Of a stretch of 64,000 bases of DNA, positions 1 to 64,000 are shown in pieces. Numbering within the stretch: position 1 is the first letter of the stretch; each line of letters opens with the position of its first letter. A program made the translations under genes and the position numbers. Origin of the DNA: Duganella sp. BuS-21 (lineage in GTDB: Bacteria; Pseudomonadota; Gammaproteobacteria; Burkholderiales; Burkholderiaceae_D); assembly GCA_041874725.1 (NCBI GenBank), contig CP097466.1, positions 248,001 through 312,000 on the forward strand. Reading direction: 5' to 3'. Below the pieces are notes generated by a model. The model was not told where the DNA came from. It saw nothing but the letters and a program-made list of their open reading frames with translations, and did no database searches.

Positions 1-263
1 ACCTCGGACATATTCTGCGAAATCGAGTTCTCCACGTCCGACTTGATGTTCTGGGCGGCGTCCTGCACTTCCTTTTTCAGGTTGCGCAGTTCTTCCAGTT
101 CAATCTCGCGCGAGACTTCGGTCTTCACTTCGTTCAGGTAGCGCTGGGCGCGGCCGTACAGCGTCCCGGCCATGCGCGCTACCTTGGGCAGCTTTTCAGG
201 ACCAATGACGATCAGCGCGACCACGCCGATGACAACTAGTTTGGTAAGACCGAGATCGATCAT
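1..263 (-). CDS. tatB: Sec-independent translocase protein TatB (3' end outside window)
   Basis: TatB forms the substrate-receptor complex with TatC for folded-protein export across the inner membrane. The visible 87 residues start MIDLGLTKLVVIGVVALIVI, a short N-terminal membrane helix, followed by the GPEKLP hinge and an amphipathic, charged helix, the classical TatB layout. The C-terminal tail lies beyond base 1. It sits 13 bp downstream of tatA in the same orientation, so tatC is expected just outside the window. Identification is secure; only the length cannot be judged. Confidence 0.93.
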   Translation of the reverse strand, partial: MIDLGLTKLVVIGVVALIVIGPEKLPKVARMAGTLYGRAQRYLNEVKTEVSREIELEELRNLKKEVQDAAQNIKSDVENSISQNMSE

Positions 264-276
264 AAGAAGGCGCTAC

Positions 277-480
277 TTACTTCTTTTCTTTCGCGTCGAC
301 ATCAATGGTGCTTGGCGCGACAGGCGCGGCCGGCTTGTCCTCGTCACCCTTGATACCGTCCTTGAAGCCCTTGACGGCTTTGCCGATGTCCGAACCCATG
401 TTGCCGAGTTTCTTGGTGCCGAAAACCAGCATCACCACCACCAGAACGATCAGCCAGTGCCAAATACTAAAAGAACCCAT
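277..480 (-). CDS. tatA: Sec-independent translocase protein TatA
   Basis: Pore-forming subunit of the twin-arginine translocase. The product (67 aa) begins [20 protein letters not shown], one transmembrane helix followed by the FGTKKL hinge and the amphipathic [14 protein letters not shown] helix, then a short acidic/lysine tail. An in-frame ATG lies one codon upstream (483), but the AAGGGGA ribosome site is about 6 nt from the ATG at 480 and only about 3 nt from the other, so 480 is preferred. It is the first gene of a tatAB(C) unit at the end of the his-hinT block. Confidence 0.95.
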
Positions 481-544
481 CATATTCCCCTTGCAGAGCG
501 CATGCGCCCCAGATTATTCGTTGATTCCCAAAAACTGCTGCGAC

Positions 545-574
545 AGTATAAGCGAAGCGCAGTCCCTACGGTAA
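545..574 (-). promoter_or_regulatory. Candidate tatA promoter
   Basis: The 127-bp gap between hinT and tatA holds a TATACT hexamer on the minus strand (545-550) with a weak TTACCG -35-like hexamer 18 bp upstream. It could allow tat transcription independent of the his operon. A 9-bp direct repeat ATTCAGCGC lies just beyond (about 593-611). Inference from sequence only. Confidence 0.3.
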
Positions 575-607
575 ATGTAGTCGCCCGGGGGCGGATTCAG
601 CGCCGAT

Positions 608-976
608 TCAGCGCTGGCCGCGCCATGGATGCGCGCCGCCGATCACGTGCACGTGCAAATGGTATACCTCTTGCCCGCCGTCCGGCCCACTATTGATCAG
701 AGTCTTGAAACCGGCGGTCGGCGTGCCGTCGCTCTCGTAGTCGACGGCGCAGCCGAATTCCGCCGCCAGGCGGGGCGCCAGCGCCAACATCTTGCCCAGC
801 AGCGCAGGCTCGCCGGCGGCGTCCTGCAGGGTGGCGAAATGTTTCTTCGGGATCACTAGCAGATGCACCGGCGCGGCCGGGTTGATGTCCTTGAACGCCA
901 GCAGATCTTCGTCCTCATAGACCGTGGTCGAAGGGATTTTCTTTGCGGCGATTTTGCAAAAGATGCAGTTTTCCAC
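608..976 (-). CDS. hinT: HIT-family nucleotide hydrolase (HinT-like)
   Basis: Histidine-triad protein of the purine nucleoside phosphoramidase group (122 aa). The N-terminal ENCIFCKI carries the CxxC metal-site pattern common in this family, and the C-terminal triad is HLHVHVIGG, the H-x-H-x-H active site that forms the nucleotidyl-His intermediate. Length matches the 110-125 aa norm. It lies 25 bp after hisE, a linkage frequent in betaproteobacteria. The cellular substrate is unknown in most bacteria. Confidence 0.92.
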   Translation of the reverse strand: MENCIFCKIAAKKIPSTTVYEDEDLLAFKDINPAAPVHLLVIPKKHFATLQDAAGEPALLGKMLALAPRLAAEFGCAVDYESDGTPTAGFKTLINSGPDGGQEVYHLHVHVIGGAHPWRGQR

Positions 977-1001
977 TCGGGACTCCGATTATTCTTTACA
1001 G

Positions 1002-1340
1002 TTAATCTTCACGTGCGGCTTTTTCCTCGATGCCGGACACGCCTTCGCGGCGCGCCAGCTCATCGAGCACCTGCTGCGGCTTGAGGTCGAACTGGGCCAG
1101 CAGCACCAGCGTATGGAACCACAAGTCGGCCACTTCGTACAAGACTTTGCCGCTGTCGCCGCCGGCGCGCGCATCCTTGGCGGCCATCACGGTCTCGGTG
1201 GCTTCCTCGCCGATCTTTTTCAGGATGGCGTCGTCGCCCTTGGCGAACAGCTTGGCGGTGTAGGAGGCGGCGGGATCGCCGCCGTTGGCCGGCTTGCGCG
1301 CTTCGATCACGTCGGCCAGGCGGTCAAGTATGGTGCTCAT
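1002..1340 (-). CDS. hisE: Phosphoribosyl-ATP pyrophosphatase HisE
   Basis: Second step of histidine synthesis: hydrolyses phosphoribosyl-ATP to phosphoribosyl-AMP and pyrophosphate. The 112-aa product starts [16 protein letters not shown] and carries the all-alpha MazG-like core with KIGEEATE and [15 protein letters not shown], the acidic helices that bind Mg. The ATG at 1340 overlaps the hisI stop by 4 bp (ATGA), so the frame open further upstream is not used. It is separate from hisI, unlike the fused hisIE of enterobacteria. Confidence 0.96.
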
Positions 1341-1774
1341 TTGCCTGCCTTGTAGATATCGGTGGGGTCTTTCAGCACCGGCTCGGTGCTCTGCCAGTCG
1401 CCTTCGTTGGCATCGCCTTCGAACTTCTGGAAGAAGCACGAATGGCGGCCGGTATGGCAGGCAATGCCGCCGGCCTGCTCGATTTTCATCAGCACCACGT
1501 CCTCGTCGCAGTCGAGGCGGATTTCCAGCACCTTCTGTACGTGGCCGGACTCTTCGCCCTTGTGCCACAGCTTCTTGCGCGACCGGCTCCAGTAGACGGC
1601 CTCGCCCAGCTCGACCGTCTTGGCCAGGGCTTCGCGGTTCATCCAGGCGAACATCAGCACGTCGTTGCTGCCGGCCTCCTGCGCGATGACCGGCACCAGG
1701 CCGTGCTCATCCCATTTAATTTTCTTCAGCCATGCGGCTTTCGGCTGGATGCCGGGGGTATTCATCGTTGTCAT
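1337..1774 (-). CDS. hisI: Phosphoribosyl-AMP cyclohydrolase HisI
   Basis: Third step of histidine synthesis, a Zn-dependent opening of the adenine ring of PR-AMP. Landmarks in the 145-aa product are [27 protein letters not shown], the DCDED metal-binding run and the [10 protein letters not shown] cysteine/histidine motif. Two close ATGs (1774 and 1765) are possible starts. It is translationally coupled to hisE by a 4-bp overlap and lies 9 bp after hisF. Confidence 0.96.
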
Positions 1775-1783
1775 ACTGTTCTC

Positions 1784-2545
1784 TTAGTCCAGGCGCATCG
1801 GAATGCCCTGTAGTGCCATGAAGCGCTTGGCTTCCTGCACCGTGTGCTGGCCATAGTGGAAAATACTGGCTGCCAGTACCGCGTCGGCCTTGCCCAGTTT
1901 GACGCCGTCGGCCAGGTCCTGCAGGCCGCCGACGCCGCCGGAGGCGATCACCGGAATGTTGATGGCGTCCGACACGCCGCGCGTCAGGCCGAGGTCGAAG
2001 CCGGACTTGGTGCCGTCGCGGTCCATGCTGGTCAGCAGGATTTCACCGGCGCCCAGCTGTTCCATCTTCTTGGCCCATTCGATGGCGTCGATGCCGGTGG
2101 CCTTGCGGCCGCCGTGGGTAAACACTTCCCACTTGCCGGGCGACACCTGCTTGGCGTCGATCGCCACCACGATGCACTGCGAACCGTGCTTTTGCGAAGC
2201 GTCGTACACCAGCTGCGGGTTCGACACCGCCGAAGAATTCATGCTGACCTTGTCGGCGCCGGCGTTGAGCAGGCGGCGCACATCGGCCACTTCACGCACG
2301 CCACCGCCCACCGTCAGCGGAATGAACACCTGCGAGGCGACGGCCTCGATGATGTCCAGGATCAGCCCGCGGTTGTCGCTGGTGGCGGTGATGTCGAGGA
2401 AGGTCAGCTCATCGGCGCCCTGCTCGTCGTAGCGACGGGCGATTTCCACCGGGTCGCCGGCGTCGCGCAGCTCGGTAAAGTTGACGCCTTTGACGACGCG
2501 GCCAGCGGTCACGTCGAGGCAGGGGATGATGCGTTTAGCAAGCAT
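1784..2545 (-). CDS. hisF: Imidazole glycerol phosphate synthase subunit HisF
   Basis: Cyclase half of IGP synthase; uses ammonia delivered from HisH to form IGP and AICAR. The (beta/alpha)8 protein (253 aa) begins [20 protein letters not shown], with the first catalytic Asp in CLDV and the phosphate-binding LTVGGG and SGGVG loops. The ATG at 2545 gives the canonical N-terminus although the frame stays open upstream. Its partner hisH is two genes upstream, with hisA between them. Confidence 0.97.
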
Positions 2546-2556
2546 AGGATTTACTC

Positions 2557-3348
2557 TTAACTCTGGTCTTCTTCTTCGATCAGGTCGCCGCTCAACTCGT
2601 CGGCGCGCAGCTGGGCCGAGGCAAGGTCGATGGTGCCTTCGTAAATTGAACGGCCGCAGATCACGCCTTCGATGCCTTCGTCCTGCACCGCGCACAGCGC
2701 TTCGACGTCGGCCAGGTTGTGCAGGCCGCCCGAGGCGATCACCGGAATCTTGACCGCTTGCGCCAGCTTGACGGTGGCCTCGATGTTGACGCCGCCCATC
2801 ATGCCGTCGCGGCCGATGTCGGTGTAGATGATCGATTCCACGCCATAGGCTTCGAATTTCTTGGCCAGGTCGATCACCTCGTGGCCGGACATCTTGCTCC
2901 AGCCGTCGGTGGCAACCTTGCCGTCCTTGGCGTCCAGGCCGACGATGATGTGGCCCGGGAAGGCGCCGCAGGCGTCATGCAGGAAGCCAGGCTCTTTCAC
3001 GGCGGCGGTGCCGATGATGACATAGGTGATGCCGGCGTCGAGGTAGCGCTCGATGGTGTCGAGGTCGCGGATGCCGCCGCCCAGTTGTACCGGGATCTCG
3101 TCCAGGTCGTTTTCTTCCGCATAGTCTTGCACGGCTTGCAGGATGGACTTGATGGCGGCCTCGTTCTTCGGCTTGCCGGCGAAGGCGCCGTTCAGGTCGA
3201 CCAGGTGCAGGCGCCGCGCGCCCTGCTTGAGCCAATGCAGGGCCATCTCGGCCGGATCTTCGGAAAATACGGTGGCGAGTTCCATGTCGCCTTGTTTCAA
3301 GCGAACGCAGTGACCGTCTTTGAGGTCGATGGCAGGAATGAGCAGCAT
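2557..3348 (-). CDS. hisA: ProFAR isomerase HisA
   Basis: Amadori isomerisation of ProFAR to PRFAR. The 263-aa (beta/alpha)8 protein starts [17 protein letters not shown] with the catalytic Asp in AIDLKDG; the second acid is in YTDIGRDGM, and LGGGIR and SGGLHN are the two phosphate-binding loops. It is slightly longer than the 240-250 aa norm because of an acidic tail ending DLIEEEDQS. It lies 11 bp upstream of hisF. Confidence 0.97.
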
Positions 3349-3378
3349 GATGGTGTCGTTTAGATTAGAAAGGAGAAA

Positions 3379-4017
3379 TCAAGGATTCCAGTGAACAAAG
3401 TTCTTGTACAACAGCAGTCCGGTTGCGGCGCTTTTCTCCGGATGAAACTGGGTAGCAAAAATATTATCACGCGCGACGGCGCAACTGAACGCCGCACCGT
3501 AGACAGTTTGGCCGACCGTGTGTGCAGTCTGTTCCGGCTGGGCAAAATAGCTGTGCACGAAGTAGAAATAGGCGTTGTCCGGAATATCCTGCCACATCGG
3601 ATGAGACGCCGTTTGCCGCACTTGGTTCCAGCCCATTTGCGGCACTTTGAAGCGTGAACCGTCTTCCTGCAACTGGCCGTCCAGCTGGAAGCGTACCACC
3701 TTGCCTGGCAACAGGCCCAGGCCGGCGGCATTGCCTTCCTCGCTGCCGTCGAACAGCATCTGCTCGCCGATGCACACGCCCATCAGCGGCTTGCTGCGCG
3801 ACGCTTCCAGCAACGCTTCCTGGACGCCGGATTCGCGCAGGCTGCGCATGCAGTCCGGCATGGCGCCCTGGCCGGGCAACACGATACGGTCGGCCGACTG
3901 GATGTCGGCCACTTCGCCCGAAATCAGCACGTTGGCTTCCGGCGCGACGGCGCGCAGGGCCTGCGCGACCGAGCGCAGATTACCCATGCCGTAATCAACT
4001 ACTACGATTTTTTTCAT
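3379..4017 (-). CDS. hisH: Imidazole glycerol phosphate synthase glutaminase HisH
   Basis: Class I glutamine amidotransferase that feeds ammonia to HisF. The start [20 protein letters not shown] is typical, so the ATG at 4017 is chosen over an in-frame ATG five codons upstream (4032). The nucleophile is in MGVCIGEQ, the oxyanion strand is PGQGAMPDC, and the catalytic His-Glu pair is in QFHPEKS near the C-terminus. Length 212 aa is normal. Confidence 0.96.
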
Positions 4018-4036
4018 GGTGGTATTTGCCAACTCG

Positions 4037-4627
4037 TTACAGAGTGCCCTTGGTCGATGGAATCGTGCCGGCGGCGCGCGGGTCCAGCTCGGACGCCATG
4101 CGCAGCGCGCGGCCGAAGGCCTTGAACACGGTCTCGCACTGGTGGTGGGCGTTGGTGCCGCGCAGGTTGTCGATATGCAGGGTCAGCAGCGCGTGGTTGA
4201 CGAAGCCGCGGAAGAATTCCAGCGTCAGGTCGACGTCGAAGGTGCCGATCATGGCGCGCGTGAACGGGATGTGATATTCGATGCCCGGGCGGCCCGAGTA
4301 ATCGAGCACCACGCGCGACAACGCCTCGTCCAGCGGCACATAGGAATGGCCGTAGCGCACAATGCCTTTGCGGTCGCCAATGGCCTTGGCCACCGCCATG
4401 CCCAGCGTGATGCCGACGTCTTCCACCGTGTGGTGGTTGTCGATGTGGATATCGCCGGTGGCTTCGACTTCCAGGTCGAACAGGCCGTGGCGGGCGATCT
4501 GGTCCAGCATATGGTCGAGGAAAGGCACGCCGGTATTCAGCTTCTGTTTGCCGGTGCCGTCCAGGTTGATGGAAACGCGGACTTGCGTCTCGTTGGTGTT
4601 GCGGATGATTTCTGCGGTGCGGTTCAT
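4037..4627 (-). CDS. hisB: Imidazoleglycerol-phosphate dehydratase HisB
   Basis: Mn-dependent dehydration of IGP. This is the monofunctional 196-aa form without the N-terminal histidinol phosphatase domain of enterobacteria, so the phosphatase (HisN-type) must be elsewhere. Duplicated metal-binding motifs are visible as [23 protein letters not shown] and, in the second half, [16 protein letters not shown]. It lies 18 bp after hisC and about 19 bp before hisH. Confidence 0.97.
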
Positions 4628-4645
4628 GAAAAGCTCGTGATGGTG

Positions 4646-5746
4646 TCAGGCTGCCTGCGATGCGGCGAAGGCATCGAGGAAGGTGGAATTTTCTTCCGGG
4701 GTGCTCACGGTAATGCGAAGGCAATTCGCCAGCACACTATGCATTTTACTCACATTTTTTACTAAAACCTTGTGGGCCAGCAGTTTCGCGTTTGCATCGT
4801 CGGAATTCGGTACGCGAATCAAGATAAAATTCGCCGCTGACGGAAAAACTTCCACGCCCGGGATACGGGCCAATGCTGCCGTCAGATCGGCGCGTGCGGC
4901 ACGCAATGCGGCCGCCTGTTGGTTCAGCACCTCCACATGGTCGAGCGCGAATTCGGCCGCAACCTGGGTCAGTACGTTGATGTTGTAAGGAGGCCGCACT
5001 TTGTCGAATTCCACCAGCAACTGCGGCGCCGCCGACATGTAGCCGAGGCGGATGCCGGCCAGTCCCAGCTTCGATACGGTGCGCATCACCACCAGATTGG
5101 CAAATTCAGGCAGGCGATGCATGAAGGTCCGCTGGGCGAACGGCTGGTAGGCCTCGTCCACCACGGCCAGGCCGCAGCCGTTCCTGTCGAGCGCCTTGAT
5201 GATGGCGACGATGTCGTCCTCGGCGAACAGATTGCCGGTCGGGTTGTTCGGGTAGGACAGGAACACCAGCGCCGGCTTGTATTCGGCGATGGCGGCCAGC
5301 ATGGCCGGCAGGTCCAGCGTCAGGTCGGCTTTCAGCGGCACGCCGACGTAGTCCATGCCGGCGAATTGCGCCGAGCGCTGGTACATCACGAACGACGGCG
5401 TCGGCGCCACAACAACTGCGCGGCGGTCCTGCATGGCGCAGGCCATGCACAGGATGGAGATCAGTTCATCCGAGCCGTTGCCGAGGATGACGTCATAACC
5501 GGCTGGCACGCCCAGCGTGTCCTTGATGCGCTGCTTGATGGTGCTGTAGGCGGCGGCCGGGTAGCGGTTGAGCGCCACGTCGGCCAGGCGCTGGCCCAGC
5601 GCCTCCCGCAGAGGATGCGGCAGGTGGTAAGGGTTCTCCATCGCGTCCAGTTTAAGGTAACCACTCGCATCGGCAACGTGATAGCTTGCTACGGCTTTGA
5701 CGTCGGGACGGATGGTGTTGTTAACCAGCGATTCGATGGGGGACAT
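4646..5746 (-). CDS. hisC: Histidinol-phosphate aminotransferase HisC
   Basis: PLP-dependent class I/II aminotransferase converting imidazole-acetol phosphate to histidinol phosphate. LGNGSDELI binds the cofactor phosphate, SYPNNPTGN and VVDEAYQPF carry the Asn and Asp that contact PLP, and the Schiff-base lysine is in [15 protein letters not shown]. Length 366 aa is usual. It begins 13 bp downstream of the embedded DNA methyltransferase gene. Confidence 0.95.
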
Positions 5747-5759
5747 CTTACTTGGGCTC

Positions 5760-6554
5760 CTATGGGTTGACTGAACTTCGGGACTTCTTGACGGGTATTT
5801 CCGGCGCCGTCAATCGTTGATTGATGATGGCGCAGTATTCGGGATTCAATTCAAAGCCGACGAAATTGCGGCCGCAGCGCTGGGCCGCCACCGCCGTGGT
5901 GCCGCTGCCCATGAACAGGTCCAGCACCACGCCGTCCGGCGGGCACGAAGCCTTGACCATGCGCTCGATGATCTCCAGCGGCTTTTGCGTCGGATGGTCG
6001 GCGCGCTCCGGGTGCTCGCGGTGCAGGCGCGATACGCTCCACAGGTCTTTCGGGTTGTAGCCCACTTCCAGCCACTTGGCGCCGACGAAGATGGAGCGCG
6101 TGCGGGCCTTCTTGGTTTCGGCGTCGTACGGGATGCGCACGGCGTCGAGGTCGAAGTAGTAATCCTTGCGGCGCACGAAAAAGCCGATGGTGTCGTGCAC
6201 CGACGAGAAGCTGCGCACGCTGCCGCCCATGGACGGCACGCGGCGGTCCCAGATAATTTCGTTCATCATCATCATGCGCTTTTTCAGCATGACGAAGATC
6301 TCCGGCGAAAAACGCCAGGTCAGGAAAATGTACAAGCTGCCGTTGGGCTTCAGCTTGGGCAGGGCGGCGTCTATCCACTGCTCGGTCCAGCGCAGGTATT
6401 CGTCTACCGTTTGCTGGTCCGAGGCGTTGCCGTAGTCCTTGCCGAGGTTATACGGCGGATCGGTCAGAATCAGATCGATGGAACCATCCGGGATGCGCGC
6501 CAGGCCGGCCAGCGCATCCTCACAGAAGACCTGATTGATCCACGTTTCGGTCAT
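5760..6554 (-). CDS. Beta-class N6-adenine/N4-cytosine DNA methyltransferase embedded in the his operon
   Basis: SAM-dependent exocyclic amino DNA methyltransferase of 264 aa. Motif IV DPPY (residues 32-35) precedes motif I FMGSGTT (214-220), the circular order of the beta class, and HPTQKP (187-192) is the usual mark just before motif I. The region between is the target-recognition part and contains a run of four Met (94-97) encoded by four ATG repeats. The start overlaps the hisD stop by 4 bp and the gene ends 13 bp before hisC, so it is transcribed with histidine synthesis genes. No restriction endonuclease is adjacent. It looks like an orphan methylase; the recognition site cannot be read from sequence. 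Confidence 0.88.
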
Positions 6555-7858
6555 TTAAGGCGCAGCTCCGCGCTGCGGGCGTGCGCCTGCAGTCCTTCGC
6601 CGTAGGCCAGTTCCGCCGCGACCTTGCCCAGCGTTTGCGCGCCGGCTTCGCTGACGTAAATGATCGACGAGCGTTTCTGGAAATCGTACACGCCCAGCGG
6701 CGACGAAAAGCGTGCGGTGCGCGAGGTCGGCAGCACGTGGTTCGGGCCGCAGCAGTAGTCGCCCAGCGACTCGGAAGAGAAGCGGCCGAGGAACATGGCG
6801 CCCGCATGACGGATTTTGTCGGCCCATTGCTGCGGCTCGGCGGCGGAAATTTCCAGGTGCTCGGCGGCGATGCTATTGGCGATGGCGCAGGCTTCGTCCA
6901 TGTCGCGCACCTTGATCAGCGCGCCGCGGTCGGCCAACGACGTGCGGATCACTTGCTGGCGCGGCATCTGGGGCAGTAGCTTTTCTATGCTCGCTTCCAC
7001 CTTGGCGATGTAGTCGGCGTCGGGGCACAGCAGGATGGCTTGCGCCAGCTCGTCGTGCTCCGCTTGCGAGAACAGGTCCATGGCGACCCAGTCCGGATCG
7101 GTGGTGCCGTCGCAGACGATCAGGATTTCCGACGGCCCGGCGATCATGTCGATGCCGACGGTGCCGAACACGCGGCGCTTGGCGGCGGCCACATAGGCGT
7201 TGCCCGGGCCGACGATCTTGTCGACGGCTTGAATGGTTTCGGTGCCGTACGCCAGCGCGGCCACGGCTTGCGCGCCGCCGATGGTGATCACGCGGGTCAC
7301 GCCGGCAATCGCGGCGGCGGCGAACACCATCTGGTTCTTCACGCCGTCCGGCGTTGGCACCACCATGATGATTTCTTCCACGCCGGCCACGTGCGCCGGA
7401 ATCGCATTCATCAGCACCGACGATGGATAGGCGGCCTTGCCGCCCGGGACGTAGATGCCGACGCGGTCCAGCGGCGTGACGCGCTGGCCCAGCACCGTGC
7501 CATCGGCTTCGGTGTAGGTGAAGCCGTTCAGTTCCTGCTTCTGGCGCTCGTGGAACACACGCACGCGGTGTGCCGCCACTTCAAGCGCCTTGCGCTGGGC
7601 TTCGGGAATCGCAGCCAACGCGGCTTGCAGTTCTTCCTGCGAGACATCCAGCGCGGCCATGCTGGACGCGCCGCCATTCGGCAGGCGATCAAAGCGGTTG
7701 GTGTATTCGAGCACGGCGGCGTCGCCGCGCGCTTTCACGTCGGCGAGGATTTTGCCGACCGCACTTTCGATGGCGTCGTCGGTGCTGGCTTCAAACGCCA
7801 GCAGAGTGTCCAGGCGCTGCTTGAAATCGGCCTGGCTGGAATCGAGCTTGGTAATCAT
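6551..7858 (-). CDS. hisD: Histidinol dehydrogenase HisD
   Basis: Zn- and NAD-dependent four-electron oxidation of histidinol to histidine, the last step of the pathway. The 435-aa product shows [27 protein letters not shown], the metal-site segment [17 protein letters not shown] and the C-terminal GPNHVLPTS active-site motif. It overlaps hisG by 4 bp and the methyltransferase gene by 4 bp, so three reading frames are translationally coupled. Confidence 0.97.
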
Positions 7859-8520
7859 TTTTTGGATGCGCGTTCAAATGCTTCGATAATCGGTTGCAGG
7901 CGCTCGCGTTTCATCTTCAGCGCGGCCTGGTTCACGATCAGGCGCGACGAAATATCCATGATGGCCTCGACCTCTTTCAGGTCGTTGGCGCGCAGTGTGC
8001 CGCCGGTGCTGACCACGTCGACGATGGCGTCCGACAGGCCGACCAGCGGCGCCAGCTCCATCGAGCCATACAGCTTGATCAGATCGACGTGCACGCCCTT
8101 TTTGGCGAAGTGCGCGCGCGCGGTCTCGACGAACTTGGTGGCCACGCGCAGGCGCGCGCCCTGGCGCACGGCGGTCTCGTAATCGAAGCCGTTGCGCACC
8201 GCGACCGACATGCGGCACTCGGCGATGCGCAGGTCGATCGGCTGGTACAGTCCTTCGCCGCCATGCTCCATCAGCACATCCTTGCCGGCCACGCCGAAGT
8301 CCGCCGCGCCATGCTGCACATAGGTCGGCACGTCGGTGGCGCGCACGATCAGCACGCGCACATTAGGGTCGTTGGTGGGCAGGATCAGCTTGCGCGAAGT
8401 TTCCGGATTCTCGGTGACGGTGATGCCCGCTGCTTCAAGCAGCGGCAAGGTGTCGTCGAAAATGCGGCCCTTCGACAGCGCAAGAATCAGCTGCTGGGAG
8501 TCGGCTTGGAATGCACTCAT
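7855..8520 (-). CDS. hisG: ATP phosphoribosyltransferase, short-form catalytic subunit HisG
   Basis: First step of histidine synthesis: ATP plus PRPP to PR-ATP. The 221-aa length lacks the C-terminal ACT-like regulatory domain, so this is the HisG-S form that in characterised systems needs HisZ for activity and feedback control; no hisZ is in the window. Markers are [20 protein letters not shown] and the PRPP loop [12 protein letters not shown]. It is the first his gene, preceded by a REP doublet that separates it from murA. Confidence 0.96.
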
Positions 8521-8548
8521 AAATATTTCCTAAATTCGCTTCCGTTCC

Positions 8549-8618
8549 GTCATTCCCGCGCAGGCGGGAATCCATACTTCGGATGCTCAGCATAGGTTCC
8601 CGCTTGCGCGGGAACGAC
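8549..8618. repeat. REP doublet (family A) between murA and hisG
   Basis: Two palindromes head to head: ATTCCCGCGCAGGCGGGAAT (8552-8571) and GTTCCCGC/GCGGGAAC (8596-8615), bounded by GTC at the left and GAC at the right, about 24 bp apart. Related copies are at 17718, 35806, 40735, 41135 and 44456. Besides being a REP-type element it may act as a transcript-end hairpin of murA or as a spacer in the his leader. Confidence 0.85.
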
Positions 8619-8627
8619 GCTGCTAGC

Positions 8628-9878
8628 TTATTTGATTCGCTGGATGTTGGCGCCTACGGCGGAGAGTTTGACTTCCATCTGATCGTAGCCGCGGTCCAGG
8701 TGATAGATGCGGTCGATCAAGGTTTCACCGCGCGCTGCCAGGCCGGCGATCACCAGCGAAGCGGAGGCGCGCAGGTCGGTCGCCATCACAGGCGCGCCAA
8801 CCAGCTGTTCCACGCCTTTGATAAAGGCGGTGTTGCCATCGGTTTCAATTTGCGCGCCCAGGCGGTTCATCTCCTGGACGTGCATGAAGCGGTTTTCAAA
8901 AATGGTTTCCGTCACGCGGCTGGCGCCGGCGGCGATGGTGTTCACCGCCATGAACTGCGCCTGCATGTCGGTCGGGAAGCCCGGGTATTCGGTGGTGCGG
9001 AAGGTCACAGGATTTGGACGCTTGTCCATCTGCGCGCGGATCCAGGTGTCGCCGATGGTCAGCTGCAGGCCGATCTCGCGCAGCTTGTCCAGCGCGGCGT
9101 CCATGATATCGACGCGCGTGTTGCGGATGGTGATGTCGCCGCCGGTGGCCGCCACGGCGCACAGGAAGGTCGCCGCTTCGATGCGGTCCGAGATCACGGC
9201 GTGCTTGGCGCCATGCAGTTCGGCGACGCCCTGGATCACCAGCCGATTAGTGCCTATGCCTTCGATCTTGGCGCCCATGGCCACCAGCAGATTGGCCAGG
9301 TCGGTCACTTCCGGTTCGCAGGCGGCGTTTTCCAGCACGGTCTCGCCTTCGGCCAGCGTCGCCGCCATCAGCAGGTTCTCGGTGCCGGTGACGGTGATCA
9401 TGTCGGTGACGATGCGCGCGCCTTTCAGCTTGGCGCACTTGGCGTAGATGTAGCCGCCTTCCACGGTGATGTCGGCGCCCAGCGCCTGCAAGCCCTTGAT
9501 GTGCTGGTCGACCGGACGCGAACCGATGGCGCAGCCGCCCGGCAGCGACACCTTGGCCTGGCCGAAGCGCGCCAGCAGCGGCCCCAGCACCAGGATCGAA
9601 GCGCGCATGGTCTTCACCAGTTCATACGGCGCTTCCAGCTTGTCGATGGCGCTGCCGTTGAGGGTGACCTTGTCGCCGTCCTGCGTGACTTTCAGGCCGG
9701 TCTGGCCCAGCAGCTTCAGGATCGTGGACACGTCGTGCAGGTGCGGCACGTTGGACAGCTCGACGTCGCCGGCGGTCAGCAGGCCCGCGCACAAGATAGG
9801 CAGGGCCGCGTTCTTCGCGCCCGAGATGGTGATGTCGCCTTGCAGGCGGTTACCGCCTTGAATCAGAAGCTTGTCCAT
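8628..9878 (-). CDS. murA: UDP-N-acetylglucosamine 1-carboxyvinyltransferase MurA
   Basis: First committed step of peptidoglycan synthesis: enolpyruvyl transfer from PEP to UDP-GlcNAc. The 416-aa product starts [20 protein letters not shown], with NAALPILCA and the catalytic cysteine loop [20 protein letters not shown], the fosfomycin target. The Asp region appears as [16 protein letters not shown]. It overlaps nothing and lies 2 bp after the bolA-like gene, a common betaproteobacterial order. Confidence 0.97.
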
Positions 9879-9880
9879 GC

Positions 9881-10117
9881 TTATCCTTGATATTCTTCAG
9901 GGGTGAGGGTTTTCATCGACAGCGCGTGGATCTCTTCACGCATGCGGTCGCCCAGCGCGGCGTACACCAGCTGGTGGCGCTGGATCGGACGCTTGCCCGC
10001 AAACGCAGGCGACACAATAATCGCCTGGAAGTGCTGGCCGTCGCCCTCCACTTCGAGGTGGGTGCATGCGAGGCCGGCCGAGATGTAGCCGTGGATGAGT
10101 TCTGGAGTAGTAGCCAT
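9881..10117 (-). CDS. ibaG: BolA-family protein (IbaG-like)
   Basis: Small BolA-fold protein of 78 aa, a partner of monothiol glutaredoxins in Fe-S handling. The start [20 protein letters not shown] is chosen at 10117 although the frame stays open upstream. The core has [11 protein letters not shown] and the [13 protein letters not shown] helix typical of the IbaG/YrbA group. Its position between the ABC exporter and murA resembles the yrbA-murA linkage in other proteobacteria. A CGFS glutaredoxin (grxD) is at 32.1 kb. Confidence 0.9.
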
Positions 10118-10130
10118 GATAAGTCCTAAA

Positions 10131-10898
10131 TTAGTGGCGCAGGCGATAACCCGAGCGCAGCAAACGAATCGCCAGGAACGCCAGCACCACGAGGAAGGCC
10201 GAAACAATGGCCACGCTCATCAGCGGGTTGACGTCGGACTGGCCGAAGAAGCCGTAACGGAAGCCGTCGATCATGTAGAAGAACGGATTCAAATGCGATA
10301 CCGCCTGCCATACCGGCGGCAGCGAGTGGATCGAGTAGAACACGCCAGCCAGGAAGGTCAGCGGCACGATCAGAAAGTTCTGGAAGGCGGCCAGCTGGTC
10401 GAACTTCTCGGCCCAGATGCCGGCGATCAGGCCCATGGTGCCGAGGATGGCGGCGCCCAGCAGCGCGAACACGATAATCCACAGCGGCGCCGCGAACGAC
10501 AGGTGGGCGAACCAGGCGGTGACGAAGAACACGCCGCAGCCGACCACGATGCCGCGCACCATGGCGGCGATCACGTAGGCCGAGAAGATCTCCCAGTGCG
10601 ACAAGGGCGTCAGCAGCACGAACACCAGGTTGCCGGTGATCTTGGACTGGATCAGCGAGGACGAGGAGTTGGCGAAGGAGTTCTGCAACACGCTCATCAT
10701 CACCAGGCCAGGTATCAGGAACGAGGTGTAGTTCACGCCCTCGTAGACGTTGACGCGGCCTTCCAGCACATGGCCGAAGATCAGCAGGTACAGCATGGCC
10801 GTCAGGATCGGCGCGCCGATGGTTTGCGTGGCGACTTTCCAGAAGCGCAAGGTCTCCTTGAAGACCAGGGTGCGGAAGCCGGCGGAAATGAAGTTCAT
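10131..10898 (-). CDS. ABC-2 type transporter permease
   Basis: Membrane half of an ABC-2 exporter (255 aa). It starts MNFISAGFRTLVFKETLRFW, contains six predicted hydrophobic segments and the GLVMMSVLQNSFANSSSSLI region typical of YadH-like permeases. The ATG at 10898 overlaps the stop of the ATPase gene by 4 bp, so the longer open frame is not the protein. The pair resembles YadGH. Substrate is unknown. Confidence 0.9.
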   Translation of the reverse strand: MNFISAGFRTLVFKETLRFWKVATQTIGAPILTAMLYLLIFGHVLEGRVNVYEGVNYTSFLIPGLVMMSVLQNSFANSSSSLIQSKITGNLVFVLLTPLSHWEIFSAYVIAAMVRGIVVGCGVFFVTAWFAHLSFAAPLWIIVFALLGAAILGTMGLIAGIWAEKFDQLAAFQNFLIVPLTFLAGVFYSIHSLPPVWQAVSHLNPFFYMIDGFRYGFFGQSDVNPLMSVAIVSAFLVVLAFLAIRLLRSGYRLRH

Positions 10899-11809
10899 AC
10901 GGTACCCTTGTCCATGATCTGCAAGAAGATATCTTCCAGATCCGCTTGTTGCAATTGCATTTCGTCGATGATGGCGCCCGATTCGCGCAGGCGTTTCAGT
11001 ATCTGTTCGACTTCGGCGTATTCGTTGATGCGCAGGCTGTACTTCTTGCCATGCTCCGAGGTGTCCGGATGCGTGACCAGCGATTGCAGGTCGTCCGGCA
11101 AGTCGCCGTGCGTCATGTTGACGATCAGCTGCGAACCGGAGATGCGGCGGATCAGCGAGGCCATGGAATCCAGCGCCACCACCTGGCCCAGTTTGAGCAT
11201 GGCCACGCGCTTGCACATGGCTTGCGCTTCTTCCAGGTAGTGGGTGGTCAGCACCACGGTGTGGCCTTCGCGGTTCAGGCGCGAGATGAATTTCCACAGG
11301 GTCTGGCGCAGTTCGACGTCGACCCCGGCGGTCGGCTCATCGAGCACGATCACGGGCGGCTTGTGCACCAGCGCCTGCGCCACCAGCACGCGACGCTTCA
11401 TGCCGCCGGACAGCGCGCGCATATTGGTGTCGGCCTTGTTGGTCAGGTCGAGGTTGTGCATCACCTCGTCGATCCAGGCGTCATTGTTCTTCAGGCCGAA
11501 ATAGCCCGACTGCAGGCGCAGCGTTTCGCGCACCGTGAAGAAGGGATCGAACACCAGCTCCTGCGGCACCACGCCCAGCTTCTTGCGCGCGGCGCGGAAA
11601 TCGCTGACGACGTCGTGGCCGTGGATCTTGACCGTACCCGCATCTGGACGGATCAGGCCGGCGATGATGGAAATCAGGGTGGTCTTGCCGGCGCCGTTCG
11701 GCCCCAGCAGGCCGAAGAACTCGCCCTCTTCAATGGAGAGGGAGACGCCGCCCAGCGCCTGGAGCGACTTGTAGCGCTTCTCGACATGACTAATTTGGAT
11801 CGCTGTCAT
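10895..11809 (-). CDS. ABC-2 type transporter ATP-binding protein
   Basis: 304-aa nucleotide-binding subunit paired with the permease just downstream. Walker A is GPNGAGKTT (near residue 37), the signature LSGGMKRR, Walker B VIVLDEPTAGVD, and the switch His is in LTTHYLEEA. The C-terminal extension beyond about 220 aa is usual for YadG/CcmA-like export ATPases. A gap of about 150 bp separates it from mlaB; I see no clear terminator there. Confidence 0.92.
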   Translation of the reverse strand: MTAIQISHVEKRYKSLQALGGVSLSIEEGEFFGLLGPNGAGKTTLISIIAGLIRPDAGTVKIHGHDVVSDFRAARKKLGVVPQELVFDPFFTVRETLRLQSGYFGLKNNDAWIDEVMHNLDLTNKADTNMRALSGGMKRRVLVAQALVHKPPVIVLDEPTAGVDVELRQTLWKFISRLNREGHTVVLTTHYLEEAQAMCKRVAMLKLGQVVALDSMASLIRRISGSQLIVNMTHGDLPDDLQSLVTHPDTSEHGKKYSLRINEYAEVEQILKRLRESGAIIDEMQLQQADLEDIFLQIMDKGTV

Positions 11810-11960
11810 TCTTGACTTATCTATAAGGTTGCGGCGCCCGGCGCGGCGCGCGGGACGGTGCTGCGGGAGGCCGCGGCGCTAGGGCTGCGGCAACGTTCAA
11901 TTATAGGGGAAATTCAGGCGGTCCGAGCCGGACCGGGGATTTACAGCTGGGCGGCGGGGG

Positions 11961-12377
11961 TCAATGATGCTCGGCGGAGTCGCCGGCAACTGCGGTTTTT
12001 TTGGTGAAGAACGATTCCGGCGCCTTGACCGGCGCGAATTCGTCGTGGCCGGCGATGCGCGGCGCGGCGCCATCCTGGTCGAGCTTGACGTCGGATGGGA
12101 ACAGCAGCGAGCACACGCCGTACAGCTTGGTCAGGCTTTGCAGCGCCGGCGGCAGGTTTTTCAGTTGCAGCTGGACGCCTGAGGCCTGGGCGGCGCGTTG
12201 CCACGCCAGCATCACCGACACCGCCACCGAATCCACCGTCAACACATGGCGCAGGTCGAACACGGTCTGGCCGGCCTTGATGGCGGCAAGGCCGCGCTCC
12301 AGCGCCGCAGTGGCGTTAACCACGGTCAGGGACGTGAGCGACTGCAGGTTGTCGATGGGTTCGGTAACGGCGTTCAT
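11961..12377 (-). CDS. mlaB: STAS-domain protein MlaB
   Basis: Small cytoplasmic STAS subunit (138 aa) that stabilises the MlaFE ABC complex in retrograde or anterograde phospholipid transport. The STAS core runs from about residue 15 to 100, with DLRHVLTVDSVAVSVMLAW around the conserved Asp-Ser region. A 35-residue polar extension ending DSAEHH is specific to this protein. It lies 3 bp after mlaC. Confidence 0.88.
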   Translation of the reverse strand: MNAVTEPIDNLQSLTSLTVVNATAALERGLAAIKAGQTVFDLRHVLTVDSVAVSVMLAWQRAAQASGVQLQLKNLPPALQSLTKLYGVCSLLFPSDVKLDQDGAAPRIAGHDEFAPVKAPESFFTKKTAVAGDSAEHH

Positions 12378-12380
12378 GAT

Positions 12381-13025
12381 TTACTTCGGTGCTTTCGTGT
12401 TCAGTGGCTTGCTGGCGAGCTTTTTGTTCTTCTCGGTCAGCGCCTTGATCAGGCCGTCGATGCCGCCCTTGTTGATCTCGGAGGCGAAGGTGCCCTTGTA
12501 GGTCTCGACCAGCCACGCGCCCAGCACGTTGATGTCGTAAATCTTCCAGCCTTGCGGCCCCTTGGCGACGCGGTAGTTGAGCGGGATCGGTTCGCCACGG
12601 CTCATGTTGACCTGGGAACGCACTTCCACTTCGGTGTCGGCCGGATCGGCGCGCAGCGGCTTGAATTCCACGGTCTCGTTCTTGATCTGCGACAGCGCGC
12701 CCGAGTAGGTGAACACCAGCAGCGAGCGGAACTGTTCGGTCAGGGCCTTCTGCTGCTCAGGCGTGGCGTCGCGCCAGAAGCGGCCGGCGGCCAGCGACGT
12801 CATGCGCTGGAAGTCCACGTACGGCAGGATCTTGGTTTCGACCAGGTCGATGACCTTCTTGGTGTCGCCGGCCTGGATCGACTTGTCGGCCTTGGCCGTG
12901 TCGATCACATCCTGGCTGATGCGCTTGACCAGCGCGTCCGGCGCCTCGTTGGCGGGGGCGGCGGCGTGGGCGTTGAACGCCAGGGCGACAGTTGCTAAAG
13001 CGATCAGTTGTTTAATCAATTTCAT
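12381..13025 (-). CDS. mlaC: Periplasmic phospholipid-binding protein MlaC
   Basis: Shuttles phospholipid between outer-membrane MlaA and inner-membrane MlaFEDB. A signal peptide MKLIKQLIALATVALAFNAH with an AHA-A cleavage site leads a 214-aa MlaC/Ttg2D domain; LPYVDFQRMTSLAAGRFWR and FRSLLVFTYSGAL are family landmarks. It lies between mlaA and mlaB. Confidence 0.94.
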   Translation of the reverse strand: MKLIKQLIALATVALAFNAHAAAPANEAPDALVKRISQDVIDTAKADKSIQAGDTKKVIDLVETKILPYVDFQRMTSLAAGRFWRDATPEQQKALTEQFRSLLVFTYSGALSQIKNETVEFKPLRADPADTEVEVRSQVNMSRGEPIPLNYRVAKGPQGWKIYDINVLGAWLVETYKGTFASEINKGGIDGLIKALTEKNKKLASKPLNTKAPK

Positions 13026-13056
13026 CTGGTTCTAGCCTTATGAGTGGTTCTTCGGT

Positions 13057-13875
13057 TCACTGGCTGTCAGGTTTTGCAGCCGGTGTGCCGGAGTTTAACT
13101 CTTTTGCCGGCGATTCGGATGACACGGGTGCCGAAGTTTCTGCGCTGTCATCTTTTTTAGGCTTGCTCGATGGGCCGTCGCCGTCCGGGTGGATCTGGCT
13201 TTCGCGGCGCTGCAAGTAGCCGTCGCGCAGGAATTCATAGCGGTCCAGCGCGGCGTCCTCGAACAGGCTCGAAGCGTCCAGCAGGCCGGCGCGGGTATCG
13301 ACGATGCGCAGGGCGGTGCCGATGTTGCGCACATTGGTCGGATCCTTGTAGCGCCAGATGTCGCCGGCGATATCGGCCGGCAGCGCCGCCGTATCGCGCA
13401 CGGTGGACGGGCCCAGCAGCGGCAGCACCACGTACGGGCCGGACGATACGCCCCACACGCCCAGGGTCTGGCCGAAGTCTTCCTTGTGTTTCGGCAGACC
13501 GGCTTCGGTCGCGATGTCGAACAGGCCGACCACGCCCAGCGTCGAATTCAGCGCAAAGCGGGCGACGTCCGACATGCCGGCTTCGCCTTTACCTTGCAGC
13601 AAGTTGTTGATGGCGGTCCAGGCATCGCCCAGGTTACCGAAGAAATTGCCGACGCCGGTTTGCACGAACTGCGGGGTGACGTTCTTATAGGCGGTGGCCA
13701 CCGGCTTCAGGGCGTAGGTGTCGACCGTGTCGTTGAACTCGAACATGGCGCGGTTGAAGCCCTCGTAAGGGTCGCGCGGGTTCGGGCCGGCGGCGCAGCC
13801 AGCCAGCATGACAGTGACGCCGAGCGCCAGCGCGGCTTGGCGGAATGCGGTGGTAGGGCTCACGGTACGACTCAT
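13057..13875 (-). CDS. mlaA: Outer-membrane lipoprotein MlaA (VacJ)
   Basis: Extracts phospholipid from the outer leaflet of the outer membrane. The signal peptide ends in the lipobox LAGC (Cys near residue 27), followed by NPRDPYEGFNRAMFEFNDTVD, the MlaA hallmark, and by GVWGVSSGPYVVLPLLGPST. The C-terminal 40 residues are polar and variable. In E. coli mlaA is unlinked; here it sits inside the operon between mlaD and mlaC, as in other betaproteobacteria. It overlaps mlaD by 4 bp. Confidence 0.95.
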   Translation of the reverse strand: MSRTVSPTTAFRQAALALGVTVMLAGCAAGPNPRDPYEGFNRAMFEFNDTVDTYALKPVATAYKNVTPQFVQTGVGNFFGNLGDAWTAINNLLQGKGEAGMSDVARFALNSTLGVVGLFDIATEAGLPKHKEDFGQTLGVWGVSSGPYVVLPLLGPSTVRDTAALPADIAGDIWRYKDPTNVRNIGTALRIVDTRAGLLDASSLFEDAALDRYEFLRDGYLQRRESQIHPDGDGPSSKPKKDDSAETSAPVSSESPAKELNSGTPAAKPDSQ

Positions 13876-14342
13876 TTCTCGTCCTTTCCTTCTGCGGCCT
13901 TGCTATAGATGAACTGGTTAATCAGGTCCTCCAGCACGGTTGCCGATTGGGTGCGGGCGATCTTGTCGCCAGCAGCCAGGTTGTTGGTGTCGCCGCCGGC
14001 TTCGATGCCGACGTACTGTTCGCCCAGAAGGCCGGCGGTCAGGATCTTGGCCGAGCTGTCTTTAGGGAATTTGTAATTCTCTTCCATATTCAAGGTTACC
14101 AGCGCCTGATAGCTCTTGTCATCAAACTTGATCTCTCCCACACGGCCGACGACCACGCCGGAAGCCTTGACCGCCGCTTGCGCGCGCAGGCTGCCGATGT
14201 TGTCGAACTTGGCGGTGATCGCATAGGTTTTGCCGAAGGACAGCGCGCCCATATTGCCGGCCTTGAGCGCCAGGAACATCAGTGCGGCCACACCGACCAC
14301 GATGAACAGCCCGACCCAGACATCCAGAGATTTGCGTTGCAT
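13872..14342 (-). CDS. mlaD: MCE-domain protein MlaD
   Basis: Membrane-anchored MCE protein (156 aa) forming a hexameric lipid channel with MlaFEB. One N-terminal transmembrane helix (VWVGLFIVVGVAALMFLALK) precedes the MCE domain, including SLRAQAAVKASGVVVGRVG and LLGEQYVGIEAGGD. Length is slightly shorter than the E. coli protein. It ends overlapping mlaA and begins 43 bp after mlaE. Confidence 0.95.
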   Translation of the reverse strand: MQRKSLDVWVGLFIVVGVAALMFLALKAGNMGALSFGKTYAITAKFDNIGSLRAQAAVKASGVVVGRVGEIKFDDKSYQALVTLNMEENYKFPKDSSAKILTAGLLGEQYVGIEAGGDTNNLAAGDKIARTQSATVLEDLINQFIYSKAAEGKDEK

Positions 14343-14385
14343 ATTATTCTTCCTCAGTTTCTTAATCTTTGCAGTTTGACCTGAA

Positions 14386-15171
14386 TTACTTGCTGAACAT
14401 CAGCGCCGTCATCATGAAATCCAGCCACCAGATCATCAGCGATGAAATCACGACTGTGCGGGTGGTGGCGCGGGCCACATCTTCCGGCGTCGGTTGCGCT
14501 TCGTAGCCCTGGTACAGGGCGATGAAAGTGATGGCGATGCCGAACACCACGCTCTTGGCGAAGCCGTTGAAGATATCCTTCCAGATATCCACGCCGCCTT
14601 GCATCTGCGACCAGAAGGCGCCGTCGTCGATGCCGATCAGCTGCACGCCCACCAGCCAGCCGCCCAGCACGCCTACGGCGCTGAACACCGACGCCAGCAG
14701 CGGCACCGACAGCGCGCCGGCCCAGAAGCGCGGCGCCAGCACGCGCTGGATCGGGTTGACGGCCATCATTTCCATGGCCGACAGCTGTTCGCCGGCCTTC
14801 ATCAGGCCGATTTCAGCGGTCAGCGAGGTGCCGGCGCGGCCGGCAAACAGCAGCGCGGTGATCACCGGCCCCAGTTCGCGCGTCAGGCCCAGCGCCACCA
14901 GCAGGCCCAGCGATTGCTCGGCGCCGTATTTATTCAGCGTGTAATAGCCCTGCAGGCCCAACACCATGCCGACGAACAGGCCGGACAGGGTAATGATCAG
15001 CATCGAGTAGTTGCCGATGAAATGCAGCTGCTCGACCAGCAGGCGCGGGCGCTTCAGCAAGCCGGGCGACAGGCCCAGCATGGTGACGAAGGTGCGCGCG
15101 CCGAGGCCGATGCTCTCGACGTAATCGCGCAGCGGCGCACCCAGGCTGGACAACCAATTCTTTACACTCAT
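14386..15171 (-). CDS. mlaE: Phospholipid ABC transporter permease MlaE
   Basis: Permease of the Mla complex (261 aa, about six membrane segments). Family motifs are [21 protein letters not shown] and [21 protein letters not shown], followed by a long C-terminal hydrophobic half ending in [14 protein letters not shown]. The start overlaps the mlaF stop by 4 bp. Confidence 0.95.
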
Positions 15172-15983
15172 ACTTGCACTCCAAGGCCCAGGTCATCGGC
15201 CAGGGACTTGCCTGGATAGTGGAACGGCACCGGGCCGTCCGCCTCCGCGTTGACGAATTGCTTCACATACGGATCGGTCGACACCAGCATCTCGGCCGGC
15301 GTACCGCTCGCGACGATTTTGCCTTGCGACAGGAAATACACGTAGTCGGCGATGGCGAAGCTTTCCTTGACGTCGTGCGACACCAGCACCGTGGTCGACC
15401 CGAGCGCCGAATTCAGGTTGCGGATCAGGTTGGCGGTCACGCCCATCGAGATCGGGTCCAGGCCGGCGAACGGCTCGTCATACATAATCAGTTCCGGGTC
15501 CAGCGCGATCGAACGGGCCAGCGCCACGCGGCGCGCCATGCCGCCGGAGATTTCTCCGGGCTTCAGCCTGGCGGCGTTGCGCAGGCCCACGGCCTGCAGC
15601 TTCATCAGCACCAAGTTGCGGATCAGCTCTTCCGACAGGTCGGTATGCTCGCGCAACGGGAAGGCGACGTTTTCAAAGACGGTCAAATCGGTAAACAGGG
15701 CGCCATGCTGGAACAGCATGCCCATTTTGCGACGCAACAGATACAAGCCGGCGGTATTCAGCTTGTGGACGATCTGGCCCTGCACCTGGACCCGGCCTTT
15801 TTGCGGACGCAATTGGCCGCCGATCAGGCGCAACACGGTGGTCTTGCCGCTACCGGAGCCACCCATGATCGCAATCACTTTCCCACGTGGGAAGTCCATG
15901 TTCAAGCCGGACAGGATCGCGCGCTTGCCATAGGTGAAGTGTAAATCACGGATTTCGACTAAATTAGCCACGACTGAACTCAT
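15168..15983 (-). CDS. mlaF: Phospholipid ABC transporter ATP-binding protein MlaF
   Basis: ATPase of the Mla system. With the start [20 protein letters not shown] at 15983 it is 271 aa; an ATG 12 codons upstream is possible but less like family members. Walker A is GGSGSGKTT, signature SGGMARR, Walker [15 protein letters not shown] and the H-loop LVSHD. It is the first gene of mlaFEDACB; the upstream 160 bp up to the gltD terminator is AT-richer and should hold the operon promoter. Confidence 0.95.
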
Positions 15984-16145
15984 TTTTTGGAATGCCGTAT
16001 TGTAGTGCAGAAAGGGCAATCTCTGCTGGCAGGCACCTGGTAGGCCCGGGTAAGTGGCAGATAATACAACACTACTGAACCCAAAGTCAGCAATTTACAC
16101 CCAGCACTAATTGTTACATTTGTGCGATGCAGCATCGTAAACGGT

Positions 16146-16187
16146 AAAAAAACCGGATACGGTCGGGGATCGCCCATCCATATCCGG
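16146..16187 (-). terminator. Intrinsic terminator downstream of gltD
   Basis: On the minus strand a hairpin with arms CCGGATA/TATCCGG (16181-16187 and 16153-16159) is followed directly by seven T. It lies about 37 bp after the gltD stop and ends gltBD transcription before the mla promoter. A second hairpin over the gltD stop (16213-16233) has no U-run. Confidence 0.75.
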
Positions 16188-16223
16188 CAGGGAAGCCGGG
16201 CCGTGCCCGATTGCCGCGCTAAG

Positions 16224-17687
16224 TTAGCGCGGCAGCTCGGAACTGCCCATCAGGAACTCATCGACCGCGCGCGCGCATTGGCGGCCTTCGCGGATCGCCC
16301 ACACCACCAGGGACTGGCCGCGGCGCATGTCGCCGGCGGCAAAGACCTTGGCTGCGGAAGTCTTGTAACAGCCTTCGCCGTCCGTGGTGGCCTTGGCGTT
16401 GCCGCGTGCATCTTTCTCGACGGCGAAAGCGTCCAGAATGGTGGCGACCGGCGACACAAAGCCCATGGCCAGGAACACCAGGTCGGCTTTCATTTCGAAT
16501 TCCGAGTTCGGCACTTCAGCCATCTTGCCGTCTTTCCATTCCACACGGCAGGCGATCAGCTTCTCGACCTTGCCGCCCTTGCCTTCCAGGCGCTTGGTGG
16601 CCACCGCCCAGTCGCGCTCGCAACCTTCTTCGTGCGAGGACGAGGTGCGCAGCTTGGTCGGCCAGTAAGGCCAGACCAGCGGCTTGTTCTCTTGCTCAGG
16701 CGGCATAGGCATCAGTTCGAACTGGGTCACCGAGGCCGCGCCGTGACGGTTGGAGGTGCCGACGCAGTCGGAACCGGTATCGCCGCCGCCGATCACCACC
16801 ACGTGCTTGCCGGTGGCTTTGATCTGGTCTTTCAGCTTGTCGCCGGCGTTGACCTTGTTTTGCTGCGGCAGGAAGTCCATGGCGAAGTGCACGCCCTTCA
16901 GCTCGCGACCCGGCACCGGCAGGTCGCGCGGCGCTTCGGAGCCGCCGGCCAGCACCACGGCGTCGTAGTCTTTTTGCAAGTCTTCAGGGAAGATGGTTTC
17001 CTTGGCCCAGTTGTTGACGTTGGCCGGGAAGTCCTTGCCGATCAACACGCTGGTGCGGAACACCACGCCTTCGGCTTCCATCTGCTTGACGCGACGGTCG
17101 ATGTGCGACTTTTCCATCTTGAAGTCCGGAATGCCGTAGCGCAGCAGGCCGCCGACGCGGTCCGACTTTTCAAAGACGGTGACGGCGTGGCCGGCGCGCG
17201 CCAGCTGCTGGGCCGCAGCCAGGCCGGCAGGACCGGAACCGACCACGGCGACTTTCTTGCCGCTCTGCTTGGCGGCCGGCTGGGGAATCACCCAGCCGTG
17301 TTCCCAGCCTTCGTCGATGATCTTGTGTTCGATCGACTTGATGCCAACCGGATCTTCGCTGATGCCCAGGGTACAGGCGGACTCGCACGGCGCAGGGCAG
17401 ATGCGGCCCGTGAATTCCGGGAAGTTGTTGGTCGAGTGCAGGGTGTCCAGCGCTTCGCGGTAGTTGCCGCGATACACCAGGTCGTTCCAGTCCGGGATGA
17501 TGTTGTTGACCGGGCAGCCGTTGTTGCAGAACGGGATGCCGCAATCCATGCAGCGCGCGCCCTGTACCTTGGCTTGCTCGTTGGTCAGCGGAATGACGAA
17601 TTCCGCGTAGTTTTTCAGGCGCGTCGCTGGCGGCAGATAGCCTTCTTCCTGACGCTGGAATTCCATGAAGCCGGTGATTTTACCCAC
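16224..17687 (-). CDS. gltD: Glutamate synthase (NADPH) small subunit GltD
   Basis: Beta subunit of GOGAT; transfers electrons from NADPH through FAD and Fe-S centres to GltB. The 487-aa protein has cysteine clusters [15 protein letters not shown] and CPAPCESAC near the N-terminus, the FAD Rossmann motif [13 protein letters not shown] and the NADPH-binding [12 protein letters not shown]. It is separated from gltB by about 110 bp containing a REP doublet, so translation is not coupled. Confidence 0.97.
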
Positions 17688-17717
17688 GATATTTCCTTAG
17701 TTATCTTTTGTTCCGCC

Positions 17718-17778
17718 GTCGTCCCCGCACAAGCGGGGATCCATACTCAGCATCGATTCCCGCCTGCGCGGGAATGAC
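17718..17778. repeat. REP doublet (family A) between gltB and gltD
   Basis: Two palindromes, GTCCCCGCACAAGCGGGGAT (17721-17740) and ATTCCCGCCTGCGCGGGAAT (17756-17775), in inverted order and bounded by GTC and GAC, like the copy at 8549. It occupies the gltB-gltD intergenic space and could form a stem in the operon mRNA. Confidence 0.85.
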
Positions 17779-17795
17779 GGTACTGCGGCGTTGAT

Positions 17796-20700
17796 TTAGG
17801 CAGCGATAGGCTGGACGGATGCGGCTTCGTTCGCCACGTCTTCGGCCATCTCGGCCAGTGCGCGTTTGTATTCGCTCGGGAATACCTTCACGAACTTGCC
17901 TCGGCTGTCCGCCCAGTTATCGAGCAACAGGCGCGCGCGCGTGCTGCCGGTGTGCTTGAAGTGACGCTCGATCAAACGCTTCAGGATCACCTCATCGGCT
18001 TCGCGGCCATGCTCCTTGTGCTGCACGTGGTAGGTAGCGCTGTCGACCGACTGTTCCTTGGCGGCCAGCACCGGCTCCAGCGACACCATCGCGGTGTTGC
18101 AGCGCGTTTCGAAATCGCCGTCCGGGTCGTACACATAGGCGATACCGCCCGACATGCCCGCCGCGAAGTTACGGCCGGTGTTGCCCAGCACCACAACGGT
18201 GCCGCCGGTCATGTATTCGCAACCGTGGTCGCCGGTGCCTTCGACGATGGCGGTGGCGCCCGAGTTACGCACGGCGAAACGCTCGCCGGCCACGCCGTTG
18301 AAGAAGGCTTCGCCGGCAATCGCGCCGTACAGCACGGTGTTGCCGATGATGATGTTGTTCACCGCCCAGCCACGGAACTCGGTGTTCGGACGCACGATGA
18401 TGCGGCCGCCCGACAAGCCCTTGCCGACGTAATCGTTGCCCTCGCCCACCAGGTCGATGGTGATGCCGTGCGCCAGGAAGGCGCAGGCCGACTGCCCGGC
18501 CGTACCTTGCAGCTGGATGTGGATGGTGTCGTCCGGCAGGCCGGCGTGACCGTAACGCTTGGCCACTTCGCCCGACAGCATGGTGCCGACGGTGCGGTTC
18601 AAGTTCTTCACCGGCGAGATGAAGGACACGCGCTCGCCTTTTTCCAGCGCCGCTTTCGCCTGCGCGATCAGCTTGTGATCCAGTGCCTTGTCCAGGCCGT
18701 GGTCCTGTTCCATCGTGTGGTAGATGAAGTCGCCGTTCGGTACTTCCGGCTGGTAGAAGATGTTGCTGAAGTCCAGGCCCTTGGCTTTCCAGTGCGTAAT
18801 CGCCTTGGATTTGTCCAGCAGGTCGACGCGGCCGATCAGCTCATCGTAGGTGCGGATGCCCAGTTGCGCCATCAGCTGACGCGCTTCTTCGGCGACGAAG
18901 AAGAAGTAGTTGACCACATACTCAGGCTTGCCGGAGAACTTGGCGCGCAGCACCGGATCCTGGGTGGCAACGCCGACCGGGCAGGTGTTCAGATGGCATT
19001 TACGCATCATGATGCAGCCTTCCACCACCAGCGGCGCGGTGGCGAAGCCGATTTCGTCGGCGCCCAGCATGGCGGCGATGACGACGTCGCGACCGGTACG
19101 CATCTGGCCATCCGCTTGTACCCGAATCCGGCTGCGCAGGCCGTTCAGCACCAGGGTTTGTTGCGTTTCCGCCAGGCCCAGCTCCCAAGGGGTGCCGGCG
19201 TGCTTGACCGAGGACAGCGGCGAAGCGCCGGTGCCGCCGTCATGGCCCGCCACCACCACGTGGTCGGCCTTGGCCTTGGTCACACCTGCGGCGACGGTGC
19301 CGATACCCACTTCCGAGACCAGCTTGACCGAGATCGAAGCGCGCGGGTTGGCGTTCTTCAGATCGTGGATCAGTTGCGCCAGATCTTCAATCGAATAAAT
19401 ATCGTGGTGCGGCGGCGGCGAAATCAGGCCTACGCCCGGCACCGAGAAGCGCAGCGTGGCGATGTATTCGGACACCTTGTGGCCCGGCAACTGGCCGCCT
19501 TCGCCAGGTTTCGCACCCTGGGCCATCTTGATCTGGATCTGGTCGGCCGAGTTCAGGTAGGCGGCGGTCACGCCGAAACGGCCCGATGCCACCTGCTTGA
19601 TGCGCGAGCGCAGCGAATCGCCTTCCTGCAGCGGAATATCGACCACCATCTGCTCTTTGCCCATGACCGACGCCATGGTCTCGCCTTGCTTGATCTTGAT
19701 GCCTTTCAGCTCCATGGTGTAGCGCGATGGATCTTCGCCGCCTTCACCGGTGTTGGACTTGCCGCCGATACGGTTCATGGCGACCGCCAGCGTGGCGTGG
19801 GCTTCGGTCGAAATCGAACCCATCGACATGGCGCCGGTGGCGAAACGCTTGACGATCTCCTTGGCCGGCTCGACTTCATCCAGCGGAATCGCCTTGGTCG
19901 GATCGATCTTGAACTCGAACAGGCCGCGCAGGGTCAGGTGACGCTTGCTCTGGTCGTTGATGATCTGCGCGTACTCTTTATAGCTGGAGAAGTTATTCGA
20001 ACGGGTCGAGTGCTGCAGCTTGGCGATCGCGTCCGGGGTCCACAGGTGGTCTTCGCCACGCACGCGGAAGGCGTACTCGCCGCCGGCGTCCAAATGGTTT
20101 TCCAGCACGGGATCGCTGCCGAAGGCCAGGTTGTGCAGGCGCAGCGCTTCTTCCGCCACTTCAAACACGCCGATGCCTTCCACGTTGGACGAGGTGCCTT
20201 TGAAGTACTTGTCGACCAGCGACTTGTTCAGGCCGATCGCCTCGAAGATCTGTGCGCCGCAGTAGGACATATAGGTCGAGATGCCCATCTTGGACATGAC
20301 CTTCATCAGGCCCTTGCCGATTGCCTTGGTGAAGTTGTAGATAGCTTTCTCGGCCGACATATCGCCCGGCATGCCGGCAGCCATTTCGGCCAGCGTTTCC
20401 ATCGCCAGGTAAGGATGGATCGCTTCCGCGCCGTAGCCGGCCAGCAGGGCGAAGTGGTGGGTTTCGCGGGCCGAGCCGGTTTCCACCACCAGGCCGGTCG
20501 AGGCGCGCAGGCCCTTCGACACCAGGTGCTGGTGTATGGTGGAGGTGGCCAGCAGCGCTGGAATCGCCACGCGCTCAGGGCCGACCGAACGGTCCGAAAC
20601 GATCAGGATGTTGTGGCCGGACTTGACCGCATCGACGGCTTCCGCGCACAGCGAGGCCAGGCAGGCTTCGACGCCTTCCTTGCCCCAGGCCAGCGGGTAG

Positions 20701-22523
20701 CAGATGCCCAGTTCATAGGACTTGAACTTGCCGCCGGTGTGCTGGCTGATGTTGCGCAGGCGCTCCATGTCGTCGAAGCCCAGGATAGGTTGCGACACTT
20801 CGAGGCGCATCGGCGGGTTGACGTTGTTGGTGTCCAGCAGGTTAGGCTTAGGACCGATGAACGACACCAGCGACATCACCATCGCTTCGCGGATCGGGTC
20901 AATCGGCGGGTTGGTCACCTGGGCGAACAGCTGCTTGAAGTAGGAATACAGCGGCTTCAGCTTGTTGGACATGACGGCCAGCGGCGAGTCGTTGCCCATC
21001 GAGCCGGTGGCTTCTTCGCCGGAGGCGGCCATCGGCGCCATCAGGAACTTCAGGTCTTCCTGGGTATAGCCGAAGGCTTGCTGGCGGTCCAGCAGCGACG
21101 GCACGGCTTTTTCGCCCTGGGCCGGGGTTTTGTCCTTGGCGCGGTTGTGCGCCAGCTGGCTTTCGCTCAGCTTGATTTCGTTGAGCTTGATGCGCACCGC
21201 GTTGATCCATGCCTTGTACGGCTTGGCGTTGGCGTAGGTGTCTTTCAGCTCTTTGTCGTCGATGATGCGGCCGGCTTCCAGATCGATCAGGAACATCTTG
21301 CCCGGTTGCAGACGCCATTTCTGGATGATTTTCGACTCGGGAATCGGCAATACGCCCGATTCCGATGCCATCACCACCAGATCGTCGTCGGTCACGATGT
21401 AACGCGCAGGACGCAGACCGTTACGGTCCAGCGTGCCGCCGATGTAACGGCCGTCGGTGAAGGCCATGGCGGCCGGGCCGTCCCATGGTTCCATCATGGC
21501 AGCGTGATATTCGTAGAAGGCGCGGCGATTGTCGTCCATCGTGCCGTGATTTTCCCAGGCTTCCGGCACCATCATCATCATCGCCTGGGCGATCGGATAG
21601 CCTGCCATCAACAGCAGTTCCAGCGCGTTGTCGAAGCAGGCGGTGTCCGACTGGCCTTCATAGATCAGCGGGAACAGCTTTTGCAGGTCGTCGCCCAGCA
21701 CGGCCGACTTCATCACGCCTTCGCGGGCGCGCATCCAGTTGAAGTTGCCTTTGACGGTATTGATCTCGCCGTTGTGCGCCAGCAGGCGGTACGGGTGGGC
21801 CAGCGGCCATTCCGGGAAGGTGTTGGTCGAGAACCGCTGGTGCACCAGCGCCAGCGCCGAGATGCAGCGCGCGTCTTGCAGGTCTTTATAGTACACGCCC
21901 ACCTGGTCGGCCAGCAGCAGGCCTTTGTAGACGATGGTACGGGCCGACAGCGAGGCCACGAAGAATTCCTTGCCGTGGATAAGTTTCAGCGCCTGGATGG
22001 CGTGGCCCGACGATTTGCGGATCACGTACAGCTTACGTTCCAGCGCGTCGGTCACCATGATGTCGGCGCCACGGCCGATGAAGATCTGGCGGATCACCGG
22101 CTCTTTGGCGCGCACGGTCGGCGACATCGGCATGTCGAGGTCGACCGGCACATTGCGCCAGCCCAGCACGATCTGGCCTTCGGCGCGCACGGCGCGCTCG
22201 ATTTCCTGTTCGCAGGCGATGCGCGAAGCGTTTTCCTTCGGCAGGAACACCATGCCGACGCCGTATTCGCCTGGCGGCGGCAGTTCCACGCCTTGCTTGG
22301 CCATTTCGTCGCGGTAGTACTGGTCCGGAATCTGGATCAGGATACCGGCGCCGTCGCCCATCAGCGGATCGGCGCCGACGGCGCCCCGGTGATCGAGGTT
22401 CTTCAAGATCAGCAGACCCTGTTCCACAATCGAGTGACTCTTGTTGCCCTTGATGTGGGCGACGAAACCGACGCCACAGGCATCGTGTTCATTGGAAGGA
22501 TCGTAAAGACCTTGGGCTTGCAT
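17796..22523 (-). CDS. gltB: Glutamate synthase (NADPH) large subunit GltB
   Basis: Alpha subunit of GOGAT: glutamine plus 2-oxoglutarate to two glutamates. At 1575 aa it has the normal length. The N-terminal Ntn amidotransferase nucleophile is the Cys in [13 protein letters not shown] (residue 17) after a short propeptide, [15 protein letters not shown] is nearby, the FMN/synthase domain includes [16 protein letters not shown] and [10 protein letters not shown], and [13 protein letters not shown] binds the 3Fe-4S cluster. The C-terminal third carries the GXGXG beta-helix. Confidence 0.98.
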
Positions 22524-22640
22524 GGCTAAACTCCGGACTAATTGGCTCGAAAGTCAAGGTTAGTGCAATGCAGCGTAAACTTCAACAATAACAATTAGGG
22601 TCGGAGTCGGATTAAATTTTCCTCAGATGCTTACTTATTT

Positions 22641-22656
22641 AATTGGGGACAGAGTG
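22641..22656 (+). repeat. Left inverted flank motif of the RAYT element
   Basis: AATTGGGGACAGAGTG lies just downstream of the transposase stop. The reverse complement of a near-identical motif (AATGGGGACGGAGTG) occurs twice on the other side (23414-23428 and 23456-23470). Together they bracket the transposase as imperfect inverted repeats. Confidence 0.6.
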
Positions 22657-22661
22657 GACGG

Positions 22662-23363
22662 CTATACGACGACAGGCTTTATTTTGAAGGGGCGGCCGCG
22701 TTTCGCCGGCAATACCTGGCGTTTGATGCGGCTTTGCAGCGTGGTCTGGAACTGTTGCGAGCCCAACGGCCAGCCTTTGAGCAGGGCATTGCTGATTAAA
22801 GTGATTTCCTGCGGCGTCAGGGACGGCTCGGACAGCGCGCTATAGGCCGCTTCGCGCTGGAACGGCGTGTTGCCGAGCTCCCAGACCTTGGCGTGGTCGG
22901 TGACCAGCCCGTCCGGGCGGATGCCGGCGTGGTGGCAATAACTGGACCAAGGATAATCCTCGGCGCGCGCCACCATGCCGTTGCGCACCGGGTTGAATTC
23001 GATATATCGGCTGCACAACATGAAGTAGGCGTCGGCATCGATCAGCGAGGTTTTGTAGCGTCCGTTCCACAAAGTTCCACTACGGACATACTTTTGATTG
23101 AAGTAAGGGACGTAATAGCGGCCTATCCACTGCATCATCTGGCCCAGGCCGGTCTCATCGGACGGCGTGAGCAGCAAATGCAGGTGATTCGGCATCAAAC
23201 AATAGGTATGGACGGCGACTTTATAGGTTTTGGCGGCGCTGCGTAGCCAGCCAAGAAAGGCTTGATAGTCGTCCGCGTCCAGGAAGACATTCTGCTGATT
23301 GGCGCCGGTCTGGATGACGTGGTGAGGTTGATTGGGAACGATTAAACGGGGCAGGCGTGCCAT
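22662..23363 (-). CDS. REP-associated tyrosine transposase (RAYT, IS200-like Y1 family)
   Basis: 233-aa single-strand transposase of the TnpA-REP family. It begins MARLPRLIVPNQPHHVIQTG, carries the HUH motif within CLMPNHLHLLL (residues about 60-70) and the candidate catalytic Tyr in RYIEFNPVRNGMV. YPWSSYCHH near residue 155 is typical. It inserts between gltB and the two-component genes and is flanked by inverted GGGGAC-GAGTG motifs and a 30-bp palindrome. RAYTs usually exist as single copies and handle REP/REPIN sequences in trans. The reading frame looks intact. Confidence 0.9.
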   Translation of the reverse strand: MARLPRLIVPNQPHHVIQTGANQQNVFLDADDYQAFLGWLRSAAKTYKVAVHTYCLMPNHLHLLLTPSDETGLGQMMQWIGRYYVPYFNQKYVRSGTLWNGRYKTSLIDADAYFMLCSRYIEFNPVRNGMVARAEDYPWSSYCHHAGIRPDGLVTDHAKVWELGNTPFQREAAYSALSEPSLTPQEITLISNALLKGWPLGSQQFQTTLQSRIKRQVLPAKRGRPFKIKPVVV

Positions 23364-23413
23364 AAACTGGGGTGTAAGGGGTGGCTGGAACCCGGATTCT
23401 ACCCCGCCAAACG

Positions 23414-23470
23414 CACTCCGTCCCCATTAAATTCCGCGAAGGCTCAGAATGGCGTGACTCCGTCCCCATT
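23414..23470 (-). repeat. Right flank motifs of the RAYT element (two copies)
   Basis: CACTCCGTCCCCATT (23414-23428) and GACTCCGTCCCCATT (23456-23470) are direct copies 42 bp apart and inverted relative to the left motif at 22641. They precede the palindrome at 23495. The duplication suggests repeated events at this end. Confidence 0.6.
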
Positions 23471-23494
23471 TTACCCCGCACGGCGCGAACCGCC

Positions 23495-23524
23495 GGGGTC
23501 GGACCCCGTACGGGGTCCGACCCC
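23495..23524. repeat. Perfect 30-bp palindrome (family B, GGGGTCGGACCCC type)
   Basis: GGGGTCGGACCCCG followed by its exact inverse, centred on GTAC; each half is also a small hairpin, GGGGTC-G-GACCCC. It lies between the RAYT gene and the response regulator stop (23547), so it may also terminate that transcript. It fits a REP unit for the neighbouring RAYT. Confidence 0.75.
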
Positions 23525-23546
23525 TCTGTCGCCTGGGGGTAAAAAA

Positions 23547-24227
23547 TCAGGAAAGGTTGAAGCTGGCAGACAGGCTGTAGCCCTCGCCATAGGCGCTGCG
23601 CAGCGGCAGATCCTGGCCCAGGCCGGTGCGCGCTTTCTTGCGCAGGCGGTACACCAGCATGTCCACCCGGCGTCCGGCATCCGGATCGTCGCCGCCGATA
23701 CCAGCCACAATGACCTGACGCGGCACCGGCCGGGTATTAATGGTCAGCAAATGCAGGAAGTTGCATTCTTTCTCGGTCAGGGTGATCGCCATGCCCTGCA
23801 GCTCCAGCTGGCGCGCGCTGACCTTCAAGGTCCACTTGCTCGGCGCCGGGATGGTTTCCTGCGGCCCCACGCGCCGGTCGAGCGCCTCGATGTGCGCCGC
23901 CAACTCCGGAAACTTGATAGGCTTGGTCAAATAGTGGTCGGCGCCCAGGCGCAAACCAAGAATGCGGTTGTCGAAGGCGACGCGGCCCGTCAGGACCAGC
24001 AAGCCGATCTGCGGATACAGCTGGCGCATGCGCGGAATGACATTGAAGCCGTCCTCATCCGGCAGTCCGAGGTCGAGCACGACCACGCCCACATTGCCTT
24101 GACTGAGGGCAGACCACATATCGCTGGCGTTATTGGTGATGTGCACTTCGTGTTCAAGTTCAGTCAGAAATTCCGCCATTTCTTCGGCGTACTCCAGATT
24201 GTCTTCCACGATGAGTATTTGCGTCAT
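23547..24227 (-). CDS. OmpR-type DNA-binding response regulator
   Basis: Two-component regulator (226 aa from MTQILIVEDNLEYAEEMAEF; an ATG ten codons upstream is less likely). The receiver has the acidic pair in VEDN, the phospho-acceptor Asp in VVLDLGLPDEDG and the Lys in YLTKPIKF. The C-terminal winged helix includes LTEKECNFLHLL and DMLVYRLRKKA. It is encoded about 50 bp downstream of the histidine kinase, its likely partner. Target genes are unknown. Confidence 0.9.
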   Translation of the reverse strand: MTQILIVEDNLEYAEEMAEFLTELEHEVHITNNASDMWSALSQGNVGVVVLDLGLPDEDGFNVIPRMRQLYPQIGLLVLTGRVAFDNRILGLRLGADHYLTKPIKFPELAAHIEALDRRVGPQETIPAPSKWTLKVSARQLELQGMAITLTEKECNFLHLLTINTRPVPRQVIVAGIGGDDPDAGRRVDMLVYRLRKKARTGLGQDLPLRSAYGEGYSLSASFNLS

Positions 24228-24277
24228 TGATGCGCCATTCGATCGGTTAGTACGCAAGCGTGCTCAGGCCCGTCCTG

Positions 24278-25417
24278 CTATGAGCTTGCGTCCAAAGAAT
24301 TATCACTGTTGGTTTCCCCTTTCGCAAGGTTTTTCCCGGCATTCGCCGCTACTGGCAGCCAAATCCGAAATTCCGTGCCGCTTTCAGAAACATTCCGGGC
24401 ACTGACAGTGCCGCCGTGCACGTCCGCAATCGCGCGCGCCATGTACAAGCCCAGCCCGGAACCCGCCACGCCAGCGGCGTTGCTGCCTCTGTAGGCTTTG
24501 TCGAACACCCTCGGCAACTCCGTTTCCGGTATGCCCGCGCCGTGATCGCGCACCAGGAATTCGACGCCACCTTTTGTTGCTATCCTGCCCAGCAATTCTA
24601 TCCGAATATCATCATCTGTGTACTTTATGGCATTGTCGACCAATATTTCCAGACAGACGCGCATACCCGCCGGGTCGCAACGCACCCATTGCGGCAAGTC
24701 CTGGATCTGCACGCTGATCTGCGGGCGCCGCTGACGGGCCGTCTCGGCGATGGTCTGCAACAGCGTGGCGGGGTCGATCTCGTTTGGCTGGCGCTCGCGG
24801 CCGATGCTGGCCATGCGATCGGGCGACAAGTATTCGTCCAGCATGGCCAGCATGCGGTCGACGGCGCTCTGAATCTTGCGGTAACGCTTGCGGGTGCCTT
24901 CGTCGTGATGCGCGCCCGTCATTTCCAGACGCTGCACGGCGCCGTCGATGGTCGACAGCGGCGTGCGGAACTCATGCGACAGCATGGAGGCGAATTTTTT
25001 CTGCTGCTGCGCCAGCTCGCGCCGGGCGCTGAGGTCGCGCACCAGGCCCACCACCGAGACCGGCACGCCGGCGGCGTCGAGGATCAGCGTCGATTCGATT
25101 TCCACCGGCACCGCATGGCCGCTGCTATCGACCAGCTCGGCTTCGCGCAGCAGGCGAAGGCGGCTCGGGTCGCCCTTGGCGTGACGCGCCAGCCGCGCCG
25201 GCACATCCTTGAGCAGGCCGGCCGCCAGCACCTGCGCGGTGTCCAGCGTGTGGCCGAAATGGCGTTCTGCGGCCGGGCTCAGCCACGTCAGCTTGAGGCT
25301 GGCGCAATCGGCCATCCAGCTGACTTCGCTGCTGTGATCGAGCAGCAGCCGGTAGCGGGCCTCGTTGGCCTGCGATGCGCGCAAGGCCGCCTGCAGCTCC
25401 GCTATGGTCTGCTTCAT
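24278..25417 (-). CDS. Soluble PAS-domain sensor histidine kinase
   Basis: 379-aa kinase with no membrane segment. A short N-terminal coiled segment leads a PAS domain (about residues 20-130), then the HisKA H-box MLSHEFRTPLS, N-box LEILVDNAIKY, G1 DHGAGIPE and G2 GSGLGLYMARA of the HATPase domain. The signal should be cytoplasmic. It starts 9 bp after the end of the SNF2 gene, so the three genes may form one operon with the response regulator last. Confidence 0.9.
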   Translation of the reverse strand: MKQTIAELQAALRASQANEARYRLLLDHSSEVSWMADCASLKLTWLSPAAERHFGHTLDTAQVLAAGLLKDVPARLARHAKGDPSRLRLLREAELVDSSGHAVPVEIESTLILDAAGVPVSVVGLVRDLSARRELAQQQKKFASMLSHEFRTPLSTIDGAVQRLEMTGAHHDEGTRKRYRKIQSAVDRMLAMLDEYLSPDRMASIGRERQPNEIDPATLLQTIAETARQRRPQISVQIQDLPQWVRCDPAGMRVCLEILVDNAIKYTDDDIRIELLGRIATKGGVEFLVRDHGAGIPETELPRVFDKAYRGSNAAGVAGSGLGLYMARAIADVHGGTVSARNVSESGTEFRIWLPVAANAGKNLAKGETNSDNSLDASS

Positions 25418-25426
25418 GACAAACTC

Positions 25427-28400
25427 CTATTCGACCAGGGGGGCGAAGATCTGTTGCAGGTCTTCCTGCGTAAGCGCCATCTTCTGCGATTCGCCTTCGG
25501 CCAGGATCGATTGCGCCAGGTCGGATTTCTTTTGTTGCAGGACCTGGATCTTCTCTTCCAGCGTGCCCTTGGCGATCAGCTTGTAGACGAATACCGGCTT
25601 GTCCTGGCCGATGCGCCAGGCGCGGTCGGTGGCCTGGTTTTCCGCCGCCGGGTTCCACCACGGATCGTAGTGGATCACCGTATCGGCCGCCGTCAGGTTG
25701 AGACCGACGCCGCCGGCCTTCAGCGAAATCAGGAAGATCGGCACGGCGCCCTGCTGGAACGCCGCCACTTGCGCGCTACGGTCCTTGGTATCGCCGGTGA
25801 GCAGGGCGTACGGGATATCGCGCGCTTCCAGTTCTTCCTGGATCAGCTCGAGCATGCTGGTGAACTGCGAGAACACCAGGATCTTGCGTTTTTCTTCCAG
25901 CAGATCCTCGACCATCTGCATCAGGTCGGTCAGCTTGGCGGAACCGGCGGCCTGCTGTTTCTTGGTGGTGGACTTGACCAGACGCGGGTCGCAGCAGACC
26001 TGGCGCAGCTTGAGCAGCGCTTCCAGGATGACGATCTGGCTGCGCGCCACGCCCTTGCGGTCGATTTCCTCGCGCACTTTCTGGTCCATGGCCAGGCGCA
26101 CGGTTTCGTACAGGTCGCGCTGGGCGCCGGTCAGTTCCACCTTGCGCACCATTTCGGTCTTCGGCGGCAGCTCTTTCGCCACGTTGTCCTTGGTACGGCG
26201 CAGCAGGAAAGGCTTGATGCGGCGGTTCAGCAGCGCCCGGCGCAGCGGGTCGTCGGCGCGTTCGATCGGGTGGCGGAACACGCTGTTGAAGCCCTTCTCG
26301 TCGCCGAGCAGGCCCGGCAGCAAGAAGTGGAATTGCGACCACAGCTCGCCCAGGTGATTTTCCAGCGGCGTGCCGGACAGGCACAGGCGATGGCGGGCGC
26401 GCAGCAGGCCGGCGCTCTGGGCCGCCTTGGAGCGGGTGTTCTTGATGTAGTGCGATTCGTCCAGGATCACCAGGTGGAAATCGTGCTCGCGCAATTTTTC
26501 CTCGTCGCGCGGCAGCAGGGCGTAGGTGGTGAGCACCAGGTCGGCTTCGTCGATCTGGTCGAACTGGCCCATGCGGTCCTTGCCTTGCAGCAGCAGCACC
26601 TTCAGGCCGGGAGCGAAACGCGCCGCTTCTTCCTGCCAGTTGCCCATCAAGCTGGTTGGCGCGATGACCAGGGCCGGCGCGGTCAGGCGGCCGGCTTCCT
26701 TTTCCACCAGGATGTGGGCTAGCGTTTGCACGGTCTTGCCCAGGCCCATGTCATCGGCCAGGATGCCGGCAAGGCCGTATTCGCGCAGGAACTGCATCCA
26801 CGAGAGACCATCGGTTTGATAGTCACGCAGGGTGGCCTGCAGGCCGGCCGGGGTGGCGACACGCTTGACGGCGCCGAACTGGTTCAGGCGCGCGCCCATG
26901 TCACGCAGCTCGTCGCCGCCGATCCACGTCATGTCCACGTTGCGCGACAGCTCGTCCAGGCGCGCCGCGTCGAGCGTGGCCATGTGCAGCGAATTCTTGA
27001 TCTTGTCGCTGAAATACAACTCGCCCAGGGTACTCAGGATGGGGCGCACGCGGGCCCATGGCAGGGCGACGCGGGTGCCGTCGGCCAGCGTGGCCAGCAT
27101 CTGGTCTTGCGCGCCGTGGCTGGCGATGGCTTTCGGATTGAAATCGAGGGGGGCGTTGCGGATCAGCTGAACCAGCAGCGGCAGCAGCGGCACCCGTTCC
27201 TGGTTGACCATGATGCCCAGCTCCAGATCGAACCAGGCGCGGCCGCCGTCGGCCTCGTCTTCCACCACTTCCGCGTACCAGCCGCCGACGTCCAGCGTGT
27301 CGTAGCGGTATTTGGTGGTTTTTTCGATTTTCCAGCCGGCTTCTTTCAGTGCATTGATGCCGTCGCGGGCAAAGCGGATCCACTCGGCCTGGGTCGGCAG
27401 CAACAGGCCGCCCTTGACGGCGCTCAGCGGCAGCGTGCTTGGCGCGACGAAGTGGCGCTCGTTGAGCAGCGCCAGCGCATCGTCCTCGGCGCCGCTGTCG
27501 CGCTGGATGATCTCGGTCACTTCGCCCTTCTGGCGCACCACGCGCTGCGACGGATCGAAGGAGACGCGCTCGCCGTCGTAGTCGAAGGACAACACGGCGA
27601 AATCGTTCCAGCGTTGCAGCGAGCCGTCGGCCAGCATGGCGGCGTCCAGCGTCAGCACCGGACGCGGCTTGACGTCGTCACGGATCCGTTGCGGCAGCGG
27701 CTGCGGCAGCGGCATCAGTCCCTGCAGGCCATGCGCCAGCAGCAATTGCGAGACGCGCATCTTGTCGTTATTGGTCAGCAGCGGCGCCTGCGCCACCAGC
27801 GCCTGCAGGTCGGCCAGCGCGATCTCGGTGCCGCCCTGGTTCAGCTGCAGCACGCCGCACGACAGGTTGTCGATGTACCACGGCGGATCGGTCGGCAGCA
27901 TGTAGTCGACCTGGTCGGCGCCGACGTGCTTGGCACCCGGCGGCGGCGCCACCTGCCAGCCCAGGCGCAAGCCCTTGCCCTCTTCGCGCCAGGCCAGGTT
28001 GGCTTCACGCAACACGCCGCCCTTGAGCGGATAGACCAGGCCATTGCCGACGTCGGCCCAAGAGTTAGCCCAAAGCAGCTTATCTTGCTCTGCCAGCATA
28101 TTCAGCAGGGCCGCGCCGATCTTGCCGCGCGGCTCGGTGGCCGAACCGGTCTGGGAATTCTGGCCGCTGCGCATGGCCACGAAGAAGCGGATCAGGTCTT
28201 CGTCGTTGGGCGTCATGAAGCTTGGCGGCGTCGACAGCAGCGAAAACACCTCGCTCACCGGACTGGCCGCCGCCACGTCGCCGTTCGGGCGCAGCCGGGC
28301 TTTGTACAGGCACAGCGCCACGTGACGGCCGCCGCTGGTCGGTGCCATCACATAAATCAGTTTGTATTGGGTCTGCTTCGGGTCGTTTTCCAGCGGCGGC

Positions 28401-28564
28401 GGCGTCAGCTTCGCTTTCGGATGCGCTGCCGCATCCACACGCTGCAGCCAGGTGGCGACGGCGTACGACAATTGATTCGCGGGCGGCGCAAGGCGCGTTG
28501 GGGCCGGTGCTGGAGCAGCAGGGGCGGCAGGGGCGTCGTCGCGGGTAAGATCCATAGGTCGCAT
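25427..28564 (-). CDS. SNF2-family DEAD/H-box ATPase
   Basis: 1045-aa bacterial SNF2-type DNA translocase. An N-terminal Ala/Pro-rich stretch and about 550 residues of unassigned sequence precede the ATPase lobes: Walker A DDMGLGKTVQT near residue 605, DESH in VILDESHYIKN near 703, SGTPLENHLGELWSQFHFL, and lobe-2 motifs PWWNPAAENQATDRAWRIGQ near 980. No N-terminal SWIM zinc motif (CxCxnCxH) was seen. An in-frame ATG four codons in is an alternative start. Function is probably DNA or RNA-polymerase remodelling; the link to the adjacent kinase/regulator is inference. Confidence 0.9.
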   Translation of the reverse strand: MRPMDLTRDDAPAAPAAPAPAPTRLAPPANQLSYAVATWLQRVDAAAHPKAKLTPPPLENDPKQTQYKLIYVMAPTSGGRHVALCLYKARLRPNGDVAAASPVSEVFSLLSTPPSFMTPNDEDLIRFFVAMRSGQNSQTGSATEPRGKIGAALLNMLAEQDKLLWANSWADVGNGLVYPLKGGVLREANLAWREEGKGLRLGWQVAPPPGAKHVGADQVDYMLPTDPPWYIDNLSCGVLQLNQGGTEIALADLQALVAQAPLLTNNDKMRVSQLLLAHGLQGLMPLPQPLPQRIRDDVKPRPVLTLDAAMLADGSLQRWNDFAVLSFDYDGERVSFDPSQRVVRQKGEVTEIIQRDSGAEDDALALLNERHFVAPSTLPLSAVKGGLLLPTQAEWIRFARDGINALKEAGWKIEKTTKYRYDTLDVGGWYAEVVEDEADGGRAWFDLELGIMVNQERVPLLPLLVQLIRNAPLDFNPKAIASHGAQDQMLATLADGTRVALPWARVRPILSTLGELYFSDKIKNSLHMATLDAARLDELSRNVDMTWIGGDELRDMGARLNQFGAVKRVATPAGLQATLRDYQTDGLSWMQFLREYGLAGILADDMGLGKTVQTLAHILVEKEAGRLTAPALVIAPTSLMGNWQEEAARFAPGLKVLLLQGKDRMGQFDQIDEADLVLTTYALLPRDEEKLREHDFHLVILDESHYIKNTRSKAAQSAGLLRARHRLCLSGTPLENHLGELWSQFHFLLPGLLGDEKGFNSVFRHPIERADDPLRRALLNRRIKPFLLRRTKDNVAKELPPKTEMVRKVELTGAQRDLYETVRLAMDQKVREEIDRKGVARSQIVILEALLKLRQVCCDPRLVKSTTKKQQAAGSAKLTDLMQMVEDLLEEKRKILVFSQFTSMLELIQEELEARDIPYALLTGDTKDRSAQVAAFQQGAVPIFLISLKAGGVGLNLTAADTVIHYDPWWNPAAENQATDRAWRIGQDKPVFVYKLIAKGTLEEKIQVLQQKKSDLAQSILAEGESQKMALTQEDLQQIFAPLVE

Positions 28565-28760
28565 TGTTGTTCAAAGATGGTTCAAAAACGGCAACAGGCA
28601 ATATTATCCGCCATTGAAGCGTTCGTGTTCATGTAAATTGACATAAAACCTGCCTGACAAAGTGGGCTTGCTCACGTTCACAGTCCTTTTGGGCTGTCAA
28701 GACTGGCAACTTTGTACCGATGTCGTATTATTCCGGGCTTGTCTGTCTAGGAATCACACC

Positions 28761-31109
28761 ATGCTGCCTTCCATTGAACAACGTCTCGCCCTGGAACTTG
28801 TTGCCAAACCAGCCCAGGTTGCCGCCGCCATCGCCCTGTTGGACGAAGGCGCCACCGTTCCCTTCATCGCCCGCTATCGTAAAGAGGCGACCGGCGGCCT
28901 GGATGACATCCAACTGCGTCTGCTCGAAGAGCGCCTGCGCTACCTGCGCGAGCTGGAAGACCGCCGCGCCAGTATCGTGGCATCGATCACCGAGCAAAAC
29001 AAGATGACTCCAGAGTTGTTAGATGCAGTCATGCACGCAGAAGACAAGACCCGGCTGGAAGACTTATATCTTCCGTACAAGCAAAAACGCCGTACCAAGG
29101 CCCAGATCGCCATCGAAGCCGGCCTGGCGCCGCTGGCCGACGGCCTGCTGGAGAATCCGGAACTCAACCCGGAAACCGAAGCCGGCAAGTATCTAAGGGG
29201 AGCTTTCACCACCGCCGACGGCAACAATCCGGGCGTGGCCGATACCAAGGCCGCACTGGACGGCGCCCGCCAGATCCTGATGGAACGCTTTGCCGAAGAC
29301 GCCACCCTGCTGCAGTCGCTGCGTGAATATGTGCAAGAGCATGGCATTGTTGAATCGAAAGTTATTGAAGGAAAGCAAGAAGAGGGCGAAAAGTTCGCCG
29401 ATTACTTCGATTATTCCGAGCCGCTGTCCACCGTGCCCTCGCACCGCGCCCTGGCGCTGATGCGCGGCCGCCGCGAAGGCATCCTCGACGTCGCCCTGCG
29501 CCTCGACTCCGAGCCGGAGAAACCAAAGTGGGACGCGCCGCACAATCCGTGCGAAAGCCGCATCTCGGCCCGTTTCGGCATCAAGGCCGCCGGCCGCCCG
29601 GCCGACAAATGGCTGACCGACACCGCCCGCTGGACCTGGCGCGTCAAGAGTTTCATGCACCTGGACACCGAACTGATGGGAGCGCTGCGCGAAAAATCCG
29701 AGCTGGAAGCCATCAATGTATTCGCGACCAACTTGAAAGCCTTGCTGCTGGCGGCCCCGGCCGGCCAGCGCGCCACCATGGGCCTGGACCCTGGCCTGCG
29801 CACTGGCGTCAAAGTGGCTGTGGTCGACGCCACCGGCAAGGTGGTCGATACCGCCGTGATCTACCCGCACCAGCCGAAGAACGACTGGGAAGGTTCGCTG
29901 CACACCCTGGGCAAGCTGGCCGCCAAGCACAATGTGTCGCTGATTTCGATCGGCAACGGCACCGCCTCGCGCGAAACCGACAAGCTGGCGCAAGACCTGC
30001 TCAAACGCTTTCCTGATCAAAATATGAGCAAGATCGTCGTCTCCGAAGCGGGCGCGTCGGTGTACTCGGCCTCCGAGTTCGCGTCCAAGGAACTGCCGGA
30101 CATGGACGTCTCGCTGCGCGGCGCGGTGTCGATCGCCCGCCGCCTGCAAGACCCGCTGGCGGAACTGGTGAAGATCGATCCGAAATCGATCGGCGTCGGC
30201 CAATACCAGCACGACGTCTCGCAGACCCAGCTGGCGCGCACCCTGGACGCGGTGGTCGAGGATTGCGTGAATGCGGTCGGCGTCGATGTGAACACCGCCT
30301 CGGCGCCGCTGCTGGCGCGTGTATCGGGCCTGTCGTCCTCGGTGGCGCAGGCCATCGTGAGCTACCGCGACGTGAAGGGCGCTTTCGCCTCGCGCGCGGC
30401 GCTGAAATCGGTGCCGCGCCTGGGCGACAAGACCTTCGAACAGGCGGCCGGCTTCCTGCGCGTGATCGGCGGCGACAATCCGCTGGACGCGTCGGCGGTG
30501 CACCCGGAATCGTATCCACTGGTGGAGAAGATTCTCGGCGACATCAAGAAGGACATCAAAGCCGTGATCGGTGAAACGGCGCTGATCAAGACCTTGCAGC
30601 CGGCCAAGTATGCCGACGACAAGTTCGGCGTGCCGACCATCACCGACATCCTGAAAGAGCTGGAAAAGCCGGGCCGCGATCCGCGTCCGGAATTCACCAC
30701 CGCCACCTTCAAGGAAGGCGTGGAGGAAATCCGCGACCTGCGTCCGGACATGATCCTGGAAGGCGTGGTCACCAACGTGGCAGCTTTCGGCGCGTTCGTC
30801 GACATCGGCGTGCATCAGGATGGCCTGGTGCATATCTCGGCGCTGTCGAATACCTTCGTGAAAGATCCGCACTCGGTGGTGAAAGCCGGCCAGGTGGTGA
30901 AGGTGAAAGTGCTGGAAGTGGACGAGAAGCGCAAGCGCATCGCCCTGACCATGCGCCTGACCGATAGCGCGCCGCAAGCCGGATCGCAGCCGCAGCAACG
31001 CGGTGATCGCAACGACCGTCGCGCCATCGGCCAGCAGCAGAAACAGCAAACCCGCGAACCTGCGGCGGCCGGCAGCATGGCCGCCGCCTTCGCCAAGTTG
31101 CGCGGCTAA
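28761..31109 (+). CDS. tex: RNA-binding transcription accessory protein Tex
   Basis: 782-aa Tex protein. The ATG at 28761 ([20 protein letters not shown]) gives the family N-terminus; the frame open further upstream is not supported. [20 protein letters not shown] is the N-terminal hallmark, the YqgF-like domain has [18 protein letters not shown], helix-hairpin-helix motifs follow ([20 protein letters not shown]), and the S1 domain lies near the C-terminus ([20 protein letters not shown]). Tex binds nucleic acids and influences transcription; it is divergent from the SNF2 gene. Confidence 0.96.
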
Positions 31110-31139
31110 GGCGGCAAATAAGCGGCAGCTAAGCGGTAG

Positions 31140-31649
31140 CTAAGCGGCCTTGAGGGCGGCGATGCGCCGCCCCAGTTGCAGCGCGCTGTAGGCGGCCATG
31201 GCGCCGACGCCCAGCGACACCCAGTTCAGCACGCTCAAGGCCAGCGGTGCGCGGCCCCAGTCGGCCCACTGGCCCAGCAGCAGCAATTGCGCCACCACCA
31301 ACGCCAGGCAGGGAATCAGCAGGCGGCGGTAACGGCGCAGCCGGTCGGCGGGGTCGGAGAAGATTTCCGGCACCCGTCGGTTCACGATCGGCTGGCGCCA
31401 GCAATGCCAGCCACCGTGCGCGGCGACATACTCCCAGCCGGCGTCCTCCAGCAGCCGGCGGTACTGCGGCTCAAAGTTATTGACGTGCAAGTCCCAGCGA
31501 TAGGCCATCTCGGCCGGGGCACCGCGCTCGAAGGTGTAGATATCGAGCCAGTTCACCGCCCGCAGGTGCCAGCCCTGCGCCGCCATGGACTGCAGCCAGG
31601 CGCCATGTTCCTGATCCTGCCACGACCACCACTGCCTGAACTTTTTCAT
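31140..31649 (-). CDS. DUF2812-type membrane protein
   Basis: 169-aa protein starting [20 protein letters not shown]. The N-terminal soluble half resembles DUF2812 proteins (short Trp-rich segments, LEDAGWEYVAAHGGWHCWR); the C-terminal half has two hydrophobic segments (LLIPCLALVVAQLLLLGQW and LNWVSLGVGAMAAYSALQL). It overlaps the PadR gene by 4 bp, an arrangement common for DUF2812 or DUF1700 proteins with PadR repressors. Function unknown. Between its stop and tex lie about 30 bp of short TAAGCGG-type repeats. Confidence 0.8.
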   Translation of the reverse strand: MKKFRQWWSWQDQEHGAWLQSMAAQGWHLRAVNWLDIYTFERGAPAEMAYRWDLHVNNFEPQYRRLLEDAGWEYVAAHGGWHCWRQPIVNRRVPEIFSDPADRLRRYRRLLIPCLALVVAQLLLLGQWADWGRAPLALSVLNWVSLGVGAMAAYSALQLGRRIAALKAA

Positions 31650-31966
31650 TTGCTCTCCTTCAGCCGCGCCGCACTATTGACCATGATTTCCAGCCGCCGC
31701 ACCTGCTCGGCCAGCACCAGCTTGCCCAGCTCGGTCAGCGCGTAGATTTTGCGCCGCTCCTCCTCCGCCACCTTGACGATCAAGGCCTGTTTTTCCAGTG
31801 TACCGAAGATGCCGTACAAGGTGCCCGGCCCCAGCACCACACTGCCGGCGCTCAAGGCTTCGGCCTGCTGCATGATGGCGTAGCCGTGCAGCGGCTGCTG
31901 GCTCAGCGCCAGCATCACGTAGAACGTGGCCTCGGACAGGGGCAGAAAACGGGCGGGATCGGACAT
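31646..31966 (-). CDS. PadR-family transcriptional regulator
   Basis: 106-aa winged-helix repressor of the short PadR class. [20 protein letters not shown] starts the DNA-binding domain and [19 protein letters not shown] is the recognition and wing region. It is translationally coupled to the DUF2812 gene and preceded by a palindrome at 31978, so autorepression and control of the partner are likely. Confidence 0.88.
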
Positions 31967-31977
31967 GTATCGGTATT

Positions 31978-32002
31978 CGCTATATCGTGTATCGATATAG
32001 CG
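31978..32002. promoter_or_regulatory. Candidate PadR operator palindrome
   Basis: CGCTATATCG and CGATATAGCG form a perfect 10-bp inverted repeat with a 5-bp spacer, 12 bp upstream of the PadR start. AT-rich dyads of this size in front of a padR gene are typical operators. The site also faces the grxD promoter region. Confidence 0.6.
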
Positions 32003-32094
32003 ACTATACGCGCATTTTTTCGCTTGTCAAACACGGGGCAGGCGCATTTCTTATAAAATGCCGGTATTCCACATCTTTACACCTAGAGGCAGCT

Positions 32095-32406
32095 ATGAGC
32101 GACGTACAAACCTGGATCAAAGAAACCGTGAGCAATACCCCGGTGGTGCTGTTCATGAAGGGCACCGCCCAGTTCCCGCAATGCGGCTTTTCCGGCCGCG
32201 CCATCCAGATCTTGAAAGCTTGCGGCGTTGAGAACATTGCCACCGTGAACGTGCTGGAAGATCCGGAAGTCCGTCAGGGCATCAAGGATTACTCGAACTG
32301 GCCGACCATTCCTCAGCTCTACGTCAAGGGCGAGTTCATCGGCGGTTCGGACATCATGAACGAAATGTTTGAGTCGGGCGAATTGAAAGCCCTGCTGGAT
32401 GCCTGA
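32095..32406 (+). CDS. grxD: Monothiol glutaredoxin GrxD
   Basis: 103-aa CGFS glutaredoxin ([20 protein letters not shown]), an Fe-S cluster carrier and BolA partner. The active site is QCGFSG, followed by [20 protein letters not shown], the glutathione-binding segment. The ATG at 32095 is preceded by AGAGGCAGCT; the upstream open frame is ignored. TATAAAAT at 32052 is a candidate -10. Overlaps ubiX by 8 bp. Confidence 0.97.
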
Positions 32407-33007
32407 TCGTCCTGGACGCATTGTTATTGCCATCACCGGCGCCACCGGCGCGGTGTATGGCGTGCGTCTGCTGCAACATTTGCAACACTCAAGTGGCATC
32501 GAGACCCATCTGATCGTCTCCGAAGCCGCCGTCCTCACCCTGCACCAGGAAACCGGCTTGCAGCGGCGTGAGGTGGAAGCGCTGGCCCACGTGGTGCACA
32601 AGGTGCGCGACGTCGGCGCCGCCATCGCCAGCGGCTCGTTCCAGAGCGACGGCATGATTATCGCTCCCTGCTCCATGAAAACCCTGGCGTCGGTGGCCCA
32701 CGGCCTGTCCGACAACCTGATCGCGCGCGCGGCCGACGTGGTGCTCAAGGAGCGCCGCCGGCTGGTGCTGATGGTCAGGGAAACCCCGTTCAATCTCGCG
32801 CATTTGCGCAATATGACGGCGGTCACGGAAATGGGCGGGATTATTTTCCCGCCGCTGCCGAGCTTCTATCACAAGCCGCAGAGTATTTCAGAGATGGTGG
32901 ACCACACCGTGGCTCGCGTGATCGACCTGTTCGGGATCGAGCACACACTGGCGCCACGCTGGGCGGGCATGAAGGGTGCCGCCGGCACGGACGCCGGCCA
33001 GGCCTAG
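32399..33007 (+). CDS. ubiX: Flavin prenyltransferase UbiX
   Basis: Makes the prenylated FMN cofactor for UbiD-type decarboxylases in ubiquinone synthesis. The 202-aa protein begins with [20 protein letters not shown], the FMN-binding glycine loop; later motifs are [20 protein letters not shown] and [20 protein letters not shown]. The gene starts inside the end of grxD. It ends 1 bp before the convergent small gene at 33009. Confidence 0.96.
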
Positions 33008-33008
33008 C

Positions 33009-33179
33009 TCAACGCTTGTCGAAATAAGAACTGCTGGCGCGCTTCAGTTCACGGGCTTCTTCCACCATGCGGCGTTGCGCGATGCGTTTGCGCATCACTT
33101 CGGCATGCTGGGCGGCACTCATGGGCGGGGCGGTCATCAAATCTTTCAGCTGCGCGGCGTTGCTGTAATTGCTTTTCAT
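33009..33179 (-). CDS. Small hypothetical basic protein (56 aa)
   Basis: MKSNYSNAAQLKDLMTAPPM begins a 56-aa protein of mainly charged helix (MRKRIAQRRMVEEARELKRA). I do not recognise a family. The ATG at 33179 is chosen because the upstream extension is hydrophobic and overlaps a terminator. It converges tightly on ubiX. Confidence 0.5.
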   Translation of the reverse strand: MKSNYSNAAQLKDLMTAPPMSAAQHAEVMRKRIAQRRMVEEARELKRASSSYFDKR

Positions 33180-33272
33180 CAGACGGCTCAAAGCATGACT
33201 CCCGAAAAATAGGCCTGTCCTATTGTGCCTGAAATCGGAAGCGAAACTATGACAAATCGTAAAGATAGCGAA

Positions 33273-33303
33273 AATAAAAAGGGCGCTGCCGATGGCGCGC
33301 CCT
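33273..33303 (-). terminator. Intrinsic terminator downstream of the XRE gene
   Basis: Arms AGGGCGC (33280-33286) and GCGCCCT (33297-33303) with an inner GCC/GGC pair form a strong hairpin; on the minus strand it is followed by TTTTTATTTT. It lies about 105 nt beyond the stop of the XRE regulator. Confidence 0.75.
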
Positions 33304-33406
33304 GGTCCAAACAAAACGTGGAAAACGTGAATCTTGTTTCACGAAAATACGGCCCGGAACAGCGACTAGATAGTTGCATATCCTCAGTAGTACTACGTAA
33401 AAATAA

Positions 33407-33817
33407 CTACTTCTGGTAGTTAACCCGTACCAGCATGCGGATAAATTCGCGCGCGATCTGGCGATGATGTTCGTCCAGGCGCTGCAGATCGGCAATCAGC
33501 TTGACGTCGGCCGATTCAAAACGCGACGGGCTGGCGCCGCTGTCGGTGCTCGGAGCACCTTCTTCCGGGCCGCCGAAACGCAACCATTCAGCAGGCACGC
33601 CCAACCATTGCGCGATCATGCGCAGTTTCTCCTGGGTCGGAATGGCCTCTCCCACCAGCCATTTACGGGCTGCGTGGACAGTAATCGGCCGACCGTCGAA
33701 GCGGATATTAAACTCGCGCGCCAGCCGGGTCGGGCTGTCTGGCGAGTAGTGGGCATTTTTTAAAGCCTGTTGCAGGCGCTGGCTAAAGCTTTCGCGTTCA
33801 TTGGAAGAATTCATCAT
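33407..33817 (-). CDS. XRE-type transcriptional regulator
   Basis: 136-aa protein with an N-terminal lambda-repressor-like helix-turn-helix: SQRLQQALKNAHYSPDSPTR, then TVHAARKWLVGEAIPTQEKL as the recognition region and AQWLGVPAEWLRFG. The C-terminal helix (VKLIADLQRLDEHHRQIARE) may dimerise. Starts at 33817 or one codon later are both possible, with no clear ribosome site. It is single-standing and its targets are unknown. An inverted repeat AACTAC-N5-GTAGTT overlaps its stop. Confidence 0.8.
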   Translation of the reverse strand: MMNSSNERESFSQRLQQALKNAHYSPDSPTRLAREFNIRFDGRPITVHAARKWLVGEAIPTQEKLRMIAQWLGVPAEWLRFGGPEEGAPSTDSGASPSRFESADVKLIADLQRLDEHHRQIAREFIRMLVRVNYQK

Positions 33818-34119
33818 TGCACTATTTCACGTTGCGTCATGAAAGTCAGTTTCTGCGAAGCTGGGCTTATTTGTGACGTTATGGGATTTGAAAATTTACA
33901 TTTTATCTTCCGGCAGAACAAACGTCAGCGAAAATGTACGGTAAATTTTATTCGGCAGCAGATCGCCTTCGGCCATCATCTCGCCCAAAAGGGAGAGCAC
34001 GTAGCACGATACCATTTTGCACGCCCTCCGGTCACCTTCTGCCACCGACTCTACGTTTGATTGGTGGGATTCGCGCTACAATACTTTGACGTTGACGTAA
34101 ACGGAAATTCATCACAAAA
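33818..34119. promoter_or_regulatory. AT-rich intergenic region between the XRE gene and liuR
   Basis: About 300 bp without a convincing gene. It is visibly richer in A/T than its neighbours. It contains an imperfect inverted repeat, AAAATTTACATTTT (33891-33904) facing AAAATGTACGGTAAATTTT (33931-33949), and near its right end a TACAAT hexamer (34077) and the LiuR-type site at 34089. It should hold the divergent promoters of both regulators. Confidence 0.5.
34089..34103 (+). promoter_or_regulatory. LiuR-type operator upstream of liuR
   Basis: ACGTTGACGTAAACG, 16 bp before the liuR ATG and just downstream of a TACAAT hexamer. The same 15-mer occurs in reverse orientation inside the YchJ-like gene (58826-58840), and a one-mismatch version lies upstream of liuA. 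Autoregulation is inferred. Confidence 0.65.
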
Positions 34120-34512
34120 ATGTCCACCTATACCATTACCGAACTGGCCCGTGAATTCGACATCACGGCGCGCGCCATCCGCTTTTACGAAGACCAGGGC
34201 TTGCTGAGTCCGTCACGCGAAGGCGCGGGCGGCCGCAACCGCGTTTACACCGGGCGCGACCGCACCCGCCTCAAGCTGACCCTGCGCGGCAAGCGCCTGG
34301 GCCTGTCGCTGGCGGAAATCAAGAGCCTGGTCGACATGTACGAAACGCCCAAGGATTCCACCGCCCAGATGCAACGTTTCCTGACGGTGCTGGCGCAGCA
34401 CCGCGAAACGCTGGAACAGCAGCGCGAAGACATCGAAATGTCGCTGGCCGAGCTCCAGGCCCACGAAGACGAATGCAAACGCATGATGGCGGCGCAAACC
34501 GCCCCTGCTTGA
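34120..34512 (+). CDS. liuR: MerR-family regulator of branched-chain amino acid catabolism LiuR
   Basis: 130-aa MerR-type protein. The winged helix starts YTITELAREFDITARAIRFY, with EDQGLLSPSREG and LKLTLRGKRLGLSLAEIKSL, followed by a long dimerisation helix; no metal-binding cysteine pair is present (the single Cys is near the C-terminus). This pattern, together with a divergent-free position directly before isovaleryl-CoA dehydrogenase and ACGTTAACG-type operators, matches LiuR, a regulator of leucine/isovalerate degradation in proteobacteria. The effector is probably an acyl-CoA intermediate (inference). Confidence 0.85.
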   Translation: MSTYTITELAREFDITARAIRFYEDQGLLSPSREGAGGRNRVYTGRDRTRLKLTLRGKRLGLSLAEIKSLVDMYETPKDSTAQMQRFLTVLAQHRETLEQQREDIEMSLAELQAHEDECKRMMAAQTAPA

Positions 34513-34553
34513 CGCTTATTTGACGCTTATTTGACGCCCACTTGACGTTTACG
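34510..34553 (+). repeat. Four 11-bp phased direct repeats before liuA
   Basis: TGACGCTTATT, TGACGCTTATT, TGACGCCCACT and TGACGTTTACG follow each other without gaps from the liuR stop codon into the operator. The 11-bp period places all four TGACG blocks on about the same DNA face. Confidence 0.7.
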
Positions 34554-34576
34554 TTAACGTCACATCGGCGTATCAT
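34545..34576 (+). promoter_or_regulatory. LiuR-type operator and candidate liuA promoter
   Basis: ACGTTTACGTTAACGT (34545-34560) is the reverse complement of ACGTTAACGTAAACGT, one mismatch from the liuR site over 15 bp. A TTTACG (34548) and TATCAT (34571) pair with 17-bp spacing would place the site across the -35 element, about 40 bp before the liuA ATG. Confidence 0.65.
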
Positions 34577-34612
34577 GGGCGCTCCAGACAAAACACAAGA
34601 ATCGAGGATGAC

Positions 34613-35797
34613 ATGCTCCATCTCCCAGGCCTGACCTTTGACCATGGCGAAGACATCGCCGCGCTGCGCGAAGCCGTGCAGCAGTTCGCCGCCGCCGAGA
34701 TCGCGCCGCGCGCCGCCGAAATCGACCGCAGCGACCAGTTCCCCATGGACCTGTGGCGCAAAATGGGCGAGCTGGGCGTGCTGGGCATCACCGTGCCGGA
34801 AGAATACGGCGGCGCCAACATGGGCTACCTGGCCCATATCGTGGCGATGGAGGAAATCTCGCGCGCCTCGGCCTCGGTCGGCCTGTCGTACGGCGCCCAC
34901 TCGAACCTGTGCGTCAACCAGATCAAGCGCAACGGCACCGACGCGCAAAAACAAAAATACCTGCCGAAGCTGATTTCCGGCGAATACATCGGCGCCCTGG
35001 CCATGTCCGAGCCGAACGCCGGCTCCGACGTGGTGAGCATGAAGCTGCGCGCCGAACTCAAGGGCGACCACTACGTCCTCAACGGCACCAAGATGTGGAT
35101 CACCAACGGCCCCGACGCCGATGTGCTGGTGGTCTACGCCAAGACCGACCTCGAAGCCGGTCCGAAAGGCATGACCGCCTTCCTGATTGAAAAAGGCGCC
35201 AAGGGCTTCTCGATCGCGCAAAAGCTGGACAAGCTGGGCATGCGCGGCTCCCACACCGGCGAGCTGGTATTTGAAGATTGCGAAGTGCCGGTCGAGAACG
35301 TGCTGGGCGGCCTGGGCAAGGGCGTCAACGTGTTGATGTCGGGCCTGGACTTCGAGCGCACCGTGCTGTCCGGGGGCCCGCTGGGCATCATGCAGGCCTG
35401 CATGGACGTGGTCGTGCCTTACATCCACGACCGCAAGCAGTTCGGCCAGGCCATCGGCGAGTTCCAGCTGATGCAGGGCAAGATCGCCGACATGTACTCG
35501 ACCATGATGGCGTCCAAGGCCTATGTCTACGCGGTCGGCCAGGCCTGCGACCGCGCCACTTCGCCGGAGCAGGTGCGCAACCTGCGCAAGGACGCCGCCG
35601 GCGCCATCCTGTACAGCGCCGAGAAGGCGACCTGGATGGCCGGCGAAGCGATCCAGACCCTGGGCGGCAACGGCTACATCAACGAGTATCCGGTCGGCCG
35701 CCTGTGGCGCGACGCCAAGCTGTACGAAATCGGCGCCGGCACCAGCGAAATCCGCCGCATGCTGATCGGCCGCGAACTGTTCGCGGAAACAAAATAA
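34613..35797 (+). CDS. liuA: Isovaleryl-CoA dehydrogenase LiuA
   Basis: FAD-dependent oxidation of isovaleryl-CoA to 3-methylcrotonyl-CoA in leucine breakdown (394 aa). [17 protein letters not shown] and [15 protein letters not shown] are typical, and the catalytic Glu is in [15 protein letters not shown], the helix-G position used by isovaleryl-CoA dehydrogenases rather than the C-terminal position of other family members. A GAGG ribosome site precedes the ATG. It follows liuR and an operator, and is followed by a REP doublet and aceK. Confidence 0.94.
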
Positions 35798-35805
35798 GCT
35801 GCAGC

Positions 35806-35875
35806 GTCGCCCTCGCGCAAGCGGGGGCCCATGCTGAGCCAGCTCACTATGGGTACCCGCCCGCGCGGGTACGAC
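35806..35875. repeat. REP doublet (family A) between liuA and aceK
   Basis: A degenerate left unit GTCGCCCTCGCGCAAGCGGG (from 35806) and a right unit GTACCCGCCCGCGCGGGTAC (35853-35872) ending in GAC. The left unit plus its ATGCTGAGCC flank matches, at 32 of 36 positions, the copy inside the binding-protein gene at 44456. Confidence 0.8.
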
Positions 35876-35890
35876 GCTGACGGGACCAAT

Positions 35891-37711
35891 ATGACCCAGG
35901 CCGCCTTCCCCAAGCTGCTGCGTTCGCAGATCGCGTTCGACATCGCGCGCACCATCCGCGACGGTTTCGACAAGCACTACCGCTTGTTCCGCGCAACCAG
36001 CCAGCAGGCCAAGCAGCACTTCGAGGGAGGCGACTGGGCGCATGGACAACAAGCCGCGCGCGCGCGCATCGATTTCTACGACCAGCGCGTGCAGGAATGC
36101 GTGCAGCAGCTGGAAGACGAATATGAACCGGCCGACCTGACCGATGAAGTGTGGCGCGAACTCAAGCTGCACTACATCGGCATGCTGTCCGACCACAAGC
36201 AGCCGGAACTGGCCGAAACCTTTTTCAACTCGGTCTGCTGCAAGATCCTGCACCGCAGCTACTTCCACAACGAATTCATCTTCGTGCGCCCGGTGGTCTC
36301 CACCGAGTACATCGAAACCACCGAAGCACGCCCGACCTACCGCGTCTACTACCCGGCGGCGGACGGCATGCACGCCACGCTCAAGCGCATCGTCGGCGAC
36401 TTCGCGCTGGACGCGAACTTCGCCAACCTGGCGCGCGACGCCGAACAGGTGGAGCAGCGCCTGACCGCCCTGTACGGCGCGGCGCGCATCGAACCGAATC
36501 ACCAGATCCAGGTGCTATCGAGCCTGTTCTTCCGCAACAAGGGCGCCTACATCGTCGGCCAGATCATCAACGGCAACCGCGTGGTTCCGTTCGTGGTACC
36601 GATCCTGCACAACCGCCACGGCGAGCTGATACTCGACACGGTGCTGTGCGACCCGGAGCAGATCGCCATCCTGTTCTCGTTCACGCGCGCCTACTTCCTG
36701 GTCGACATGGAAGTGCCGTCGGCCTACGTGCAGTTCCTGCGCGCGCTGATGCCGCGCAAACCGCGCAGCGAGATCTACACCATCCTCGGCCTGCAGAAGC
36801 AGGGCAAGGCGCTGTTCTACCGCGACTTCCTGCAGCACCTCAAGCATTCGTCCGACCTGTTCGAAATCGCGCCCGGCATACGCGGCCTGGTGATGCTGGT
36901 GTTCGCGCTGCCGTCGTTCCCGTATGTGTTCAAGTTGATCAAGGATTTCTATCCGCCGCCGAAGGAAACCACGCGCGCGCTGATCAAGCAGAAGTACCTG
37001 CTGGTGAAACACCACGACCGCGTGGGCCGCATGGCCGACACGCTGGAATACTCCAACGTCGCCTTCCCGCGCAGCCGCTTCAAGCAGGAACTGCTGGCGG
37101 AGCTGAAGCAGTTCGCGCCCTCGCAGGTGGAAGAGGACGGCGAACAGATCGTCATCAAGCACCTGTACATCGAGCGCCGCATGGTGCCGCTGAATATCTG
37201 GCTGACGGAAAAGGACCAGGACGAAGCGCAACTGGAGCACGGCCTGCTCGAATACGGCAACGCCATCAAGGAGCTGGTGGCCGCCAACATCTTCCCCGGG
37301 GATATGCTGTACAAGAATTTCGGCGTCACGCGGCACCAGCGCGTGGTGTTCTACGACTACGACGAAATCGAATACATCACCGACTGCCAGTTCCGCGCCA
37401 TTCCCCAGCCGCGCAACGAAGAAGAGGAAATGGCGTCCGAGCCGTGGTATCCGGTCGGCCGGCACGATGTCTTCCCCGAGCAGTTCGGCAGCTTCCTGCT
37501 GGGGAATCCGAAGATCCGAAAATATTTTCTCAAGCACCACGCGGACCTGCTCACGCCGGAGTACTGGCAAGCGCGCAAGCAGCGCATCGAGCAGGGTCTG
37601 ATCGAAGATGTCTACCCGTATCCGCAACACATCCGCTTCTTTCACAAGGAGCTATCCACTATTCCGGCGGTGACTACGCCACCCTTTATGGAGACCTTAG
37701 AAAATGAATGA
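35891..37711 (+). CDS. aceK: Isocitrate dehydrogenase kinase/phosphatase AceK
   Basis: Bifunctional enzyme that phosphorylates and dephosphorylates isocitrate dehydrogenase, switching carbon between the TCA cycle and the glyoxylate bypass. The 606-aa product from [20 protein letters not shown] has normal length; family segments include [39 protein letters not shown] and [20 protein letters not shown] in the kinase-like lobe. The frame extends upstream through the REP, but 35891 gives the typical N-terminus. It overlaps the thiolase gene by 8 bp, tying it to acetyl-CoA-producing catabolism. Confidence 0.95.
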
Positions 37712-38903
37712 TCCTATCGTAATCGTCGGTGCAGCCCGCACCCCCATGGGCGCCTTCCAGGGCGACTTCTCCTCCAAGTCCGCCCACGACCTGGGTGCGG
37801 TCGCGATCCAGGCCGCCGTCGAACGCTCCGGCATCGATGGCAAGCTGGTGGAACACGTCTACTTCGGCAACTGCCTGATGGCAGGCCAAGGCCAGGCGCC
37901 TGCGCGCCAGGCGCTGTTGAAAGCCGGCCTGCCGACATCCACCGGCGCCGTCACCCTGTCCAAGATGTGCGGCTCGGCCATGCAGGCCGCGATCTTCGCG
38001 CACGACCAGCTGATCGCCGGCAGCGCCGACGTGGTCATCGCCGGCGGCATGGAGTCCATGACCAACGCGCCTTACCTGATTCCGAAAGCACGCGGCGGCT
38101 ACCGCATCGGCCACGGCATGATGTTCGACCACATGATGTACGACGGCCTGGAAGACGCCTACTCGCGCAACGAGAAAACCGGCGAAGGCCGCTCCATGGG
38201 CACTTTTGCCGAAGAATGCTCGGCCAAGTACGAATTCACCCGCGAAGCGCAGGACAACTTCGCCATCGAATCAGTGAAGCGCGCGCAAGTGGCCACCAGC
38301 GAAGGCTACTTCAAGTGGGAAATCGCGCCGGTCACCGTGAGTTCGCGCGCCGGCGACACCGTCATCGACAAGGATGAAGGCCCGCTGAAAGCCAAAGTGG
38401 AGAAGATCCCGAGCCTGCGCGCCGCTTTCAAGAAAGACGGCACCATCACTGCCGCCTCGTCCTCGTCGATCAACGACGGCGCCGCCGCGCTGGTGATGAT
38501 GCGCGAATCGAAGGCCAAGGAACTGGGCCTGACGCCGATCGCCCGCATCCACGGCCACGCCAGCTTCGCCCAGGAACCGAACCTGTTCACCACCGCGCCG
38601 ATCGGTGCGGTCGAAAAGCTGTACAAGAAAATCGGCTGGAGCAGCAAGGACGTCGACCTGTTCGAGATCAACGAAGCCTTCGCCGCCGTGCCGATGGCCG
38701 CCATGCGCGACCTCGACATCCCGCACGAGAAGGTCAACATCCACGGCGGCGCCTGCGCGCTGGGCCATCCGATCGGCGCATCGGGCGCGCGCATCATCGT
38801 CACCCTGCTGGGCGCCTTGAAACGCACCGGCGGCAAGAAGGGCGTGGCGGCGCTCTGCATCGGCGGCGGCGAAGCCACCGCCATGGCCGTGGAACTGGTG
38901 TAA
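37704..38903 (+). CDS. Acetyl-CoA C-acyltransferase (thiolase)
   Basis: Thiolase-superfamily enzyme of 399 aa. The acyl-accepting Cys is C89 in [11 protein letters not shown], the active-site His is in [16 protein letters not shown] and the second Cys in [10 protein letters not shown], giving the complete catalytic set. In this operon (liuA-aceK-thiolase-SDR-acyl-CoA dehydrogenase) a role as acetoacetyl-CoA thiolase at the end of leucine or fatty-acid breakdown is likely, but degradative and biosynthetic thiolases cannot be separated by eye. Confidence 0.92.
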
Positions 38904-38905
38904 GC

Positions 38906-39580
<675 letters not shown>

Positions 39581-39603
39581 AAAAAGAGAATAGAAGAGAC
39601 GAC

Positions 39604-40731
39604 ATGATACTGAGCCAGGAACACGAAATGATCCGCGACGCCCTGCGCGCTTTTGCGCAGGAGCGTCTCGCCCCCAACGCGGCCCGCTGGGACAAAGAAC
39701 ACCATTTCCCGAAAGAGGAACTCAAGGAACTGGCCGCGCTGGGCGCCTTCGGCGTCGCCGTGCCGGAAGAACTGGGCGGCGCGGGCATGGACTACGTGTC
39801 CTTGGCGCTGGTGCTGGAAGAAATCGCGGCGGGCGATGGCGGCACCTCGACCGTCATCTCGGTGAACAACTGCCCGGTATGCAGCATCGGCATGATGTAT
39901 GCGAACGCGCAGCAAAAGGCGCAATGGCTGCGGCCACTGGCGCAAGGTGAGATGCTGGGCGCGTTCTGCCTCACCGAGCCACACACCGGCAGCGACGCCG
40001 CCGCCCTGCGCACCACCGCCACGCGCGACGGCGACCACTATGTGCTGAACGGCGTGAAGCAGTTCATCACCAGCGGCAAGCACGCCGATGTGGCGATCGT
40101 CATGGCGGTGACCGACAAGGCGGCCGGCAAGAAGGGCATCAGCGCGTTCTGGGTGCCGACCGCCACGCCGGGCTACATCGTCGCCGGCATCGAGCAGAAG
40201 ATGGGCCAGCACTCATCCGACACCGCGCAGATCCTGTTCGAAAACTGCCGCATCCCGGCGGAGAATTTGATCGGCGAGGAAGGCCAGGGCTACAAGATCG
40301 CCTTGTCCGGCCTGGAGGGAGGCCGCATCGGCATCGCCTCGCAATCGGTGGGCATGGCGCGCTCCGCGTACGAAGCGGCGCTGAGCTATGCGCGCGAGCG
40401 CGAAAGCTTCGGCAAACCGATCTTCGAGCATCAATCGGTGCAATTCAAGCTGGCGGAGATGGCGATGCAAATTGAAGCGGCACGCCAGTTGATCCTGCAC
40501 GCCGCATCGATGAAGGACGCCGGCCTGCCATGTTTGAAAGAGGCGGCAATGGCCAAGCTGTTCGCCTCCGAGATGGCGGAGAAGGTCTGCTCGGACGCGA
40601 TCCAGATCCACGGCGGCTATGGCTACGTCAGCGACTTCCCGGTAGAACGCATCTACCGCGACGCCCGCGTGTGCCAGATCTACGAAGGCACCAGCGACAT
40701 CCAGAAGATCCTGATCGCCCGCGCCCTCTAG
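39604..40731 (+). CDS. Acyl-CoA dehydrogenase (short-chain/butyryl-like)
   Basis: 375-aa flavoprotein, second acyl-CoA dehydrogenase of the operon. The ATG at 39604 (MILSQEHEMIRDALRAFAQE) fits the family length; the upstream open frame is ignored. CLTEPHTGSDAAALRTTA contacts FAD, and the catalytic Glu is in CQIYEGTSDIQK, the usual C-terminal position, unlike liuA. Substrate is probably a short straight or branched acyl-CoA. Confidence 0.92.
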   Translation: MILSQEHEMIRDALRAFAQERLAPNAARWDKEHHFPKEELKELAALGAFGVAVPEELGGAGMDYVSLALVLEEIAAGDGGTSTVISVNNCPVCSIGMMYANAQQKAQWLRPLAQGEMLGAFCLTEPHTGSDAAALRTTATRDGDHYVLNGVKQFITSGKHADVAIVMAVTDKAAGKKGISAFWVPTATPGYIVAGIEQKMGQHSSDTAQILFENCRIPAENLIGEEGQGYKIALSGLEGGRIGIASQSVGMARSAYEAALSYARERESFGKPIFEHQSVQFKLAEMAMQIEAARQLILHAASMKDAGLPCLKEAAMAKLFASEMAEKVCSDAIQIHGGYGYVSDFPVERIYRDARVCQIYEGTSDIQKILIARAL

Positions 40732-40734
40732 CCG

Positions 40735-40760
40735 GTCGTTCCCGCGCAAGCGGGAACCCA
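40735..40760 (+). repeat. REP unit (family A), left boundary of the GIY-YIG module
   Basis: GTC then GTTCCCGCGCAAGCGGGAAC then CCA. It follows the acyl-CoA dehydrogenase stop by 3 bp. The inverted partner lies at 41135, beyond the GIY-YIG gene. Confidence 0.8.
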
Positions 40761-40769
40761 TAACCGGCA

Positions 40770-41063
40770 TCAAGCACAGATATCTTTAAACAAATCCCTC
40801 CACAAGGGATTTGTTTTCTGTATCAACTCAACCTTCCAGTCGCGCCGCCACTTTTTGATCTGTTTTTCCCGAGTGATGGCGGCATAGATGTCGGTGTGCT
40901 GCTCGAACCAAACGAGCTGCTTTACGCCGTATTGCTTGGTAAACCCGTCAACCAAGCCCTCACGGTGTTGCCAGACCCGCTTGATCAAATCAGACGTCAC
41001 ACCTGTGTACAAAGTGCCGTACATTTCGCTTGCCAAGATATAGACATAGCTCAATTTTTCCAT
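40770..41063 (-). CDS. GIY-YIG domain nuclease-like protein
   Basis: 97-aa single-domain GIY-YIG protein of the YhbQ/UPF0213 type. MEKLSYVYILASEMYGTLYT contains the first motif strand, GTLYTGVTSDLIKRVWQHRE the second motif and the catalytic Arg; the Glu is expected in TREKQIKKW. The tail NPLWRDLF is typical. A start four codons upstream (41075) is possible. It lies between two inverted REP units, unlike its neighbours, which suggests it travels with them. Activity is unproven for most members. Confidence 0.88.
   Translation of the reverse strand: MEKLSYVYILASEMYGTLYTGVTSDLIKRVWQHREGLVDGFTKQYGVKQLVWFEQHTDIYAAITREKQIKKWRRDWKVELIQKTNPLWRDLFKDICA
40788..40817 (+). terminator. Hairpin with T-run, possible operon terminator
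   Basis: AAACAAATCCCT and AGGGATTTGTTT form a 12-bp perfect stem with a 5-nt loop, followed by TTTTC on the plus strand. It could end the liuA-operon transcript. It also encodes the C-terminus of the GIY-YIG gene on the other strand, so it may simply be coding sequence. Confidence 0.45.
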
Positions 41064-41134
41064 TTTCTCCTCCAATAAACGGAGAAAATAAACTCGCTGG
41101 TCAATTCTGGCGCTGATGTTACGCAGACATTCTA

Positions 41135-41160
41135 TGGATACCCGCTTACGCGGGAATGAC
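41135..41160 (-). repeat. REP unit (family A), right boundary of the GIY-YIG module
   Basis: TGG, then ATACCCGCTTACGCGGGAAT, then GAC: the inverted counterpart of the unit at 40735. The pair has the same orientation as the two halves of the compact doublets at 8549 and 17718. Confidence 0.8.
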
Positions 41161-41165
41161 GGGGT

Positions 41166-41672
41166 TTAGGTGAATTTTTCGTTGACTGCGGCCGGTTCGC
41201 CGATGGCGTAGAAGGTGCCGCCGGCGATGTAGTGCAGGCTGCGGAAGCGCGGGTCGGCGCTTTCGAAGTGCCAGTGGCCGTCGCGGAACACGCGCTCGTC
41301 CGCATAGGCCGCCACCACTTCGCCGATGAACAGGTCATACACCTGCTCATTGCGCGGCTCGGGTAGCACTTTGCAGATCAGCCACGCCGAGCAGCCGGCC
41401 ACCAGCGGCACGTCATAACCGTCGACCTGGAACAACTCCACGCCAAACTTCTTCAGTTTATCCGGCGTATCGGCCAGGCTGGCGTGGCCGAGGTTATAAG
41501 TCAGCTCCAGCTGCCCCACGTTCGGCACCTGCAAAACAAAATAGCCGCTCTGCTCCACCAGCGGGCGCGTGGCGGTGGCCTTGTCCAGCACCACGGTCAC
41601 CTTCGGCGACGCAAAATCCCCACGAAAACGCGGACGAAAAAAAAGCCCGTATCTCAACGGGCTTCGTTCCAA
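41166..41672 (-). pseudogene. N-terminally truncated flavin reductase
   Basis: The frame encodes the FMN-binding split-barrel (flavoredoxin-like) domain from SPKVTVVLDKATATRPLVEQ to the C-terminus, including YDVPLVAGCSAWLICKV and LHYIAGGTFYAIG. Family members carry 40-50 more residues first, with the start of the flavin site; here they are replaced by a short basic stretch from unrelated sequence. An intrinsic terminator (41637-41664) overlaps the would-be start region, so expression is doubtful. I read this as the stub left by an insertion or deletion at about 41620-41640. Confidence 0.65.
41637..41664 (-). terminator. Intrinsic terminator (minus strand)
   Basis: AAGCCCGT (41643-41650) and ACGGGCTT (41657-41664) with a 6-nt loop; read on the minus strand the hairpin is followed by a run of eight T. 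It lies 23 bp beyond the stop of the small frame at 41688, which suggests that frame is or was a gene. Confidence 0.8.
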
Positions 41673-41687
41673 TGTATTACCTATTTC

Positions 41688-41897
41688 TCAATCGTACCGG
41701 TCTCCCTGGCTATCTGCCAAGTGAGGCGGCGTCTCGGGCGCCCATGCTATCTGCATAGTGCCCCCAACGTGTAAATCGACTAATGTCTTCGGGATTACAA
41801 CTCCGGTTTCTGCGTCAACTGCGCCAGCGAACTTACACAACTCATGGCGCGGCGCATCGGCCGGATGTGGGACTGTTTGCACGCAAACCTCAACCAC
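41688..41897 (-). CDS. Small hypothetical protein (uncertain start)
   Basis: A 69-aa frame beginning at a GTG, VVEVCVQTVPHPADAPRHEL, with DAETGVVIPKTLVDLHVGG in the middle. I do not recognise it. Support comes only from the strong terminator just downstream; there is no clear ribosome site and the frame stays open upstream towards yihY. The surrounding 250 bp is less GC-rich than the neighbours, consistent with inserted DNA. Confidence 0.35.
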   Translation of the reverse strand: MVEVCVQTVPHPADAPRHELCKFAGAVDAETGVVIPKTLVDLHVGGTMQIAWAPETPPHLADSQGDRYD

Positions 41898-41935
41898 GAA
41901 CGTAGTGTAACACAGTTCTTTGTGCGACGCACAAA

Positions 41936-42853
41936 TTATTTTATTTGTGTTGCTTCGGTTGTCAGCGGCTGCGGCGCGCGCCCCGGGCGCTCACGGCCGA
42001 CGCGTTCGAATTCGGAAATGACTTGCGCGCCCAGCAACAATAGCGTGGCGCCGATTTCCAGGCTGAACATGACGATGATGGCGGTCGTCATCGAGCCGTA
42101 CACCACGTTTACCTGCGACAGGGTGGAAAAGTACCAGATCAAGATGCGCCGTGCCACTTCCCACAGCAGCGCCGCCGTCACGCCGCCGATCAGCGCATGC
42201 GACAGCGACAGCCGGCCCACCGGCATCACCAGGTAGATCGAGGTCAACACCAGCACCTCACCGACAAAGCCCAGCAAGTACAGCAAGGCGCCCGAGACGC
42301 CGTTCAGCGACCAGTCGTAGCCGAACAAGCGCACGCTCTCCTCGCCCATCACTTTCAGGCTGCCGGCCACCAGCGTCACCAGCAACATGCCGGCTCCCAG
42401 CGACAGGATGTAGCAGTAGGGCATGATGGCCGAGACCATGAAATGGCGGCGGCGGATCTCGACGCGATGCTTGAAGATCACGCACATGGCATTTTCCAGT
42501 ACCGTGAAGGCCAGTGAACTGAAGAACAGCATGGAGATCACCAGCACGCCGCCCACCAGATCGCGGTGGGTGAGGAACTGGGCGATTTCGTTGACGATGG
42601 GCTTGGACTGCCCCGGCACGATCCAGTTCAGATAGCGACCCACGGTGGTCAGCAATTCCTGCTGGTCGATCACGTGCGACAAGGCCACCACCACCAGCAT
42701 CAGCAGCGGCAGGATGGACAGCAGCGAGTAATACGCCACCGCGCCCGCCAACAGCAAGCCTTGATTGGCGCGAAAGCCCTTCAGGCATTGCACCGTGAAA
42801 TCCATGGGATGAGCGGCCACATAGGCCAGTGCCCTGCGGTTGAGTAGGTTCAT
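41936..42853 (-). CDS. yihY: YihY/BrkB family inner-membrane protein
   Basis: 305-aa polytopic protein with about six hydrophobic segments. LLLAGAVAYYSLLSILPLLM and the late segment VNVVYGSMTTAIIVMFSLEI are typical of the family once misassigned as RNase BN. Length is normal. It follows the binding-protein gene by 20 bp on the same strand. Function is unsettled in the family. Confidence 0.9.
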   Translation of the reverse strand: MNLLNRRALAYVAAHPMDFTVQCLKGFRANQGLLLAGAVAYYSLLSILPLLMLVVVALSHVIDQQELLTTVGRYLNWIVPGQSKPIVNEIAQFLTHRDLVGGVLVISMLFFSSLAFTVLENAMCVIFKHRVEIRRRHFMVSAIMPYCYILSLGAGMLLVTLVAGSLKVMGEESVRLFGYDWSLNGVSGALLYLLGFVGEVLVLTSIYLVMPVGRLSLSHALIGGVTAALLWEVARRILIWYFSTLSQVNVVYGSMTTAIIVMFSLEIGATLLLLGAQVISEFERVGRERPGRAPQPLTTEATQIK

Positions 42854-42873
42854 ATTGCCATTCTATGCACAGC

Positions 42874-44541
42874 TCAGTGTGCGGTATGTGCGTCTACGTC
42901 CAGATAGCGCCAGTTGGTGAATTCCACCGGGTGGCGCCGATAATTTTTCAGCCAGGGCTGCTGTAAATCGGCGGAAATGGGATGCGTCAACAGCACCCAT
43001 GGCGTGTAAGCGTGAATAATTTGCGCGAGCTCATCATACAGGGCCGTGCGCTGCGGCGATTCTCCCATCTGGCGCGTTTGCTCGTAGCGCGCATTGTAGG
43101 CAGGAAGGTTGAAACGCGCGTAATTGGCGCGTCCGGCGTTCGGGCCGTACAGCAATTGATAGAAATTATCGCCGTCGGGGAAATCGGCCACCCAGTTGGT
43201 TTCGAACATCATCACCGCGCCCAGGCGCGAGGCCTTGATGATTTCGGTCTTCTTGTCGCTCTTGAAGCGTACGTGCAGTCCGATGGCGTTCAGCTGCTTG
43301 CGCCACAGCTCGTCCCGCAAGCGACCGACGGTGGAGGACTCGCTGTGCATCACCAGCACCAGCGCCTTGCCGTCCGGCTGCGTGCGGTAGCCCTGTTGGT
43401 CCTTGCGATAGCCGTAGCGGTCCAGCAGGGCGTTGGCCAGCGTCGGGTCGTAAGCGACCGGGCTGCGGAAATTCGGGTTGTAGCCCAACACATTCGGCGG
43501 CAGCGGCGTGAGCGCCGGCAGGGCCAGGCCTTTCTTCATGGTCGCCACGTCCTCGGCGCGGTTGTAGGCCAGGGCAATGGCGCGGCGCAGGGCCACCTTT
43601 TCCCTGCTGTAGCCGCCGATCAGCGGATCGTCCATATTCATCCACATGTAATAGGTCTGCAGCACCGGGAACGGCGCGAGGACGATGCCTTTCGCGGCCA
43701 GTTCCGGCTTGAGCTTCGCATCCTCGGTGAGCACTATTTCCTTCATCGACTCCGGCAGCTGTTCCAGGAAATCGAATTCGCCATTCAAAAAGCCGAGCAC
43801 GCGCGACTGGTATTCCTCGACGATCTTGATGTCGATGCGATCGACGATCGGCAGGCGCTTGCCGGCGAACTCCATGGGCCGGAAGTCGCGGTTGGCCAGC
43901 AGGATGATCTGGTCGCTGTGTTTCCACGTACCGATCTTGAACGGGCCGGTGCCGACCGGGTGATTGCCGACCTGCGCGCCGTGCGTTTCCACCACCTCGC
44001 GCGCCACCACGCCGGTGGCCGGCATCGCCAGGTAGAACAGGAAATTGGGATCGGGCTTTTTGAGCACGATGCGCAGGGTGAATTTGTCGACGGCGACCAG
44101 CTCCGCCACACCGTCGAACAGGTACAGCCACGGCGACTTCAACGCCGGCTGATACAGGCGCTTGAAGCTGTAGACGTAATCTTCCGCCGTGACCTGCCGG
44201 CGCGCGGTGGTGAAGGCGGGATCCGGCGTGAAATAAATGTCCTGGCGCAGCTGGAAGGTGTAGCGCTTGCCGCCATCGTCCACCGTCGGCATGGCGGTCA
44301 GCGTGTTGGGCATCAGCTTGACCGGACGGGCCAGGTAGTCGTAGCGCAGCAAGGGGTCGAACAGGTTTTCCAACAGGCTGAGGCTGGCGACGTCGGAAGC
44401 TACGGCCGGGTCGAGCGCGGTTTCGCCGGTGCTGAGGAAGGCGTGCAGCACTTTGGGCTCAGCATCGGCTCCCGCGTGCGCGGGGGCGACGGCGGCCACC
44501 GCCAGCACTGCCGTTGCACAAATTTTCAGCATCCTTTGCAT
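42874..44541 (-). CDS. Peptide-type ABC transporter substrate-binding protein
   Basis: Family 5 (DppA/OppA-like) solute-binding protein of 555 aa. The signal peptide MQRMLKICATAVLAVAAVAP ends at an AHA-G site. The domain follows with LDPAVASDVASLSLLENLFD, YVYSFKRLYQPALKSPW and VGTGPFKIGTWKHSDQI. No permease or ATPase genes are adjacent, so it is an orphan receptor or works with a distant transporter. The cleavage-site segment is encoded by a REP unit (44456-44490). Ligand unknown; murein or other peptides are possible. Confidence 0.88.
   Translation of the reverse strand: MQRMLKICATAVLAVAAVAPAHAGADAEPKVLHAFLSTGETALDPAVASDVASLSLLENLFDPLLRYDYLARPVKLMPNTLTAMPTVDDGGKRYTFQLRQDIYFTPDPAFTTARRQVTAEDYVYSFKRLYQPALKSPWLYLFDGVAELVAVDKFTLRIVLKKPDPNFLFYLAMPATGVVAREVVETHGAQVGNHPVGTGPFKIGTWKHSDQIILLANRDFRPMEFAGKRLPIVDRIDIKIVEEYQSRVLGFLNGEFDFLEQLPESMKEIVLTEDAKLKPELAAKGIVLAPFPVLQTYYMWMNMDDPLIGGYSREKVALRRAIALAYNRAEDVATMKKGLALPALTPLPPNVLGYNPNFRSPVAYDPTLANALLDRYGYRKDQQGYRTQPDGKALVLVMHSESSTVGRLRDELWRKQLNAIGLHVRFKSDKKTEIIKASRLGAVMMFETNWVADFPDGDNFYQLLYGPNAGRANYARFNLPAYNARYEQTRQMGESPQRTALYDELAQIIHAYTPWVLLTHPISADLQQPWLKNYRRHPVEFTNWRYLDVDAHTAH
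44456..44490 (-). repeat. REP unit (family A) inside a coding sequence
   Basis: Read on the minus strand: GTCGCCCCCGCGCACGCGGG, then AGCCGATGCTGAGCC. It matches the unit and flank at 35806 at 32 of 36 positions and encodes the residues VAPAHAGADAEP around the predicted signal-peptidase site. Confidence 0.75.
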
Positions 44542-44630
44542 GGCGCCTCACACGGTAAAGCGGCAGCTTATAACTTTTTCGCCTTGCTTACCCGCTATAC
44601 TTTGCAAATCAATTACTGCACTCTAGAAAA

Positions 44631-45869
44631 ATGTCGCTCAATTACATCTGGTCTGGCTTCTTCCTGGTGGGATTCCTGGCCGCGTTGGCGCAGTTCCTGT
44701 TCATGGGCGACACGGAAATCTTCAAGCGCATCATCGACGGCACGTTCGACTCCGCCCGCACCGGCGTGATGGACATCGCCCTGCCGCTGGCCGGTGTGAT
44801 GACGCTGTGGCTCGGCATCATGAACATCGGCGAGAAAGCCGGCGCCATCGACCTGCTGGCCAAGCTGATCGCGCCGTTCTTCTCGCGCATCTTCCCCGGC
44901 GTGCCGTCGAACCACCCGGCCACCGGCCACATGGTGATGAACTTCTCGGCCAACCTGCTGGGCCTGGACAACGCCGCCACGCCGTTCGGCCTGAAGGCCA
45001 TGGAAAGCCTGCAAACGCTCAATCCCAACAAGGACGAACCGACCGATGCGCAGATCATGTTCCTGGTGCTGCACACCTCGGGCCTGACCTTGATCCCGCT
45101 GGCCATCATGGCGCAGCGCTCGATCCTCGGTGCGGCCGATCCGTCCGACATCTTCATTCCCTGCATGGTGGCGACCTATGTGGCGACCATGACCGGCATC
45201 ATCGCCGTCTCGATCCGCCAGCGCATCAACCTGTTCAACCGCGTGGTCGTGGGCTGGCTGGGCGGCATCACCGCCTTCATCGCGCTGGTGATCTGGTACT
45301 TCACGCAGTATTTGACCAAGCCGGAAATCGAGGTCGTCTCCAAGGTGTTCAGCAATTTCGTGCTGATTGCGGTGATCGGCGGTTTCATCATCGGCGCGTT
45401 GCGCAAGAAGGTGAACGTCTACGAAGCCTTTATCGAAGGCGCCAAGGGCGGCATCCAGACCTCCATCACCGTGATTCCGTATTTGGTCGGCATGCTGGTG
45501 GCGATCAGCGTGGTGCGCAACGCCGGCCTGCTGGGCTTTGTGGTGCAGGGCTTCAGCTGGCTGTTCAGCTTCCTGGGCGTGAACACCGACTTCGTGCCGG
45601 CGCTGCCGACCGCGCTGATGAAGCCACTGAGCGGCAGCGCCGCCAAGGCCATGATGATCGACACCATGCAAACCTACGGCGTCGATTCCTTCGTCGGTCG
45701 CCTGGCTTGCGTGTTCCAGGGTTCGGCCGATACCACCTTCTACATCGTCGCGCTGTATTTCGGCTCGGTCGGCATCCGCAAGACGCGCTACGCGATCTCC
45801 TGCGGCCTGATCGCCGACTTCGCCGGCGTGATTGCTGCGATTGCGATTTCCTATGTCTTCTTCTACTAA
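44631..45869 (+). CDS. SpmA-SpmB fusion (spore maturation/nucleoside-recognition membrane protein)
   Basis: 412-aa membrane protein with two Gate-type domains. The SpmA-like half contains GVMDIALPLAGVMTLWLGIM and PATGHMVMNFSANLLGLDNA; the SpmB-like half begins near residue 230 with FIEGAKGGIQTSITVIPYLV and PLSGSAAKAMMIDTM. Bacillus encodes SpmA and SpmB separately; fused forms occur in Gram-negatives that do not sporulate. Its last 17 bp overlap the start of dacB, so the two are translationally coupled. Substrate unknown. Confidence 0.88.
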   Translation: MSLNYIWSGFFLVGFLAALAQFLFMGDTEIFKRIIDGTFDSARTGVMDIALPLAGVMTLWLGIMNIGEKAGAIDLLAKLIAPFFSRIFPGVPSNHPATGHMVMNFSANLLGLDNAATPFGLKAMESLQTLNPNKDEPTDAQIMFLVLHTSGLTLIPLAIMAQRSILGAADPSDIFIPCMVATYVATMTGIIAVSIRQRINLFNRVVVGWLGGITAFIALVIWYFTQYLTKPEIEVVSKVFSNFVLIAVIGGFIIGALRKKVNVYEAFIEGAKGGIQTSITVIPYLVGMLVAISVVRNAGLLGFVVQGFSWLFSFLGVNTDFVPALPTALMKPLSGSAAKAMMIDTMQTYGVDSFVGRLACVFQGSADTTFYIVALYFGSVGIRKTRYAISCGLIADFAGVIAAIAISYVFFY

Positions 45870-47358
45870 GTTGTTGCGCCGCCTGGTTGCTGGTTCGCTG
45901 CTTGGCGCGCTGCTGGCGGCTGGCGTGCAGGCGGCGGAACTGCCGGAACCGGTGGCGCGGCTGATGCAATCTTCCGGCATACCGCCGGAAGCGGCCGGCA
46001 TCGTCGTCATACGCGGCGACGCCACGCTGGTCGCGCACAATGCGCAACTCAGCATGCAGCCGGCCTCGACCATGAAGCTGTTCACGGCGATGACGGCGCT
46101 GGAGTTGCTTGGCCCGGTATTCCGCGGCCGCACCGAATTCCGCAGCAGCGCGGAAGTGGTCAACGGCGTCCTGCAGGGCGACCTGATACTGCGTGGCGGC
46201 GCCGATGCCGATTTCAACGAGGATGCGCTGTCGCACATGCTGGAAGCGCTGCGCAACCAGGGCATCCGCAAGATCAAGGGCGATATCGTGGTGGACCGCC
46301 TGCTGTTCCAGCCCTCGCGGCCGGATGCCGGGCAGCCGCCGTTTGATGAATATCCCTGGGCCTACTACAACGTCATCCCGAACGCGGCGCTGCTCAACAC
46401 CAATCTGCTGAAAGTCGAGCTACGCTCGACCGGCGACAAGCTCTCGCTGGTGATGATGCCGGAGCTGGACAAGGTCGGCATCCGTTCGGAGATGAAGCTG
46501 AGCGACGCGCCCTGCGCCGCCTGGGAAAACGGCTGGCGCTCGCCGGACTACACGCGCAAGGGCGAGCGCATCGAAGTCGTCCTGCACGGCAGCTTCCCCA
46601 AGGACTGCGTGAAATCGACCAGCATCAACGTCCTCGATAGCCAGGATTACCTGGCCCGCCTGCTGCTGGCGGAATGGCGCAAACAGGGCGGTAGCCTGAG
46701 CGGCGAAGTGCGCGAAGCGATACTCCCGAACGCCGCAACGCCAGCGCCGATCGCACCGCTCACCCGCCTGCTGGCCGAACACGTTTCCCGCACGCTGCCC
46801 GAAGTCCTGCGCGACACCAACAAACAATCCGACAACACGCTGGCGCGCACCATTTTCCTCAGCCTTGGCAGCCTGGAAACCGATCCCGCGCTGGGCAGCC
46901 GCCCACTGGCCGCCGACGGCGCGCAAGCCAGCACCGCCATGCGCGCCGAAACCACCATCCGCGCCTGGCTGCAGCAGCACAACATCGACGGCAACGGCCT
47001 GGTGCTGGACAACGGCTCCGGCCTGTCGCGCACCGAACGCGCCACGCCGGCGCAACTGGCCGGCGTGCTGCAAGCGGGCCTGAAAAGCCTGTGGATGCCG
47101 GAATTCCTGGCCAGCCTGCCGATCGCCGCCACCGACGGCACCCTGCGCCGCCGCCTGACAGACAGCCCTGCCGCCCAACGCGCGCGCCTGAAAACTGGTA
47201 GCCTGAAAGGCGTGATCGCAATTGCCGGCTACGTCCAGGACGCCAACAAGCAAGCCTGCATCGTGGTCGCCATCCTCAACGACGAGCACGTCGCCAACGG
47301 CGCCGGCCGCGCCGTACTCGACGCGCTGGTCGACTGGGTGGCCCGCAGCGGAAACTGA
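45853..47358 (+). CDS. dacB: D-alanyl-D-alanine carboxypeptidase/endopeptidase DacB (PBP4-type, S13)
   Basis: Periplasmic penicillin-binding protein that trims pentapeptides and cuts crosslinks. From MSSSTKLLRRLVAGSLLGAL it is 501 aa, with a signal peptide. SxxK is S72-T-M-K75 in PASTMKLFTAM, SxN is in KQSDNTLARTIF, and KTG in RLKTGSLKGVIA: all catalytic motifs are present. The insertion domain expected in PBP4 separates the first two. It lies at the left end of the beta-lactam/cell-wall block and releases D-Ala and crosslinked peptides relevant to the recycling genes. Confidence 0.95.
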   Translation: MSSSTKLLRRLVAGSLLGALLAAGVQAAELPEPVARLMQSSGIPPEAAGIVVIRGDATLVAHNAQLSMQPASTMKLFTAMTALELLGPVFRGRTEFRSSAEVVNGVLQGDLILRGGADADFNEDALSHMLEALRNQGIRKIKGDIVVDRLLFQPSRPDAGQPPFDEYPWAYYNVIPNAALLNTNLLKVELRSTGDKLSLVMMPELDKVGIRSEMKLSDAPCAAWENGWRSPDYTRKGERIEVVLHGSFPKDCVKSTSINVLDSQDYLARLLLAEWRKQGGSLSGEVREAILPNAATPAPIAPLTRLLAEHVSRTLPEVLRDTNKQSDNTLARTIFLSLGSLETDPALGSRPLAADGAQASTAMRAETTIRAWLQQHNIDGNGLVLDNGSGLSRTERATPAQLAGVLQAGLKSLWMPEFLASLPIAATDGTLRRRLTDSPAAQRARLKTGSLKGVIAIAGYVQDANKQACIVVAILNDEHVANGAGRAVLDALVDWVARSGN

Positions 47359-47371
47359 CAAGGAGCACACC

Positions 47372-48349
<978 letters not shown>

Positions 48350-48367
48350 AAATACTCACATCGCTGC

Positions 48368-48397
48368 TTGACTCGATTGCGACAGTTGTCGCACAAT
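48368..48397 (+). promoter_or_regulatory. Promoter with palindromic operator for the BlaR1-like/ampC pair
   Basis: TTGACT (48368-48373) and CACAAT (48392-48397) form a sigma70-like promoter with 18-bp spacing. The spacer is almost filled by a perfect dyad TGCGACA-GT-TGTCGCA (48378-48393), and a similar half-site CAACAGTCGCA follows at about 48403-48413. The layout is that of a repressor operator, as expected for BlaI-type control, but no blaI gene is in the window. Confidence 0.6.
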
Positions 48398-48425
48398 AGT
48401 GGCAACAGTCGCAGTGGAGCATCCC

Positions 48426-50183
48426 TTGGTTATCCTTAGCACCTTCTACACAGGCATCGACCTGCTGGCCTACCGCTTTGCATTGGCCAGCGGCGGCTGC
48501 CTGGCCGCCGGATTCGGCGTATGGGCGGCGATGACGCTGTGCCGGCGCTGGCTGCCTGGCGTCGCCGCGCAGCGTTCGGTGTGGCTGCTGGCCCAGGTCA
48601 CCATCTTCGCGGCTTTCCTGCTGATCCTGCTGCCGCAGGGCGAGCGCCTGCGCGTGCTGCCGCCCATCGACATCGAAGAATTCTCCGCGCATGCTGCAAG
48701 CGCCACCGCCGTAATCGACGCCGACGCCAAGCCCGCCACGCAGGCGATCGCGGAAACCAGCACGAGCGACTATCTCGCCACCGCCGCGCAAGGCTGGCTG
48801 CTGCTGTACGCGGCAGGCCTCGGCTACACCTTGATCCAGCTGCTGCGCACCCGGCGCGCGCTGCACGCCCTGGCCGCTGCCGGCGACAAAACCGATGACC
48901 AGCCGATGGACCTGATCGAAGTCGACGCGCCCATCTCGCCGATGCTGTTTGGCCTGTTCCGCCCACGCCTGCTGCTGCCGCTGCACCTGCGCGGCTTCGA
49001 CCAGGACCAGCGCCAGATGGTCGTCGAACACGAGCTGACGCACTGGCGCCGCCACGACCTGCAATGGACCAGCGCCGGCATCCTGCTGCAAACCCTGCTC
49101 TGGTTTAATCCCTTCGTGCGCCTCCTGCGCCTGCAACTGTCATGGGCGCAGGAACTGGGCTGCGACCGCGAAGTGCTGCGCGGCCGCGCAGCCAGCCAAC
49201 GCAAGGCCTATGCCGCCGCCCTGGTCGCGCAACTGAAACTGCAGCAGACCACGATGTCGATACCTATCGCACTCGCCTTCGGCAACCTCACGCCAACTAC
49301 GCTGGCCGCGCGCATTGCGCTGATCCGCAGCCCGGCCGGAACGCCACGTGGACCGTGGACGCGCATCGCCGCACTGGCCGGCCTGTGCGCCGTGCTGGCA
49401 GCCAGTCTCGCCTTGCAGCCGACGCTGGCCTCGCAAAGCACTGCGCCGCTATCCTGCACCACGCTGGTGGACGCCGCCAGCGGACAGCGCCTGCGCCACG
49501 AAGGCCAATGCGGTCACCGTGCCACGCCGGCGTCCACCTTCAACATCGTGGTCAGTTTGATGGGCTACGACAGCGGCATCCTGATCGACGAGCACGCGCC
49601 GTTGATGCCGTTCAAAACTAGCTACACCGACTCGACGCGTGAGGACTGGCGTGCCGACACCGATCCATCCACCTGGATCAAAAACTCCACCGTCTGGTAC
49701 GCGCAGCAGGTCACCACGCAAATCGGCGAGGCACGCTTTCAGCGCTACATTCGCAATTTCGGCTACGGCAATGCCGATCTCTCCGGCGACGCCGGCGCGC
49801 ACAACGGCCTTACCCAATCGTGGATCGGCTCCTCCTTGCAGATTTCAGCGGACGAGCAAACCGACTTCCTGCGCAAGCTGGTCAACCGCCAGTTGCCGAT
49901 ATCGGCCAAGGCATATGAGATGACCAGCCGCATCCTGCATCCGCAAACGCTGGGCAACGGCTGGACCATCCACGGCAAGACCGGCACTGCGTCACCGGTG
50001 CTCTCCAACGGCAGCGACGACCCGGAGCGACAATACGGTTGGTACGTCGGCTGGGCCACCAAGGGCACGCGAACCATCGTATTCGCCCGCATGACGCTCG
50101 ACCACCGACAGCAAGACTACGCCGGACCACGCGCCAAACAAACCTTCCTGCGTGATGTCGCCACGCAGCTCGACACACTGTAG
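48426..50183 (+). CDS. BlaR1-like M56 metalloprotease fused to a class D beta-lactamase-like sensor domain
   Basis: Membrane sensor-protease of BlaR1/MecR1 layout (585 aa). TTG at 48426 has GGAG six bases upstream; a GTG nine codons earlier is the alternative. Four membrane segments: about 10-35, 50-70, 115-140 and 315-335. The M56 zinc site is HELTH (202-206) with the third ligand in ELGCD (E243). The C-terminal periplasmic domain has class D features: FGYGN (YGN 447-449), SWIGSSLQISADEQ, GKTG (KTG 518-520) and YGWYVGW. The active-site SxxK is S370-T-F-N373, so the lysine is Asn (codon AAC, 49542). In known BlaR1 and OXA proteins this Lys is essential for acylation. The protein may bind ligands non-covalently or slowly, or may have a different signal. 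ampC follows 46 bp later. Confidence 0.85.
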   Translation: MVILSTFYTGIDLLAYRFALASGGCLAAGFGVWAAMTLCRRWLPGVAAQRSVWLLAQVTIFAAFLLILLPQGERLRVLPPIDIEEFSAHAASATAVIDADAKPATQAIAETSTSDYLATAAQGWLLLYAAGLGYTLIQLLRTRRALHALAAAGDKTDDQPMDLIEVDAPISPMLFGLFRPRLLLPLHLRGFDQDQRQMVVEHELTHWRRHDLQWTSAGILLQTLLWFNPFVRLLRLQLSWAQELGCDREVLRGRAASQRKAYAAALVAQLKLQQTTMSIPIALAFGNLTPTTLAARIALIRSPAGTPRGPWTRIAALAGLCAVLAASLALQPTLASQSTAPLSCTTLVDAASGQRLRHEGQCGHRATPASTFNIVVSLMGYDSGILIDEHAPLMPFKTSYTDSTREDWRADTDPSTWIKNSTVWYAQQVTTQIGEARFQRYIRNFGYGNADLSGDAGAHNGLTQSWIGSSLQISADEQTDFLRKLVNRQLPISAKAYEMTSRILHPQTLGNGWTIHGKTGTASPVLSNGSDDPERQYGWYVGWATKGTRTIVFARMTLDHRQQDYAGPRAKQTFLRDVATQLDTL

Positions 50184-50220
50184 CAAACCACCACCAACCA
50201 CCACCACCCACCACCAACCA
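50184..50220 (+). repeat. ACC-rich repeat tract in front of ampC
   Basis: Thirty-seven bases of A and C only (apart from the first), built from ACCACCA units, fill the gap between the BlaR1-like stop and the ampC ribosome site GGAG at 50221. Such a leader would be unstructured in mRNA. Confidence 0.6.
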
Positions 50221-50229
50221 GGAGCAACC

Positions 50230-51372
50230 TTGTCTACATTAAGCCGCATGGCCTTGGCCATCGCAGCGTGCTGCTGCACGCCCGTCGTCGTCGCCGCAGA
50301 TCTGCAAACCGTGGTCGATCAGGCGATCCAACCCATCCTCAAGCAGTACGACGTGCCGGGCATCGCCGTCGGCGTCACCGTCAACGGCAAAGCCGCCTTC
50401 TTCAACTACGGCCTGGCGTCGAAGGAGAGCGGCACGCCGGTCAGCCAGGCGACGCTGTTCGAACTGGGCTCGGTCAGCAAGACCTTCGCCGCCACGCTGG
50501 TGTCTTACGCGGTGGTGCAGGGCAAGCTGTCGCTGGCCGATCATCCTAGCCGCTACCTGCCCAAGCTGAAAGGCAGCGCGCTCGATATGGCCACAGTGCT
50601 GCACTACGGTACCTACACCGCCGGCGGCCTGCCGCAGCAGTTCCCGGACAACGTGGAGAACAGCGAACAGGGCATGCTTGATTACTATGGCAAGTTCCAG
50701 CCCACGGCGGCGCCAGGCGTGATACGCCAGTATTCGAATCCTAGCCTCGGCATGTTCGGCCACCTGGGCGGCCTGGCGCTGAAGGCCGATCCGGCCGAGG
50801 TGCTGGAAAAGCAGATCCTGCCGAAACTTGGCATGAGCACCACGTATCTGCGCATACCGGAAAGCGCGATGGCCAACTACGCGTGGGGCTACTCGGATAG
50901 CGGCAAGCCGCGCCGCATGAACGAAGCGTTGTTTTACGTGTCCACCTACGGCGTGCGGTCGAACACCGCCGACATGATCCGCTACGTGCAGGCGAATATC
51001 GATCCGAGCCAGCTGGATGTCACCTTGCGGCGCGCGATCGAGGGCACGCACATCGGCTACTTCCAGATCGGCCCCATGACGCAGGGACTGGGCTGGGAAC
51101 AATACGCTTATCCGGTGTCGCTGGATGCGCTGCGCGCAGGGAACTCCAGCACCATGAGCCGCCAGCCTAATCCCGCCAAGCTGCTGACGCCGCCGAAGCC
51201 GGGCGCCGATAGCACCTGGTACAACAAGACCGGTGCCACCGGCGGCTTTAGCAGCTACGTCGCGTTTGTGCCGTCCAAGAAAATCGGCATCGTGATCCTG
51301 GCGAACCGGAATTATCCGATCGAGGAACGCCTCAAGGCCGCGCACACGATCCTGTCGCAGCTGGAGGACTAG
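50230..51372 (+). CDS. ampC: Class C beta-lactamase
   Basis: Periplasmic serine beta-lactamase (380 aa from a TTG at 50230, GGAG five bases upstream; an internal ATG at 50248 is the alternative). Signal peptide MALAIAACCCTPVVVAA. Class C motifs: S81-V-S-K84 in GSVSKTF, Y168-S-N170 in RQYSNPSLGMFG, and K333-T-G in YNKTGATGGFSSY; TYTAGGLPQQFPDNV is the typical Q120 region. All catalytic residues are present. No ampR lies next to it; instead it follows the BlaR1-like gene and shares its promoter. The stop overlaps the convergent ddpX stop by 4 bp. Confidence 0.93.
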   Translation: MSTLSRMALAIAACCCTPVVVAADLQTVVDQAIQPILKQYDVPGIAVGVTVNGKAAFFNYGLASKESGTPVSQATLFELGSVSKTFAATLVSYAVVQGKLSLADHPSRYLPKLKGSALDMATVLHYGTYTAGGLPQQFPDNVENSEQGMLDYYGKFQPTAAPGVIRQYSNPSLGMFGHLGGLALKADPAEVLEKQILPKLGMSTTYLRIPESAMANYAWGYSDSGKPRRMNEALFYVSTYGVRSNTADMIRYVQANIDPSQLDVTLRRAIEGTHIGYFQIGPMTQGLGWEQYAYPVSLDALRAGNSSTMSRQPNPAKLLTPPKPGADSTWYNKTGATGGFSSYVAFVPSKKIGIVILANRNYPIEERLKAAHTILSQLED

Positions 51373-51983
51373 AGCACGCGCGTGTAATGCTGGCGCACAT
51401 GCTGACGGTCGCCGCAATCGAAATGCCACCATTCGCTGTTGATGCCTTGCCAGCCGTTGTGCCGCATGGCGTCACGCAGCCAGCGGCGGTTTTCGATGTG
51501 CTGGGCACTGAGTTCTCCGCGCGCCAGCAGCGCGGCTTCCAGCGCGGGATGCGAGCGTTCACTCAAGTCGTCGAAGCCGGTGCCCATGTCCAGCTCACGG
51601 CCGTGCGCGTCCAGCAGCGTGAGGTCGAGCGCCATGCCGAAGGAATGGATAGAGCCGCGTTCCGGGTCGGCGATGTAGCTCAGCAGGTCGGTGCCTTGCA
51701 GCGCGTCCCACAGCTGCTCCTGCACGCGTTGGGGACGCAGCGCGTCCAGCACCAGCAGCTTGTATTCGGGCTTGCGCGCGGTCAGCCATGCGACAGCCTG
51801 CGCCAGCGCGGCGGCGGCGTCCCTGTGCAGCCAATGACAATCGAGCGGGGAGTAAAGATCGCGGCCGACGAAGTTGTCGGCCGTGGCGTAGCGCAGGTCG
51901 ACCGCGATGCCTGCGATGCTGTCCAGCCGGCGGAAATCAGGATGGCCGGGGATCGCTTCACAGGGGACGGCCGGAGCGCTCAT
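51369..51983 (-). CDS. ddpX: D-alanyl-D-alanine dipeptidase (VanX/DdpX type)
   Basis: Zn-dependent M15D dipeptidase of 204 aa hydrolysing D-Ala-D-Ala. The SxHxxGxAxD motif is SIHSFGMALD (H113, D120), the second zinc motif EWWH (E184, H187), and the transition-state Arg is R83 in DALRPQRV. No signal peptide, so cytoplasmic. In glycopeptide-resistant Gram-positives VanX removes the drug target; in Gram-negatives the enzyme is linked to D-Ala salvage, which fits this recycling operon. Last gene of the operon; overlaps the amidase gene by 4 bp. Confidence 0.93.
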   Translation of the reverse strand: MSAPAVPCEAIPGHPDFRRLDSIAGIAVDLRYATADNFVGRDLYSPLDCHWLHRDAAAALAQAVAWLTARKPEYKLLVLDALRPQRVQEQLWDALQGTDLLSYIADPERGSIHSFGMALDLTLLDAHGRELDMGTGFDDLSERSHPALEAALLARGELSAQHIENRRWLRDAMRHNGWQGINSEWWHFDCGDRQHVRQHYTRVL

Positions 51984-52831
51984 CGTGCTTCGGGCGGTGC
52001 CGCTGGCGTGATGGGAACACTTGGTACGACGGGCACAGGGCTGGTCAGCACATCGAGCAGCGCCGCCGTCTCCGCATCCGGCGTGCCGTCGTATTGCGAG
52101 GGGCGGTACTTGGTCTGGAACACCGAGATCACGTTGCGCGTGGCCTGATCGAGTTCACCGTTCTGCGGCACCGCGTAGCCCACCTCCGCCAGCTTGCGCT
52201 GGAACCAAGGCAGATCCGGCAGCTGCTCCATAAAGCCCGGCACGCGCGCCAGGACGCGGCTAGCTTCCGGCCACGTAATCAGGCCGGCGTCGGCCAGCTG
52301 CTTCCACGGGAACAGCGGACCAGGGTCCTGCTTGCGCTGCGGTGCGATGTCGTTGTGGCCGAGGATATTCCCCGGCGCGATATTGCGGCGCTTGACGATG
52401 TCCTTCAACAGCACAATCAGCTGATCGATCTGCGCCTGCGGGAACGGCGCATACACGCGCCCCTGCTCCGTTTCCTTGAAGCCCGGATTCACGATCTCGA
52501 TACCAATCGACGCGGAATTGAGCTGGTTGTAAATCTTCCAGCTGCTGATGCCGGCATGGTTCGATTGGCGCGCTTCATCCACCAGCGTGTAGAAGAAAGG
52601 CTGCTCCGTATCCGTCAGCAGATAGTGCGCGCTGACGTCGCCGGTGGACAAGGTCTTGATGGAACGCGGCAGGTCGCTCACCGTGTAATGCAGGATCACA
52701 TACTTGATGCGCTCACTCTGCCCGCGCGCAGACAGCGTGTGGTCCAGGCGCGGCTGCGCCGGCGGCGGCACCGTGGCGCAACCGGTGAGCGCGGCCGCCA
52801 TGGCGATGGCGAGGAGGGGAACAATCTTCAT
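51980..52831 (-). CDS. amiD: Lipoprotein N-acetylmuramoyl-L-alanine amidase (AmiD-like)
   Basis: Amidase_2 enzyme that cuts the bond between (anhydro)MurNAc and the stem peptide. From MKIVPLLAIAMAAALTGCAT (lipobox LTGC, Cys18) it is 283 aa. Zinc-site segments are KYVILHYTVS, SNHAGISSW and LGHNDIAPQRKQDPGPLFPW; IGIEIVNPG is typical. The C-terminus has a PG_binding_1-like domain with LDQATRNVISVFQTKYRPSQ, then a Pro-rich tail. As in E. coli AmiD, it is probably anchored in the outer membrane. It overlaps ddpX and follows the kinase gene by 20 bp. Confidence 0.9.
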   Translation of the reverse strand: MKIVPLLAIAMAAALTGCATVPPPAQPRLDHTLSARGQSERIKYVILHYTVSDLPRSIKTLSTGDVSAHYLLTDTEQPFFYTLVDEARQSNHAGISSWKIYNQLNSASIGIEIVNPGFKETEQGRVYAPFPQAQIDQLIVLLKDIVKRRNIAPGNILGHNDIAPQRKQDPGPLFPWKQLADAGLITWPEASRVLARVPGFMEQLPDLPWFQRKLAEVGYAVPQNGELDQATRNVISVFQTKYRPSQYDGTPDAETAALLDVLTSPVPVVPSVPITPAAPPEAR

Positions 52832-52851
52832 GGGTGGTCTCGGCGATCGAT

Positions 52852-53751
52852 TCAATGAGGGGAGTGTAGAGCAATCCGCGCCGCCGCGTGGTGCGCCAAT
52901 GTATGCCGCTGCGTCATCGACAACTCGGCAGGCAGTCCGGCGCGCATGCTCTGCGCGATCAGCGGATGCAGTTGTGCGGCGCGGCCGCCCAGTGCAATCG
53001 GCCGCGCGCCATAGCGGCCCACCAGCGCCAGCGCAATCCGCGCCAACTCGTTGCCGGCGCGTTCCAGAATATTGCGCGCTACTGGATCGGTATCCGCGCT
53101 GGCGGCGACGGCCAGCGCCAGCTGCCCGATGGCGCCGCGATCCTGCCCGTAGATGAACTGGCGCGACAGCGACCAGTCACTGCCGCCGATCTGCGCAAAC
53201 ACCGTGCGCGCCATGGCCGATTGCTGCCAGACGCCGGGCTGCTCGTCCTCCGCCCGCCAGATATGGCGCATGGCTTCGCGCGCGATCCAGAAACCGCCGC
53301 CGCCGTCATCAAGTGTGACGCCACGCCCGCCGGCGCGATGGAACTGGCCAGCGCCGTCGATCCACGCGGCGATCGAGCCGGTGCCGGCGTAAACCAGATA
53401 GCCCTCGCCCGGCGCAAAGCTGTCCAGGTAGGCGATCTCCACGTCGTTGCGCATGCCGATGGCCGACGGCGGAAGTTTCAGCATCTCGGCCAGCATCTGC
53501 GTGGCATGGGTGCCGACGCCATCGAAACCGGTAAGGCCCGCGCACACGCGCACCGGAGCGCCGGCGGCCAGCACCTGCGTCGCCAGCATGGCGAAGATGC
53601 CGCGCACCGCATCGCGGCCGGCGGTGCTGCCCATCTGCGTGGCCGACATGCCGGCCACGCTGCCCTCGGCCACAATGGCGCCACCCGCGTCAGCCAGCGC
53701 CCAACGGGTTTGCGTGCCTCCTGCATCGATGCCCAGACCGAGATCGCTCAT
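52852..53751 (-). CDS. BadF/BadG-family amino-sugar kinase (GlcNAc/MurNAc kinase candidate)
   Basis: ASKHA-fold kinase of 299 aa. Phosphate-1 motif LGLGIDAGGTQTRWALAD, CAGLTGFDG, and AGTGSIAAW with GGRGVTLDDGGGGFWIA are the family signatures. The ATG at 53751 has GGAG six bases upstream and is preferred to a TTG two codons earlier. The family includes GlcNAc kinases and clostridial MurK, which phosphorylates MurNAc and GlcNAc. With murQ in the same operon, producing MurNAc-6-phosphate is the attractive role (inference). Confidence 0.87.
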   Translation of the reverse strand: MSDLGLGIDAGGTQTRWALADAGGAIVAEGSVAGMSATQMGSTAGRDAVRGIFAMLATQVLAAGAPVRVCAGLTGFDGVGTHATQMLAEMLKLPPSAIGMRNDVEIAYLDSFAPGEGYLVYAGTGSIAAWIDGAGQFHRAGGRGVTLDDGGGGFWIAREAMRHIWRAEDEQPGVWQQSAMARTVFAQIGGSDWSLSRQFIYGQDRGAIGQLALAVAASADTDPVARNILERAGNELARIALALVGRYGARPIALGGRAAQLHPLIAQSMRAGLPAELSMTQRHTLAHHAAARIALHSPH

Positions 53752-53753
53752 CT

Positions 53754-55445
53754 TCAACTCCGTGAATTGACGTTATTAATGTTATAGATGTGGATGCGTT
53801 CACTTTCATTGCCAAGGCGGTCGACCGCGCTGACCACCACCAATTGCGCCGCGCCGCCGGCCGCGTCATCGGCCAGCAGCAGCACCGGACGCGAGGCCGG
53901 CGCCACCGCGAAGCGCCACTCGGCGCCGTAGCGCGACCAGATCGCATAGTGCGCCACCGGCCTGCCCGTATTGGGGGACAGGCGCAGGGCCACGCCATTG
54001 CTGTCGCGCCGCGCCGCCGCCTGCGGTGCGGCCGGCGCTTCCGCGCCCAGCCACGGCGTGGCCGGCGTCAGCGCGGCGGTCTGGTACATCTGCGATTTCA
54101 ATTGATCGGCGATGCCTTTGCGGTTTTCCATCAGCGCCGCGATGGAGAAGTGCAGGTGGCCGCGCACGCCGGCGCGGCTGCGCGTGACGCCGATCTGCTT
54201 GACGATTTCCTCCGGCGCGAAGGCCTTGAGGCTGTTGTCGATGCGGCTGGTGTACAAGCCAGGCCAGACGTGGCGTGCGCGCGTGTTCTGCGCCAGCCAA
54301 TAGTCGAGCAGCACGTCGAAGGCTTGCGGCGCTTGCGACACCGGCCAATACAGCTGCGGCGCCAGGTAATCGAGCCAGCCGTTGGCCAGCCACAGTTCGG
54401 CGTCCGCATACAGCTTGTCGTACTGGCTGAAGCCAATGATGCCGGCCGGACGCCGGTCCGGGCGGCCAATGCCGAAGGGGCTGATGCCGAATCGCACCCA
54501 GCTCTTTTCGCGGCGGATGCCGAGGTACATCGCCTCGATCAGCGAATTGACGTTCTGGCGGCGCCAGTGCGCGCGGTCCAGCGTGCCGCCGTTGAGCAGG
54601 TAGTTCTGCCACGAGCGTTGGTCCGGGAACTCCAGCTCCTGGCGCGTGCCGACGCCGCCATCGAGCGCCACGCCTTCCGGCCCGGCCGCATTCGGCGTAT
54701 CGATCGGATAGGGATAGAAGTAATCGTCGATGTGCACGCCGTCGATGTCGTAGCGGCGCACCACGTCGAGCACCACGTCCAGCGTGCGCTGCGAGGCGGC
54801 GGATTCGCCCGGGTCCATCCACAGGTAGCGGCCATAGGACTTGACCACGTCCGGTTGCGTGCGGCCGATGTGGTTGGCGGCCAGCGGCGACTTGGCCGTG
54901 GCATGGCGCGCGCGATAGGGATTGAACCAGGCATGCAGCTCCAGCCCGCGCGCGTGCGCCTGCTCGATCCAGAACTGCAGCGGATCCCACGGCTGCGCCG
55001 GCGCGCGGCCCTGCTGGCCGGTGAGGAATTCCGACCACGGCTCCAGCTCGGACGGATAGATCGCGTCGGCGCTCGGCCGCACCTGCAGCACGATGGCGTT
55101 CAGGTTCAGCGCCTTGGCGCGGTCGAGTATGGCCAGCGCTTCGGTTTGCTGCTTGGCCATGGTCAGGTTGCTGCGGCTCGGCCAGTCGATATTCGCGACG
55201 GTTGAGACCCAGGCGGCGCGGAATTCGCGCGGCGCGGGCGGCGGCGTGTTCGGATCGGCGGCGGCCGGCGGCGCGGACGTGCCCGGCCGCGCCGGTTCAG
55301 GCGGACGGGATGGCGATGCACCGGCGCCCGGAGCCGATGCGGGCACCGGCGCCGTCGGCGTACTGGAACATCCTTCAAGCAGCGCCGCCACACCAGCCGC
55401 TACGCCGGCCGACAAGGTCAGCCGCTTCTTCGCATTAAAAACCAA
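53754..55445 (-). CDS. GHL10 glycosidase lipoprotein (DigH/YngK-like)
   Basis: Glycosyl-hydrolase-like family 10 protein (563 aa). The TTG at 55445 has GGAG seven bases upstream; a GTG two codons earlier sits too close. The signal sequence ends LEGC (an atypical lipobox with Glu at -2), then about 45 residues rich in Pro and Ala, and then the barrel from REFRAAWVSTVANIDWPSRS with LNAIVLQVRPSADAIYPSEL, LELHAWFNPYRA, DIDGVHIDDYFYPYP and YLAPQLYWPVSQ. E. coli DigH of this family cleaves denuded peptidoglycan glycans. A C-terminal beta domain follows. It precedes the kinase gene by 2 bp. Confidence 0.88.
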   Translation of the reverse strand: MVFNAKKRLTLSAGVAAGVAALLEGCSSTPTAPVPASAPGAGASPSRPPEPARPGTSAPPAAADPNTPPPAPREFRAAWVSTVANIDWPSRSNLTMAKQQTEALAILDRAKALNLNAIVLQVRPSADAIYPSELEPWSEFLTGQQGRAPAQPWDPLQFWIEQAHARGLELHAWFNPYRARHATAKSPLAANHIGRTQPDVVKSYGRYLWMDPGESAASQRTLDVVLDVVRRYDIDGVHIDDYFYPYPIDTPNAAGPEGVALDGGVGTRQELEFPDQRSWQNYLLNGGTLDRAHWRRQNVNSLIEAMYLGIRREKSWVRFGISPFGIGRPDRRPAGIIGFSQYDKLYADAELWLANGWLDYLAPQLYWPVSQAPQAFDVLLDYWLAQNTRARHVWPGLYTSRIDNSLKAFAPEEIVKQIGVTRSRAGVRGHLHFSIAALMENRKGIADQLKSQMYQTAALTPATPWLGAEAPAAPQAAARRDSNGVALRLSPNTGRPVAHYAIWSRYGAEWRFAVAPASRPVLLLADDAAGGAAQLVVVSAVDRLGNESERIHIYNINNVNSRS

Positions 55446-55495
55446 AACCACTCTCCACTTCAGTTGAGATCGTATTGTAATGGCTGTCTTGCCGC

Positions 55496-56755
55496 TTATG
55501 CTCGGCCGAATTTCTCCGGTATCCGCACCAGGGCGGTCATGGCGAACGCGGGCAGGGTGGAAATGCAGGCCCAGAGGAAGAAGGTCTGGTAGCCGAGCTG
55601 TTGCTGTATCCAGCCGCTGACCATGCCAGGCAACATCATGCCGAGGGCCATGAAACCGGTGCAGATGGCGTAATGGGCGGTCTTGTGCTCGCCATCGGCC
55701 ACCAGCACCATGTACAGCATGAAGGCGGCGAAGCCGAAACCGTAGCCGAACTGCTCCACCGCCAGACAGGCCGAGATCAGCACCAGCTTACTCGGCAGCG
55801 CCGAAGCCAGGTAGACGAACACCAGGTCGGGCACGTGCATGATGAACACCATCGGCAGCAGCGCACGCTTGAGGCCGAAGCGCGACACCACCACGCCGCC
55901 GGCTAGTCCACCGGCCACCAGCGCGCACACGCCGATGGTGCCGTAGACCAGGCCGAATTCCGACGTGGTCAAGCCCAGGCCGCCCTTGTCGCGCGGATCG
56001 AGCAGGAAGGGCGCAGCCATTTTCAACAGCTGTGCCTCACCCAGACGGTACAGCAGCAGGAAACCGAGCGTGGCCAGAATGCCGGGCTTCTGGAAAAAAC
56101 TGCGGAAAGTATGGACAAAATCCTGCCACAGCGCGCCGCCGCTGCTATGGCGGCGGTCGGCATCCGGGCGCGGCAGGATCAACTGGTGATAGCCGCACAG
56201 CGCCAGGAACGCGACCGCCATCAAGGCGAACACCACCGACCAGGCATGCGCCGGATCGCCGGTCGACTTGATCAACTCGCCGGCGATGTACACCAGCCCG
56301 CCTTGGCCGCCGATCATGGCCAGCTTGTAGAACGCACTGCGCACGCCGACGAAAGCGGCCTGCTGCCGCTGGGTGGGCAGGCCCAGCATGTAAAAGCCGT
56401 CGGAAGCGATATCGTGGGTGGCGGAGCTGAAGGCCATCAGCCAGAAGATCACCAGGGTCCAGCGGAAGAAATCCGGCGCGTGCAAGGTCAGCGCAATGGC
56501 GGCCAGGCCGGCGCCGCCGACCAGCTGCATCCACACCGTCCAGCGCCGCTTGGTGCCGAACATCTCCACGATGGGCGACCATAGCGGCTTGACCACCCAA
56601 GGCAGATACAGCCACGCCGTATAAAACGCCAGGTCGGCATTGGAAATGCCGAGGTTCTTGTACATCACGGTCGACAACATCATCACCGCCACATACGGCA
56701 CGCCCTGTCCAAACGACACACTGGGCACCCAACTCCAGGCACTACGTTGTTGCAT
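55496..56755 (-). CDS. ampG: AmpG-like muropeptide MFS permease
   Basis: Major-facilitator permease of 419 aa with about 12 membrane segments. SFGQGVPYVAVMMLSTVMYK, LPWVVKPLWSPIVEMFGTKR and FSSATHDIASDGFYMLGLP are close to AmpG motifs (the DIA-DG element in helix 4). The start at 56755 has GGAG five bases upstream. It is shorter than the 490-aa E. coli AmpG. It probably imports GlcNAc-anhydroMurNAc or free amino sugars for the murQ and kinase genes. Confidence 0.85.
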   Translation of the reverse strand: MQQRSAWSWVPSVSFGQGVPYVAVMMLSTVMYKNLGISNADLAFYTAWLYLPWVVKPLWSPIVEMFGTKRRWTVWMQLVGGAGLAAIALTLHAPDFFRWTLVIFWLMAFSSATHDIASDGFYMLGLPTQRQQAAFVGVRSAFYKLAMIGGQGGLVYIAGELIKSTGDPAHAWSVVFALMAVAFLALCGYHQLILPRPDADRRHSSGGALWQDFVHTFRSFFQKPGILATLGFLLLYRLGEAQLLKMAAPFLLDPRDKGGLGLTTSEFGLVYGTIGVCALVAGGLAGGVVVSRFGLKRALLPMVFIMHVPDLVFVYLASALPSKLVLISACLAVEQFGYGFGFAAFMLYMVLVADGEHKTAHYAICTGFMALGMMLPGMVSGWIQQQLGYQTFFLWACISTLPAFAMTALVRIPEKFGRA

Positions 56756-56777
56756 ATGAACTCCAGAGTCGGGCAAC

Positions 56778-57656
56778 TTATTTCAGCGCGTCGCGGACGT
56801 TGCCGTGGGTGCGCTCAAGCAGGGCTTGCGCGTTCTCTACCGTTTGTTGTTTGAGCAGCATGACGATGGCGACTTTGACCTGGTATTGGCATTGTTCCAG
56901 CGCGACGCGTGCCGTGCCGGCGTCGGCGCCGGTGGCGTGCATGGTGAGGCGGATGGTGCGCTCGGTCAGCTTGACGTTGGTCGCCTGCAGATCGACCATC
57001 AGATTGCCGTAGACTTTGTTCAGCCGCACCATGACGGCGCTCGACAACGTATTCAACACGATTTTCTGCGCCGTGCCGGCCTTCAGGCGCGTGCTGCCGG
57101 AGATGACTTCCGGGCCGGTGTCGAGGCAGATGCCGATGTCCGCGCCGGCCAGCAGTGGCGTGGCGGCGTTGTTGGCGATGCTCACCGTCAGCGAGCCCAC
57201 CGTGCGCGCCGCCTGCATCGCACCCAGCACATAGGGCGTGGTGCCGGAGGCGGCCACCAGCAGCACGACATCGTTGTAGGTGGGATAAAGCAGCCGCAGG
57301 TCGGCGGCGCCCTTGTTGCGGTCATCCTCCGCACCTTCAACCGCTTCGAACATCGCACCCAGACCGCCGGCCAGCAAGGCCACGGCCCGTTGGTGCGGCC
57401 AGGAGAAGGTCGGATACAGCTCAACACTGTCAAGGATGCCCAGCCGTCCCGAGGTGCCGGCGCCCACATAGATCAGCCGCCCACCGGCCGCGATGCGCGG
57501 CGCCATCGCCTGCACCGCCGCGCTGATGCTGGCCGAGGCCGCCTTTACGGCCTGCACCGCCTGCGCCTGGTCGTCGACCAAGGCGGCAACCAGGTCCTCT
57601 ACCGGATAGAGGTCCAGTTCCGTATGTTGCGTACTCGGCGTCTCGGTCTTGAGCAT
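56778..57656 (-). CDS. murQ: N-acetylmuramic acid 6-phosphate etherase MurQ
   Basis: Cleaves MurNAc-6-phosphate to GlcNAc-6-phosphate and D-lactate. The SIS-domain protein (292 aa) has LIYVGAGTSGRLGILDSVEL, YPTFSW, EDDRNKGAADL, VAASGTTPYVLGAM and GSTRLKAGTAQKIVLNTLS, the full set of family motifs. It begins 3 bp after the GntR regulator stop and is the first enzyme gene of the operon. Free MurNAc must first be phosphorylated; the BadF-type kinase downstream is the candidate. Confidence 0.96.
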   Translation of the reverse strand: MLKTETPSTQHTELDLYPVEDLVAALVDDQAQAVQAVKAASASISAAVQAMAPRIAAGGRLIYVGAGTSGRLGILDSVELYPTFSWPHQRAVALLAGGLGAMFEAVEGAEDDRNKGAADLRLLYPTYNDVVLLVAASGTTPYVLGAMQAARTVGSLTVSIANNAATPLLAGADIGICLDTGPEVISGSTRLKAGTAQKIVLNTLSSAVMVRLNKVYGNLMVDLQATNVKLTERTIRLTMHATGADAGTARVALEQCQYQVKVAIVMLLKQQTVENAQALLERTHGNVRDALK

Positions 57657-57659
57657 GGA

Positions 57660-58400
57660 TCAGGTGGCGCGGCGCATTTCGGCCACAAAGTCGTAGTGGT
57701 CGCTGTGGCAATAGGAATGGGTCAGCTCCATCGCCTCGCCCGATTCCAGATAGGCGATCCGGGTGATGTACAGCAGCGCCTGGCCCTCCGGCACCCCCAG
57801 CTGCTGCGCCAGGTCGGCCGAGGCGTTCATGGCGCGGATGTGCTGCAGCGCGCGCGCCGGCGATCTGCCGATGCTGTCGAGATACTGGTACAGCGAATTG
57901 CCGACGGCGTTGGGGTCGTTCAGCACCGTCTGCGGCAGCACCGATACCTCATAGGCCATCACCACATCATCGGCCAGGCGCAGGCGCTCCAGCCGGGCCA
58001 CCTTGGAATACGGCGACAGGCCCAGGCTCAGCTGTTCCTCCGGCGTCGGCGTCACCACCGCGCGCTTGAGCCAGCGCGAACCGGGAATGTGGCCACGCTG
58101 CTGCAATTGCTCCGAAAAACTGGTGAGGTTGGACAGCGGCTGCTCGATGCGGGGCGCAATATAATTGCCCGATCCGCGACGGCGCACCACCAGTCCCTGG
58201 TCCACCAACTGATCGATTGCCTTGCGCGCGGTGACCCGCGAAACGTTCAACAGCTCCGACAAGGTCCGCTCGGACGGCAGCGCCTGATCGACCTGGTAAC
58301 GGCCGTTCAGCACATCGTCGCTTAATTTGCGGGCAATTTGCATGTACAACGGCGAACTGTCGTTGGCGTCCGCCTTGAATTCAAAACTGGTCTGGCTCAT
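57660..58400 (-). CDS. GntR/UTRA regulator of the cell-wall recycling operon
   Basis: 246-aa HutC-subfamily regulator. The winged helix is SPLYMQIARKLSDDVLNGRY to VSRVTARKAIDQLVDQGLV; the UTRA effector domain starts near residue 90 with SFSEQLQQRGHIPGSRWLKR. NagR/DasR-like members bind GlcN-6-P or GlcNAc-6-P, which is the product of MurQ, so feedback by the pathway product is likely. A GAGGAG ribosome site precedes the ATG. Confidence 0.9.
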   Translation of the reverse strand: MSQTSFEFKADANDSSPLYMQIARKLSDDVLNGRYQVDQALPSERTLSELLNVSRVTARKAIDQLVDQGLVVRRRGSGNYIAPRIEQPLSNLTSFSEQLQQRGHIPGSRWLKRAVVTPTPEEQLSLGLSPYSKVARLERLRLADDVVMAYEVSVLPQTVLNDPNAVGNSLYQYLDSIGRSPARALQHIRAMNASADLAQQLGVPEGQALLYITRIAYLESGEAMELTHSYCHSDHYDFVAEMRRAT

Positions 58401-58432
58401 TCAATTCTCCTCACGCCTCTAGTGTAATAGCG

Positions 58433-58454
58433 ATGCGTTAAACGGTGTACGCAT
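58433..58454. promoter_or_regulatory. Candidate operator upstream of the GntR gene
   Basis: ATGCGT and ACGCAT form an inverted repeat with a 10-bp spacer 33 bp before the gntR start. AT-rich hexamers (TATAAAT on the minus strand at about 58475) lie further upstream. A weak candidate for autoregulation. Confidence 0.3.
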
Positions 58455-58568
58455 AGCGAGGTGTGCACAAACAATATTTATACCTATAGCATAACGCGAG
58501 CCCGGCGAGCGGCGCTTATTTGGCGGATAATGCGGGGTTCGCACCACCAGCCCAGACTGTTTTCAACC

Positions 58569-59015
58569 ATGTCCAAGAAGTCCACCGCGCCCGCCGGCTG
58601 CCCCTGCGGCGGCACCTCGCTTGCCACATGTTGCGGCCCCTACATCGACGGCGCGGCCATCCCGCCCACCGCCGAAGCGCTGATGCGCTCGCGTTACACC
58701 GCCTACGGCCAGCGCAACGAGCCCTACCTGCTGACCACCTGGCACGCCAGCACCCGCCCAACCGAGCCCATCATGAGCGAAGAGGAAAAGGTGCAATGGC
58801 TGGGACTTGAGGTAAAATCTGCTTTACGTTTACGTCAACGTAAAGCAGAACCAGCGGATGCTGATGCCGATCTGACCACGGATACGGTGGAGTTTGTCGC
58901 CCGGTTCAAGATCAATGGCCGGGCCCAGCGCCTGCACGAGATCAGTGTGTTTGTACGCGAACCAGCAGAAGGAGGCCCGCGCTGGTTTTACGTTGACGGT
59001 AGTTTTCCAGAATAA
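58569..59015 (+). CDS. YchJ-like SEC-C motif protein
   Basis: 148-aa YchJ/UPF0225-type protein. The N-terminal MSKKSTAPAGCPCGGTSLAT gives a zinc-binding CPCG with a second CCGPYIDG, followed by the NTF2-like core PPTAEALMRSRYTAYGQRNE and a C-terminal RWFYVDGSFPE. The ATG at 58569 fits the family; the frame extends upstream. Codons 82-95 coincide with a LiuR-type operator (58819-58848), giving an unusual basic LRLRQRK stretch. Function unknown. Confidence 0.88.
   Translation: MSKKSTAPAGCPCGGTSLATCCGPYIDGAAIPPTAEALMRSRYTAYGQRNEPYLLTTWHASTRPTEPIMSEEEKVQWLGLEVKSALRLRQRKAEPADADADLTTDTVEFVARFKINGRAQRLHEISVFVREPAEGGPRWFYVDGSFPE
58813..58848 (+). promoter_or_regulatory. Intragenic LiuR-type operator upstream of liuBC
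   Basis: CTGCTTTACGTT (58819-58830) and AACGTAAAGCAG (58837-58848) are a perfect 12-bp inverted repeat with spacer TACGTC. The reverse strand contains ACGTTGACGTAAACG, identical over 15 bp to the site before liuR. A TAAAAT hexamer lies at 58813. The site is inside the YchJ-like gene, about 280 bp before liuB. Confidence 0.7.
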
Positions 59016-59027
59016 ATGATTAATTCG

Positions 59028-59108
59028 GGGTCAGCTCTGTCATTTGGACATTCGGGAACTAATTTGAAATCGATTAGTTCCAAAATGTCCAAATGACAGA
59101 GCTGACCC
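59028..59108. repeat. MITE-like near-perfect 81-bp hairpin element
   Basis: Outer arms of 25 bp (59028-59052 and 59084-59108, starting GGGTCAGCTCTGTCATTTGG) are perfectly complementary; inner arms GGAACTAAT/ATTAGTTCC (59055-59063 and 59073-59081) continue the stem around a 9-nt loop, with only two unpaired bases per side. It fills the space between the YchJ-like stop and the liuB ribosome site. No coding capacity. The GGGGTCAG end resembles family B at the RAYT locus. Confidence 0.85.
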
Positions 59109-59127
59109 TGTGAAAAAAGGAAAAGCA

Positions 59128-60735
59128 ATGCCGCAGATCGAAAGCAAGCTCAACCCTCGTAGCGAGGACTTCAAGGCCAACGCCGCCGCCATGCAGGCCG
59201 TTGTCGATGATTTGCGCGACAAGATCGCCAAGATCGCCCTCGGCGGCGGCGAGGCGGCGTCCGCCAAGCACGTGGCGCGCGGAAAACTGCTGCCGCGCGA
59301 CCGCGTGCAGATGCTGCTCGATCCCGGCACGCCTTTCCTGGAACTGTCGCAAATGGCCGCCTACGGCATGTACGACGACGCCGCGCCGGCCGCCGGCATC
59401 ATCACCGGCATCGGCCGCGTGGCCGGCCAGGAGTGCGTGATCGTCTGTAACGACGCCACCGTCAAGGGCGGCACCTACTATCCAATGACGGTGAAGAAGC
59501 ACCTGCGGGCGCAGGAGATCGCCGACCAGAACAAGCTGCCCTGCGTCTACCTGGTCGATTCCGGCGGCGCCAACCTGCCGAACCAGGACGACGTGTTCCC
59601 TGACCGCGACCACTTCGGCCGCATCTTCTACAACCAGGCCAACCTGTCGGCCAAGGGCATTCCGCAGATCGCCGTGGTGATGGGTTCCTGCACCGCCGGC
59701 GGCGCCTACGTGCCGGCCATGAGCGACGAGTCCATCATCGTCAAGGAACAGGGCACCATTTTCCTGGGCGGCCCGCCGCTGGTGAAGGCCGCCACCGGCG
59801 AAGTGGTGACGGCGGAAGACCTGGGCGGCGGCGATGTGCATACGCGCCTTTCCGGCGTGGTCGACCATCTGGCGCAGAACGACCTGCACGCGCTGTCGCT
59901 GGCGCGCACCATCGTCTCGAATCTCAACCGCACCAAGCCGCAGCAGGGCGCCTTGCGCCAGGCCGTGGAACCGCTGCATCCGGCCAAGGAGCTGTATGGC
60001 GTGATCCCGGTCGATACCCGCAAGCCCTTCGATGTGCGCGAAGTGATCGCCCGCATCGTCGACGCCAGCGAGTTCGATGAATTCAAGGCGCGCTACGGCA
60101 CCACGCTGGTGTGCGGCTTCGCCCACATCTTCGGCATGAAAGTCGGCATCATCGCCAACAATGGCATCCTGTTCTCCGAGTCCGCGCTGAAGGGCACGCA
60201 CTTCATCGAGCTGTGCGCGCAGCGCAAGATCCCGCTGGTGTTCCTGCAAAATATCACCGGCTTCATGGTCGGCCGCAAATACGAAAACGAAGGCATCGCC
60301 CGCAACGGCGCCAAGATGGTAACGGCTGTCGCCACCGCCGCCGTGCCGAAGTTCACCGTCATCATAGGCGGCAGCTTCGGCGCCGGCAACTACGGCATGT
60401 GCGGCCGCGCCTTCTCGCCGCGCTTCATGTGGATGTGGCCTAACGCCCGCATTTCGGTGATGGGCGGCGACCAGGCGGCTAGCGTGCTGGCCACCGTCAA
60501 GCGCGATGGCATTGAAGGCAAGGGCGGTTCATGGTCGGCCGAAGAGGAAGCCGCGTTCAAGCAACCGATCAAGGAGCAGTACGAGCATCAGGGCCATCCC
60601 TACTATGCCACCGCGCGCCTGTGGGACGACGGCGTGATCGATCCGGCCGATACACGCATGGTGCTGGGCCTGGGCCTGTCCGCCGCGCTGAATGCGGAAA
60701 TCGAAGACACCAAGTTCGGCGTCTTCCGCATGTAA
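59128..60735 (+). CDS. liuB: Methylcrotonyl-CoA carboxylase carboxyltransferase (beta) subunit LiuB
   Basis: Transfers the carboxyl group from biotin to 3-methylcrotonyl-CoA in leucine degradation. The ATG at 59128 ([20 protein letters not shown]) has AAAGGA six bases upstream; a GTG at 59110 falls on the hairpin end and is rejected. The 535-aa crotonase-fold protein has [38 protein letters not shown] and [20 protein letters not shown]. The biotin-carrying alpha subunit (liuD) is not next to it. Confidence 0.95.
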
Positions 60736-60741
60736 GGAGCA

Positions 60742-61542
60742 ATGATGACCTCCACCTTGACCTACACCACCCTCACCATCGAACGCGAAGGCCGCACCGC
60801 CACCGTCACGCTGAACCGTCCGGACGTGCGCAACGCCTTCAATGAAATCACCATCGCCGAAATTAAGCAGGCCTTCAGTGAACTCGGCGAAGATGCCGGC
60901 CTGCGCGCCATCGTGCTGGCGGCCAACGGCCCGGCGTTCTGCGCCGGCGCCGATTTGAACTGGATGAAAAAAATGGCGGGCTACACGCACGCCGAAAACC
61001 ATGCCGACGCTCTGCAACTGGCGGAGATGCTGCGCACGATCTACCTGTGTCCCAAGCCCGTGGTGGCCAAGGTGCAGGGCGATTGCTACGCCGGCGGCAT
61101 GGGCCTGGTGGCCGCGTGCGACATCATCGTCGCGGTCGAAGAGGCCAATTTCTGTTTGAGCGAAGTGAAGCTGGGACTGATCCCGGCCACCATTTCGCCA
61201 TATGTGATCAAGGCCATGGGCGAGAACGCCGCGCGCCGCTACTTTCTGACGGCCGAACGTTTCGGCGCGCAGGAAGCGCTGCGCATCGGCTTCGCGCACG
61301 AAGTGGTTTCCGCCGAGGCGCTCGACGTCAAGGTGGCGGAGATCGTCAAGGCGCTGGTCAACAACAGCCCGAACGCCGTGCAGCATGCCAAAGTGCTGGT
61401 GCGCGAGGTGGTCGGGCAAACCGTCAACGATGCGCTGCTGGCCGATACCGCCGAGCGCATCGCGCAAATCCGCGCCTCCGATCAGGGGCGCGAAGGCGTG
61501 GCGTCGTTTCTGGAGAAGCGCAAGCCCGCCTGGTTGAATTAA
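60742..61542 (+). CDS. liuC: Methylglutaconyl-CoA hydratase LiuC
   Basis: Enoyl-CoA hydratase family protein (266 aa) hydrating 3-methylglutaconyl-CoA to HMG-CoA, the step after liuB. TVTLNRPDVRNAFNE, the oxyanion segment FCAGADLNWMKKMAGY, and GDCYAGGMGLVAACDIIVAV are visible; LSEVKLGLIPATISPYVIKA is typical of this subgroup. It lies 6 bp after liuB. Two adjacent ATGs are possible starts. Confidence 0.92.
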   Translation: MMTSTLTYTTLTIEREGRTATVTLNRPDVRNAFNEITIAEIKQAFSELGEDAGLRAIVLAANGPAFCAGADLNWMKKMAGYTHAENHADALQLAEMLRTIYLCPKPVVAKVQGDCYAGGMGLVAACDIIVAVEEANFCLSEVKLGLIPATISPYVIKAMGENAARRYFLTAERFGAQEALRIGFAHEVVSAEALDVKVAEIVKALVNNSPNAVQHAKVLVREVVGQTVNDALLADTAERIAQIRASDQGREGVASFLEKRKPAWLN

Positions 61543-61552
61543 TGGAGCAGTT

Positions 61553-62881
61553 TTGGAATTGAACAAACAAAGCGACTGGGTAGCACGCAGCTTGCGCAGC
61601 GTATGGCATCCGTGCACCCAGATGCAGCATCATGAAACCGTACCTTTGATCCCGGTCAGCCGGGGCAAGGGCGCGTGGCTGTACGACCATGAAGGCCGTC
61701 GCTACCTCGACGCCATCAGCTCGTGGTGGGTGAACCTGTTCGGCCATGCCAACCCGCGCATCAACGCGGCGCTGAAAGACCAGTTGGATACGCTGGAACA
61801 CGCCATGCTCGCCGGCTTTACGCACGAGCCGGTGATTGAACTGTCCGAAAAACTGTCGGCGCTGACCGGCCATGTGCTGGGCCACAGCTTCTACGCCAGC
61901 GACGGCGCCTCCGCCGTAGAAATCGCGCTCAAGATGAGCTTCCACTCGTGGCGCAACAACGGCCACGCGGACAAGCAGGAATTCGTCTGCCTCAAGGGCA
62001 GCTACCACGGCGAGACCATCGGCGCGCTGGCCGTGACCGATGTGGCGCTGTTCAAGGACGCCTACGGCCCGCTGCTGCGCGCCTCGCAGACCGTGATGTC
62101 GCCCGATGCGCGCCAGGCCGCCGAAGGCGAAACCGCGCAGGACGTGGCACGCCGCGCCGCCGCCGATGTCGAGCGCCTGTTCAACCAACGCGCCGACCAG
62201 ATCGCCGCCATCATCATCGAGCCGCTGGTGCAATGCGCCACCGGCATGGCGATGCACGATCCGCTCTACCTGCAACTGGTGCGCGCCCTGTGCGACCAGC
62301 ACCATGTGCACCTGATCCTCGACGAAATCGCCGTCGGCTGCGGCCGCACCGGCACCTTCTTCGCCTGCGAACAAGCCGCCGTGTGGCCCGACTTCCTGTG
62401 CCTGTCCAAGGGCATCAGCGGCGGCTACCTGCCGCTGTCGCTGGTGATGACGCGCGATGACATCTACCAGGCCTTCTACAGCAACGATGTGACGCGAGGC
62501 TTCCTGCACTCGCACTCGTACACCGGCAATCCGCTGGCCTGCCGCGCCGCCCTGGCGACGCTGCAGATCTTCGAAGAAGACGATGTACTGAACGCCAACC
62601 GCGTGAAGGCCGAACGCCTGACCAAGGCGCTGCAACCGTTGGCGCGGCACCAGCAGGTGCGCAACTTCCGCCAGCGCGGCATGATCTGGGCCTTCGACGC
62701 CATCGACGCGCCGAAGGACTTTTCGCGCCGCTTCTTCGCCATCGCCACCGAGCATGAGCTGCTGATGCGTCCCATCGGCGCCACCGTCTACATGATGCCG
62801 CCGTACATCCTCAGCGATGAGGAAATCGACGGCCTGGCCGCCAACACGCTGGCCGTGTTCGACAAAGTGATGGCGGGCTGA
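61553..62881 (+). CDS. bioA: Adenosylmethionine-8-amino-7-oxononanoate aminotransferase BioA
   Basis: Biotin synthesis enzyme making DAPA from KAPA with SAM as amino donor. From a TTG at 61553 (GGAG five bases upstream; no nearby ATG) it is 442 aa. WHPCTQM is the substrate motif, [10 protein letters not shown] and [15 protein letters not shown] bind PLP/substrate, [14 protein letters not shown] has the cofactor Asp, and the Schiff-base Lys is in [14 protein letters not shown]. It follows liuC by 10 bp, placing biotin synthesis in the liuBC transcript. Confidence 0.95.
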
Positions 62882-62883
62882 CC

Positions 62884-64000
62884 ATGGACCTGATCAAAAA
62901 ACTCCAGCAACAGCTGCAAGCGCTGGACGACAAACAGCTGATCCGCAAACGCCGCACGGTCGATTCGCCCTGCGGTCCTCGCGTGAGCGTAGAAGGCCGC
63001 GAACTGCTGGCCTTCTGCAGCAACGACTATCTGGGCCTGGCCAACCACCGCAAGATCAAGCTCGCGCTGCAGGAAGGCGCGGCAATCTACGGCGTCGGCA
63101 GCGGCGCCTCGCACCTGATCAGCGGCCACGTGCGCGCGCACGCCATGCTGGAAGAACGCCTGGCGGAATTCGTCGGCGCCCATCTGGAAGCGCCGCGCGC
63201 CATCAGCTTCAGCACCGGCTACATGGCCAACCTGGCCGTCATTACCGGCCTGGCCGCCGGCGACAAGGAAGCCGAGATCTTCTCGGAAGAGCTGAACCAC
63301 GCCTCACTGATCGACGGCGTACGCCTGGCCCGCGTGAAAGCGCACATCTACCCGCACGCCGATCTGGAAGCACTGGCCAAGCTGCTGGCCGGCAGCCAGG
63401 CCGCCACCAAGATCGTCGTCACCGACAGCGTCTTCAGCATGGACGGCAACCTGGCGCCGTTGCCGCAACTGCTGGCACTGTGCGAACAGCACAACGCCTG
63501 GCTGGTGGTGGACGACGCCCACGGCTTCGGCACGCTGGGCGAAAAAGGTCACGGCGCGCTGGAGCACTTCAGCCTGCGCTCGCCGTATCTGGTCTACATG
63601 GGCACTCTCGGCAAGGCGGCCGGCGTGGCCGGCGCGTTCGTCGCCGCGCATGAAGCGGTGATCGAAACGCTGATCCAGAAATCGCGTCCCTACATCTTCA
63701 CCACCGCCGCGCCGCCGGCCATGGCCCACGCCCTGCTGACCAGCCTCGATCTGCTGGAAGGCGATGAAGGCGCCACACGGCGCGCACACTTGCAGACATT
63801 GGTGGCACAATTGGACGACGGCCTGCGGCTGGAACGCTGGCGACGCCTGCCCTCGACGACTGCGATCCAGCCTGTCGTGATCGGCGATAATGCCGAAACC
63901 ATGCGCGCCGGCGCCGCCCTCTACCAGCAGGGCCTGTGGGTCGGCGCCATCCGCCCGCCCACCGTGGCGCCGGGAACCGCGCGCTTGCGCGTCACGCTGT
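62884..64000 (+). CDS. bioF: 8-amino-7-oxononanoate synthase BioF (3' end outside window)
   Basis: PLP enzyme condensing pimeloyl-thioester and alanine to KAPA, the substrate of BioA. The visible 372 residues begin [20 protein letters not shown], with [47 protein letters not shown] and the Schiff-base Lys in [13 protein letters not shown]. It starts 2 bp after bioA. Only about 10-20 C-terminal residues should be missing. Confidence 0.95.

What the first reader, a model, noticed from the sequence alone, without database searches (positions are those of the whole stretch)
45853..58400. A combined peptidoglycan-recycling and beta-lactam response island
Seen: dacB, a BlaR1-like/OXA fusion and ampC on the plus strand converge on a minus-strand operon GntR/UTRA - murQ - ampG-like - GHL10 - BadF kinase - AmiD-like amidase - ddpX, with overlapping or near-overlapping junctions. 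Known: AmpG, AmiD, DigH-type GHL10, MurQ and VanX/DdpX each act on wall fragments. Inference: outer-membrane lipoproteins digest denuded strands and peptides, the permease imports sugars, kinase plus MurQ feed GlcNAc-6-P to the GntR effector site, and DdpX recovers D-Ala. nagZ, anmK and ampR are not here, so sensing may bypass the classical AmpR route.
Basis: partly seen in the sequence, partly recalled or inferred. Interest (0 to 1): 0.75.

Follow-up and report, generated by a model that had tools for sequence, protein, structure and literature searches.

The report
Wall-sugar operon beside beta-lactam sensor
A soil-type bacterium carries a conserved set of genes for using cell-wall sugar next to a separate penicillin-response pair whose likely repressor gene lies about 2.5 million bases away and whose sensor has lost a lysine that related penicillin-destroying enzymes need.

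Summary
The genes are as described, plus a missed aldo/keto reductase. They form two modules, not one island. (1) gntR-murQ-ampG2-GHL10-murK-AmpDh2/AmiD amidase-ddpX is a muropeptide/MurNAc catabolic operon, conserved in Duganella, Massilia, Janthinobacterium and relatives and, in part, in other Burkholderiales families, three loci with nagA-nagB in line. It holds the only MurQ found in the genome; AnmK, canonical AmpG and a NagZ-like GH3 lie elsewhere. (2) M56-OXA/ampC sits beside it only in some Duganella (11 of 68 full-length named loci). Its promoter has a palindrome found exactly twice in 6.49 Mb; the other copy fronts a blaI paired with an M56::M23 fusion. In 20 of 20 other M56-OXA loci read, blaI is adjacent and carries this operator; here blaI is missing and control probably passed in trans to the remaining BlaI. 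The sensor's class D motif is STFN, not STFK (118 of 120 listed homologues; the other two SIFN), while six of six non-sensor OXAs in neighbouring genes keep K. Engineered loss of that lysine traps acyl-enzymes, so this looks like a natural acyl-trap sensor. New variant of known kinds; the 'combined' idea is not supported, the wall-sugar operon is.

The parts
57660..58400 (-). GntR/UTRA (HutC-type) regulator, first gene of the mur operon
   Evidence: GntR-family models, all below their cut-offs; 57% identical to the GntR of the genome's own nag operon
56778..57656 (-). murQ, MurNAc-6-P etherase; only MurQ found in the genome
   Evidence: NF003915 364.6 bits, cut-off 168; one match in G000 at E <= 1e-20
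55496..56776 (-). AmpG-like MFS permease (AmpG2); likely ATG start at 56755
   Evidence: TIGR00901 179.8 bits, below cut-off 350; canonical AmpG is at C1:1308439 with 460.5 bits
53754..55451 (-). GHL10 glycan-strand cutting enzyme, likely lipoprotein (lipobox LEGC read by eye)
   Evidence: PF02638 186.4 bits; best solved relative Cwp19 5oq2, E 1.5e-73
52852..53757 (-). BadF/NagK/MurK-type sugar kinase, here called MurK; ATG start at 53751
51980..52855 (-). AmpDh2/AmiD-type amidase with PG-binding domain, likely lipoprotein (LTGC by eye); likely ATG start at 52831
   Evidence: PF01510 + PF01471; AmpDh2 4bpa E 6.2e-86
51369..51983 (-). ddpX/VanX-like D-Ala-D-Ala dipeptidase, no signal peptide seen by eye
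   Evidence: PF01427 115.9 bits; 1r44 VanX E 2.3e-15, SxHxxGxAxD and EWWH kept
48368..48373 (+). -35 box TTGACT of the M56-OXA/ampC promoter
   Evidence: by eye
48378..48393 (.). BlaI-type operator O1, TGCGACA-GT-TGTCGCA, between -35 and -10
   Evidence: exact motif twice in 6,489,671 bp; 25-64 bp before blaI in 50 of 50 blaI loci read, 26 exact, 16 with 1 and 8 with 2 mismatches
48400..48413 (.). imperfect second operator-like site O2, TGGCAACAGTCGCA
   Evidence: recurs in most of the aligned promoters (by eye)
48426..50183 (+). BlaR1-like sensor: M56 metalloprotease (HELTH) fused to a class D domain whose SxxK motif is STFN
50230..51372 (+). ampC, class C beta-lactamase, 46 bp behind the sensor gene (TTG start)
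   Evidence: NF033085 497.2 bits, cut-off 415; 5e2h E 3.4e-122
45853..47358 (+). dacB (PBP4); neighbour of the mur operon in 64 of 68 full-length named loci
47372..48349 (+). aldo/keto reductase; neighbour in 24 of 68, no evident role
42874..44541 (-). family 5 solute-binding protein (peptide ABC type); neighbour in 52 of 68
   Evidence: PF00496

Best explanation
Two separate modules lie tail to tail. Module 1 is a GntR-linked muropeptide/MurNAc catabolic operon: an AmpDh2/AmiD-type amidase strips peptides, a GHL10 enzyme cuts the naked strands, AmpG2 imports the sugars, MurK phosphorylates MurNAc, MurQ gives GlcNAc-6-P + D-lactate, NagA/NagB (elsewhere here, in line with murQ in three f38 relatives) finish the job, and DdpX recovers D-Ala. 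The same MurQ would also drain MurNAc-6-P made by AnmK. Module 2 is a BlaI/BlaR1-type beta-lactam switch: BlaI represses the sensor-ampC unit through O1/O2; acylation of the M56-OXA sensor activates its protease, BlaI is inactivated and AmpC rises. The sensor's Asn in place of the carboxylated Lys should block deacylation, so a bound beta-lactam stays on. In this Duganella subclade the sensor's own blaI is missing and the repressor is supplied in trans from the blaI-M56::M23 locus. Shown here: gene content, conservation, operator copies, Asn conservation, absence of a linked blaI. Inferred: enzyme activities, transport, GntR control, trans repression, acyl trapping.
Confidence: 0.72

Rival explanations
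1. One reading: one functional island in which wall-fragment catabolism and the beta-lactam response are coupled, by shared control or by a muropeptide signal.
For: Adjacency in this genome and in 11 of 68 named loci. In B. licheniformis a cytoplasmic wall dipeptide binds BlaI and helps induction (abstract and one section of PMC3305447), so a link is chemically possible.
Against: The pair is beside the operon only in Duganella; 53 of 68 loci lack even ampC, and in 20 other M56-OXA loci read no mur operon is near. O1 occurs once in the window, not before the mur operon.
Confidence: 0.12
2. The mur operon serves recycling of the cell's own wall rather than feeding on foreign wall.
For: It holds the only MurQ found while AnmK is near universal in the family (190 of 195), so AnmK's product may need it; AmpG, AnmK and a GH3 with the NagZ loop are all in the genome.
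Against: A kinase for free MurNAc, lipoprotein-type enzymes and, beside the operon in some relatives, TonB receptors, S66 LD-carboxypeptidase, VanY, a DAO-family oxidoreductase and a peptide-type SBP point to uptake from outside. In 133 of 195 family genomes no MurK was found at E <= 1e-20. Both uses can hold together. AmgK/MurU, another route, were not searched.
Confidence: 0.35
3. The BadF-type kinase is a GlcNAc or broad hexosamine kinase, not a MurNAc kinase.
Against: The genome has a kinase closer to NagK (190 bits, itself below the cut-off of 370) in the nag operon, only 28% identical to this one. MurK co-occurs with MurQ in 59 of 62 genomes. The lactyl-pocket position holds small residues A142-G143-G144 (read by eye against passages of PMC10465942).
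Confidence: 0.15
4. The M56-OXA protein is not a beta-lactam sensor: either a membrane-held beta-lactamase, a decayed copy, or a sensor of wall damage.
For: Its class D domain passes NF000270 (320.7 against 280), while BlaR1 model NF000326 is far below cut-off (145.1 against 400); the active-site lysine is missing.
Against: Ser370, Asn373, Ser421, YGN 447-449, Trp466, KTG 518-520 and the HE..H of M56 are invariant in 38 aligned proteins, which is not decay; the lysine loss argues against an efficient hydrolase; BlaI and its operator accompany the gene in relatives.
Confidence: 0.15

Closest known systems
Tannerella forsythia ampG/murTKQ operon (Tanf_08345-08385)
   Same: AmpG-like permease, MurNAc kinase and MurQ in one operon for external wall sugars (abstract and passages of PMC7670621, passages of PMC5388701 and PMC5790795)
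   Different: Here a GntR, GHL10 and AmpDh2/AmiD-type enzymes and DdpX; no MurT-like symporter in the window's operon; T. forsythia uses GppX and its printed gene list has no GHL10 or DdpX
Bacillus subtilis murQ-murR-murP-amiE-nagZ-namZ cluster (recalled; no call)
   Same: Strip, cut, import, phosphorylate, MurQ
   Different: PTS import and RpiR-type regulator there; MFS import plus soluble kinase and GntR here
BlaI/BlaR1 system of Staphylococcus and Bacillus (general features recalled)
   Same: M56 protease with C-terminal class D-like sensor, BlaI-family repressor, palindromic operator over the promoter
   Different: SxxN instead of SxxK; stands before a class C enzyme in a Gram-negative; repressor gene unlinked and paired with an M56::M23 protein
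Oxalobacteraceae M56-OXA proteins and class C/D fusions (PMC9045261, PMC5967600)
   Same: The same kind of protein and neighbours were reported (passages of the first; first of two parts of the second)
   Different: The text seen does not mention the lysine-to-asparagine change, the operator or the unlinked blaI; supplements were not readable
NagQ (GntR) N-acetylglucosamine regulon of betaproteobacteria
   Same: GntR paralogue, 57% identical, in the own nag operon, which has a TGGTATT-type repeat before nagK (motif from passages of PMC4494728)
   Different: No such repeat before the mur operon; MurQ/MurK in place of NagA/NagB in Duganella

Membership tests
BlaR1 beta-lactam sensor | M56 domain with HExxH | tested here: met
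   PF05569 108.5 bits, cut-off 31; HELTH at 202
BlaR1 beta-lactam sensor | C-terminal class D-like sensor fold | tested here: met
BlaR1 beta-lactam sensor | SxxK with carboxylated lysine | tested here: not met
   STFN
BlaR1 beta-lactam sensor | linked blaI | tested here: not met
   none adjacent in window, L016, L017; met in 20 of 20 other M56-OXA loci read
BlaR1 beta-lactam sensor | BlaR1 family model NF000326 cut-off | tested here: not met
   145.1 bits, cut-off 400
BlaR1 beta-lactam sensor | acylation triggers BlaI loss | not testable with these tools
   needs biochemistry
Class D beta-lactamase | family cut-off NF000270 | tested here: met
   320.7 against 280
Class D beta-lactamase | SxxK lysine | tested here: not met
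   Asn; so not filed as an active class D enzyme
BlaI-type operator | palindrome over the promoter of blaI and its target | tested here: met
BlaI-type operator | binding by BlaI | not testable with these tools
   needs gel shift
MurQ etherase | family cut-off | tested here: met
   NF003915 364.6/168, TIGR00274 302.1/302; 301.6, just under, in the six-frame search
MurK kinase | BadF-type kinase fold like solved MurK | tested here: met
MurK kinase | phosphorylates MurNAc | not testable with these tools
   enzyme assay needed
AmpG muropeptide permease | TIGR00901 cut-off | tested here: not met
   179.8 against 350; works-like claim only
AmpDh2/AmiD amidase | Amidase_2 + PG-binding domain, close to solved AmpDh2 | tested here: met
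DigH/GHL10 | GHL10 domain | tested here: met
   PF02638, Cwp19; hydrolytic or lytic mode unknown
DdpX dipeptidase | NF007557 cut-off | tested here: not met
   154.8 against 176; Pfam M15 cut-off met
Class C beta-lactamase | family cut-off | tested here: met
   NF033085 497.2/415
NagQ regulon | TGGTATT direct repeats before target | tested here: not met
   none before window gntR; 3 of 65 relatives with a related repeat

The most novel reading that the evidence does not exclude
One BlaI repressor integrates two different wall sensors in trans: a natural acyl-trap OXA sensor (Lys replaced by Asn) and an M56::M23 (LytM) protein that could sense peptidoglycan itself, so that ampC answers to both drug and wall state; the neighbouring wall-catabolic operon may tune the pool of wall peptides of the kind that BlaI binds in Bacillus licheniformis.
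Probability: 0.2. Interest if true: 0.82.

Novelty: new variant of a known kind. Interest (0 to 1): 0.55.

Why it matters
If true, (a) a widespread group of soil and plant bacteria has a dedicated operon for wall-sugar use that parallels the one in Tannerella but with other cutting enzymes and another regulator; (b) nature has fixed, in a whole family of sensors, the kind of lysine loss that crystallographers introduce to trap acyl-enzymes, which makes the question of how BlaR1-type sensors avoid destroying their own signal directly testable; (c) a bla switch has been split, with its repressor shared with a second, LytM-bearing sensor.

Tried and rejected
Rejected: 'NagZ-free recycling'. But the own genome carries a longer GH3 with the NagZ loop KHFPGHGDTNVDSH that passes the NagZ model cut-off (217.9 against 207), and GH3s read in six other genomes, one of them without MurK, show the same kind of loop, so NagZ function is probably kept. 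I also dropped the idea that the HGSNAT-type gene of relatives is MurT: MurT is a sodium symporter.

Led nowhere: operator of the mur GntR; solved relatives of the M56 part by sequence (none); a Foldseek PDB search was not accepted. A first BlaI tree had bad trimming and labels and was replaced. AmgK/MurU and AmpR were not searched. The listings of searches (capped at 10-25 rows; searches matched more papers than were listed) showed no paper on this operon, on the Lys-to-Asn change or on an unlinked blaI in these bacteria; the library lacks most subscription journals, and supplements were not readable.

Full report
What is there. The window lies at C1:248001-312000 of a 6.49 Mb single-contig genome whose kinase is closest to Duganella proteins. 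Added: an aldo/keto reductase at 47372-48349, and a sensor start at TTG 48426, because GTG 48399 lies within the promoter (by eye).

Module 1, the wall-sugar operon. Order on the minus strand is gntR, murQ, ampG2, GHL10, murK, amidase, ddpX, with short gaps or overlaps. In 40 loci taken from the 62 MurK-positive family genomes most of the order recurs, least in the more distant genera. In 80 named loci (the best 80 of 250), 68 of full length, counts by tblastn around murK are ampG2 68, amidase 68, GHL10 67, dacB 64, murQ 64, ddpX 62, gntR 58, peptide-type SBP 52, DAO-family oxidoreductase 39, LysR 34, serine hydrolase 26, HGSNAT-type membrane protein 21, ampC 15, M56-OXA 11. Gap genes in relatives also include S66 LD-carboxypeptidase, VanY, AstE-type and a LysA-like decarboxylase. 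An order-wide search found MurK in 18 of 399 genomes, 10 of them outside the family. Of those 10 neighbourhoods 7 keep GHL10 with murQ and/or ampG2; two keep GHL10 with the HGSNAT gene (in one the contig ends there); one keeps only the amidase. In the three f38 loci a NagA (TIGR00221 252, 266.8 and 236.9 bits, cut-off 225.65) and a NagB-II-like protein (252-265 bits, below cut-off 430) stand before murQ, and two of the three have the GntR in front. This ties the operon to GlcNAc-6-P catabolism.

Module 2, the split bla switch. The promoter before the M56-OXA gene holds TTGACT, then TGCGACA-GT-TGTCGCA, then a -10. This palindrome occurs exactly twice in the genome; composition predicts 0.025. 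With up to 2 mismatches the count, 35, is below the backward control of 48, so only the exact hits carry weight. The second copy lies 33 bp upstream of a blaI gene at C1:2759801-2760178, followed by an M56::M23 fusion and a TonB-dependent receptor. In all 50 blaI loci read (45 distinct genes) the motif stands 25-64 bp before the inferred blaI start: 26 exact, 16 with one and 8 with two mismatches. Partners there are an OXA domain in 25 loci, an M23 domain in 24, and in one short locus neither was seen. These 50 were all that searches gave; not every BlaI match was fetched. In 20 of 20 other M56-OXA loci blaI is directly upstream of the sensor; in G000, G166 and G188 it is not, yet the operator is perfect, and each of these genomes shows one BlaI ortholog at E <= 1e-15. 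The BlaI tree puts these three with G089's M23-partnered BlaI (99/97), while G089's other BlaI sits with OXA-partnered ones; the overall split of the two kinds is weakly supported, 57/0. All 11 named Duganella M56-OXA loci beside the mur operon keep the operator; in L166 the sensor was not detected but the operator precedes ampC; in L165, L171 and L189 ampC stands without it. Three other PF03965 genes exist, one of them weak, so the identity of the repressor is inferred, not shown.

Prior art. M56 + class D proteins in Oxalobacteraceae and their place beside class C/D fusions are in print (PMC9045261 passages; PMC5967600 first of two parts). The text seen does not report the Asn, the operator or the unlinked blaI. 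A wall dipeptide that binds BlaI is known in B. licheniformis (abstract and one section of PMC3305447), which keeps a metabolic link between the modules possible, though nothing here supports one.

Verdict. The operon is a new variant of MurNAc/muropeptide catabolic clusters; the bla pair is a new variant of the BlaI/BlaR1 switch. They are neighbours in one part of Duganella, most simply by a recent juxtaposition.

Noticed in passing
L056:6017-10179 (G000 C1:2756016-2760178): BlaI next to an M56 protease fused to an M23 (LytM) peptidase, HxxxD and HxH motifs intact by eye, and a TonB-dependent receptor; a second, non-OXA kind of BlaR-like sensor, seen with blaI in 24 of 50 loci.
   Followed up: partly
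L154:7791-18728 (G000 C1:1973790-1984727): A nag operon with a GntR and an AmpG-like permease paralogous to those of the mur operon, plus a longer GH3 carrying the NagZ loop.
   Followed up: partly
195 family genomes: Canonical NagZ and MurK were never found together (0 of 62 against 110 of 133); 23 genomes have neither. Could be one change in one clade.
   Followed up: partly
L166:12406-13627 (Duganella sacchari): The sensor gene was not detected but promoter and operator stand directly before ampC.
   Followed up: partly
L054 (G040) and G120:C102: murK matches in two pieces and no murQ was found in either genome; both also have the only two STFK M56-OXA sensors seen.
   Followed up: no
L020:6967-8106 and 21 of 68 full-length named loci: An HGSNAT-type membrane protein (PF07786) sits between ampG2 and GHL10 in many relatives and in other families; its role in wall-sugar use is unknown.
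   Followed up: partly
L263:3319-7361, L265:5373-8225: TonB-dependent receptors (Pfam-checked) and, in L263, an S66 LD-carboxypeptidase lie beside murK in other families, suggesting uptake of external wall fragments.
   Followed up: partly
window 48400-48413: A second imperfect operator-like site directly downstream of O1 recurs in most aligned promoters; cooperative binding is possible.
   Followed up: partly
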